DNA from: a virus
Reading direction: 5' to 3' (one strand)
IMG/VR virus record: IMGVR_UViG_3300045961_000347
Coordinates: 1 to 38,950 of that record
Length of the DNA stretch: 38,950 bases
Below the pieces are notes generated by a model. The model ran no database searches, was not told the origin of the DNA, and saw only the letters and a program-made list of their open reading frames with translations. The position numbers and the translations under genes were made by a program. Shown here piece after piece: positions 1 through 38,950 of the stretch. The stretch's first letter is position 1. Each line of letters begins with the position of its first letter.

Positions 1-3000
1 TGTACATCAAGGGATTGGTCCACGGCACTATTAAAAGACGCATCAGCCGCAGACAATACTTCGTTAAGTTGATTTGCTAGAAACTGTCGCTCAGCTATTG
101 AAATGGTCCTTAGTGTAGCCGCCATACTTTCAGCAACCGGACCGTCAACTTTGGTGAGCTCTTCATTCAATTTAGCTTTTATATCAGCAAACTTGGCAAC
201 AGCCTCATCAATACTGGGGGATTCCCCTAGTGCCACTGCATCATTAAAAGCAGTACCAATATCGTTAGCAGCATCCAAATAAAAGTCACGGATTTCTTTA
301 GCACGATCGAACGCTTGAACTTTATCAATGGATGGTGTTATCGCTTGTAGATCGGCAATCTCTTGTTCTAAAACAACTTGTTCTTTTTTTAAATCAATAA
401 TGGATTTAATTTCACCCTTGGCTTTAATATAAACACTGTCATCTTTTACAGCGCCATCACCATTTATCTGAACCTCTTCGATTAATGTTGTAAGAGATTC
501 CGGTGCGATACCAGATTGCTCTTCTAATTGAGCTATTCTAGCGTTTCTTTGTTTTATCAAATCAATCCTTTCGTTAATTTGCCCAGCGATTAAAACTTTT
601 TCCTCGTCGCCCTTACGTTTTAAAATAGCAAGCTTGTCATCGAGAGATTTTGTCTCCAATTTCTCAAGTTCATCAAATCGGCTTGTGGCGTTTTTTAAAG
701 CATCTTCGTATAGTTTTTCAGAATCTTTACTCAGTCGACCCACCCTAACCCTATTTTTTTCTATTTCAGCGGAAAGTGTTGCGGCAGCTTTTTCTGATTC
801 TAAAATGTCATTTCTGTTTTGTATGGCGTTTTTTGTTTCGTTGGCCCTACTGAGTTCTTTTTCTAAACGTTTAATTTCAGATACTCTTTGTTTTTCTGCT
901 CTTTGACCGGTTCCTTTTTTGTTTGAGAGATTGGACAATCTCGTCTCAATTTCAGAAATAATTTCCTGAACCTCTTTGAATTTTTGTTGATTAACCTCAA
1001 TTTTAATATCAAACGGTGATTTCGTGGCTTCTTCAAGTGCTTTGACTTCATTAGTAACATCACTGACGTGCTTCTCAACTTTACCCAAAGATTTTAGTAA
1101 ATCTTGGTTTTCAGACTCCCAAGTATCTAAAGCGCTTGTGGTTTTCTCAGTTGATTTTTGTAAAGCGACTGCACCAAATGCTAAGGCTCCCAACCCGGCT
1201 ACTAATAGGGTTACGGGATTTAAAAGAAGTAACAAAGCTGGCGATGCATTTCTGGCAGCGGCAATTATCCCTGCTATACCACCCCCCGCTTTACTTATAC
1301 TTTTTGATAAACCTAAAAACGCTCCTGCTGCACTATCAATACCTGATAATAATCCTCCAGCAAACTGTAAGCCTTTTAGCACCGCGAAGGTTTCTAATGC
1401 TAAAATTACTTTGTCAAGGTTTTTTATAACAATTAGAATAACATCGCCAATTTTTGCAATGAATACAGCCAGATCAACCAGCGACGCTTGAATAGCAGGA
1501 TCAGATATTTGTTTGGTAAACTCTTCCAGTTGGTTAATAAGAATGTCAATAAACCCTGATTCTATTAAACCTATTCTCAAATCGAATAAAGCGTTTTTAA
1601 AAGCAACTACTTTGGCTTGCGGTGATTCAAGTGATGCGGTTACTTTTCCACCAAATTCAGTTTCTAAGACTTTTGCAAATTTTATTAACTCTTCAGCCCC
1701 AAGTGAACCACTACGTAAAAGAGCGTCTAATTCTGGACCAGTTTTACCAATGGCTGTAGCAAAAAATCCAACAGCACCTGGTAATCGGTCACCCAGTTGC
1801 AACCGAAGTTCTTCGGCGGTTACTCTGTTTTTACTCATAATCTGTTCAAAAGCTCGAAAAACTCCATTAGCGTCGTCAACAGATAACTTGTTTACTAAAA
1901 TCGCACTACTAACACCCTCAAAGATTCCCCGTAATTCATTTTGAGAAAACCCCAAACCTGTGGAGGCCACTACTAATTTTGAGTATTGATCTATAGCACC
2001 TTCGATTTCAAGACCTAGCGATCTTGCGGCACCTTGAACGTACAATAGATCAGCGCCAGCTTTTTGTACGTCACCACCAAACCCGATTTCTAAACGGTTT
2101 TGCGCGGCAATCAATTTATTCTGAGTTTGGAATACTGAATTAACACCATCAATAACACCATATAACCCAACATAAGCGGCTGTCGTGGCCAATACTTGAG
2201 CTTGAATTCTTTGCATTACTGATAGGGTTTTTCGGCTATTTGAATTAGCTCTGGTTAATGCAGCTGAATCCTGAGCCTCGGCAAATTTTCTGACTGCCAC
2301 TGTGGTTTGTAAAATCTCACCACGTGTTTTAGCCATTTGCTCACGCCATTGAGATAGGCTACCACCAGCTTCCCGGAACTTGGTAGCAAGCTTCGCAATT
2401 TCCAATCTGTAAGCGGACCCACGAGCTAAGTCTGTGCCACTGATAGTGAGAGATACAATTTTCTGGAATTCACGGGCATTTCCACCAGCTTTTTCATATT
2501 CTTGGGAAAGTGCGGCGAGCTCTTGACGTTGCTTTATAGGGTTACCGGATGAAACCGCCTGAGGTACGGCAGCTTCGATCTGAATACGACGTTGGGCGGG
2601 TACTTCTTGAAGCTTCCGTAGTGCGACTGTAGTAGCTAGAATTTCTCCACGAGTCGAGGTTAGAATAGCCTTCCAATCTCTTAAGTCACCACCGGAATCA
2701 CGAAACTTAACAGCGAGTTTTGAAAGCTCATCGCGATAAGCAGAACCCCTAGCGATATCAGTACTAGAAATAGCTGTATCGACAATTTTCTGAAATTCAC
2801 GGGCATTTCCACCAGCTTTTTCATATTCTTGGGAAAGTGCGGCGAGCTCTTGACGTTGCTTTATAGGGTTACCGGATGAAACCGCCTGAGGTACGGCAGC
2901 TACAGATCTCTCACGTTGTTGAGTTTGTTGTGTGATTTGCTTTTCTAATGCGAGTTGTTCTTGACGTTTCTTGTTTGCTGTGTCAACTATGTCGTCAATT

Positions 3001-3485
3001 TTACGCTGTGTCTCACGCTGGGCTTCTAACTCAAGACGTTCTTTTCGAAAAGCTTCGAAACGTTGACGAAGATCAGGGTTAACACCGGCAGTGGCGGCAT
3101 TAGCTCGGGCAATTTTTTCAGCTTCAATAGCTCCGATTAATTGTCCAGCCAGTTTTATTTCACGTTGCTGGACAATTTCTTGCCTTTTCGCTATTTGCTC
3201 ATTTTTCTTATTAAGCTGATCACGAAGTTTTATAAGCTCTTTATTCAGATTAGCAATTTCAGCCAAATCTTGCTTGGTTCTAGTACCTGCTGGAGCTCGT
3301 GATAATTTCTCTAAACGGGCTTCAGACTCAGCCAGAGATTTATTTAATGCCTCAACCTGAATATCAAGATCACCGGTATTAGCACCGTCTTTGCGGAGTT
3401 TGGCAAGTTCTTCTCGAAGGGATTTTACGTTTTTTTCAGCGTCAGTGCGGGCACTTATTACTAGTTCTACATCGCTCTTACGCAT
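1..3485 (-). CDS. Tape measure protein (C-terminus cut by window edge)
   Basis: Read on the minus strand from the ATG at 3485; the frame stays open to the window edge, so about 1161 residues are visible and the C-terminus is missing. It starts with a long coiled coil rich in K, E, Q and R. The middle carries the conserved N-terminal tape-measure domain (TIGR02675-like), recognisable by 'RVTAEELRLQLGDRLPGA', followed by hydrophobic alpha-helical segments ('LLLLLNPVTLLVAGLGALAF') and more coiled coil. In siphoviruses this protein sets tail length and is ejected with the DNA. The start has AGAGG about 8 nt upstream and lies inside the end of the frameshifted GT-type reading frame, the lambda GT-H arrangement. 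Two copies of a near-identical block lie at 2455-2574 and 2782-2901. Confidence 0.93.
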   Translation of the reverse strand, partial: MRKSDVELVISARTDAEKNVKSLREELAKLRKDGANTGDLDIQVEALNKSLAESEARLEKLSRAPAGTRTKQDLAEIANLNKELIKLRDQLNKKNEQIAKRQEIVQQREIKLAGQLIGAIEAEKIARANAATAGVNPDLRQRFEAFRKERLELEAQRETQRKIDDIVDTANKKRQEQLALEKQITQQTQQRERSVAAVPQAVSSGNPIKQRQELAALSQEYEKAGGNAREFQKIVDTAISSTDIARGSAYRDELSKLAVKFRDSGGDLRDWKAILTSTRGEILATTVALRKLQEVPAQRRIQIEAAVPQAVSSGNPIKQRQELAALSQEYEKAGGNAREFQKIVSLTISGTDLARGSAYRLEIAKLATKFREAGGSLSQWREQMAKTRGEILQTTVAVRKFAEAQDSAALTRANSNSRKTLSVMQRIQAQVLATTAAYVGLYGVIDGVNSVFQTQNKLIAAQNRLEIGFGGDVQKAGADLLYVQGAARSLGLEIEGAIDQYSKLVVASTGLGFSQNELRGIFEGVSSAILVNKLSVDDANGVFRAFEQIMSKNRVTAEELRLQLGDRLPGAVGFFATAIGKTGPELDALLRSGSLGAEELIKFAKVLETEFGGKVTASLESPQAKVVAFKNALFDLRIGLIESGFIDILINQLEEFTKQISDPAIQASLVDLAVFIAKIGDVILIVIKNLDKVILALETFAVLKGLQFAGGLLSGIDSAAGAFLGLSKSISKAGGGIAGIIAAARNASPALLLLLNPVTLLVAGLGALAFGAVALQKSTEKTTSALDTWESENQDLLKSLGKVEKHVSDVTNEVKALEEATKSPFDIKIEVNQQKFKEVQEIISEIETRLSNLSNKKGTGQRAEKQRVSEIKRLEKELSRANETKNAIQNRNDILESEKAAATLSAEIEKNRVRVGRLSKDSEKLYEDALKNATSRFDELEKLETKSLDDKLAILKRKGDEEKVLIAGQINERIDLIKQRNARIAQLEEQSGIAPESLTTLIEEVQINGDGAVKDDSVYIKAKGEIKSIIDLKKEQVVLEQEIADLQAITPSIDKVQAFDRAKEIRDFYLDAANDIGTAFNDAVALGESPSIDEAVAKFADIKAKLNEELTKVDGPVAESMAATLRTISIAERQFLANQLNEVLSAADASFNSAVDQSLDV
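2455..2901 (-). repeat. Direct repeat inside the tape measure gene, 327-nt period
   Basis: Positions 2455-2574 and 2782-2901 match at 119 of 120 bases; the one difference is G at 2466 versus A at 2793. The copies are 327 nt apart, exactly 109 codons, so the frame is kept. The protein block contains 'QRQELAALSQEYEKAGGNA'. The sequence following each copy (in the sense of transcription) is also related but diverged ('ARGSAYR', 'KFREAGG', 'RGEIL'), so the full unit is an old tandem duplication of about 109 residues in which one third is still or again nearly identical. Confidence 0.9.
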
Positions 3486-4160
3486 CGCTAAGCCTCTTCA
3501 CTATGTCATTAAAATGTTTGGCGCCTTTTTTCGTTTCAAATGTTCCAATGGCAGCTTGAGTCAATGTAGCAATGGTTATCATGTTTGAATTTATTCTCTC
3601 TCGAACCAGCTCAGCTTCATAAAAGGCTGTGCCCAAAGTATATCGACGAGCGTCTTGGTGACCTTCGGATAGTAATAAACTTACAATTCGCCTTACGCCA
3701 TTAAACCAGTGTTCGAAGCGGTCTTTGTAGTAGTCTTCAATTCTTCCTGAGCGAGGGCCAGAGCTTCTATACCCTGCTCTATGAGCTTTTTTAGGCCACC
3801 TACCTCGCTAAAAGTTAGCGCTCCAATATGTTTTAAGCACAGGATCTGAAATCCTACAGGGAACTTCATAACCTTTTGAACCTGATCATTTTCATCAGCG
3901 GCAACACAAATTATAGTAGCCACTAATTGAGGAAACTGGGATAACATTAAACCGAAATAATTCTGAAGCGCTGCCGGGTCAGACAACGCATCAGAACCAT
4001 TTTTATCAAAAGTATCATAAAGTTTAATGGCGCCAATGATGCTTTCGAAACTAACTGCAACGATTGTTTGAATGTCATAAGTTGACAATCCTCTCAAGTC
4101 AATTGCCGAGCCGCCAAGTTTGACGGTTTCTTTTTTTATAACAACATCACAGATCGCCAT
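3478..4160 (-). CDS. gpGT-like tail assembly chaperone made by -1 frameshift
   Basis: The G-type gene starts at 4160. At 3792-3786 its codons read CTA AAA AAG, a perfect A-AAA-AAG slippery heptamer in the right phase. After a -1 slip, translation continues from the G at 3786 for 102 more codons to TAA at 3480-3478, giving about 227 residues (125 + 102). The extension has no independent start, has no stop codon, and reads as ordinary protein ('EDYYKDRFEHWFNGVRRIVS', later 'DARRYTLGTAFYEAELVRER'). It ends overlapping the tape measure ATG by 8 nt. In lambda, G and GT bind the tape measure and the tail tube protein during tail assembly. The frame relations are seen directly; the function is inferred from position and architecture. 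Confidence 0.85.
3693..4160 (-). CDS. gpG-like tail assembly chaperone (zero-frame product)
   Basis: This 155-residue protein lies between the tail tube gene and the tape measure gene, the position of the pre-tape-measure chaperone in siphoviruses. It starts at ATG 4160, 7 nt after the tail tube stop; the ribosome site is weak (TAGAG). The middle is hydrophobic and helical ('LMLSQFPQLVATIICVAADE'). The gene is also the first part of the frameshifted fusion; beyond the slippery site near codon 124 the zero frame adds only about 30 residues with a low-complexity Thr/Ala tail, as expected for the major product of such a pair. I do not recognise a named Pfam family from sequence alone. Confidence 0.8.
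   Translation of the reverse strand: MAICDVVIKKETVKLGGSAIDLRGLSTYDIQTIVAVSFESIIGAIKLYDTFDKNGSDALSDPAALQNYFGLMLSQFPQLVATIICVAADENDQVQKVMKFPVGFQILCLKHIGALTFSEVGGLKKLIEQGIEALALAQEELKTTTKTASNTGLMA
3754..3807 (-). promoter_or_regulatory. Programmed -1 frameshift signal
   Basis: On the minus strand, in order: an SD-like purine tract GAGGTAGGTGG beginning at 3806; the heptamer A AAA AAG at 3792-3786 in zero-frame phase; a 5-nt spacer; then AGAGC (3780-3776) able to pair with GCTCT (3764-3760). The hairpin loop holds AGGG (3775-3772), which can pair with CCCT (3757-3754) just beyond the stem to form an H-type pseudoknot. The heptamer and upstream SD-like tract resemble E. coli dnaX. The pairings are read from the bases; no folding was computed. 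Confidence 0.8.
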
Positions 4161-4166
4161 TAATCA

Positions 4167-4934
4167 TTACTCTACAGTTTGGGCAATTAATGAAGGGGTG
4201 TTGGAATCCAATTTCAGAACTTCGATGTTGTATGACATTTGTTGCCAATCTGTATCTGAGTTCAATGCAAAATCCCCGTTTGGACTTATTTTAACGTATG
4301 GTAATGTGTAATTTGTAAGCTTACCTTCTGGGTTAGTGGCTTCGAAAAACAACTCACCAACAAAATCATCTTGACCAGACTCAACGCGACTTAATGACGC
4401 AGCTGGCACCGAGTAATCAACCTCAATTGGAGTATTGATGGCGATAGCACCACCGACGACGATTTCCAATAATGAATTAGTCAAGTTGATGTTGTAATCA
4501 TCACCTGCAACATAAGTTGGTGTACCACCAACACCGGTCACCACTACGGCCGAAATGTTAACTGGCGCGGTGTTGTTAGATTCACCGAGTTTGTAATAGT
4601 AACCCGGTGATACAGTGTGTGCTTCAGCTGTGACAGTGGCGACAGTCTGGGTAACTGTTGATGATGTTCCCAAGAAAAATATAGCCAGGTTATCAGCGTC
4701 GATATTATCGCAAATGTAAGATCCGGTTGTGTTAACTTCGAGAGTCACAGACTTATCTTTTACTCGAATGCCGTTGTCTGAATCAAAGTGATCCAAAGTA
4801 CTAGCTTCAAGAGCAAGGTTAAATTCTGGTGTGTTACCGATATAACGAAGGCCACCTATAAATGTTGCTAAATTATTACGGTTTCGAGCTCGCAGATAAA
4901 TTTTGCCCTTACCGAGTACCTGATTCTGAATCAT
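4167..4934 (-). CDS. Major tail (tail tube) protein
   Basis: 255 residues, starting at an ATG with AGGAG 7 nt upstream. The order tail terminator, tail tube, G/GT chaperone, tape measure identifies it, and the N-terminal pattern ('RNRNNLATFIGGLRYIGNTP', then a 'FNLALEASTLDHFDS' stretch) is typical of siphovirus tail tube subunits: a beta-rich fold with a long loop. An insert near residues 95-185, rich in V, T and G ('VVVTGVGGTPTYVAGDDYN'), looks like an added Ig-like or surface domain. Subunits would stack as hexameric rings round the tape measure. The assignment rests on context and general features. Confidence 0.82.
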   Translation of the reverse strand: MIQNQVLGKGKIYLRARNRNNLATFIGGLRYIGNTPEFNLALEASTLDHFDSDNGIRVKDKSVTLEVNTTGSYICDNIDADNLAIFFLGTSSTVTQTVATVTAEAHTVSPGYYYKLGESNNTAPVNISAVVVTGVGGTPTYVAGDDYNINLTNSLLEIVVGGAIAINTPIEVDYSVPAASLSRVESGQDDFVGELFFEATNPEGKLTNYTLPYVKISPNGDFALNSDTDWQQMSYNIEVLKLDSNTPSLIAQTVE

Positions 4935-4958
4935 ATAGATTCTCCTGTTACATTAAAT

Positions 4959-5447
4959 TTAAGCGTAAGGGTCATCTTCACGCTCTACGAACTTCAACAC
5001 AACCCTCAAATAAAAGTGAGCTTTGTAACTCAAATCATCAGGTGGTCGAACTATACCGCCGTCATTCGCAATATCGGTGAGCAATCCGCCCAGTAAGTAT
5101 GCGCTTTCGGTGGATTTTGTCACTAAAGACAAACACTTTTTAACATCAGCTAAAAGCAAATGCGCCGGGTCGGTTGGGTTGTCCTTATCGTCTTTCACAA
5201 ACCCTTGTAACAGTATGTCCCAATCATCAACCTTCTTTCTAGCACCAATATAACCGGCTTCAATATTTTTAAAATCAGGCCTCGGATATTCGAGTATGGA
5301 TATTAACGGCACTCGATCACTATCACCAAATACAGTACGACCACGGAAAACGTTAGCAATATCATGCTGGTAGCCATTAACAACGGTAATAGTACTTAGC
5401 TGGGTACTAAGTGCTTTTAATATTCGCAATCGCTTGCTGTCTGTCAT
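4959..5447 (-). CDS. Tail terminator-like protein (gpU position)
   Basis: 162 residues, between the gpZ-like tail completion gene and the tail tube gene, which is where the tail terminator lies in lambda-like phages. The ATG overlaps the preceding stop as ATGA and is preceded by AGGATAAAT. The sequence alternates short helices and strands ('LISILEYPRPDF', 'WDILLQGFVKDD', 'HFYLRVVLKFVE'), consistent with the small alpha/beta fold of gpU-type proteins that cap the tail tube and join it to the head. No diagnostic motif is visible, so the call depends on position. Confidence 0.62.
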   Translation of the reverse strand: MTDSKRLRILKALSTQLSTITVVNGYQHDIANVFRGRTVFGDSDRVPLISILEYPRPDFKNIEAGYIGARKKVDDWDILLQGFVKDDKDNPTDPAHLLLADVKKCLSLVTKSTESAYLLGGLLTDIANDGGIVRPPDDLSYKAHFYLRVVLKFVEREDDPYA

Positions 5448-6019
5448 CGATTTATCCTGTTAAAATTTCTCAAAAACTCTGAGTTTAAAAAGTCAGTTAC
5501 TCTTGGGGCTATATCGACTTTAACAGTCTTAAATACTTGGTCGACACTTGGGCCATAAGCTACCCACAGATTCCCACTCGGACCATATCGACGTGGTTTA
5601 TATGAGGCCTCCGGGGCAATACCTTTGGTCCGCAATATCAAGAGTTTATTACCACTTCTACCTTCAACAATAAAAGCTCTTTTTAAAGTCTTGGCAGAAC
5701 CATTTCGACCCACCTTAACTTTCGGGGATGATTTTTTCGCACCTTGGTTGGTCACGAATCTCGTTAATGTCGTGGGTCTTCTGCGACCAGCTACTGTACC
5801 GATTAAATCATTTTGAGTAGCGCGACGACTAACTGTTAAATTTTCGTTTAGATATGTAGCTTTAAAATTAACCTGTCCAAGTATTTCACGTTGAGACCAA
5901 GTTCTTGTTTTAGTAAGTGCCGAGTTGATTGTCATGCTCGCGGCTCGCTTAGCATTTACAGGGTATTTAGCTAACAATTTATCAAAATTCTCAATACCAG
6001 ATATACGAGTCTGAATCAT
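5444..6019 (-). CDS. Minor tail protein Z-like / tail completion protein
   Basis: 191 residues, strongly basic. The N-terminal part reads 'YPVNAKRAASMTINSALTKT' followed by a Trp and an arginine-rich segment, typical of the prophage minor tail protein Z family (PF06763 type), in which an early helix pair precedes a 'VSRRAT...GRRRPTTLTRF' region. The stop overlaps the next ATG (ATGA) and the start overlaps the previous stop in the same way, so translation is coupled with its neighbours. In lambda gpZ acts late in tail assembly before joining to the head. The ribosome site is weak, in line with coupling. Confidence 0.72.
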   Translation of the reverse strand: MIQTRISGIENFDKLLAKYPVNAKRAASMTINSALTKTRTWSQREILGQVNFKATYLNENLTVSRRATQNDLIGTVAGRRRPTTLTRFVTNQGAKKSSPKVKVGRNGSAKTLKRAFIVEGRSGNKLLILRTKGIAPEASYKPRRYGPSGNLWVAYGPSVDQVFKTVKVDIAPRVTDFLNSEFLRNFNRINR

Positions 6020-6357
6020 AAAATTATTGAAGCATAAGTCTTGGTTTGCCCGTCTGAGGCTCGATCTACGTATTCAATGTGATATCTCTCGCAAGCCTCG
6101 ACTAATTCTATTACTGCGCCTCTACTGACCGTTTCATAAACAAGCGAATCGGAATGGTCAAAAGTTATAACGAATTCTTCGGTCCGCTGATTAGCGTAAC
6201 CAATACCATCATAGTTACCATACTGTTGATCATTCCGATTCAATCGCACTGTACAAGGGACACCCACCATCGATCCGGCTTCAAAATACAACACTTCAAA
6301 TTTATAAGTGTTGTGTACTTGAGCCCGCATTTTCAAGCGAATGTCCCTGAACGACAC
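6016..6357 (-). CDS. Head-tail connector-like protein (gpFII position)
   Basis: 113 residues starting at GTG (6357) in the overlap TAGTG with the upstream stop; AAGG lies about 9 nt before the start. It sits between the capsid block and the gpZ-like gene, the place of head-tail joining proteins such as gpFII. The sequence is beta-rich with a middle 'TVRLNRNDQQYGNYDGIGYA' and a C-terminal 'YHIEYVDRASDGQTKTY', compatible with the small beta-barrel of these joiners. Function is inferred from position and size. Confidence 0.6.
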   Translation of the reverse strand: MSFRDIRLKMRAQVHNTYKFEVLYFEAGSMVGVPCTVRLNRNDQQYGNYDGIGYANQRTEEFVITFDHSDSLVYETVSRGAVIELVEACERYHIEYVDRASDGQTKTYASIIL

Positions 6358-6593
6358 TATTTCTTACCTTTACTGACGGGTTTTTCTTCGTCTTCTGGGA
6401 GTAAATCGTCAAAATGATTAACTTCTTTAACTACCAGAACAACAGCGCTCCGCCTTAACAATCTTTCAGAATCATCTTTTGAGCAGGGGAATTCTTGACC
6501 GGGTTCTATAGCAACTTTAATAGCACCATCAGGGGTTTTAATACCCATTCTAATTGTGTGCAAAGCTTTAACTAACACTTGTTCAGACATCAT
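6357..6593 (-). CDS. Small head-associated protein, acidic-basic tail
   Basis: I choose the ATG pair at 6593/6590 ('MMSEQVLVKAL'), because GGAG lies 4-7 nt upstream; a longer frame from 6614 would put this site inside the coding region. About 78 residues. The core ('RMGIKTPDGAIKVAIEPGQE') is a short beta domain, and the C-terminus is a charged linker ending in 'EDEEKPVSKGKK'. It follows the major capsid gene, where lambda has the FI DNA-packaging helper. Similar small proteins occur after capsid genes in many siphoviruses, but I cannot assign a role. Confidence 0.65.
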   Translation of the reverse strand: MMSEQVLVKALHTIRMGIKTPDGAIKVAIEPGQEFPCSKDDSERLLRRSAVVLVVKEVNHFDDLLPEDEEKPVSKGKK

Positions 6594-6632
6594 GTTTCTC
6601 CAAAAAAGAGGCATCCATGCCAGAGGGAAGTC

Positions 6633-7676
6633 TTAAAGGACGTTCATTAACAAGGACGCGTTAATGCGCTTAGCAATCGGTAGTGGAGCCGATTGCGTCA
6701 TTGCATAAGTGACACTCGGGTCTTCGTTTTTCCAAAGTTTTGGAAAGCTACGAACAGCCGCTAACATGTCATTATCCATAATCGCACCATAACCTTGTAC
6801 ACCACGAACGGCAGCGCTTGTCATAAGCACTTGACCGTCTGTTAAGTACGGAACAATACTGCCAGCATCATTCTCATATTGACGCGGGTCAATATAGAGA
6901 GTGAAAATACCAGTGGTACCGACTACAAATGGTTCCATTTCATCAGAAATCATCATCGGATCACGATTTATCGTGGTATTGCTACCACGCAAATTTGTGT
7001 CCAATAAACCGTTGGTACCTTTCGAATCCGCATGGTTTTTCAAAACAGCGTAGGTAGTGCCGTTCATATAAACATCAGTCACCGGTCCACCATGATCAGC
7101 ATTCATGGCAGCGGTGTTAGCGGCTTCTAGCGAATCATAAGGGTGGCTAGCAATGTTTGACCACAACTCGGTACCAACTAGAGTAATGGTATTTCCAGCG
7201 GAACGACCATAATCAACGACCGATGTTGGGTAGTCATCACCAGAAACAGTGAGTGTACCGTTTTTCAAAATTTCCATGATCATCCACTCGACGCGGTTAT
7301 CGATCATTTCGTCTTGATCCATCAGTGCCTGTGCTTTTGCCAATTCAAAACGCTGAGCTGGGCTCAATGAGCCACCAAAAGATTCTCCAGGACGACGCTT
7401 TAAAACTTCAGTCGGGCGCACTGCGAACTTAGGTTTAACGTAAGCAGGGCGGAAAGATTTCATGGTAGAACCACGAACCCGCATTACGCGACCCTCCACA
7501 ACTGGGCTAACAAAAGGTGCCATTCGACGCTCACCAAGAACTTCGTCGAAATGAACTTCTTCGCTAGCAAAAGTCATTATTTCATTAAAATAACGACGGG
7601 TGAAATAATTTTGAGGGCCTTTACGACTCTCAATCAATTCAATAAGGGAGTAGGTATCCCAAGCATTAACAGCCAT
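6633..7676 (-). CDS. Major capsid protein, lambda gpE family
   Basis: 347 residues, the typical length of the gpE family (PF03864). The N-terminus ('NAWDTYSLIELIESRKGPQN') and the segment with 'YFNEIMTFASEEVHFDEV' and 'LAPFVSP'-type sequence ('RRMAPFVSPVVEGR') match this HK97-fold family. The C-terminal part 'DPSVTYAMTQSAPLPIAKRI' also fits the family's end. AAGGA lies 8 nt upstream of the ATG. It follows the decoration gene by 11 nt, as D-E in lambda, and would be matured by the upstream S49 protease. Confidence 0.93.
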   Translation of the reverse strand: MAVNAWDTYSLIELIESRKGPQNYFTRRYFNEIMTFASEEVHFDEVLGERRMAPFVSPVVEGRVMRVRGSTMKSFRPAYVKPKFAVRPTEVLKRRPGESFGGSLSPAQRFELAKAQALMDQDEMIDNRVEWMIMEILKNGTLTVSGDDYPTSVVDYGRSAGNTITLVGTELWSNIASHPYDSLEAANTAAMNADHGGPVTDVYMNGTTYAVLKNHADSKGTNGLLDTNLRGSNTTINRDPMMISDEMEPFVVGTTGIFTLYIDPRQYENDAGSIVPYLTDGQVLMTSAAVRGVQGYGAIMDNDMLAAVRSFPKLWKNEDPSVTYAMTQSAPLPIAKRINASLLMNVL

Positions 7677-7687
7677 AATTCAATTCC

Positions 7688-8062
7688 TTACGCTGGGGCT
7701 TTCAGGTAGATCCCACGAGCACGCAATGCGTTACGCACTGACGCTGCTGTATGACCGGCACCGAAAACGATTAAATTAGGATTGAAACAACCTTCAGTGT
7801 ATATTTGAAAGTCAACCGCACCAGCCGTGGCATCTACAGCATAAGCTGCAATACCAACTGGAGTTTGAGAACCATCGACGGCGGCACTTGCCGACAATAA
7901 AGCAAAGTTGTTGGTGTCTATACCAACTAAGGCGTACCGAGCGATTGTAACACCGGCTTTAGCAGTCACTGTGTCATTTACAGGACTTTTTTCACCAGTA
8001 ATTAAATGGGTTGAGATATACGGATCGCCAGCGCCACCAGACGCATAAACTTCGTTTGTCAT
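7688..8062 (-). CDS. Head decoration protein, gpD family
   Basis: 124 residues, between the protease/scaffold gene and the major capsid gene, as lambda D. The pattern 'HLITGEKSPVNDTVTAKAG', a central 'YALVGIDTNNFALLSASAAVDGSQTPVGIAAYAVD' theme and the ending 'ARGIYLKAPA' are characteristic of the decoration/stabilising family PF02924. These beta-tadpole trimers sit on the capsid three-fold axes and stabilise the filled head. AAGGG precedes the ATG by about 9 nt. Confidence 0.9.
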   Translation of the reverse strand: MTNEVYASGGAGDPYISTHLITGEKSPVNDTVTAKAGVTIARYALVGIDTNNFALLSASAAVDGSQTPVGIAAYAVDATAGAVDFQIYTEGCFNPNLIVFGAGHTAASVRNALRARGIYLKAPA

Positions 8063-8068
8063 GATCTA

Positions 8069-8458
8069 TTACCCTTGGTTGGCGGACTTGCGACCGCGAG
8101 TTTTGTCGAGTAAAGCAAACGCTGACATTTCATCTGATTGCTCAGATTTTTGTGCTGTTACACCGGCACCTACTTCAGGGTTGTTACCTGAATTCATTGC
8201 AGCGGCAAAGTCGTTTTGCTGTACTGTTGAAGTCTCAGCTTTTTCAGAAGCGGCATTGGCCATCAGTGCAATAGCACTTTCAGCTGACATATCAGTATCA
8301 AAAGCGAGGTGATTAGCCAGCTTTGATCTTGACGATGCTTCTGTAGAACTGAGGATTGCTTTAACACGAGCCCTTTCAGCGGTTTTACCCTGACCGAAGG
8401 TTGGTTCGTCAGAGGCTTCTGGCGTTTTAGCTTCGGCCTCCTGGGCAGTATGTTTCAT
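8069..8458 (-). CDS. Nested scaffolding protein (Nu3-like), internal start
   Basis: Within the protease gene and in the same frame, the ATG at 8458 ('MKHTAQEAEA') is preceded by AGAGAGGAG with a 7-nt spacer, stronger than the site of the protease itself. Translation from here would give 129 residues, mostly polar and helical with Ala, Ser, Glu and Lys, the make-up of a scaffold. Lambda makes Nu3 from an internal start in gene C in the same way. The site is seen; actual use is inferred. Confidence 0.72.
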   Translation of the reverse strand: MKHTAQEAEAKTPEASDEPTFGQGKTAERARVKAILSSTEASSRSKLANHLAFDTDMSAESAIALMANAASEKAETSTVQQNDFAAAMNSGNNPEVGAGVTAQKSEQSDEMSAFALLDKTRGRKSANQG

Positions 8459-9298
8459 ACTGACACTCCTCTCTTTAGTTTTTGAGCCGAACAGCTCTAA
8501 TTTAAACGCCTCTATAGCCGCTTTTGGCGACAACTCAGCGTCAACCAACCCCAGCGATAACGCTTCAGAAGGACCATAGGTCTTTGCCTCAGTATCGTAT
8601 ACCACTGTGGACTCGATGTCACGGCCACTTGCAACCGATTCAACGAATATATTGCGAATTTCCTCAAGTCTAGTCTGAGTATCCGCTTTTACGCTATCTG
8701 CCAACGGTTCATAAGGATTTCCGTCGACTTTATGTTTTCCTGCAAACATCATGGTAACTTTAATACCATTATTTTCTAGCATACGGGAATAATCACCGTG
8801 CATTGTAACGACGCCAACAGACCCAACGGAACCTGTTTTCGGCATTGATATTTTAGAAGCTTTACTCGCTAAAGCGTAACCAGCTGAGTGGGCATAGCTT
8901 TCGACGATTGCGTAAACTGGTTTCTCAGAGTTAGCGATAACATCCGCGCACTCGAAGCAACCAGTTACTTCGCCACCGTGAGAACCAACGATTAAAGCTA
9001 TGCCCTTTACTGTTGGGTTATTGTTGGCAGCTTGGATTGATTGTGAAATATAATCATACCCAGTGAAGTAACCGTGATAACCATAATCTAAACCGCTATA
9101 AAGAGAACCGCTTACATAAACATATGCGAGACCGTCTTCGGATCTCATTTCAGAAGCTTTGGCAGATAAAAAACCTACAGCGCCGGGTTCAGGTGGTTTA
9201 ACATCAAATGATTCAGCGCTAGCTTTCGATAAAAACTGGCAAAAGTTTTTATCAACCATAAGCGGTCTGTTGTAAAACCTACTCGCAATATTAAACAT
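8069..9298 (-). CDS. Head maturation protease, S49 family (gpC-like)
   Basis: Start chosen at ATG 9298 ('MFNIASRFYN') because AGGTGG lies about 5 nt upstream; it overlaps the portal stop by 8 nt. 409 residues. Residues 50-230 form a ClpP-crotonase-like S49 peptidase: 'GSHGGEV' oxyanion region, nucleophile in 'YAHSAGYA' (about Ser138), and 'GSVGSVGVV' followed by the lysine in 'FAGKHKVDGNP' (about Lys188-190), the Ser/Lys dyad of this family. The C-terminal third is an Ala/Glu-rich scaffold region that can also be made alone from an internal start. It acts in prohead assembly and self-processing. Confidence 0.92.
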   Translation of the reverse strand: MFNIASRFYNRPLMVDKNFCQFLSKASAESFDVKPPEPGAVGFLSAKASEMRSEDGLAYVYVSGSLYSGLDYGYHGYFTGYDYISQSIQAANNNPTVKGIALIVGSHGGEVTGCFECADVIANSEKPVYAIVESYAHSAGYALASKASKISMPKTGSVGSVGVVTMHGDYSRMLENNGIKVTMMFAGKHKVDGNPYEPLADSVKADTQTRLEEIRNIFVESVASGRDIESTVVYDTEAKTYGPSEALSLGLVDAELSPKAAIEAFKLELFGSKTKERSVSMKHTAQEAEAKTPEASDEPTFGQGKTAERARVKAILSSTEASSRSKLANHLAFDTDMSAESAIALMANAASEKAETSTVQQNDFAAAMNSGNNPEVGAGVTAQKSEQSDEMSAFALLDKTRGRKSANQG

Positions 9299-10862
9299 TT
9301 TGACCACCTGAATTAGCACTCATATTTTTTTGATTAGCGGTAACAAACACCAGTTTTTTATCAGCTATCATATTAGCTTCACGTTGTCTTTGCTCAAAAA
9401 CGACGCGCCAGTCTTTACCAAGTTTTGCAATTTCATCCTCGTAAGTTGATAAACCAGACTCAATACGTAATATAGCAGCTTGAGTTTCTTTAAATTCATC
9501 AATTTGTCCACGGCTGGCGCCAATCCAGTCACAACGGCATAACGCCTCTTTATTCTGCCTATCGTAAAAATTAACACCAAGCGGTTTTGGTACTTCACCC
9601 ATAGCCCAAGCTTCTTCAAGCCATAAGCTATAACAATCATTGGCAAACCGATCTGCGACCATTTTTTTACGGGATTGCATAAATTTCCAAGTCTCACCCA
9701 TCGAGGCTCGTGCGGATGAGTAATTAGTCCGGGTATAATCGCGACTAAACTGCTCATATGATAACCCAAGACTAGCGGCCACATGTCTTAGCAAACTCTG
9801 TTCAAACGCTTCTCCGACTCCACCAGGTGTGCCAGGTGAGTCCAAGTTCAATTTAGTACCAGGATAAAGGTGTGGAATTTTAACACCGTCCAAATGGATG
9901 TTTTTGGAAGTACCGGTGTATGCCGCTACATCGGCTAAAAATTGCTGTGCGTAAGTCGGTAAACCACCATCTAAACCAAGACTGGCGTACGCTTCTGCGG
10001 GTGGTAATTCTGAAGTGATTGAAGCCGCATATGTAGCATTAACAATAGCTTGCTGAAGAGTCACATCTTTAAACTTTTTGGTCATCTTCATTTCTTTGAG
10101 AGTAGAAACCATGTCACCGACACCGCGACTCTGATCTACCCGCATTTGCTCAAAGATATGCAGAACTTGTTTTCTACCCCAAGGTTTACGAGCCGCCACT
10201 TCTTTCCACTTATGAGCAGATGCGAAATCGTAAACCTCACCCATATGTCCCATACGAATAAAATACGACAAGGCTTCCCCATACGAATCAACGCGAATAC
10301 CTTTTCTAACCTTTGGATCGGTGGTTAAATTGTGGGGGCTCGATAAACGATTCACATCAATCATTTGAATTGCAGTTCGGTATGGTCTCATGGGTCCGCT
10401 TTTCCACTCAGCCGTAGCTAAAACCTCGCCACATGATAGATAAGTACCAACAGCTAACCGGATCATCCCGGTAAGAGAATTCATTCCAGACGCGTCAATC
10501 CAATTATTACCAGACTCGGCATATAAACCAAAAGAGCTTTCAACGACTTGTTGAAACTCATCAGCCCAAACCGGATCGGCACCAAGGTACGCGTAATCTG
10601 GTCTCGCATTTAATTTGTATTGAGCTCCAACAATACTATCTCGATGGATATGCGCCGCACCAGCAATGAAACCATCATTACGACTAAGGTCAATACCACG
10701 AGCATCTAAGATCTCTTTTTCTTGAAATAAGGATGCATTGGCTGATTGAATGGGAGGCGTCCAAGATGCTAGCTCATGACTAGTACGAGAGCTCCCGTCA
10801 TGAGCACCTTCAGCACGAGGTTTTAATGGGACCTGATCTTGAACGCTAATAGTTACTGTCAT
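9291..10862 (-). CDS. Portal protein, lambda gpB family
   Basis: 523 residues, typical length for the lambda portal family (PF05136). Diagnostic stretches are the N-terminal arm with 'ARGIDLSRNDGFIAGAAHIH', the region 'GEVLATAEWK', the 'VDQSRGVGDMVSTL' segment, and 'LGLSYEQFSRDYTRTNYSSA' which is highly conserved in this family. Twelve copies form the DNA channel at one capsid vertex. The start overlaps the gpW-like stop as TGATG, and the end overlaps the protease start, so the three are translationally coupled. Confidence 0.95.
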   Translation of the reverse strand: MTVTISVQDQVPLKPRAEGAHDGSSRTSHELASWTPPIQSANASLFQEKEILDARGIDLSRNDGFIAGAAHIHRDSIVGAQYKLNARPDYAYLGADPVWADEFQQVVESSFGLYAESGNNWIDASGMNSLTGMIRLAVGTYLSCGEVLATAEWKSGPMRPYRTAIQMIDVNRLSSPHNLTTDPKVRKGIRVDSYGEALSYFIRMGHMGEVYDFASAHKWKEVAARKPWGRKQVLHIFEQMRVDQSRGVGDMVSTLKEMKMTKKFKDVTLQQAIVNATYAASITSELPPAEAYASLGLDGGLPTYAQQFLADVAAYTGTSKNIHLDGVKIPHLYPGTKLNLDSPGTPGGVGEAFEQSLLRHVAASLGLSYEQFSRDYTRTNYSSARASMGETWKFMQSRKKMVADRFANDCYSLWLEEAWAMGEVPKPLGVNFYDRQNKEALCRCDWIGASRGQIDEFKETQAAILRIESGLSTYEDEIAKLGKDWRVVFEQRQREANMIADKKLVFVTANQKNMSANSGGQNV

Positions 10863-11068
10863 CAGAAATAAGGACGCATTGGTTGATTAGATGTTGATAA
10901 CAACTCGTTTTCAAGTCGTTGAATATACTGCATTAATCTAGTGGCGTTAGCAGCTGTGTATTCAACTCGTTGCCCATATTCATCAACGACAACACGAGCG
11001 CTTTGACCAATCATTAACTCGTGGTATTTTGCGCGGGCTTCAGCAAGCAAATTTGATGTTGACGCCAT
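10862..11068 (-). CDS. Head-tail joining protein, gpW family
   Basis: 68 residues, the same length as lambda gpW. The pattern of an N-terminal helix ('LLAEARAKYHELMIGQSARV'), a beta hairpin ('YGQRVEYTAAN') and a second helix ('RLMQYIQRLENEL') matches gpW, which binds the portal and allows tail attachment. It lies between terminase large subunit and portal, as in lambda A-W-B. AGGATAAATGTT precedes the ATG. Confidence 0.9.
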   Translation of the reverse strand: MASTSNLLAEARAKYHELMIGQSARVVVDEYGQRVEYTAANATRLMQYIQRLENELLSTSNQPMRPYF

Positions 11069-11073
11069 AACAT

Positions 11074-13122
11074 TTATCCTAAAAGTGCGCCGAGGTCGGC
11101 TAAATCTAATCTGGATTTCATAGGCTTGTCATCTTTTTTATTTGGGTTAATCACAAGAGGATTATTATCCCAAATATCAAGCCAAGCGGGTGGATTGTCC
11201 CATTTTACACGGTCTACACCAAGTTTAATCATCAATGCTTCACAATAGCCTAACAGATCAAACGACTCATTGCGAACTTTTGCCAAATTTTCCCACTCTC
11301 CTTTAGAATTACGGGTTTCCGCGCATAACTCATTGTAAAAAGAATCAGGTAACCAATCTGGGAAGAAATACATACCACCGTCACCTTCCTTCGTCCGCTC
11401 AAGTTTTGCGTCAACCATGTCTTTAATCAAGTTGGTGTTTATCGTCAAAACTGGTATTTCACCTTTAGCACCTTCCTTGTCACTAGAACGCCCTGTATCA
11501 GGGTATTTTGTAACTGCCCGTGGGGCTGTTTTCAACCCGGTGCCACGGAGCGGAAAAGTTCTGGAACCATAACCACTAGAACGACATTTTCGATAGAATT
11601 TATAAGCGTTATCAGTAACACCATTCGAACCGTGAATATCATAACCGAAGGCTTTTATCTTCATCTCTCGACCGGACCCGTCATTTAATGGGTAACCTCG
11701 TTCCAACACCTTTTCAGTGAGCAAATCCCAGTCTTCAATATAACTCGCAGGCCGACAATATTGTCGATCGCCGTCAGAGTCATGACGATTTGATTTAAAA
11801 ATATCATAACGATCTATTAAATAAACGTCTCCACCGTAGGCGATGCCATGAACTTGCACAACAAACCGCCCTTTTTGAATATCAACCGTTGGAATTAAAC
11901 ATCTAACATTTTCTGGGATAATCCCTTGACCAATATCTACTGCGCGAGATTTCACGTCTTCAGGGGATCTCAAGTCTTCTAACGATTTGGGTACGTAAAC
12001 TTCTCCACAATCGGTGTTATAGACAACTCTAAGAGCTTCCTCAGACCCTGTGGCAAGATAATCCGCTTCAGCTTGTAATTTATTAGCAACAATTTCAGAC
12101 CATTTAGAAAAAGCTGCGGCTGGACCTTTTAACCAAAATGAAGCGATGGGGGTGTCTGGTAAAGACCCTGATATAATTCCAAATTTATCAACTGTTTGTT
12201 TTTCACCAACCCAAACTCCGAGTTTGTTCATTTCTCGTTTATAACGAGGCTCTATCCAAACCCCGCATTGAGGACACGCCATGCAAGTGGACGCGGCAGA
12301 GTCCTCAATAGTTTCTTTAGCGTGCCAAACTAACAATTCATGAGTTGGCTCAAAATACTCGTGACAATCAGGGCAAGGCACTTTCCAACGGCGGCGGTCA
12401 CCACGATTATATAAACCTACTATACCAACACATGGCGGCCCCTCATGAGGCCTACTCGGTTTGGGTGTCCATTTCGGGTCAGTGGAGTCTCGACCAGGAG
12501 TCGATTCAGCTAGCGTCATGGCAAAGCTACCAAACGTCGTACCGCGCTTGCTTATCAGATCAAAAGCGTTACCTTCACCACCAATGTCATCGGGAATCCG
12601 ATCGTAATCCGATATCGCTTGACGCCCTACAGGACGCCCAGCTGTTTCCGTAGCGGATGGCCAAGCAATTGTAAGCATCATACCAGCACGAAAAGTTTTA
12701 TCAAAAGTGTTGTCAGCGTCTCGCCTCGGGATCATGCGTGCTCGCATCTCCGGGGTGCTTCGAATAAGCTTATCAATTCGGCGTTTTGAGAAATCCCTAG
12801 CAAAAGTTCTAGTCGGATGGAATAACAACATGTCAGCAGGATCGACAATAGTCGAATGACAAGCCCAGTTTAACGTCAACTCGGTACCACCACACTGCAC
12901 TGGTTTAACAAAAACAACTCCTTTATGTTTTCTGCTAGTTAGCGTGTTCATAATATCAACGAGGTAAGGAGCCATGTCATTTTGATACGGTCCGACATAA
13001 GAACCAGGGTTATTTATGTGGCGATATTTTTCAGCGGCTTCACTTACAGACATCCGTGAAGGTGGTCGAAGAACCTCCGCACAATCCAGAAAAATCGCTC
13101 TTAACGAACTAAATCTCGGCAT
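11074..13122 (-). CDS. Terminase large subunit, gpA family
   Basis: About 682 residues. The ATPase half carries 'FVKPVQCGGTE' in the Walker A position (a deviant P-loop, as usual for gpA-type enzymes) and 'AISDYDRIPDDIGGEG' as Walker B. A middle Cys-rich part ('CPDCHEYFEP', 'CMACPQCGVW') precedes the nuclease half ('PTVDIQKGRFVVQVHG'). It cuts concatemers and drives packaging. Several ATGs are possible (13143, 13140, 13125, 13122); I favour 13122 since AGGA lies 5 nt upstream, inside the end of the small subunit gene. The family is PF05876-like; cohesive-end packaging is inferred from kinship with lambda. Confidence 0.93.
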   Translation of the reverse strand: MPRFSSLRAIFLDCAEVLRPPSRMSVSEAAEKYRHINNPGSYVGPYQNDMAPYLVDIMNTLTSRKHKGVVFVKPVQCGGTELTLNWACHSTIVDPADMLLFHPTRTFARDFSKRRIDKLIRSTPEMRARMIPRRDADNTFDKTFRAGMMLTIAWPSATETAGRPVGRQAISDYDRIPDDIGGEGNAFDLISKRGTTFGSFAMTLAESTPGRDSTDPKWTPKPSRPHEGPPCVGIVGLYNRGDRRRWKVPCPDCHEYFEPTHELLVWHAKETIEDSAASTCMACPQCGVWIEPRYKREMNKLGVWVGEKQTVDKFGIISGSLPDTPIASFWLKGPAAAFSKWSEIVANKLQAEADYLATGSEEALRVVYNTDCGEVYVPKSLEDLRSPEDVKSRAVDIGQGIIPENVRCLIPTVDIQKGRFVVQVHGIAYGGDVYLIDRYDIFKSNRHDSDGDRQYCRPASYIEDWDLLTEKVLERGYPLNDGSGREMKIKAFGYDIHGSNGVTDNAYKFYRKCRSSGYGSRTFPLRGTGLKTAPRAVTKYPDTGRSSDKEGAKGEIPVLTINTNLIKDMVDAKLERTKEGDGGMYFFPDWLPDSFYNELCAETRNSKGEWENLAKVRNESFDLLGYCEALMIKLGVDRVKWDNPPAWLDIWDNNPLVINPNKKDDKPMKSRLDLADLGALLG

Positions 13123-13651
13123 CATCTTCCTGTAAATCATCAATCAATGTTTGACGGGTTTCGTTTAACAGTGAGTCAGTTAGTTGATTTAATATTGAAC
13201 GTTGTTCTTCAGTAAATTCGGTACGTTGGGACAATGTGTCCTCGAACAGTTGAACCTTCTGTTTCATTATTTTAAAAGCATTTCCGGCCATTTCTATGAC
13301 CTGTTCAGTTGGCCACAATTCGCCCATTATTTCTTTCGCTTTCTGTTCTTTCGCTATAGCATCCCAGTAGTCTTTCCGCATATCTGGTAGCATTTTTGAA
13401 GGATCATTTACATCAACTTCACCACTCTTTGTAACATCATCGGTTCCCATTAGGCGTGCTGCCACATTGCCGATTTTGTAAATTGGATTAGTACCACGTT
13501 GACCGTCTGGAGCTACCCCTTTTAGTTTGGTAATTACAGTATTACGATTCATACCAAACATTTTCGCCAAAACCGATTTTGAAACACCCTCAAGAACATA
13601 TTCGACAGCTTGAGCACTATTTGGGGCAATATAACCTTGCTTACCGGACAT
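13109..13651 (-). CDS. Terminase small subunit-like protein
   Basis: 180 residues. The first 60 contain a DNA-binding HTH ('SKSVLAKMFGMNRNTVITKL'), and the rest is helical with 'RKDYWDAIAKEQKAKEIMGE' and a long acidic helix, resembling gpNu1/DUF1441-type small terminases. The gene overlaps the large subunit, which fits a packaging pair. The start forms a TAATG overlap with the upstream gene. It would recognise the packaging site and regulate gpA. Recognition is by architecture and position. Confidence 0.85.
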   Translation of the reverse strand: MSGKQGYIAPNSAQAVEYVLEGVSKSVLAKMFGMNRNTVITKLKGVAPDGQRGTNPIYKIGNVAARLMGTDDVTKSGEVDVNDPSKMLPDMRKDYWDAIAKEQKAKEIMGELWPTEQVIEMAGNAFKIMKQKVQLFEDTLSQRTEFTEEQRSILNQLTDSLLNETRQTLIDDLQEDDAEI

Positions 13652-13983
13652 TATTCAATATTACCTTTAACCAAGTGGACAGGAGAAAACCAAGTTAATT
13701 TTAAACCACCGTCGTCAACTTGCGTTTCAACAATAGCCGGACCTTGATAATCAACGTTAACAGTTGTTGCAGACGGAAACTCTAAAATTATAAGCGAATT
13801 TGCCCAATCTGCCCCAGTTGCATCTTTATTCATAGTAACAGCATCTGCATAAATCTTGCAGTGGTCTTTACTAACAATAGCGCTTTTAACTACCGCGGTA
13901 TCTGAGATAGAAAAAGTGTTACCGTTTTTTCTAAGAGTTTGGGGAATTACCAGATCATCACCAGTAACTAATATACTACTCAT
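13651..13983 (-). CDS. Unknown small structural-type protein
   Basis: Start taken at ATG 13983 ('MSSILVTGDD'), preceded by AGGTGAT and overlapping the previous stop by 8 nt; 110 residues. The sequence is all-beta in appearance ('VIPQTLRKNGNTFSISDTA', 'LIILEFPSATTVNVDYQG'). It sits between two adhesin-side genes and the small terminase gene and ends in a TAATG overlap. It could be an appendage or baseplate accessory. I do not recognise a family. Confidence 0.75.
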   Translation of the reverse strand: MSSILVTGDDLVIPQTLRKNGNTFSISDTAVVKSAIVSKDHCKIYADAVTMNKDATGADWANSLIILEFPSATTVNVDYQGPAIVETQVDDGGLKLTWFSPVHLVKGNIE

Positions 13984-14224
13984 TGATATCACCTAATAAT
14001 TCAATATTGATAACTGAGGATAAGTCTGGTGTGTCTAAATTTGAAGATAGAGACACCTCAGCGCTACAGGTTAGTTCTGGTAATTCTATAAAGGATTCAA
14101 AATCGGCTCTTACATAAACGGTTTCTGTGTCACCAGAACCTTGTTGACTATTCAAATGAATCCACGCGTCTTCAGAGTCAACAGCAGTACTATTGTCAAG
14201 TAGTATTTCCCATGCATCAGGCAC
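13976..14224 (-). CDS. Unknown acidic small protein
   Basis: 82 residues starting at GTG 14224, with GGAG 8 nt upstream; the start overlaps the end of the large upstream gene by 8 nt and its own stop overlaps the next start. The protein is very acidic and rich in Ser, Asp and Glu ('ELTCSAEVSLSSNLDTPDLS'). Tight overlaps on both sides argue that it is real. Probably a structural accessory, from its location; no family recognised. Confidence 0.65.
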   Translation of the reverse strand: MPDAWEILLDNSTAVDSEDAWIHLNSQQGSGDTETVYVRADFESFIELPELTCSAEVSLSSNLDTPDLSSVINIELLGDINE

Positions 14225-15326
14225 GTGTGTAACTCCACGTATTTTCTGGAATTTCGCCTACGATTTCTTGGGTAACAACATGCTGATTTATAACTATAAC
14301 AGTACAGCCAGGTCCACTTTCATCCACCAACCCGTCATGATCCACAACTGTTATGGTTCCAGCCACGCAACTTGAATGAATTCTCACAACTCCTGATATT
14401 ACCCCTATTGATACTTTGGTATTAGCGTCAACAACATTTGCAATAGTTAAGTCACCAGAAAAGTTAACGATGTTAATAGTTAAAGCAGGAGCCACCGGAG
14501 CTATTATTGCAGTTCCATAGCAAGATAAAAAATCACTGTCAGAAGCTATTTGCAGAGCTCCAGCGATCTTGCACTGAAGTATATAGCCAGATAAATTAAC
14601 GCAATTCAGCATCAAGCAATTAATGTACTGACAATTAGTGTCATGATAGCTGGAGCTAAAAAATACATTCTCAGCAGTCATATTTTGTGAGCTACTACCA
14701 CTAGCCAGCTGCAACACTGAATTAGCGTAAAAATCCCCTTTCAGGTTGTAACCGGTAAGGCTACTACCACTGTTTAAAATAGCACTTCCAATAAAAAATA
14801 ACCGTTTACCCAGCTTGCGATTATTAATGATAGTCATCGCGTCGCCAAGGCTATTTACCGGGTCACCAGCTGTACCCCTTGGAAAGTTTACACCAGGGTT
14901 ACCAACTAATGTATTTACGTAAATCCTACCATCAACAAAACTTTGATCTTCCACTTCCTTGGAGTAAGTAAGTCCAGCCGAGTTAGACGACCGAACAGAC
15001 ACCGAATTGACATTAACTCGGTCACCTACGTTAGAATTAGCTCCCAGCAAATTAACTGCATACTGACCATCTTCGAACGTAACGGTGTAATCATTAACCA
15101 ATTCCACAACACGTGCGAGCGTAACCCCCCCAACAGTGATTGGTTTAACGTGATTATGAGTGATTAGATAAGGCACCCCCTGCTGTCCAGACTCCAACTC
15201 TTTTAGCTCCAATCTAAACAAATTCAAATCCAACTGCCGTATCTCAGTAGGAGTTGACTGAACGAGAAGCAAGTCCGCTTTTGGTATAGTTACCTCTCTA
15301 GTTATCCAATCAACTGCTATCGCCAT
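14217..15326 (-). CDS. Structural adhesin-like protein with beta-helix region
   Basis: 369 residues. Residues 1-125 form a well-structured N-terminal domain ('VDWITREVTIPKADLLLVQ', 'VTLARVVELVNDYTVTFEDG') of the kind seen at the virion-attaching end of tail appendages. Residues 130-330 are rich in short repeats with Ser, Asn, Ile and Val ('NCQYINCLMLNCVNLSGY', 'LTIANVV'), which looks like a right-handed beta-helix. AGGTAAGTATAG precedes the ATG. Most likely a tail tip or fibre component; the host receptor is unknown. Confidence 0.72.
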   Translation of the reverse strand: MAIAVDWITREVTIPKADLLLVQSTPTEIRQLDLNLFRLELKELESGQQGVPYLITHNHVKPITVGGVTLARVVELVNDYTVTFEDGQYAVNLLGANSNVGDRVNVNSVSVRSSNSAGLTYSKEVEDQSFVDGRIYVNTLVGNPGVNFPRGTAGDPVNSLGDAMTIINNRKLGKRLFFIGSAILNSGSSLTGYNLKGDFYANSVLQLASGSSSQNMTAENVFFSSSYHDTNCQYINCLMLNCVNLSGYILQCKIAGALQIASDSDFLSCYGTAIIAPVAPALTINIVNFSGDLTIANVVDANTKVSIGVISGVVRIHSSCVAGTITVVDHDGLVDESGPGCTVIVINQHVVTQEIVGEIPENTWSYTRA

Positions 15327-15332
15327 CTATAC

Positions 15333-15506
15333 TTACCTAATTACTTTAGCCGCTATCTGACTCAATTGTTTTTGCAACTGCGCGATAACCTGCCCCTGTG
15401 TCTGAATAGCGCGCTCTAACGCATCAACTTTATTAGCGAGGAGCATTTGCTTCCTCGCCACATCACCAAACGCACCATTAACACGGTCCGCATCATGTTT
15501 TTGCAT
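15333..15506 (-). CDS. 57-residue coiled-coil protein
   Basis: A short frame from ATG 15506 to TAA at 15333. The ATG overlaps the preceding gene's stop (TAATG) and the next gene starts 6 nt after the stop, so the operon has no other use for this stretch. The peptide has heptad-like spacing in its second half ('KVDALERAIQTQGQVIAQLQ') and should form a coiled coil. It may trimerise with, or act as chaperone for, the adjacent appendage proteins. No family recognised. Confidence 0.72.
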   Translation of the reverse strand: MQKHDADRVNGAFGDVARKQMLLANKVDALERAIQTQGQVIAQLQKQLSQIAAKVIR

Positions 15507-17161
15507 TACACGTCGCTCGTTCGAATCGCTGTTACAGACCCGCCATTGGCACCAGCAGTAGCTGGTGTCTCAAAAGACACAATGGGACTAACACCACCAT
15601 CCCGAACTTTCACGTAAAGCGCTCTGGAAGAGCTATAAATATACGTGTAAGACTCAGAAGTTGATGTCGCTAATTTGTCAATGTAAGAAATGTATGCGTC
15701 AGCATCGTCATTAATGTCATGACCAAGATTTGTCGTTAGGGTAAAAGTGGAACCGGAATAACTTGAGTAAAGCACCTTTTGATGACTGGTACCGTCAAAT
15801 ACACGAATAGAACCACTGGCTGGCGTATCAGAAGGAATAACCTCATTAACTACAAAAGTAGTGGAAGCTGTCAACTGCGCACCATTTGCGGTTAGTTGAT
15901 CCAACAACACATTATCTCCACCCACATTTACGGGTCCTACATGCACATAATCCTCACCAATAATTAACCCACTTACGGTAAAAGACTGTTGGTTTGGTGG
16001 TTGTTGTGGGGTGTCATTTAAGTCTGTTAATGAGTCTGAGACTGTTAAGTCTGCCGCTTCTATGCCTAACCCATACGAACCAATGATAGCGGTACCGGTG
16101 GACTGTCCAACAAACGGTGCAACAACTGTTCGAGAAGTAACTGTAACGTTTACAGCAGCGGTAGCTCCAGAAGTCCCACCAGTTATAACAGCATTATCCA
16201 CTGGAGCAACACCGGATAACAACTGAATCCACATTTTTGTACCAGCCGTAGGTGAATTTATCGCTAGCAATTGTCCTGTTCCAGTAGACCAAGAAACAGC
16301 TTCTGGTTCGTCAAACGTTCCAGTTGGCGTATCAATCGTTATCTCGTGAGTTATCCCTCTAAAAACATCACCATCCAGCCCATAGATCGTCTCAGCAGTA
16401 CCCAGCCTGGTCAGGTATTTCATACGTTCATAAAACTGGTTTACCGTACGGGCACCAAAATCCCAATTGGAATAATAGGGTTGTGGGCCAGCGCCATTAT
16501 TCAAGTCAATAGTCTGATAACCTTCAATGTTATCAATGTCGATCCATGTTGCAACAGTACCACTAGCTGTTTGATTGTTAAGATCATTAGCTTCCGAAAG
16601 TGCCAATACGTTGTTACCTCGTGCGGTTCCGTTGACCGGGAACTCACCATAGGTCGAACCAAACGTGCGTGTTAAACCAAGTACACGACGACCGTCAATA
16701 TCTACACCACCAGTGCGCACTTTCAGCATAAACCGATGAGAAATACCCGCGTTAGCGTCTGGATTCAACCCACCATTACTATTCCAAAAATCATTTATTA
16801 GCACAGCGCCATTTTGATGAATGATCAAACTTGAGGCATTACCAAAGTTAACAAAACCGTCGTAAATAACCGCTCCACCGGCTTGCACAATTGACCCGTC
16901 GTAAATATATTCTGACAAATCGTCATCAATATTGTAAGGTGCCAGCAACTCAACAATGTTGTCAGTCGAACGGCTGGAAGGGTCCGTTCGAACAATACTA
17001 ATTAAGTCATCACCAGACTCAGAACCATTGTCAGCCAAATCCTGTAATGCTCTGTGCAATTCAAGAACAGTATAATAACCTGGACTAATGCCGCCATGTG
17101 CGGCGCCGGTTCGTCTAATATCACCATTTGCAGCAATACTTATGTCATCTAATATAGCCAT
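15506..17161 (-). CDS. Large appendage-type structural protein
   Basis: 551 residues, beta-rich throughout, with little Lys. The N-terminal domain ('YTVLELHRALQDLADNG') is followed by Gly/Thr/Ser-rich beta segments and Ig-like stretches ('GGTSGATAAVNVTVTSRTVV', 'GSIRVFDGTSHQKVLYSSYS'). AGGAAAGTTGT precedes the ATG, 10 nt after the previous stop. It lies in a run of three such genes upstream of terminase. Likely part of the tail tip, fibre or capsid decoration. No catalytic motif is visible. Confidence 0.72.
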   Translation of the reverse strand: MAILDDISIAANGDIRRTGAAHGGISPGYYTVLELHRALQDLADNGSESGDDLISIVRTDPSSRSTDNIVELLAPYNIDDDLSEYIYDGSIVQAGGAVIYDGFVNFGNASSLIIHQNGAVLINDFWNSNGGLNPDANAGISHRFMLKVRTGGVDIDGRRVLGLTRTFGSTYGEFPVNGTARGNNVLALSEANDLNNQTASGTVATWIDIDNIEGYQTIDLNNGAGPQPYYSNWDFGARTVNQFYERMKYLTRLGTAETIYGLDGDVFRGITHEITIDTPTGTFDEPEAVSWSTGTGQLLAINSPTAGTKMWIQLLSGVAPVDNAVITGGTSGATAAVNVTVTSRTVVAPFVGQSTGTAIIGSYGLGIEAADLTVSDSLTDLNDTPQQPPNQQSFTVSGLIIGEDYVHVGPVNVGGDNVLLDQLTANGAQLTASTTFVVNEVIPSDTPASGSIRVFDGTSHQKVLYSSYSGSTFTLTTNLGHDINDDADAYISYIDKLATSTSESYTYIYSSSRALYVKVRDGGVSPIVSFETPATAGANGGSVTAIRTSDV

Positions 17162-17170
17162 ACAACTTTC

Positions 17171-20100
17171 CTATGAGTCTTGTATCATTAAAATTGTAAC
17201 ATCTATTCCAGATTCTAAAATAACGCCTTGGAATGATGATTGTTTGTAAAACAAAGGTGAAGAAGCCTTTCTTGCAATACCGGCAAATGGCTGATCAGAT
17301 GAGTAAGTAAACAAAACGGTGGCAACCCCAATACTGTTGGTTATCGTGTTCATTATCTCGGTGTCAACAGCCAAGGGTCCACCACTAGCAGCTTTCAGAT
17401 AAACCCTAGCACCATCTATCGGTAACAAATTAGATGAATCTAAAACAGTTACGGCAAGCGTCAAAGGCGCAGAATAATATACCCCACTATCTGATTGCAT
17501 TCTAGTAATACCAGCGAATGGGTTACCAGATTGATCAACAACTCTGACTCCTTTTAATGTCGAACCATAAGTTCTTCTTATAGTTTCAGTACCGGACATC
17601 GGCAAGAGATCATGCCATTCAGTACCGGGTTTTCCACCAAAATCCTGAGAATATTTTGCTAAATTAGCATGTAAATAATGTTTTAAATCATCGACGGTTA
17701 GTGATGGGTTAACTGTTGTGTTACAGGTTATAGTAATACTCCAATTCAGACCCTGCCACGCCACAGGAGACCCACCATGGTCAACCACTGTAATACCAGT
17801 GTGAGACTCAGCGGTCGATTCAAGTTGTGTTACAAGCGGGTCAAAAGGTAACCCAGCAGTTGTTGAAATTGGAGCATTTGGGTTAAGGCTTAACTCTTGC
17901 CAAACAGTACCATACAACCGTGCTCTAAAAAGCCAAGGCGTGGTGTAATCACCTAGTCTGGCAGAATAGTTGGTCCCATGGTCAGCCTGAACATGCGTAT
18001 ATTTTGTAGCGATAATTTCGGATATCGAACCGGAGCTGTCAACAACACCACCCCCAAGCGAATTATGTAAATTATCAAATAGCTCATATTCAACACCGGT
18101 TTGAGCAACGCCTGCAATAGAATAGGTTCCGTTTACTGATTGTCTTTCGATATAAGTATTGTCACCAAGATTAACACCGTCTGCGGCAAAAGCCACTTGG
18201 GTATCTTCGAACTCAGAGTCAATTAATGTATAAGTTTTACCGTCATCAACCGTTAAAATATTTACAGAATCACCAAGACCCTTTAAACCCCTAACGGTAG
18301 TATCAGCACGGAATATTTTCATTCCTTGGGTGCCTAATCTCTTTAAAGTAAAAGCCCTTGCGGAAATTGGCGAATTTACAAACTCTCCACCAGCCCCACC
18401 AGTGCACCGCAAATTGTCACAACAAAGGTTTGGTATATAATAAGCGCCTAGAGCGCCTAGAATAATCACATTCGAGTTTAATGCCGTAAATAAAGCTGTA
18501 GGTTGATCTGGCCCAAATATCGAGGCTTGGTTTAAAACACCGTTGGTATTCAGTGTCACAGAGGTATTCACTAAATGCCAAGCGGAATTATTATCGTCAC
18601 ACGATATAGCGCCGCTAACCCACAAATCCGGGTTAGTCGTCTGGCACCAAATTGTCGCAGCCTCATCAAGCCCGTATTGGTCCATACTGCCACAAAATAT
18701 TCTGGCACCATTTAATGCAAATAACTGGTCCGCAATAGATACTGTCCAACCAGCGGGAATAAATAAAGCGGATGCAGCCCCGGTAATGTTTATGGTTGCC
18801 TTTAAATGTACCGTTCTCAATCCAACTAATTCCGCGATTGCAGCATTGCCAATAGCAGTAACCAACTGTGCTATAGTCCCTCGCCCAGAAAGAGTAGTAC
18901 CAGTAGTCACGGCTAGTGTCGTAGTTGGTGGAACAATAACTGTTGGTGTTGCTGTATATGAACCAAGAGCAACACCAATGGCATCAGCAACCCTAAATTG
19001 AATTGTGTTTCCTGCTGAGGTTCCCGTAGTAAGAATTTTTACGCAATATTCTAAATCTATAATCTCATTTGGTTCTGTCAATGAGAACGTAACTGGTCCC
19101 GCGACGCCATTTGCAGTGTCAACACCATTGTTAGCCTGGATAAAAGACCCAGAATCTCCAAGTAAAACAGATAACAAATCACGCGTATTAGATCCATCAA
19201 CAATGTGAGAAGAGGGTGATGATTGAACAATCGTTGAAGCACCAGTAACATTCACCCAACCGGCACCGTTTAAGTTGCGCTGCAATTGAAACGACTCGGA
19301 GTTGCCTGCTGGAGTATTTACATATTTTACTCTAAACCTAAGTCTGAAATTTTCTTCCTGATTTATGTAAACGGTCTGGTTCGGTAACGCTCTAGCAATT
19401 AAATTATCATCACCACCGTAATCGAAGCGGGTAATGTAACCAACCTGAGAAAACCCTGGGTTAAACGCCTCAGAAGAATCAGAATCCCAATCGCTACCGT
19501 CGCCAGTTGCGTTGATTAAAGTTCCATCAAAGCCATCGACCAATTCAGGAACATTAATACCGCTTGGCGGCATTGTGTATTCTCTAACTAAAACCAGCCC
19601 TGGAGTACCTATTTCCTCTATGTAAATCCTAATGTCGCCGACTCTATCGCCAGGGATCATGAAATCTAACAATTCTGGTAAGGATGTTTTTAAATTACCA
19701 CGCACACCAATTCGAGGACGGTTATACCCAGGATCTATAGACGACCCAGCCACAGGCACGGTAACGGACACCGGGGAACCAAGTAACGGAGCTCCATCAC
19801 CAAGTAGCGTTATCGTCGCCGCAACTAAATCAACCTCTGCGCTAAAACTATCAAACTCCCAAACTACCGCGCCGCCTATAAAACCAACAACGTTATTCTG
19901 GTGTCTTATTCTAAGATTGAAATTCGACCCTGATCTAATTATTGCAATTTCATGGTTCTGACTAAACAAACATCCACCGGAGCTACTCCAGCGAATGTTG
20001 TCAGCCTCTATACGTATTTTGCTTGCAGTGGCACCCATACCCGGTATGTAATCATCCGAGTTTATATAGCTAGATCCGTTAGGTAACCAAATATTTATCG

Positions 20101-20734
20101 CTGGCGGAGTCACGGCATTACTAATCACAATACCAGATACTGCGTTGCGGTTACCCGTTACAGCAACCTGAGCGGTCAAGGTACCAGCTGAAGCCAACGC
20201 CGCTGTAGCAACCGAAGCGAAGTTACCGCTGGTTGACGTGAAACCTAATGTCTGAGCTAAAGGGGCGGTCCATGTCGCAGTGCCTGTACTACCCTGTTGA
20301 CAGTACATTATCGCGTAAGCACCAGCACCATGCGCAATACCAGCTGCGGTAAGCGTTGATGGCCCTCCGGCCAGCTGAACTACACCAGCTATAGTGGTAG
20401 CCTGTTCAACCCCAGAAAAAGAAACCGCAAAACCAACAAGCTCGCCAATCGCTGCGGTGGTTGTGTAGGCAATTGTGGTACTTCCTGCGGCGGCTATTCC
20501 AGCTTCTTTAAGGTACCAAGTACTGGAGGCGTTAGAAAAACCTGCGCCATTTATCGCACCAGCGGCTTTGGTTAGGGCCTGACCTCCGTAGGTAACCGTC
20601 GCAAAATCCGCGACTAAATCGTCTTCCGTTCCAAGGACAACAACAAGTAATCGGTTAGTACCGGCACTTACCGGAAATGCAGCTGTAACAAAACCCTGAC
20701 CAAGGTTTGTTACGGCATTAAGGACGGCTACCAT
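17171..20734 (-). CDS. Giant tail fibre / adhesin-like protein
   Basis: 1187 residues, the longest complete gene here. Residues 1-210 are Ala/Gly/Thr-rich beta sandwich; 220-400 look like a LamG/concanavalin-type domain ('SKIRIEADNIRWSSSGG'); about 640-870 have repeated short strands suggesting a beta-helix; about 1085-1187 resemble a carboxypeptidase-regulatory/Ig-like module ('LPIDGARVYLKAASGGP'). Such modular make-up is typical of host-range adhesins. The ATG has no visible SD and lies 3 nt after the preceding stop, so re-initiation by coupling is likely. Domain names are by general resemblance only. Confidence 0.75.
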   Translation of the reverse strand: MVAVLNAVTNLGQGFVTAAFPVSAGTNRLLVVVLGTEDDLVADFATVTYGGQALTKAAGAINGAGFSNASSTWYLKEAGIAAAGSTTIAYTTTAAIGELVGFAVSFSGVEQATTIAGVVQLAGGPSTLTAAGIAHGAGAYAIMYCQQGSTGTATWTAPLAQTLGFTSTSGNFASVATAALASAGTLTAQVAVTGNRNAVSGIVISNAVTPPAINIWLPNGSSYINSDDYIPGMGATASKIRIEADNIRWSSSGGCLFSQNHEIAIIRSGSNFNLRIRHQNNVVGFIGGAVVWEFDSFSAEVDLVAATITLLGDGAPLLGSPVSVTVPVAGSSIDPGYNRPRIGVRGNLKTSLPELLDFMIPGDRVGDIRIYIEEIGTPGLVLVREYTMPPSGINVPELVDGFDGTLINATGDGSDWDSDSSEAFNPGFSQVGYITRFDYGGDDNLIARALPNQTVYINQEENFRLRFRVKYVNTPAGNSESFQLQRNLNGAGWVNVTGASTIVQSSPSSHIVDGSNTRDLLSVLLGDSGSFIQANNGVDTANGVAGPVTFSLTEPNEIIDLEYCVKILTTGTSAGNTIQFRVADAIGVALGSYTATPTVIVPPTTTLAVTTGTTLSGRGTIAQLVTAIGNAAIAELVGLRTVHLKATINITGAASALFIPAGWTVSIADQLFALNGARIFCGSMDQYGLDEAATIWCQTTNPDLWVSGAISCDDNNSAWHLVNTSVTLNTNGVLNQASIFGPDQPTALFTALNSNVIILGALGAYYIPNLCCDNLRCTGGAGGEFVNSPISARAFTLKRLGTQGMKIFRADTTVRGLKGLGDSVNILTVDDGKTYTLIDSEFEDTQVAFAADGVNLGDNTYIERQSVNGTYSIAGVAQTGVEYELFDNLHNSLGGGVVDSSGSISEIIATKYTHVQADHGTNYSARLGDYTTPWLFRARLYGTVWQELSLNPNAPISTTAGLPFDPLVTQLESTAESHTGITVVDHGGSPVAWQGLNWSITITCNTTVNPSLTVDDLKHYLHANLAKYSQDFGGKPGTEWHDLLPMSGTETIRRTYGSTLKGVRVVDQSGNPFAGITRMQSDSGVYYSAPLTLAVTVLDSSNLLPIDGARVYLKAASGGPLAVDTEIMNTITNSIGVATVLFTYSSDQPFAGIARKASSPLFYKQSSFQGVILESGIDVTILMIQDS

Positions 20735-20737
20735 TTT

Positions 20738-21226
20738 TTAAAAAACGAATCGTAGACCGGCTGAATCAAGTCCGGTATTTGTTAAAAATGTTCCAGCACT
20801 AGACTTATGAGCAAGGAATACTTCGAGTCTGCCGGGAAAAGCGAAAATAACTTCAAGATGATAATTGTACTCACCAATCAGTAATTGATTAGGAGTCCAA
20901 GCCGCACCAAGCACAGGTTTAAAACACGCAACATAACACCAACCTGGGTCAATAATCCGATAAATCAAAAGTATTGGTTGAAGATCCTGATAACCTTTGT
21001 CAGTAGATCCCTGGCCAGTCGCTTGTACTGCGGCGCCATATTTGCCATATCGATAGCCAATTTCTGGTACTGTTATATCAGAATGAATTATTGTGTTAGC
21101 AAGCCCAAGGTAAACGCCATCATCGGCTTTACTAAACTCACTATAAGACGCTGCCCAAACGATCGCAGTAAAGCCGATTACTGCCAACAAGGTTTTCGAT
21201 TTCCAACCAAATAATTTGCGGCTCAT
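20738..21226 (-). CDS. Secreted outer-membrane barrel-like protein, PagL-like C-terminus
   Basis: 162 residues. A signal peptide is clear: basic start, hydrophobic stretch 'LLAVIGFTAIVWAA', then mature protein from about residue 32. The rest alternates like beta-strands and ends with an aromatic residue ('GLDSAGLRFVF'), as outer-membrane barrels do. The end 'FLAHKSSAGTFLTNTGLDSA' resembles the H-x-S-N-A-G...NPG region of lipid A deacylase PagL (PF09411), though Asn is replaced by Ser and a catalytic Glu is not evident. It is ATGA-coupled to the holin gene. Could act in lysis or in modifying the host surface. Confidence 0.6.
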   Translation of the reverse strand: MSRKLFGWKSKTLLAVIGFTAIVWAASYSEFSKADDGVYLGLANTIIHSDITVPEIGYRYGKYGAAVQATGQGSTDKGYQDLQPILLIYRIIDPGWCYVACFKPVLGAAWTPNQLLIGEYNYHLEVIFAFPGRLEVFLAHKSSAGTFLTNTGLDSAGLRFVF

Positions 21227-21699
21227 TTTGTGTCAACCCTATCTAATTTTTCACGAGTTCTTAGCGTAGCAATACCAAGCATTGAAACTAGTAGTCCGAT
21301 GATATCGGTAACGCCGAGATCTGGGAAAACTGGTAAAACTACATTGGCTATATCATCAGCCCCATGGAGCATGGATATACACTGCGCGGTCCAAATAGCT
21401 GTCATGACGAGGGCTTTTGGTACATACATTAAAAGTAAAGATAGTGCGCCAACCCATCCAATAGCGGGACGCCAACCAGATTGCCAAAAGTTGGTGCTGT
21501 TAGCATCAGCGAGATTTATCTCGGATTGTTTCAACAATAAACTTACACGCCCGTTAAGCTCAGCAACATCTTTTTGTTGGTAAAGCTCTTCTAGCTTGCG
21601 CATCTCTTCAGCGCGTTTAATAGGATCTGGCACGAATCTAGCAAGAGCTTCTTTAGCGAGGGTAAAAGCAGCGTCAAGAGGGTTTAGAATCATAGTCAT
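21223..21699 (-). CDS. Holin of the 3-TM gene-transfer-agent type
   Basis: 158 residues. After an amphipathic N-terminal half ('EMRKLEELYQQKDVAELNGR') comes the family hallmark 'SGWRPAIGWVGALSLLLMYV', then a second hydrophobic segment and a third ('DIIGLLVSMLGIATLRTREK'), matching the 'holin of 3TMs, for gene-transfer release' family (PF11351). It would permeabilise the inner membrane at the end of infection. Overlaps of 4 nt link it to both neighbours. An RBS GGTGG precedes the ATG. Confidence 0.82.
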   Translation of the reverse strand: MTMILNPLDAAFTLAKEALARFVPDPIKRAEEMRKLEELYQQKDVAELNGRVSLLLKQSEINLADANSTNFWQSGWRPAIGWVGALSLLLMYVPKALVMTAIWTAQCISMLHGADDIANVVLPVFPDLGVTDIIGLLVSMLGIATLRTREKLDRVDTK

Positions 21700-22112
21700 T
21701 TACCACCCCATATTTTCTCAAAAAGATCACCAACAGCTTCTACTTGACCTGTGGCAATTGCCATAGAAATCATGCCCGCCATCGCCATGGTGACCCAAGC
21801 TTGCCACGGCATTCTAACCCACTGCGACACCTGACTATGATCACTTGGTGAAGGTATCCTCTTTCGGAGATCTTCTATCGAGGAGTGAATCATTTGTGAC
21901 ATATGTAAAGTCTGTTCATGATTATCCCCCTGATTTTTCTGCATCAAACGAAGCTGATCCATTTCCTCGGCATGACGCTTTAACGTCTGCCGATCCTCCT
22001 CCCGCTTGAATTCAATAGGTACGAGCATATCTTGGATGTCCCTCTTGGTCCTAGATAACTCTTGAGCTAAAAATACTTTCGTCACTAGGTCATCTGGTAG
22101 CGGTTCTGGCAT
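21696..22112 (-). CDS. Coiled-coil protein with one C-terminal membrane segment
   Basis: I prefer the ATG at 22112 ('MPEPLPDDLV') over a TTG at 22127, as GGAA lies about 9 nt before the ATG. About 138 residues: a long charged helix ('RTKRDIQDMLVPIEFKREED'), then Trp-rich 'VSQWVRMPWQAWVTMAMAG' beginning a single transmembrane segment. It sits directly before the holin gene and overlaps it. Antiholin or inner-membrane lysis partner are both possible; no spanin lipobox is seen. Confidence 0.68.
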   Translation of the reverse strand: MPEPLPDDLVTKVFLAQELSRTKRDIQDMLVPIEFKREEDRQTLKRHAEEMDQLRLMQKNQGDNHEQTLHMSQMIHSSIEDLRKRIPSPSDHSQVSQWVRMPWQAWVTMAMAGMISMAIATGQVEAVGDLFEKIWGGK

Positions 22113-22130
22113 GATTTGGTATTCCAACAG

Positions 22131-22367
22131 TCATAGATTACGTGATGCTACACTATCCTTAATGTGTTGGCTAGATTCCTTTGTCATCATACGACGAGTA
22201 TAATCCTCAAACCACGGACCGCCGTCTAAATCGAACTCATACACCTCTATTGAAGAAAAAGCAATAGGCTGTTCACTAGAATTGCATGAAAATGACGGCC
22301 TTGTTCTAAGCCTATCCATAGAAGCTTTGATTTTATTTTTTACTACTGTGTTGTATGAAATACTCAT
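22131..22367 (-). CDS. Unknown 78-residue protein
   Basis: Starts at ATG 22367 with AGGA about 8 nt upstream and ends 18 nt before the next start. Basic N-terminus ('NKIKASMDRLRTRPSF') and a central 'IEVYEFDLDGGPWFEDYTRR'. No membrane segment or known motif. It is the first gene of the late block after the small accessory genes. Function unknown. Confidence 0.6.
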   Translation of the reverse strand: MSISYNTVVKNKIKASMDRLRTRPSFSCNSSEQPIAFSSIEVYEFDLDGGPWFEDYTRRMMTKESSQHIKDSVASRNL

Positions 22368-22411
22368 ATCTATAATCCTGTATTAGATTTCCCAGACAGT
22401 TGTATCCCGAG

Positions 22412-22786
22412 TCATTTTAGTAAGTCGGTGGTTGGGTTTTTCAAAAATTCATCATCCGTGGCGTTATCCTTTTCAGCCTTTGCTAAATCTTCAAAACCCG
22501 CTATACAATTAATATTTCTTAACAACTTATCCTTAACTATTTCTTTTACTTTTAATAATTCATCTTTATCAGCAACTTCCAGACTCCACCGATAATAAAA
22601 CGTCAACTCAGCTTCTAATCTCAAAACTGAGGAACCTTTACCGCATGACTTTATAAGCTCTTTTGAATCACGCCTAAACCCAAAATCCAGACCGTGAAGA
22701 ATCTCAAACGTTATGTCTTTTTTCCCGTACCAAAAGTCCCTCTTTGAACGACGTTCTTTATAAATACTATTACCTAGATCTTTCAT
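22412..22786 (-). CDS. Unknown 124-residue protein
   Basis: The start is ATG 22786 ('MKDLGNSIYK') with AGGTG 6 nt upstream; the frame is open a little further (GTG 22795) but that GTG is part of the ribosome site. The protein is charged and probably globular ('DFGFRRDSKELIKSCGKGSS', 'AELTFYYRWSLEVADKDELL'). Its leader is nearly the same as that of the gene starting at 23177, which points to shared control of expression. Function unknown. Confidence 0.65.
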   Translation of the reverse strand: MKDLGNSIYKERRSKRDFWYGKKDITFEILHGLDFGFRRDSKELIKSCGKGSSVLRLEAELTFYYRWSLEVADKDELLKVKEIVKDKLLRNINCIAGFEDLAKAEKDNATDDEFLKNPTTDLLK

Positions 22787-22976
22787 ATAAAACACCTATT
22801 ACAACACACCCTATTGATCAGCCAGCGCGCCTTTTATAACGGCGTTAGAAATTACGCACCAGAAAAACAATACCCGTCATCGTCTCTAGAACTTTTACAT
22901 TTTCTTCACCCCATGCAGCAACATAGAGCCACGACCTTTTGTTGCTGCATAATTCAAATCTCCGTAAAATCAATTT
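22787..22976 (-). other. Gap with hairpin, mini-ORF and open continuation
   Basis: No ordinary gene fits here. The minus strand holds GGAG, 9 nt, then ATG at 22950 opening a 14-codon frame ('MQQQKVVALCCCMG'). That ATG is the first three bases of an 11-bp inverted repeat. In another frame, the 66-residue gene ending with TAG at 22977 continues open for 43 codons to TAA at 22845, with protein-like sequence ('RSWLYVAAWGEENVKVLETM'). This may be a decayed gene end, a leader region or an unrecognised small gene. Confidence 0.45.
22913..22950. repeat. Perfect 11-bp inverted repeat
   Basis: ATGCAGCAACA at 22913-22923 and TGTTGCTGCAT at 22940-22950 with a 16-nt loop. Neither strand has a T-run after the stem, so it is not a typical terminator. 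On the minus strand the arm contains a start codon with a good SD just upstream, so folding could hide a translation start. Confidence 0.8.
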
Positions 22977-23177
22977 CTAACAGATTGATCTGTGGCAGGC
23001 ACTGTAGCCGTCCATATATGCCTTTTTAATTATTTGCGACATTGCGTGCCGCATCATTTCTTTTGTGCTTGGCATCGTGTAGTACTTTAATGCTGAGCCG
23101 CTGGCAATAAGAATTGCATCGAGCGCAGCGTCAATTTCTGTGTGCGATATACCTAAAATCTCTTTTTCATCTCTCAT
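22977..23177 (-). CDS. Unknown 66-residue protein
   Basis: ATG 23177 ('MRDEKEILGISHTE') with AGGTG 6 nt upstream. The helical sequence 'TEIDAALDAILIASGSALKY' is followed by 'EMMRHAMSQIIKKAYMDGYS', which reads like a small helical domain of phage accessory genes. It ends with TAG at 22977, after which the same frame is open for another 43 codons. Shares its leader with the next gene downstream. Function unknown. Confidence 0.62.
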   Translation of the reverse strand: MRDEKEILGISHTEIDAALDAILIASGSALKYYTMPSTKEMMRHAMSQIIKKAYMDGYSACHRSIC

Positions 23178-23197
23178 ATAAAACACCTATTATTAAT

Positions 23198-23347
23198 TTA
23201 AAACACCCCATTGAGTAGCCATCGCATCCGCCACACCTTGCTACATACCTGGCAAACAAAATAGCGTTCCAGATATGGGCCGGAGTCCAGCACTATAGTG
23301 AGCAGGGGTAGGCGGGCGGTTAGTAGCATTAATGGGGCGTGGATCAT
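23198..23347 (-). CDS. 49-residue CxxC mini-protein in GC-rich island
   Basis: ATG 23347 with AAGG 7 nt upstream begins directly after the stop of the clamp-like gene and runs to TAA at 23198. The hydrophobic N-terminus ('LMLLTARLPLLTIVLDSG') is followed by 'RYFVCQVCSKVWRMRWLLNG', where C-x2-C could bind zinc with outside ligands. It shares the high GC content of the clamp-like gene, so both may have come in together. No family recognised. Confidence 0.5.
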   Translation of the reverse strand: MIHAPLMLLTARLPLLTIVLDSGPYLERYFVCQVCSKVWRMRWLLNGVF

Positions 23348-23348
23348 C

Positions 23349-23894
23349 TTATAACCTTATCGGCATGACGAGATAGAACGCGTCATCAGTCATTGATTTG
23401 TAGGGGTTAGCTGCGGTCGGGATGGTTATGACGATAGCGTCCCCAGCGGCGTAGGTACTGAGCGACGTGAAGTTGTGCTTGTTCGTCAGAGTAAGCGCGG
23501 CTTTGAACGCGGTAAAAACGAGCTTTGCATCAAAGCCGACCGTCGGTAGGCCTTTCGGCTCACCGCTCGGGAACACCCGGTCAAAGTCGGGCCGCTGCCC
23601 GCCGATCTGTTGGCGGGCCTGTAACTCGGCCAGCGTGATTGTTGGCTCCCCATGCAACAGGCGCGCTTCAACGGCGGCCAGGTTGTCCGTGCGGATGGAC
23701 GTTACGGTCTCGTCCACGTGGTCCAGTATCATCAGGGTACAGCGCGCCAACGCGGTGCCGCAGCTCGCCTCTAGCCGGAGCTTGCCGTCCCGCGCGGTTA
23801 GCCAAATGCCGTGCAGGCTTGCCCGCTTGTCGTTCTTCGGCACCGCGTGTTTGCAGAACTTGATCGCGGCTAATAAGTCTTTACTATTAATCAT
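23349..23894 (-). CDS. Short sliding-clamp-like protein (DnaN-like domains)
   Basis: Start at ATG 23894 ('MINSKDLLAAIKFCKHAVPK') with GGAG 9 nt upstream. 181 residues, about half of a bacterial beta clamp (roughly 366). 'LHGIWLTARDGKLRLEASCG' and 'ARCTLMILDHVDETVTSIR' look like the repeated half-domain of DnaN, and the end 'ADGDAIVI'-type pattern ('AGDAIVITIPTAANPYKSM') and 'YLVMPIRL' fit the C-terminal 'MPIRL' of true clamps. It may form a phage clamp or capture clamp partners. Sampled lines have 63-65% GC versus near 32% in thyX next door, a strong sign of transfer. Confidence 0.6.
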   Translation of the reverse strand: MINSKDLLAAIKFCKHAVPKNDKRASLHGIWLTARDGKLRLEASCGTALARCTLMILDHVDETVTSIRTDNLAAVEARLLHGEPTITLAELQARQQIGGQRPDFDRVFPSGEPKGLPTVGFDAKLVFTAFKAALTLTNKHNFTSLSTYAAGDAIVITIPTAANPYKSMTDDAFYLVMPIRL

Positions 23895-23913
23895 TTTGTA
23901 TTGCTCCACTCCA

Positions 23914-24624
23914 CTACTCAATGGCGACCCTATTTTTAAACATCAACATAGTCTCTGGTAAATAAACCGATAGTAATTCTAAGATTGCTTTAGCATAAAT
24001 CTGAGCTTCAATCTGAGCGTGACTATCTATGCGCAAAGACAAAAAGTGCATAATGTTGTGCAAATCTTGCTTCCATAACCAATGGGTGTAATGATTTAAG
24101 TGAAGAAACATTCGGGCGTGCTCTGGTGCCACACCAAGATTAATAAAATACAAATAATCATCATAAGAGGATTTACAAGTATCATTTAATTTACTTTTAA
24201 AATAATCCTGATCCTGCTCTGATAAGTTATCTTCCTGGCCTTGTTTCGCAGTCTTGGCTTTTCCACCAACAACAGCAGGGGTATACCACTCTTCTGGTAA
24301 AGTGATATATCGACCAGACACCTCGTTTATCGTAGCGGTCCGATGCCTTACAAACTGCCGTGCTATAAATATTGGCATTTTCATTTCTATCCAGCATTCA
24401 ATCATTTCGAATGGTGTGGAATGTCGATGCTCCATTAAATACCGACAAAGTTTCAAATCCATATCTCGGGTTCTGCCGCTATCCATTTCATGAAAAGACA
24501 TACGAGCGCTATTAGCAGGATCTGTGTCATCCGCATCGAAAAAAGAATCTAAACGTCGGCTTGGTCCTGATAAGTTGCGTAAGGTAACAAAACCATGATC
24601 AAGAACTTTAATGGTATTACTCAT
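23914..24624 (-). CDS. thyX: Flavin-dependent thymidylate synthase ThyX
   Basis: 236 residues, normal length. The ThyX signature RHRTATINEVSGR is at about 93-105 (RHRx7S form, with NE), the FAD/dUMP binding motif. Other family parts: 'EHRHSTPFEM' and 'LHNIMHFLSLRIDSHAQIEA'. It makes dTMP from dUMP with methylene-tetrahydrofolate, NADPH and FAD, and so joins with the dUTPase and dNMP kinase genes at the right end. The ATG overlaps the stop of the small membrane gene (ATGA). Confidence 0.96.
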   Translation of the reverse strand: MSNTIKVLDHGFVTLRNLSGPSRRLDSFFDADDTDPANSARMSFHEMDSGRTRDMDLKLCRYLMEHRHSTPFEMIECWIEMKMPIFIARQFVRHRTATINEVSGRYITLPEEWYTPAVVGGKAKTAKQGQEDNLSEQDQDYFKSKLNDTCKSSYDDYLYFINLGVAPEHARMFLHLNHYTHWLWKQDLHNIMHFLSLRIDSHAQIEAQIYAKAILELLSVYLPETMLMFKNRVAIE

Positions 24625-24767
24625 AACTTATGCCTCATAAGGCCAACAAAACCAATACCAACAACAAGAGTCGGCATTAAAGCACCATCAATAATGTATT
24701 CAGAAATGCAAGCCATAAAAATAACAGCTAACACGGACAATGTTGCTACTATCAAATTCTTTTTCAT
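24621..24767 (-). CDS. 48-residue membrane protein
   Basis: ATG 24767 to TGA 24621, overlapping by 4 nt both the HTH-like gene before it and thyX after it. Two hydrophobic segments ('LIVATLSVLAVIFMACIS' and 'LVVGIGFVGL') around a short acidic turn predict two membrane passes. GGAAAAAC lies upstream. Tight coupling on both sides is the best support. It could be a small superinfection or regulatory membrane peptide, but no family is recognised. Confidence 0.7.
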   Translation of the reverse strand: MKKNLIVATLSVLAVIFMACISEYIIDGALMPTLVVGIGFVGLMRHKL

Positions 24768-24958
24768 AAAGTTTTTCCAATATCAATAATTTTTAAAACG
24801 TTGTTTTTATTGCTATAAATAGCACCTGTTTTTAAATCAATGACAGCGTTGTTACGAACTGACACCCAAGTTCGCAATGTAGTGTAAGACAAACCGTGTT
24901 TTACCGCGAAAGTTAGCAACGTTACGTTCTTACTTTTTATGAAATCTTTTAACTTCAT
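24764..24958 (-). CDS. Small HTH-like DNA-binding protein
   Basis: Start at ATG 24958 ('MKLKDFIKSKNVTLLTFAVK'), in a TAATG overlap with the GGDEF gene stop; 64 residues. 'LLTFAVKHGLSYTTLRTWVS' reads as a helix-turn-helix, followed by a short basic/beta tail. The longer frame to 24997 would overlap the GGDEF gene by 40 nt and has no SD. A role as a local repressor, perhaps of the GGDEF promoter with its palindrome, is possible but is inference. Confidence 0.6.
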   Translation of the reverse strand: MKLKDFIKSKNVTLLTFAVKHGLSYTTLRTWVSVRNNAVIDLKTGAIYSNKNNVLKIIDIGKTL

Positions 24959-25455
24959 TACTTTACCCCAACCCAACGTTTTACTGATAAACGCCACAAT
25001 GGCGTAGCTCCTCGCTCAACCCTTTGACCAGACCTCATCCGACGAGCCTTGTCATCTTTTAACATTATCTGATCAGCATAAGTCATAGTATTCCATACAC
25101 CAAAACTAAAACAATCGAAGTCTCTTCGACGTAATTGATCTAATTTGTTTGCTATTTCACCGATACTACTACCAACTACCGCAAACTCATCACCGCCTAT
25201 CCTGAAGACATCATCCTCACCAAATTCAAGTTTTAATTTTCTAGCCAATAGCTGTAACATTTGATTACCGGTTTGATGACCGAATGTGTCATTGATCCAT
25301 TTAAAAGAGTCCATATCGACAATTGCCACAACATCATAAAAGATGTTGTCAAAAGCTTTTCTGTTTTGAACCCCGGTTAGATGGTCACTCCAGATAGACT
25401 TAACTTTTTCGCATAGTGTCATTCTTACCGTTTCTCTGACAAATTGATGTCTCAT
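24958..25455 (-). CDS. Stand-alone GGDEF domain protein (diguanylate cyclase-like)
   Basis: 165 residues, a single GGDEF domain without sensor or membrane part. Conserved pieces in order: 'DHLTGVQNR' (24-32), 'VDMDSFKWINDTFGHQTG' with metal Asp47 and substrate Asn55, and the active loop 'RIGGDEFAV' with GGDEF at about 87-91. All catalytic signature residues are present. The inhibitory RxxD I-site expected five residues before GGDEF is absent (FGED there). Known GGDEF enzymes join two GTP into c-di-GMP. ATG 25455 has AGGTGA upstream and a dedicated promoter with a palindrome. The C-terminal 35 residues are not typical. Activity is inferred. Confidence 0.9.
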   Translation of the reverse strand: MRHQFVRETVRMTLCEKVKSIWSDHLTGVQNRKAFDNIFYDVVAIVDMDSFKWINDTFGHQTGNQMLQLLARKLKLEFGEDDVFRIGGDEFAVVGSSIGEIANKLDQLRRRDFDCFSFGVWNTMTYADQIMLKDDKARRMRSGQRVERGATPLWRLSVKRWVGVK

Positions 25456-25488
25456 ATCATCACCTACAATGTTTGGTTTGTTTTACTA

Positions 25489-25516
25489 ATATTAGCACAT
25501 TGTAGACAATGGTCAA
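25489..25516 (-). promoter_or_regulatory. Promoter and operator of the GGDEF gene
   Basis: Minus strand: -35 TTGACC (25516-25511), 16-nt spacer, -10 TAATAT (25494-25489). The spacer contains CATTGTCTACAATG (25511-25498), a 6+2+6 palindrome, the usual position for a repressor site. A further half-site CATTGTAG follows at 25471-25464 just before the SD. The core ATTGT-N2-ACAAT occurs again over the -10 of the rightward promoter near 36.78 kb. Confidence 0.65.
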
Positions 25517-25519
25517 CAA

Positions 25520-25720
25520 CTATTTTTCAGGAAAAAGACTTTTCAATATGCTCATTGCTGGAGATTCTTTTTCTTTACAATTCGGCGGGTCGAAATCGTT
25601 CACATCATAAGTGACACCGCACCTGGCACAATACATCTGGTCAGAGTATTGAACAGCTTCGCAACCATTGCGCTCAGCACCGCTAGTTCTAGCTTTTCGA
25701 GGTTTTTCAAAATTAGTCAT
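25520..25720 (-). CDS. Small CxxC zinc-ribbon-like protein
   Basis: Start at ATG 25720 ('MTNFEKPRKARTSG'), overlapping the previous stop as ATGA; 66 residues. The pattern 'QMYCARCGVTYDVNDFDPPN' with a following Cys gives C-x2-C...C, and 'DVNDFDPPNC' is typical of small phage proteins with a zinc ribbon. It is the last gene of the polymerase operon, 4 nt before the GGDEF promoter. Function unknown. Confidence 0.72.
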   Translation of the reverse strand: MTNFEKPRKARTSGAERNGCEAVQYSDQMYCARCGVTYDVNDFDPPNCKEKESPAMSILKSLFPEK

Positions 25721-26136
25721 GAGGTGATAATCCAATAGCAAGAAGTGGAGTTTTTAACAAAATTAAAAGCTGTTTGTACAGCAGGCGCACAGTTCCAAAC
25801 TTTATCAACGCTGTTAGTGTTAACCCCAAGGATCGGGCACCCCTCAGTGTCGAAGGTAGTGTTACCAGCATGAACACGAATACCAGTGAACTTAACACCA
25901 CACTTCTCGACGTGCGGTAACCCGATTGTAAAAAGTTCAATAGTTTCTTTTTGAAAACGATTTGAAAAAGTTATTTTAGCTTCATAAATACCTTCAGGAA
26001 TGCAAGTTTCTTTTGCAATTTTTATATTATTTGGTCGACCTACATCTTCAATGGCATAAAAAACCTCATCACCAATATGAACCTCACTCATGGTGGCATC
26101 TTTTTTATAACTTCTTACTTGTATTATGAATTTCAT
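25717..26136 (-). CDS. DUF5675-like protein
   Basis: 139 residues, start with GGAGG 8 nt upstream. The pattern 'AIEDVGRPNNIKIAKETCIP', 'GIYEAKITFSNRF' and 'GIRVHAGNTTFDTEGCPILG' matches DUF5675 (PF18925). The H-x-GN...T-E-G-C spacing is reminiscent of the catalytic His and Cys in YkuD-type L,D-transpeptidases, so a cell wall role is possible. It is ATGA-coupled at both ends inside the replication operon. The window has no other evident peptidoglycan enzyme. Confidence 0.7.
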   Translation of the reverse strand: MKFIIQVRSYKKDATMSEVHIGDEVFYAIEDVGRPNNIKIAKETCIPEGIYEAKITFSNRFQKETIELFTIGLPHVEKCGVKFTGIRVHAGNTTFDTEGCPILGVNTNSVDKVWNCAPAVQTAFNFVKNSTSCYWIITS

Positions 26137-26333
26137 TTCTCAAACCTCCACCAACGCTTTACAGCTCTTGCTCTAATGGTTTCTCTATTGTCGCTATTGA
26201 AAAGCTCAAAGCGCCCCTGTTGAGTGTCTGGGTGCCGAATTAATAATAAATCGACCCCGGCAACTTCCCCCCAAAAAGGGGTGGAAAGCATAATGTAACC
26301 TCGATCTATATCTAAAATTGTAATGTCATTCAT
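26133..26333 (-). CDS. Unknown 66-residue protein
   Basis: Small gene with ATGA overlaps to the DNA polymerase gene before it and the DUF5675-like gene after it, which supports it as real. The sequence is beta-rich then basic ('GVDLLLIRHPDTQQGRFELF', 'TIRARAVKRWWRFEK'). The basic, Trp-containing end could bind nucleic acid. No family recognised. Confidence 0.7.
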   Translation of the reverse strand: MNDITILDIDRGYIMLSTPFWGEVAGVDLLLIRHPDTQQGRFELFNSDNRETIRARAVKRWWRFEK

Positions 26334-28207
26334 TTCGGTTGTCTCAACGGGTCAACGAGTTTTTTTGCCTCCCGGATATAATACTCGTAGTTAATAGCTC
26401 CACTACCGTATTCACGAATATTATTGCAAGTTTCGACCATTTGACCAGCTTCGATTCGCTCTTCTCTCTCAGGAGATTTCGGATCAATTTTTAATTTTTT
26501 TGGCAGAGGAGGCATAATCTTAACAAGTTGTCCACCGTTTTTTGAAACGTAATACCGGGTTATTCTCTGAAGCTCATTCACTTTTCCATTAGGAAATCTA
26601 ATCTCTAATCTGCATTTTTTATCCACCTTAGCCCGCATCATAAAATCGTACTTATCACGATGAGCATAAATGAATTTTCTGATATCACCACCTTTTACCA
26701 AAGCGTGCTCAGCAGCCTTCGCAATCACTTGACCACCAAAATCTTTGCTCCAATCCAAATCATCACCATATTTGTAGGCACCAATCCTCTTCAATTCGCC
26801 AGACTCATACTCTGCTATATAACTATTAACATCACGAATAAACATACGGGAATATTCATTAGATTCCAACTCCAGTTTGGTCATTTGCTCCCATTCTTGT
26901 TTGGCTTTCCACAACTCAGGTAAATTACACCTAGGTAGCTTGACAGTGATGCCGTCAGTGTTGGCTTGTATTATTCTTAAACCATGAATTTTGGCGCAAC
27001 ATTCGGCCAACATGCACAAAAAAAGCTGACCATTCACAGTGGTTGTCATAGTGTGAGCTGGGTCGTAAAGGCAACTGTGCTGGGCATTAGTATCACCGTA
27101 AGACGCATTCATTCCTAGTTTACAAGCAAAGTTTTCTACGGGGTGTGTAGATTTAGGAAATTTTAATCTGTCGTTAAATAGTCTTTTATTTACTAAGCAA
27201 AATGTTGGACCAATATGAGCTGGATAGATATCATTTACAGCAGAAAGGGATGGGTAATAAGATTTGACATCCATGTCAATGATTACGTCATGATCATCAG
27301 AATAAAGTATTTCAGAGTCAATAGACGCGTGAATTCCACCTAGGCCAAAAGAAAAAGTAACACCTTTAAATTGACAATTAAGCCCTTTAAAAACACCCTT
27401 AGTCTCGGTTATAGTCTTTGATTTAAAATAGTTTAAGATACGGTTAAATTCAGGGTCTTCAAATTTTATACAAGGGAATATAATATCTATTAAAGATATG
27501 CTTGGTCGTAGGGTTTGGATAGGTCTTTTTCTTCCACTTGAATAATCATAACACTCAACACCCTCTTTCATAACCGAAGCAATGAATTGTGACTTGCCAA
27601 TTTTACCATCATTGTAATTAGTATAATCTTTACCGTCGCGGGCGCTTAAATCATCACGGAACTTTATACTTTTTTTACTATGCTGCAAAAACATCTTGGT
27701 AGCAATAACATCATTATCATTGTAAGTAAGTATTTCATCCATTTGATGAGGAACAAGAAACGTTCCTGGCTTATAAGGTAATTCCTGGATATTGTCCATC
27801 CTCATATTGAATTGAAGTTCTTTAAGACCCACACCTTTATTATCAAAATGATGAATTTTAAACAAATCAACCTGATTTACAAAAACATCACTTTCCCAAA
27901 TATTATGTTCAAAAGGGTCGTCACAATTGAACAACTGTTTATTCTTTTCGTAAATGGTTTTGTAAGATATAACACCTCTCTTTTTTATAATTTCGTGCAA
28001 CAATTTATAATCATAGAATATGTTATTAAAACCAACCATTCGACCGGAGGTTTCTTTTATCAAACACAACATTCGAAAAAGTTCCACCCCTTGATTTTTT
28101 CTCGGTGAGATTTCATAAACCCACTTCTCATCCGAAATATCAGATCTAATCGTACAACTGAAAAAATTCGGATAACACTCTAAATCATAGGGGTAGAAAA
28201 TCCTCAT
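26330..28207 (-). CDS. DNA polymerase, family B type
   Basis: 625 residues, on the short side for the family. N-terminal exonuclease-like start 'YPYDLECYPNFFSC' (Exo I D-x-E), later 'MVGFNNIFYDYKLL' and 'TYNDNDVIAT'. Polymerase motifs: A 'DMDVKSYYPSL', B 'KLGMNASYGDT', C 'IQANTDGITVKL', where the usual DTD is NTD. It should replicate the phage genome with proofreading. ATGA overlaps join it to the ssDNA-binding-type gene and the small gene after it. Close to protein-primed or phage-specific type B polymerases by general look; which one cannot be settled here. Confidence 0.88.
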   Translation of the reverse strand: MRIFYPYDLECYPNFFSCTIRSDISDEKWVYEISPRKNQGVELFRMLCLIKETSGRMVGFNNIFYDYKLLHEIIKKRGVISYKTIYEKNKQLFNCDDPFEHNIWESDVFVNQVDLFKIHHFDNKGVGLKELQFNMRMDNIQELPYKPGTFLVPHQMDEILTYNDNDVIATKMFLQHSKKSIKFRDDLSARDGKDYTNYNDGKIGKSQFIASVMKEGVECYDYSSGRKRPIQTLRPSISLIDIIFPCIKFEDPEFNRILNYFKSKTITETKGVFKGLNCQFKGVTFSFGLGGIHASIDSEILYSDDHDVIIDMDVKSYYPSLSAVNDIYPAHIGPTFCLVNKRLFNDRLKFPKSTHPVENFACKLGMNASYGDTNAQHSCLYDPAHTMTTTVNGQLFLCMLAECCAKIHGLRIIQANTDGITVKLPRCNLPELWKAKQEWEQMTKLELESNEYSRMFIRDVNSYIAEYESGELKRIGAYKYGDDLDWSKDFGGQVIAKAAEHALVKGGDIRKFIYAHRDKYDFMMRAKVDKKCRLEIRFPNGKVNELQRITRYYVSKNGGQLVKIMPPLPKKLKIDPKSPEREERIEAGQMVETCNNIREYGSGAINYEYYIREAKKLVDPLRQPK

Positions 28208-29115
28208 CTCTGAGTAGCCTTTTGATTGGAAATCATCTCAGGAGTCCAACCGAACCCCAATAACTGGGATTCTGTGTATTGTTTACCATCAACGATTAAA
28301 AATGATAAATCTGGTTGAAAACTACCACCCATTTTTTCCGCAGCAAAGGCACCCATGGCAGTGGAGGTTTGCATAACAGACGGAACAACAGGAGCCGATG
28401 GTGTGTTCATACCAGATTGGGCAGGGGCCACCATTAAGTTTGGGTTTTGCTGGACACCCGTACCAGAAGAGATAGGCGCTATGGAAGTATCAATTAAAGC
28501 ATTACTTGGTAGTATCGGAGCATTACTACCTAAGATCGAATGAGCATCTATACTACCGGCTCCGAAAATTTCTTGTCCAGCCCTGATCAACTCGGCACAC
28601 CGCAAATTAATATAAACACCTGGAGACTTCGAAGGAGCATTACCAAGAGTCGTAAAAACCACCCTAATGTAATCACCGCGTTTAAAAGTCTCAGCACGCA
28701 TGACTTTTTGGTTATGATTACCATTAACATAACAATCAATGGGATAATGAGTTGTTAACTTAAGAATCCAGTGACCAGCCCAACCCTCTTTGTCGGCGGG
28801 TACTCGACCGGCTTTATTCGGTATTCTCGAATCGCCATCAGCCACTTTCCATGAAAAATCAGGTCGTTGCCATTCACCAGCAGGCCAACCATCTTGACCT
28901 GCTTTAGCAATCTTTGCCCCCCATGAGGTATCCCACCACGCTTTTTCTGATCCTTTAGCGATTGCTAAAGCAACATAAGCTTGTGACTTATGTTCACCTT
29001 TTGAGTCCAATAATGGCTGACCATTATCATCAAACTGGGGCTTCATTTCCATTGGGTGACCCTCAACAAGTCTACCAACGGGTGTTAATATGTCTTCTAA
29101 TCTAGCATTTGTCAT
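28204..29115 (-). CDS. Putative single-stranded DNA-binding protein
   Basis: Start at ATG 29115 ('MTNARLEDILTPVGRLVEGH'); the frame is open to 29184 but that part overlaps the nuclease gene. 303 residues. A beta-barrel-like core with many Trp and Gly ('KAWWDTSWGAKIAKAGQDGW', 'TFKRGDYIRVVFTTLG'), then a flexible linker rich in P, S, A and M, and a C-terminal tail. This make-up (OB-like core, disordered linker) and the place between nuclease and polymerase fit a phage SSB of the DUF2815-like kind. The acidic SSB tip is not obvious. Confidence 0.68.
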   Translation of the reverse strand: MTNARLEDILTPVGRLVEGHPMEMKPQFDDNGQPLLDSKGEHKSQAYVALAIAKGSEKAWWDTSWGAKIAKAGQDGWPAGEWQRPDFSWKVADGDSRIPNKAGRVPADKEGWAGHWILKLTTHYPIDCYVNGNHNQKVMRAETFKRGDYIRVVFTTLGNAPSKSPGVYINLRCAELIRAGQEIFGAGSIDAHSILGSNAPILPSNALIDTSIAPISSGTGVQQNPNLMVAPAQSGMNTPSAPVVPSVMQTSTAMGAFAAEKMGGSFQPDLSFLIVDGKQYTESQLLGFGWTPEMISNQKATQR

Positions 29116-29125
29116 AATAATAAAC

Positions 29126-30259
29126 CTATTTAACAGGATTGTTTTTAAATAATAAAGAGGAGTTAACCTCTTCGTCTTTGACAAGTCTTACAGACCCTTT
29201 CTTACTATCGGTAAAATAATCTACGATTGAGGTATCAATCGCCTTGTACTTCGCTTTGAATTGAATGGGAGTCATTAACTCAGTATCTTTTCTTGGGTCA
29301 GCTCCGATCAGCAACATACCTTCGATTATTTCTGATTTTTTTTCAGGTTTCCAAAATACACTGCCTCTACCGAACCCGATTGTATATTTACTAAATCTTT
29401 TCCCAGAATTTAACCTTGTTATCATTTGAGTTTTTATTGCATCAAATTTCTTTTTAAGAAGTTCACAATATTCTTCTAATAATTCATATTCGACTTCTAA
29501 ATCTGTATCACTTAACTCACTGATATTCAAATCAAACACGTGTTCAGTGATTTCACCTTCAAACATTCGGAATGTTTCACAAGCCCCAAGAGCTAAGCAA
29601 TTACTGCAATGTGGTCCTGCAACGGTGGGCGGATTGTCAGTGAATGCTAAAGAGGCTGAATGATTCATCTTATTAGCGTAATTTCGCAAATCAGAAGCTG
29701 TTATGTCGAATTCTCTTTTAACCCTTACAGAAGGACATCTAGGTTGATAAACTACCAACTTAACCTGTAAATATTCGTCAACGCGTCCGTTATAAACTCC
29801 ACCCAAAACGATATCAACGGCACCAACGGCGTAATTAATTAATTGCCAGCTGTTTGGTGCAACAAATTTTCTACCAAATTTATAGTCAAAAATAATGAGT
29901 TTTAACTGATATGGGTTGTAAATCCAAATGTCTGGATGACCCTCGTTAAATGGGGAAACCCTGGTTATGTGCATGTGCTCTTCAACATGGATTTGCCACT
30001 GACCTTCCCCGGTCATGTAACTAGAAACAATGTCCATAAACTCAAGAGCACCATCAACCATTTCATCAGTTAAAACCACACCATTGTCAGCCACATCCCC
30101 AACTCTTGGAAACCTACCTTTTGAAACCTCTCCGAATACCCAATGAGACGCGGTGCCCTCTCTAGACGATTCGGTTTCATCATTCGGATAACTAGATTCA
30201 GCAACGGCACTACCTGGACAAGGTACCCAGCGAGGGGCTCCAGAACTTCTTAGAATCAT
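29126..30259 (-). CDS. PD-(D/E)XK exonuclease (DUF2800-like)
   Basis: 377 residues. N-terminal 'RWVPCPGSAVAESSYPNDET' with 'REGTASHWVFGE', then the nuclease core 'GHPDIWIYNPYQLKLIIFDY' continuing into KFG (D...D-x-K), and a cluster 'CSNCLALGAC' that with the early Cys may bind an Fe-S centre, as in Cas4/AddB-like nucleases and DUF2800 (PF10926). It probably acts in recombination or DNA end processing. It overlaps the previous gene as ATGA. Confidence 0.85.
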   Translation of the reverse strand: MILRSSGAPRWVPCPGSAVAESSYPNDETESSREGTASHWVFGEVSKGRFPRVGDVADNGVVLTDEMVDGALEFMDIVSSYMTGEGQWQIHVEEHMHITRVSPFNEGHPDIWIYNPYQLKLIIFDYKFGRKFVAPNSWQLINYAVGAVDIVLGGVYNGRVDEYLQVKLVVYQPRCPSVRVKREFDITASDLRNYANKMNHSASLAFTDNPPTVAGPHCSNCLALGACETFRMFEGEITEHVFDLNISELSDTDLEVEYELLEEYCELLKKKFDAIKTQMITRLNSGKRFSKYTIGFGRGSVFWKPEKKSEIIEGMLLIGADPRKDTELMTPIQFKAKYKAIDTSIVDYFTDSKKGSVRLVKDEEVNSSLLFKNNPVK

Positions 30260-30972
30260 TTTCCAAGAGCCTCCATAGCTTTAACTCGAACATCATTGTT
30301 AGCACCCATAAAATGCATCACATTTGTGAAACCAAAACCTTGTAAAAACAACTTTGTGGAGTGATCATTTAAAGCGGAATTGTTAATAGCACCAATAAGT
30401 TCAGCAAAACTTACCACACGATCTATATGCACAACGGGAGGTAACGCTTCAGGCTCATCATCCATAACGTCCATAACTTCGGGCTCATCATCCATAACGT
30501 CCATAACTTCGGGCTCATCATCCATAACGTCCATAACTTCGGGCTCATCATCCATAACGTCCATAACTTCGGGTATCATTGGATTATCTTGAAACAAGAA
30601 TCCCGGTGGTGGTTCATCAAGGTGTGTTTCTAATTCTGGCGTTTTGCCAAGAAGCTCAGCTTCAACTTGGGGTACCAATGTTATTCGATCCACACCCTTC
30701 TTATAACGCCAGGTCTGATCAGCATTTTTGCTTTTACTGCTCGCGTGAATTCGTTCATCCCACGGAATTGTTTTCCTAGCATCGTAACCAATATCCAAAA
30801 CTTCGAGTTTTGATTGAAACGACTTCTGAAGATTTGGCGCCATAACTTCAATTGGTAAAGCATCCATTTCCTCTTGGGTTACGGTGTCTTCAATATCTGT
30901 GTTAAATGTTTGTAGCAAAGCTGCTACTGAAGTTAACTGATCAATAGTTAACCTTAGAGTTAGTTCTATCAT
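30256..30972 (-). CDS. Replication-operon protein with 10-residue tandem repeats
   Basis: 238 residues. The conserved part 'PWDERIHASSKSKNADQTWR' followed by YKKGVD is a recurring phage protein motif next to DUF2800 and SSB-type genes, function unknown. Near residues 133-172 there are four copies of EVMDVMDDEP, a very acidic linker. The C-terminal 50 residues ('VVSFAELIGAINNSALNDHS') look helical. First gene of its operon, behind a promoter with an operator palindrome; the ribosome site is weak. Confidence 0.8.
   Translation of the reverse strand: MIELTLRLTIDQLTSVAALLQTFNTDIEDTVTQEEMDALPIEVMAPNLQKSFQSKLEVLDIGYDARKTIPWDERIHASSKSKNADQTWRYKKGVDRITLVPQVEAELLGKTPELETHLDEPPPGFLFQDNPMIPEVMDVMDDEPEVMDVMDDEPEVMDVMDDEPEVMDVMDDEPEALPPVVHIDRVVSFAELIGAINNSALNDHSTKLFLQGFGFTNVMHFMGANNDVRVKAMEALGK
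30451..30570 (-). repeat. Four tandem 30-bp repeats in coding sequence
   Basis: Units at 30451-30480, 30481-30510, 30511-30540 and 30541-30570. Three are identical; the first differs by one base (A for G at 30451). Each codes for ten residues, EVMDVMDDEP. Because the unit is a multiple of three, copy number can vary without a frameshift. There are no spacers, so this is not a CRISPR array. Confidence 0.95.
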
Positions 30973-31006
30973 AATTCGAGGCTCTTATGGTTGAATTGAG
31001 ACTCTA

Positions 31007-31036
31007 ATACTACAATAATTATGACGGAGCCGTCAA
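31007..31036 (-). promoter_or_regulatory. Promoter with TGACG-N4-CGTCA operator, second replication operon
   Basis: Minus strand: -35 TTGACG (31036-31031), 18-nt spacer, -10 TAGTAT (31012-31007). The palindrome TGACGGCTCCGTCA (31035-31022) covers the -35. Transcription would begin about 28 nt before the gene at 30972. The same palindrome sequence occurs at 36756-36769 and a close variant at 31370-31383. Confidence 0.72.
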
Positions 31037-31040
31037 CATT

Positions 31041-31349
31041 TTAGAGATTTAACTGTGAAATATATAATTGCTTATCTATTGTTGGAATGTTAAGAGTGAG
31101 AGGATGGCGATCAACAATTGCTTGACCTACTACAACGCTACGATTGTTTAAAATTGCGTACTCAATCAAATAGTTACGTAAAGAGTCCATACCACCAAAA
31201 ATGCGAGTGATATTACCAGCCGAGGTTTTACAAGAAAAAACCAAATCATCACGACGGATATTTTTATAATTTCCGCGCTCGGCAATACCGCATGCTATTC
31301 TGAGAATATCGTCACGGCGTTCGTTTTTTGGCTTATATCGTTTAGTCAT
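31041..31349 (-). CDS. TetR-like HTH regulator, probably leaderless
   Basis: 102 residues. 'RRDDILRIACGIAERGNYKN', then 'IRRDDLVFSCKTSAGNITRI' and 'FGGMDSLRNYLIEYA' is the pattern of the TetR-type DNA-binding domain (helix, HTH, then F-x-s-...L), without a large ligand domain. No SD precedes the ATG. The -10 CATAAT ends 6 nt before it, so the mRNA should start at the A of ATG. A TGACG-N4-CGTCA palindrome covers its own -35 and the same site is at the neighbouring promoter, so it is the best candidate for the repressor of these sites. Confidence 0.75.
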   Translation of the reverse strand: MTKRYKPKNERRDDILRIACGIAERGNYKNIRRDDLVFSCKTSAGNITRIFGGMDSLRNYLIEYAILNNRSVVVGQAIVDRHPLTLNIPTIDKQLYISQLNL

Positions 31350-31355
31350 TTAATA

Positions 31356-31384
31356 ATTATGCAGTTTTATGACGTTTTCGTCAA
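31356..31384 (-). promoter_or_regulatory. Promoter and operator of the HTH regulator
   Basis: Minus strand: -35 TTGACG (31384-31379), exact 17-nt spacer, -10 CATAAT (31361-31356), close to consensus. Palindrome TGACGAAAACGTCA (31383-31370) overlaps the -35. The expected +1 falls on 31349, the first base of the ATG. The promoter overlaps the stop of the VRR-NUC gene. Confidence 0.8.
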
Positions 31385-31863
31385 CTTTTCCAGATATCCA
31401 TAGGTCCTGTCGCGAATTGCGCAATACCAAACCTGGCTTTAACAATATCATGGAAATTTTTCTGCCTAATTTCCCTAGGTGTACCTTTAAACGACCACCC
31501 TTGCTTTTTAACTTCAATTGCGGTAAACACCCCCACATAGCTACCTACCATTTCGGGGGTTACTAAAACCGTGGTTGAACCGATTAAATCACTAGAAGTA
31601 ACCTTATCATTAATACGCTTAGATTCGTTACCCAGACCGAAGCGCACTGGGGCGCCATTCTCTTTAAAAGCTACACCAACGTTATTTCTCATCAATAGAC
31701 AGCCGTGTTTTCCACCGGCTAAAATAATAGCTTTTTGTTGAGGAGTTTCATTTGACCCAACTTCGCTAGAAAGACTTCTGAAAGGCTCTTGTAGCTCCCA
31801 TAAATCAACCAAAGCGGCGTAACTAATATTATGCTTCTTCTGCCAAGATATATAATTAATCAT
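31381..31863 (-). CDS. VRR-NUC nuclease
   Basis: 160 residues. 'TPQQKAIILAGGKHGCLLMR' followed by 'NNVGVAF', then 'GVFTAIEVKKQGWSF' (E-x-K catalytic) and 'QKNFHDIVKARFGIAQFATG' form the VRR-NUC fold (PF08774), a PD-(D/E)XK type often found in phages near helicases, with structure-specific nuclease activity in some members. Overlaps the helicase stop as ATGA. Likely role: resolving branched DNA or processing forks. Confidence 0.88.
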   Translation of the reverse strand: MINYISWQKKHNISYAALVDLWELQEPFRSLSSEVGSNETPQQKAIILAGGKHGCLLMRNNVGVAFKENGAPVRFGLGNESKRINDKVTSSDLIGSTTVLVTPEMVGSYVGVFTAIEVKKQGWSFKGTPREIRQKNFHDIVKARFGIAQFATGPMDIWKS

Positions 31864-33500
31864 GCAGCCAAATCCTCACAAATTTTACTTATTAGTATCA
31901 AAGCGTCGGGTTTACCAAGAGCTGTAGCGCTAACAACATCAATATTAAATCTAAATAAAAATTTTTTATGAGCTTCTCTCTTTGACAATCCTAGGTTTTT
32001 TTGTTTACCACCCCATAGCATCATAATGTTTCGTAACTCTTTTTGAATGTTTTGCCGCTCCACGTGATTTTTAGCCATACTGTTAATCACAACTTGAGAG
32101 GCATTTGTGTAACTCATCTTTGCTAACAAGGCTTCTACAGGGATGTCAACCTTATCAACAGGACCATACAGCATGTCCAAAACTTCGGGGGTGAGCTCAA
32201 CTAAATCACCATCGACCGCTTTTGGACTACCTCGATCAGCCATCTCCTCTACATAATGACACATTGGGCAGGCTAATAAATATTTCTCATAAGGATGCCA
32301 ACACTTTGAACACCTGGTCCATGGATCACTGTCTTTAGCAGCCTGGCGCGATCTGGCGTCCCTTCTATCCAACGTAAAAACTCTTGGTCGGTCAGGAGGA
32401 CCTCTATGACGCTCGATATTACCAACATGATCTATAATTATGGCGAATTTCTTACCATCCATAATTCTCAAAACTCTACCAAATTGTTGCGCATATAGAG
32501 CATAGCTCATTGTCGGGCGAGCCATTACCACACATTCAATAGCGGGTAAATCAAAACCTTCACCGAACAAATCGCAGTTTACTAGTACTGTAATTTTACC
32601 TAAGCGAAAATCACGAACAGCGTCATTCCGCTCCTTTGTGGAATTATTTGAACTTAACGACACAGTTGATACACCACGGGACCTGAATTTCTCAGCAATA
32701 GCATCGGAATCTTCAATATTCGTGGCAAAAACTACAGTTCTTTTACCGGGGCATCTATCTAACCATGTATCAACAACATCACCAACAATAGGAGACTGTT
32801 TAGATTTTATTCTTAACTTCCCTTGGATAAATTCTCCAGATGGCCCAAGGTCTTCATCAGTAAGACTATCTCGATAATCGCTCGGTGGAGCCAAGCAAAT
32901 ATAATTACATAAATGACCACTCTCTATAAGCCATGACATTCTTGGGCCTTCGATCATTTCCTCAAAAACACCGTCGGCATGGGCACCCAAACCCATACCA
33001 TCGGCACGCTCTGGGGTAGCTGTAAAACCAATACCTCTTGCGTTTTTAAACATCGATACGGATTTACCCCATTGGTTATCTTTAAGCACATGATGACATT
33101 CGTCAATAATCCACAAGCGGATGGTATTTGCCCAAGATTGAAGTTTTTTTCTGCGGGAGTTTAAAGTGCCAACACCAGCAACGGTTACTTTACAGTCAGG
33201 GTTGTAAAAATTTCTACCGAACTTTTCAACGTGTTGGCGAACGCACTCTTTTATCATTTCGTCTGGAGCAATAATATTATGAAAAATACAAGATTCGGCA
33301 AGTGCACAGGATATTTGACAAACAAGCTCGTTACGGTGGGCTATGGCACATACCGGAACCCTTTCTCTGGATATGATAGCCGCCATAGTGACAGTTTTTC
33401 CAGAACCTGTTGGTGACTGAACTAACACACGTGTCTTTTGTCTGGCAAAGCAATTATCAACATCACTAATAATTTTATGCTGGTAATTTCTTAATTGCAT
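31860..33500 (-). CDS. SF2 DEAD/DEAH-type helicase with zinc motif
   Basis: 546 residues. Walker A 'SPTGSGKT' (29-36), motif II 'IIDECHH', motif III-like 'GFTATPERADG', and helicase C motifs 'EGFDLPAIECVVMARPT' and 'QQFGRVLRI' (motif VI). After the core a Cys cluster 'CSKCWHPYEKYLLACPMC' should bind zinc. This is a RadD/SSL2-like helicase, common in phage replication blocks. The start overlaps the primase gene by 10 nt. Confidence 0.93.
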   Translation of the reverse strand: MQLRNYQHKIISDVDNCFARQKTRVLVQSPTGSGKTVTMAAIISRERVPVCAIAHRNELVCQISCALAESCIFHNIIAPDEMIKECVRQHVEKFGRNFYNPDCKVTVAGVGTLNSRRKKLQSWANTIRLWIIDECHHVLKDNQWGKSVSMFKNARGIGFTATPERADGMGLGAHADGVFEEMIEGPRMSWLIESGHLCNYICLAPPSDYRDSLTDEDLGPSGEFIQGKLRIKSKQSPIVGDVVDTWLDRCPGKRTVVFATNIEDSDAIAEKFRSRGVSTVSLSSNNSTKERNDAVRDFRLGKITVLVNCDLFGEGFDLPAIECVVMARPTMSYALYAQQFGRVLRIMDGKKFAIIIDHVGNIERHRGPPDRPRVFTLDRRDARSRQAAKDSDPWTRCSKCWHPYEKYLLACPMCHYVEEMADRGSPKAVDGDLVELTPEVLDMLYGPVDKVDIPVEALLAKMSYTNASQVVINSMAKNHVERQNIQKELRNIMMLWGGKQKNLGLSKREAHKKFLFRFNIDVVSATALGKPDALILISKICEDLAA

Positions 33501-35947
33501 TTCAACAACTCTACTATTTTATTAATAGAATCTGACTTTAATCCAACACCTTTAAAACCGGTGCTAACACGACCTGCCTCATCACGAATTGCTTTGTGAT
33601 ATTCGATTCCGCGAGGTATTCCAGCTAGGCGCATTGCATCCATAAATTTAGTTTTTTGTAACCGATAGTTACCAACTTGGTGAGCCCATTGAGTGTAAGC
33701 CTGATACATAGTACTACTATGTTCTACTAATCCAGGATCAAAATTTAAACATTCGTTAAAAAATTGAACTATAGGACTACTTGACATAGCCAAGTTATCT
33801 AGGGTTTCCTGCGAAGACTTCGGCATAGTAAATTTTCCACCATTTCTTAACAATCTATGCAAACCGTCTAAAAAACGATTGGTGATTCCCTCGCGTTCTT
33901 CCACCATCTTTGGTTTTAATCCATAATCCTCTTTTCCAAGATGAGACTTAACAAATTTTAAAGGAACCCATCTTTTTGGGGCAGCCCCAGAATCGTCATA
34001 TAACATTGGGATAGAGTTACACGCTAACAACAATTTGCAATTTAAACGACCTTTCCAAGGCTCTTGGGTATGTAACAACGGTATTGAAATGGGTTCGTTA
34101 GCACTAATAGAAAGGAAATTTGACTGCACAGTTGTTGCGGTATTTCTTGATGGGCTAGCCGCGTCACTATCAATTGCGACGTTTACCTTACGAAAAGAGC
34201 TCAATGTTTTATTATCGGCTAATTGATCAATTTTAAATGGCGCAGCGGCTGATCCTATAATCGACTCCAAAGCCACTATTATGACACCTTTACCACCTCT
34301 TGAAGCCCCTTCGAGGAGTAACGCTTTTTCAATACCAAAATGAGAACTGCATAAACACCAACCCATCATTTCATGCAACAGATCAATACACTCAGGTTCA
34401 TGCTCAAAAATAGATGCTACAAAACTATCCCAAGTTGGACAATCAGCCGCAGGGTTATAATTTACATTTAACAAAGATATGTTCTTGTTAGATCGGTCAT
34501 GAGATGTGAGTTGCCCGGTTAAAGGATCATAAACACAATTCTGAAAAAATAAACGGTGGTCGGATTGACCCAAATCCTTTACTAAAGGGGCGTTTGACAT
34601 CAGAGCAGCCGCGGTACCAACGACATTAGCACGTTTAGCGTATTCGCCTCGACCATACGCGTTAGAAGTCATATCAACCACCCATTCCTTAGATAATGGT
34701 TCAAACTTTTTACCAGTCCACCAATAGGTACCGAAGTCCCTTACAAAACGCCCTTTAAATAAAGTATCCATAATCAAACCAGCTGAAATACCAGAATTGC
34801 TACTCAATCCGCTGATTTCGGGAACGTTTAAATCCAAAAAATCGATATTCTCAGGTACCGGTATTATTGTCGTATTTAAAAATTCTTTCGGTTTACACGC
34901 ATCAGAAACGGTTTTCTTAGCCATAGGTAAACCGTGGTCCTTCCTAACTCTCATTATTATAGAGACCAAATCTTCTCGTTGAATATTATTCATATCTAAC
35001 GAGGCTATTTCCTCAGTTATAAGTTCAAGTTTACCCGGTGTCCCAGCGTCCTGATTTATCCTCTTTACCAAATCTTCAAAATCATGATTACTAATTCTAT
35101 TTTCACTTAGCAATAAACCATAGTCAGTACGAGGCGGCAAATATCCAGCTTTCTTGGCTTCTGCTACAACACTAGCTATAGTTATTGATCGGTCCGGGCC
35201 AACAGCCTGAAAAGAATGAAAGATATCATGAGCTTCTTTGTAGCTATATTTAACGTAAGTTTTAGACCAGTTATGGAAAAGAGCTTCCGCTGTGGCTATG
35301 TCATCATGAAAGTAATGTTTCAAACCCATTGCAGTATGTAACCAGGTTTTATAATCGCAATCAGAGGGGATATAACTCAGAACCTTCTGCACCTCTTCAA
35401 TATCACGATGACCTGTTGGTAAGGTTTGTTCAATTTCGACCTCTACTACTTTTAATAAGTCGATTACTCTGGCCGGCAACTCTGGTAATGTTTCTACAAA
35501 ACCCAGTTTAAAAATACCAACGGAACCAGACTGTCGATAGGGCCCCCCTGTACAAATGTAGCCTTTATTATGACAACGGGTGTCAAAACCATTTGGTAAA
35601 ACGTCTTTAAACCAGTTAACGTTTTGTGCTATATCGGTTCCTAATGGAATTTTAAAAGCGTAGTGACCACCACCGCTTGGTGTTTTCTGCAAACAAGCGT
35701 CGTCCCAATTCAATTGGCATCCAAAATGAGAATCACAAGCCTCCTTAGTAATTCCCTTTTCAGTGTCCAAATCAATTATCACACAACCATCTGGTATAGC
35801 CACACCGATAAGTGTACCAAGCCATGGTTTTGGTAATACTAAAGAAGCCGATTTGAAACCGCCGCCGTTCTCAACAATGGGCCTCTTATTAGCTCCACAT
35901 TGAAAAACTTCTATCCCAAGGTTTACAAGGGATTCTGGAGTAATCAT
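33491..35947 (-). CDS. Bifunctional primase/helicase (PrimPol + D5-type NTPase)
   Basis: 818 residues. The N-terminal PrimPol domain (about 1-170) has 'VIIDLDTEKG' (D59, D61) and 'KTPSGGGHYAFK'. A PriCT-like part follows ('YKTWLHTAMGLKHYFHDDIA'). The C-terminal D5_N/SF3 helicase, about 400-760, has 'FFQNCVYDPLTGQL', Walker A 'LLEGASRGGKGV' and sensor 'LNCKLLLACNSIP' with 'KRWVPLKF', as in P4-type primases. It should open and prime the origin, which lies just upstream across the divergent region. ATGA-coupled to the small gene before it. Confidence 0.93.
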   Translation of the reverse strand: MITPESLVNLGIEVFQCGANKRPIVENGGGFKSASLVLPKPWLGTLIGVAIPDGCVIIDLDTEKGITKEACDSHFGCQLNWDDACLQKTPSGGGHYAFKIPLGTDIAQNVNWFKDVLPNGFDTRCHNKGYICTGGPYRQSGSVGIFKLGFVETLPELPARVIDLLKVVEVEIEQTLPTGHRDIEEVQKVLSYIPSDCDYKTWLHTAMGLKHYFHDDIATAEALFHNWSKTYVKYSYKEAHDIFHSFQAVGPDRSITIASVVAEAKKAGYLPPRTDYGLLLSENRISNHDFEDLVKRINQDAGTPGKLELITEEIASLDMNNIQREDLVSIIMRVRKDHGLPMAKKTVSDACKPKEFLNTTIIPVPENIDFLDLNVPEISGLSSNSGISAGLIMDTLFKGRFVRDFGTYWWTGKKFEPLSKEWVVDMTSNAYGRGEYAKRANVVGTAAALMSNAPLVKDLGQSDHRLFFQNCVYDPLTGQLTSHDRSNKNISLLNVNYNPAADCPTWDSFVASIFEHEPECIDLLHEMMGWCLCSSHFGIEKALLLEGASRGGKGVIIVALESIIGSAAAPFKIDQLADNKTLSSFRKVNVAIDSDAASPSRNTATTVQSNFLSISANEPISIPLLHTQEPWKGRLNCKLLLACNSIPMLYDDSGAAPKRWVPLKFVKSHLGKEDYGLKPKMVEEREGITNRFLDGLHRLLRNGGKFTMPKSSQETLDNLAMSSSPIVQFFNECLNFDPGLVEHSSTMYQAYTQWAHQVGNYRLQKTKFMDAMRLAGIPRGIEYHKAIRDEAGRVSTGFKGVGLKSDSINKIVELLKCN

Positions 35948-36360
35948 TCAGACACCATAGCTATCAAATCGTGGAGGGCAATGATAGACCCGTCCATTTC
36001 CGAGTACATAGAAAATAATTGGTCATACTGAGATAGTGAATCAGCCAGTCGGCGATCAACTACTACTAAATGATGAGAGCGCCCACTTAATCGATTCAGC
36101 AGGTTAAGCGCGTTCTTTATGTATAGAGCGTCAATATCAACCAAAGCTCTATGATGATTGACTATGTTACCAACGTTTTTTTCGCATAAAAACCAATTCT
36201 CATCCACTACTAAAACAACGGGTAAATTCATCTCATTCACTATAGCTTTGCTCACTTTTTCATCAGCATCTGACCCATACTCTAACTCTATTAAGGCGGC
36301 TAGTCGCGGGGATAGTTGGTAAGTCCTTTCGACGGGTTCAAGTCGGTTTTTTGGCTTCAT
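35944..36360 (-). CDS. Unknown first gene of the primase operon
   Basis: 138 residues, starting 36360 with a weak GGA about 10 nt before the ATG. Alpha/beta in look: 'LPVVLVVDENWFLCEKNVGN', 'LSGRSHHLVVVDRRLADSLS'. It is next to the iteron region and coupled to the primase gene, so an origin-binding or initiator-like role would make sense, but I see no clear DNA-binding motif. No family recognised. Confidence 0.7.
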   Translation of the reverse strand: MKPKNRLEPVERTYQLSPRLAALIELEYGSDADEKVSKAIVNEMNLPVVLVVDENWFLCEKNVGNIVNHHRALVDIDALYIKNALNLLNRLSGRSHHLVVVDRRLADSLSQYDQLFSMYSEMDGSIIALHDLIAMVSE

Positions 36361-36380
36361 TTTTACGATTTCCGGTGATT

Positions 36381-36720
36381 TTTTTGTAGTTTTCTGTAGT
36401 TTTCTTATAGTTTTTACTACCCATTTTTGTAGTTTTTTAACTACGAGGCTGTTTTCGATTTTAGTTAAACCAACAACCGTTGTAAAATCATTTTTAAATT
36501 GGTTTTACAAAAAACTACATTTTTTGCCTTAAAACTACAACAAAACTACAAAAAACTACACTTCAAACTTTGATTTTACTTACTTTTTTATTATTTGTAG
36601 TTATTGTAGTTAATAAAATGAAAGTATTTTTATATAGAGAAATAAAAGTGTTTAATAGAACTAGGAGTTATAAAAGGTTACTGCTTATAACTGAAAAAAA
36701 ATAAAAATATATATAAAAAA
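36381..36720. other. Putative replication origin: iterons and AT-rich tract
   Basis: No gene fits in this 560-nt gap. GTAGTTTT-type units occur forward at 36386, 36396 and 36429 with a variant at 36407, and GTAGTTA at 36597 and 36606. The same unit inverted (AAAACTAC) is at 36416-36420 (partial), 36440-36444 (partial), 36511, 36531, 36542 and 36552. Between the arrays lie TTGTAAAA (36480-36487) and TTTTACAA (36503-36510), and ACAACCGTTGT. A nearly pure A/T tract (36693-36722) follows and could unwind. It lies between divergent replication and nucleotide genes, beside the primase operon. Confidence 0.72.
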
Positions 36721-36754
36721 ATACCGGTGAAAAAACAACTACATCGCTACAATG

Positions 36755-36783
36755 TTGACGGAGCCGTCATAATTGTATACAAT
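36755..36783 (+). promoter_or_regulatory. Rightward promoter with two operator-type palindromes
   Basis: -35 TTGACG (36755-36760), 17-nt spacer, -10 TACAAT (36778-36783). TGACGGAGCCGTCA (36756-36769) covers the -35 and ATTGTATACAAT (36772-36783) covers the -10. Transcription should start near 36790 and run through the membrane, kinase and dUTPase genes to the terminator at 38.8 kb. Confidence 0.8.
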
Positions 36784-36846
36784 CAAAAACACACCGGTCT
36801 TGTAAACACCTTGGTTGATTAAAAACAAGTAACCTGTAGGTTGGTA

Positions 36847-36873
36847 TAGGTAAGCATCTAAAAACCTTACCTA
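36847..36873 (+). promoter_or_regulatory. Leader hairpin before the rightward genes
   Basis: TAGGTAAG (36847-36854) and CTTACCTA (36866-36873) form an 8-bp stem with an 11-nt loop in the 130-nt leader. No T-run follows, so it is not a simple terminator. A shorter palindrome AACCTGTAGGTT is just upstream at 36831-36842. Possible protein or antitermination site; mRNA stability is the simple alternative. Confidence 0.5.
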
Positions 36874-36920
36874 AGCGAAAATAGAGGGGATTGGTGGCAT
36901 TAATTTAATAGGGTTCTGGT

Positions 36921-37286
36921 ATGAAATATCTAACATTTATTTCCTGGTGTGTGGTTTTTGCGTTTTTGTTTGTTATTAGTCCAGAGATGATCGACATGGA
37001 TTTTGTTAGATCACCAATCGAAAGCGTTATAACGTACGTTTCCCCACTGGCAGTTTTGATACTTGTTTATGAAAGTGCTTTTGGGTCACGGTGGAACAAT
37101 AAACGGCAACCTTATGAACTTGGTCAGACTGTTATTTACAAGGGATCTTCACTTGTGATTCTTGGGGTTTATCTAACAAACAAAGATCATACTAAATACT
37201 GGGTTTGTGATTATGGTGATAAAAGCGAGTTTACCAGCCGATACGCTAGTCTTTCTGATTTGTCAATATTAACCACGTTGGAATAA
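36921..37286 (+). CDS. Two-pass membrane protein with soluble C-terminal domain
   Basis: 121 residues, ATG with AGGG 7 nt upstream. Hydrophobic segments at about 5-21 ('TFISWCVVFAFLFVIS') and 38-53 ('VSPLAVLILVYESAF') are followed by a small beta domain ('YELGQTVIYKGSSLVILGVY', 'YWVCDYGDKSEF') that looks like an SH3-type barrel. It is the first rightward early gene. Function unknown; host membrane take-over or exclusion are options only by analogy. Confidence 0.75.
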   Translation: MKYLTFISWCVVFAFLFVISPEMIDMDFVRSPIESVITYVSPLAVLILVYESAFGSRWNNKRQPYELGQTVIYKGSSLVILGVYLTNKDHTKYWVCDYGDKSEFTSRYASLSDLSILTTLE

Positions 37287-37288
37287 AA

Positions 37289-37501
37289 ATGCCGAGACGA
37301 AAAATAACCGTTAAAACCGATGTTGAACTAGCAATTCCTGTATTACCTAACTTTATTCGTACTGTGAATAAAGACATTGCAATCCCCATAGCAGACCTGA
37401 AACCTTGTGAGCTTAAGGAGATTGGAGACGCTTGGGTTAAAGCTCTGTTGGTCAAAGCATCTCGTAATAGAAAGCGTAAAAAACTTGGGGATATTTTATG
37501 A
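37289..37501 (+). CDS. Small basic protein, unknown
   Basis: 70 residues, ATG with GGAA 5 nt upstream, 2 nt after the previous stop, and ATGA overlap with the kinase gene. The core 'FIRTVNKDIAIPIADLKPCE' is followed by 'LKEIGDAWVKALLVKASRNR' and a Lys/Arg-rich end. Basic ends like this often bind nucleic acid. No family recognised. Confidence 0.75.
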   Translation: MPRRKITVKTDVELAIPVLPNFIRTVNKDIAIPIADLKPCELKEIGDAWVKALLVKASRNRKRKKLGDIL

Positions 37502-37992
37502 AGATTCTAATATTAGGTTATGCCGGTCATGGTAAGGATGAAGTGGCTGGAATACTGTCGAAAAATTCTGATATGAAATTTACATCTACCAGTGTTTGGG
37601 TTTGTGAAAAAATAATATTCCCTATATTAAGAGTTAAATACGGTTACAAGACTGTTCAAGAGTGCTTCGAAGACCGTGATAACCATCGAATCGAATGGAG
37701 AGATTTAGTAAATGAATACAATACCCCAGATTTAACCAGGTTAGTTCGGGAAAATTTGTTTGAGAATGACATATATGTTGGATTAAGGGACCATGATCAA
37801 TACAAGGCTTGTATGGATAATAATTTGTTTGATTATGTGTTATTTGTAGACGCTTGGCCTAGAAATGACTTTAATGACCTTTCGATGAATATAAAATTTG
37901 ACCCATCGAAAATGTTTTTAGTTAAGAACGATGGTTCTAAAAAAGATTTGGAATCATTTTTATTTAAATTTTTGATGATACACAACAAATGA
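37498..37992 (+). CDS. Deoxynucleoside monophosphate kinase-like P-loop protein
   Basis: 164 residues. P-loop 'LGYAGHGKDEVA' at about 6-17 and 'CFEDRDNHRIEWRDLVNEYN' in the middle are typical for phage dNMP kinases, with a C-terminal 'VLFVDAWPRNDF'. It would phosphorylate dTMP and other dNMPs to diphosphates. Placed next to the dUTPase gene and overlapping it as ATGA, it completes the path from dUMP via ThyX to dTTP. A DNA-base kinase of hypermodifying phages is a less likely alternative. Confidence 0.8.
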   Translation: MKILILGYAGHGKDEVAGILSKNSDMKFTSTSVWVCEKIIFPILRVKYGYKTVQECFEDRDNHRIEWRDLVNEYNTPDLTRLVRENLFENDIYVGLRDHDQYKACMDNNLFDYVLFVDAWPRNDFNDLSMNIKFDPSKMFLVKNDGSKKDLESFLFKFLMIHNK

Positions 37993-38618
37993 AAAAACAG
38001 ATAATAGAAATGCTTACCTTGCAAAGCAGAATGAATGAGAAAGTTAATCCTGATTGGATGATTGCGGGATATCCATGGCATATAGCTATATGGATTGAGT
38101 GTGCTGAGTTAATGGATCATTACGGCTGGAAATGGTGGAAGAGACAAGAACCAGATATTGAGCAAGTTAAGCTTGAGTTGGTAGATATTTGGCACTTCGG
38201 GTTAAGCCAGATTATTAGCAGTGAGTTTATTGTTACAGCAGAAACCCTATTAGAAGATTTTGAGTTGGCCATCAAAGAGGTTAACCTTGATCCTGAGCCA
38301 TTCTTAAGCTACATAGAGTACATAGCTCATGATGCTTTAAATGATCACAGTTTTGATCGATGTTCTTTCTTTCGAGCCATGCTATCCATAGGCATGACTC
38401 TCGAAGAGTTATATAAGCTTTATATAGGTAAGAATGTTCTTAATTTCTTTCGTCAGGATAGTGGCTATAAAGACGGAACCTACGTAAAAGTATGGGACGG
38501 TAAGGAAGATAATGTGCACCTTATGGAGCTATTAAAAACTATGAGCGGCAAGGAAGATGACTTTCAAACTGTACTGTCTAACAAACTATCAGAATTATAT
38601 AAAACTATAAGGAGCTAA
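37989..38618 (+). CDS. Dimeric dUTPase (all-alpha NTP pyrophosphatase)
   Basis: 209 residues. The metal-binding helices show 'ECAELMDHYGWKWWK' and 'KLELVDIWHFGLSQI' (E-x2-E/E-x2-D type), and the C-terminal signature 'NFFRQDSGYKDGTYVKVWDG' with 'KEDN' is that of dimeric dUTPases (PF08761). It turns dUTP into dUMP, removing uracil risk and feeding ThyX. ATGA-coupled to the kinase gene. Confidence 0.93.
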   Translation: MKKQIIEMLTLQSRMNEKVNPDWMIAGYPWHIAIWIECAELMDHYGWKWWKRQEPDIEQVKLELVDIWHFGLSQIISSEFIVTAETLLEDFELAIKEVNLDPEPFLSYIEYIAHDALNDHSFDRCSFFRAMLSIGMTLEELYKLYIGKNVLNFFRQDSGYKDGTYVKVWDGKEDNVHLMELLKTMSGKEDDFQTVLSNKLSELYKTIRS

Positions 38619-38623
38619 TTAAA

Positions 38624-38791
38624 ATGACAATATGTGCGGTTTTTGATGGTAGAACACAGAGAGAATGTACACGCGGTATTGCGTGCATATGTGAGCCAGA
38701 ATGTAGTGTTTGTGAAGGCACAAAGAAAGTTAGCGATGGTTACGAAGATTTACCTTGTTCACATTGCGATGAGAGTGATGATGCTCTTTAA
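38624..38791 (+). CDS. 55-residue cysteine-rich zinc-finger-like protein
   Basis: ATG 38624 with AAGGAG 9 nt upstream, TAA at 38789-38791. Pattern 'CICEPECSVCEGTKKVSDGY' then 'LPCSHCDE': paired C-x2-C motifs, the first followed by x-G, similar to the DnaJ-type zinc finger. Last gene before the terminator. Likely a small zinc protein of regulatory or chaperone type; role unknown. Confidence 0.78.
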   Translation: MTICAVFDGRTQRECTRGIACICEPECSVCEGTKKVSDGYEDLPCSHCDESDDAL

Positions 38792-38816
38792 GCACCTTCC
38801 ATAGAAAAAAACTATC

Positions 38817-38853
38817 AACCCTACCTAATCTAATAGTTGGGTAGGGTTTTTTT
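38817..38853 (+). terminator. Rho-independent terminator, possibly bidirectional
   Basis: AACCCTACC (38817-38825) pairs with GGTAGGGTT (38840-38848), followed by a T-run to 38853. On the minus strand the same stem is followed after 5 nt by seven T's (A-run at 38805-38811), so it could also stop leftward transcripts. It ends the rightward operon. Confidence 0.9.
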
Positions 38854-38869
38854 GTTCAAAATTTAACCA

Positions 38870-38892
38870 ATCAATAGTTAAATACTATTGAT
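38870..38892. repeat. Perfect 9-bp palindrome near the window end
   Basis: ATCAATAGT (38870-38878), loop TAAAT, ACTATTGAT (38884-38892). No T-run follows. It may be an operator or part of the next control region. From here to the end of the window I see no gene. Confidence 0.7.
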
Positions 38893-38950
38893 AGATGCTG
38901 CTCCATAGTAAAAACCTAAAAAATATTACAAACCGCGCTCAGAGTAACCC

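Follow-up and report, generated by a model that had tools for sequence, protein, structure and literature searches.

A compact stand-alone GGDEF protein of a phage, its tail-marked relatives and an altered base-reading residue

Introduction

What use would a virus have for a GGDEF protein without a sensor? The question is raised by a virus record of 38,950 bases (hereafter the window, meaning the whole stretch of DNA analyzed), which encodes terminase, a capsid/head protein, DNA polymerase, primase and ThyX, together with a small GGDEF gene. The overall explanation we favor, with a probability of about one half, is that this gene encodes a sensor-less phage GGDEF cyclase that would reset c-di-GMP physiology in the host. 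Here we set out the evidence for this explanation and weigh three others against it.

A single-domain GGDEF protein on a virus genome

The gene in question is the following:
24958–25455, minus strand: compact stand-alone GGDEF protein (YuA gp44 family), identified by PF00990, full-length orthologues, AlphaFold2 and Foldseek

The open reading frame (ORF) starts with ATG and encodes 165 amino acids with a single GGDEF domain, which the PF00990 GGDEF profile matches at E=1.3e-16 (61.2 bits; Pfam cut-off 23.8). AlphaFold2, supplied with 13 aligned sequences, predicts a GGDEF fold (pLDDT 94.2, pTM 0.86). The top PDB matches found by Foldseek are all GGDEF domains (DgcR, PleD, WspR, DgcB and others), and the top viral fold match is the diguanylate-cyclase protein of Bordetella phage CN1 (TM 0.81/0.88). 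The protein has the features of a diguanylate cyclase, namely the metal aspartate D47, D89 and E90 of the GG[D/E]EF loop, and the phosphate-binding lysines K52 and K136. It lacks any sensor or receiver domain and bears an extra C-terminal tail.

These results bear out a preliminary description of this DNA, which had proposed a stand-alone GGDEF enzyme on a phage with intact wide-turn, metal aspartate, KxxND and GGDEF motifs: DxLTG..NR lies at residues 24–32, DMDSFKWIND at 47–56 and GGDEF at 87–91. Kinship with mCpol/Cas10 palm domains was ruled out, as Pfam GGDEF is the only profile above its cut-off and both the PDB sequence matches and the best fold matches are GGDEF proteins. Origin as a bacterial-chromosome artefact or contaminant was likewise ruled out by the terminase, capsid, polymerase and primase genes of the virus record.

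The rest of the window yielded no c-di-GMP riboswitch, no tRNA and, among the genes scanned, no PilZ or EAL domain; PADLOC returned a single negligible match to the window and none that was significant. A 30-bp tandem repeat (30447–30573; 4.2 copies, 98%) lies within an ORF at 30256–30972 and encodes EVMDVMDDEP repeats.

A known kind of gene, found in unrelated phages

The preliminary description treated GGDEF domains as normally host enzymes, and the novelty that this implied falls away. Stand-alone phage GGDEF genes are already a known kind, annotated in Pseudomonas and Bordetella phages. YuA gp44 has long carried the GenBank note 'contains diguanylate-cyclase domain; putative role in host cell conversion', a similar annotation is given to the proteins of Bordetella phage CN1 and Pseudomonas phage AN14, and GGDEF domains of polyvalent proteins were described in 2017. 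The fresh details are the tail-sharing lineage, the asparagine N64 and the second copy of an operator-like palindrome.

A tblastn search of 50,697 phage records gave 155 matches, of which 48 span at least 80% of the query; nearly all of the 48, namely the best 47 listed, belong to Yuavirus/Vojvodinavirus-type phages that infect Pseudomonas or Bordetella, with 42–50% identity. Homology to YuA gp44 is full-length (44% identity over the alignment), with a single domain within 150–170 amino acids. On chromosomes, a family member turned up in one of 150 genomes of one phylum, on a short MAG contig whose gene is nearly identical to that of the Bordetella phages. On plasmids, the matches listed are ordinary cellular-type GGDEFs, with no family member among them.

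Near relatives of the window protein were not found by a single-sequence scan of IMG/VR. Searching for sister phages by helicase gave only 38% relatives, which lack the GGDEF gene, and searching by DNA polymerase gave none. Of the 40 window proteins, the GGDEF protein alone matches YuA, of which the first 50 kb were searched, and we infer that the gene moves between phage lineages. Another virus contig (L030) carries, some 5 kb from each other (4543–5220 and 10001–10465), genes for a ThyX 64% identical to that of the window and for a GGDEF of the family with 35% identity. In Pseudomonas phage BL8 (L006, 3001–3468), an intact GGDEF ORF is unannotated, and the deposited anti-restriction coding sequence overlaps its 3' part.

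Published observations offer a candidate phenotype. Lysogens of Bordetella phage LK3 form hyperbiofilm, for which a 2021 paper proposed the GGDEF gene as a cause; these lysogens also showed more flagellar motility (PMC8471281). The hyperbiofilm is a correlation, and raised motility runs opposite to a simple rise in c-di-GMP. Cyclases encoded on genomic islands and ICEs set a precedent for such enzymes on mobile elements (PMC10672970). Our literature searches found no paper on c-di-GMP together with Yuavirus, and no enzyme assay for any member of the YuA gp44 family.

A tail shared with GGDEF domains of giant phage proteins

In a tree of 67 rows, the window gene falls within a marked 21-row clade (95/93) with the YuA group, other compact loci and a 361-residue protein (L080). 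This clade adjoins GGDEF domains that form part of phage proteins some 2,700–4,400 amino acids long, in a deeper grouping that is weakly supported (52/76). The two giants that we scanned carry LPD38 and RadC domains in one case and InPase, Eco57I and helicase domains in the other, and are therefore polyvalent proteins. Embedded GGDEF domains also occur more widely, in phage proteins of about 1,200–4,400 amino acids (L032, L034, L037–L039, L041, L046, L051, L053, L059, L079, L091, L099, L100), and small stand-alone phage GGDEFs without the tail form at least three further separate clades (L081, L082, L085; L084, L092, L098; L061, L088, L093).

The tail of the stand-alone proteins, AD..L...K..R...G.R..RG..PPW, is common only to GGDEF domains in giant phage polyvalent proteins. 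The window protein fits the slightly relaxed pattern AD..[LM]...K..R...G.R..RG..P.W through A127, D128, K136, R139, G143, R145, G149, P152 and W154. An HMM built only from the 28-residue C-terminal tail of stand-alone proteins matches the giants L038, L034, L032, L059, L099, L100 and L046, as well as L080, with domain E values of 1.2e-6 to 0.006. Lower matches are the giant L041 (E 0.16) and L047 (E 0.33), and multi-domain cellular-type GGDEFs have E values of 9.5 or worse. Consistent with this, when the family model was run on whole genomes, cellular GGDEFs reached at most 71 bits and their alignments ended before the tail, compared with 234 bits over positions 1–156 for a family member. We read the tail from these scores as a shared derived mark of phage GGDEFs, whether free or embedded, and on sequence grounds the stand-alone YuA-type proteins and the polyvalent-protein GGDEFs form one phage-specific lineage that it marks. 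The window protein is not itself polyvalent in the sense of a multi-domain protein that is packaged and injected, being a single domain of 165 amino acids; only the GGDEF sub-lineage is common to the two.

Iyer et al. (2017) noted that polyvalent proteins can contain GGDEF domains and suggested that these interfere with nucleotide-based responses of the host; in the portion of that paper considered here (PMC5512222), we found no stated link to YuA-type proteins. Kinship with these domains is what places second, though as an unlikely explanation, the idea that the cyclic dinucleotide competes with or mimics the immune signal of CBASS or Panoptes-like immunity. The derived tail common to both groups speaks for it, as does the proposal of just such interference for polyvalent-protein GGDEFs, in proteins that are thought to enter the cell by injection and take part in conflicts with the host (PMC5512222). 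The next downstream gene in YuA, CN1 and AN14 is also annotated as anti-restriction, but that neighbor is not conserved outside the YuA group. In the window, the neighbors are thyX, a sliding-clamp-like protein and DNA polymerase rather than defense genes, and the lack of a significant PADLOC match counts against an immune role as well. Nor do we know of any immune effector that is blocked by c-di-GMP. Our preference for the resetting of host physiology comes from c-di-GMP being the default product and from the lysogen phenotype in the literature.

Conservation and constraint

Residues D47, D49, K52, N55, D56, R85, G88-D89-E90-F91, A127, D128, K136, R139, R145, G149 and P152 do not vary across 19 relatives (YuA-type genes, IMG/VR loci and one MAG), the invariance of GDEF and DxDS being partly by construction because the retrieval patterns favored those stretches, with N55, K136 and the tail exempt. 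Pairwise dN/dS among ten YuA-type genes is 0.26–0.55, which indicates purifying selection. Combining these observations, we conclude that the family maintains a putatively catalytic protein under moderate constraint. In Pseudomonas phage EKU1 (L012, 1534–2100), the gene is frameshifted, although its annotation still reads diguanylate cyclase, and so it is dispensable there.

The preliminary description was also right that the RxxD inhibitory site is missing, as F78 takes the place of the I-site arginine. This arginine is equally absent from 19/19 relatives and, judged at the aligned column, from the 17 multi-domain GGDEFs included in the comparison, so its loss is a family trait and no special mark.

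A candidate operator and a predicted operon that ends in thyX

The features around the gene are, from its promoter outward:
25489–25516, minus strand: sigma70-like promoter TTGACC-N16-TAATAT with TG before the -10, a consensus match only
25498–25511, unstranded: exact palindrome CATTGTAGACAATG (CATTGT-AG-ACAATG) in the promoter spacer, a putative operator read from the sequence
25464–25472, unstranded: half-site CTACAATGT, a 9-bp inverted repeat with 25497–25505 across the -10
36772–36783, unstranded: second operator-like palindrome ATTGTATACAAT, overlapping the -10 of an early promoter at 36755–36783 (plus strand), found by match to the core ATTGTNNACAAT
25520–25741, minus strand: small cysteine-containing protein (phrog_8641) upstream of the GGDEF gene, with a relative also directly upstream of a GGDEF gene in locus L026
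24764–24958, minus strand: 64-residue ORF with an ATG that overlaps the stop codon of the GGDEF gene (TAATG), HTH-like by weak resemblance
24621–24767, minus strand: 48-residue predicted membrane ORF with ATGA overlaps at both ends, from reading the overlaps
23914–24624, minus strand: ThyX thymidylate synthase, the last of four overlapping ORFs (Pfam Thy1, 142.6 bits)

The promoter sits between the upstream ORF, which stops at 25520, and the GGDEF start codon. The palindrome core ATTGTNNACAAT occurs exactly twice in the 38,950 bases, against 0.09 copies expected and with 0/100 shuffles reaching two; only the second copy counts as evidence, since the first is the site that supplied the search pattern. 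The promoter of that second copy lies within a large divergent intergenic region, where the CTACAATGT half-site recurs at 36747. When the intergenic stretch was shuffled 2000 times, an inverted repeat as long as the 9-bp one across the -10 arose in 26 cases. The GGDEF promoter and the divergent promoter likely share this putative operator. The operator-bearing promoter of the preliminary description thus stands in part: the exact spacer palindrome and its second copy in another promoter core lend it moderate support, but matches to the promoter consensus in general are no commoner in the window than chance predicts (51 found, 49.4 expected).

The claim that the gene is regulated apart from its neighbors is only partly borne out: the gene has a predicted promoter of its own, but for the genes downstream the claim is not supported. 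Overlapping stop and start codons (TAATG, ATGA, ATGA) run from GGDEF through the 64-residue ORF and the 48-residue membrane ORF to thyX, so that the promoter would serve an operon that includes thyX and not GGDEF alone. As a Cro-like repressor, the 64-residue ORF is a weak candidate, with a best Pfam E value of 0.15, a low-confidence structure model and no relatives by tblastn in phages.

Elsewhere in the divergent intergenic region, at 36379–36600, TGTAGTTTT / AAAACTACA repeats occur in both orientations and account for 7 of the 9 window copies of the 9-mer. This cluster could be possible origin iterons or operators.

Asparagine in the base-reading pocket

In PleD numbering, N335 and D344 are the two guanine-reading residues and correspond to N55 and position 64 of the window protein. 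Alignment to PleD places an asparagine (codon AAT) at position 64, so that of the guanine pair Asn335/Asp344 the first is present as N55 and the second is replaced by Asn64. The KxxND motif was thus correctly described as intact, but the other guanine-reading residue had been missed. Aspartate occupies this position in 19/19 relatives and in 65/66 other compared domains, and Asn64 is unique in its clade; L081, from a tail-less stand-alone clade, also has Asn there. Membership in the GGDEF fold stands as judged from motifs and model, and strict guanine specificity does not follow from it.

Hypr enzymes, which also make cGAMP, carry Ser or Thr at the D344 site together with GGDE[F/Y]; substitution there combined with GGDEF, not GGEEF, is their hallmark, and a D-to-S change at this position inactivated four of five canonical enzymes in the Hypr study (PMC6456294). 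By that precedent, the window copy could be weak, promiscuous or dead. Asparagine is neither the canonical nor the Hypr residue, and the product of this particular copy is therefore not predictable.

Two further explanations start from this residue, and we regard both as improbable. According to one, the Asn64 copy behaves in a Hypr-like manner, with 3',3'-cGAMP, c-di-AMP or a mixture as its product. The uniqueness of N64 fits this idea, as does the GGDEF form of the motif. Hypr enzymes, however, have Ser/Thr and not Asn, the other guanine contact (N55) is intact, and a single GAT-to-AAT change separates N64 from the canonical residue, so that a recent mutation or assembly error is possible. 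According to the other, the enzyme is degenerate, keeping the GGDEF fold but making no messenger, and instead binds nucleotide or c-di-GMP or regulates the expression of phage genes. N64 would agree with such decay, as would a one-residue insertion before the K136 segment, the frameshifted EKU1 copy and translational coupling with a short ORF whose product may bind DNA. Set against these, the metal Asp, K52, N55, R85, GDEF and K136 are all kept, and dN/dS in the YuA group shows constraint.

Discussion

A sensor-less cyclase acting on host c-di-GMP remains our best explanation. The gene would encode, within the phage-specific lineage, a GGDEF nucleotidyl cyclase that is minimal and constitutively competent. 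By analogy with characterized GGDEF enzymes, two copies would pair, each holding one GTP, and produce a cyclic dinucleotide that is most likely c-di-GMP; the primary I-site would impose no limit. As the protein has neither a sensor domain nor a primary I-site, its activity would be set by transcription, and the operon GGDEF–64-residue ORF–membrane ORF–thyX would be switched on early or in the middle of infection from the operator-controlled promoter. The purpose may be to reset c-di-GMP-controlled motility, pili and surface polysaccharide of the host during infection or lysogeny. The roles put forward in the preliminary description, namely fixing the host in a sessile state, phage decision-making and interference with defense, are hypothetical.

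Our confidence differs between these parts. The window protein is probably an active cyclase and c-di-GMP is more likely than not its main product, while host reprogramming as the purpose is tentative. Counting for the whole are the fold and motifs, the invariant residues, dN/dS, the 95/93 clade, retention in unrelated phages, the LK3 hyperbiofilm and the precedent on mobile elements. Counting against it are N64, the LK3 motility, the EKU1 frameshift, the absence of riboswitch, PilZ and EAL from the window, and the lack of a published assay in our searches.

Phage-encoded cyclases would let a virus directly write the lifestyle signal of its host. Linking the free enzymes with polyvalent-protein GGDEFs brings dispersed annotations together as a single family that is open to testing, and Asn64, as a natural variant, raises the question of phage-cyclase messengers other than c-di-GMP. 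A bolder and improbable extension is that phages own a tail-marked GGDEF lineage, deployed in two ways, as a free early enzyme and as a warhead carried by injected polyvalent proteins, whose product is used against host nucleotide immunity and not simply as biofilm c-di-GMP, the N64 copy being base-shifted.

Among known systems, the YuA gp44 family (Yuavirus, Vojvodinavirus; Mesyanzhinovviridae) is alike in length, domain, motifs and C-terminal tail, likewise lacks the I-site Arg, and includes full-length orthologues 44–48% identical to the window protein. Beyond this gene, the window phage is unrelated to the YuA group, its capsid being nearest to Suzuki/AhaSv/Nazgul/AH2-type phages; its protein has GGDEF in place of S/AGDEF and N64 in place of D, and its gene is coupled to thyX, whereas the YuA-family gene adjoins an anti-restriction gene. 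Cellular diguanylate cyclases (PleD, WspR, DgcR, SadC) share fold and catalytic residues with the window protein, which, unlike them, lacks sensor and receiver domains as well as the I-site Arg and bears an extra tail. The mCpol/OptS proteins of Panoptes are likewise small single-domain palm-fold cyclases, but the GGDEF motif is nearly absent from OptS proteins (PMC12657218), and neither OptS nor mCpol is among the PDB sequence matches or 50 best fold matches listed for the window protein. Hypr GGDEF enzymes (GacA, Bd0367) resemble it in combining an altered Watson-Crick-face residue with the GGDEF motif, and differ in having Ser/Thr rather than Asn. The GGDEF domains of polyvalent proteins (Iyer et al. 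2017) are also compact, with a DSLKW.ND motif and a K...G.R..RG..PP tail; there, the domain is one of several in proteins of about 2,700–4,400 amino acids with LPD38, RadC, InPase, methylase or helicase domains, whereas the window GGDEF is free-standing, with its own predicted promoter.
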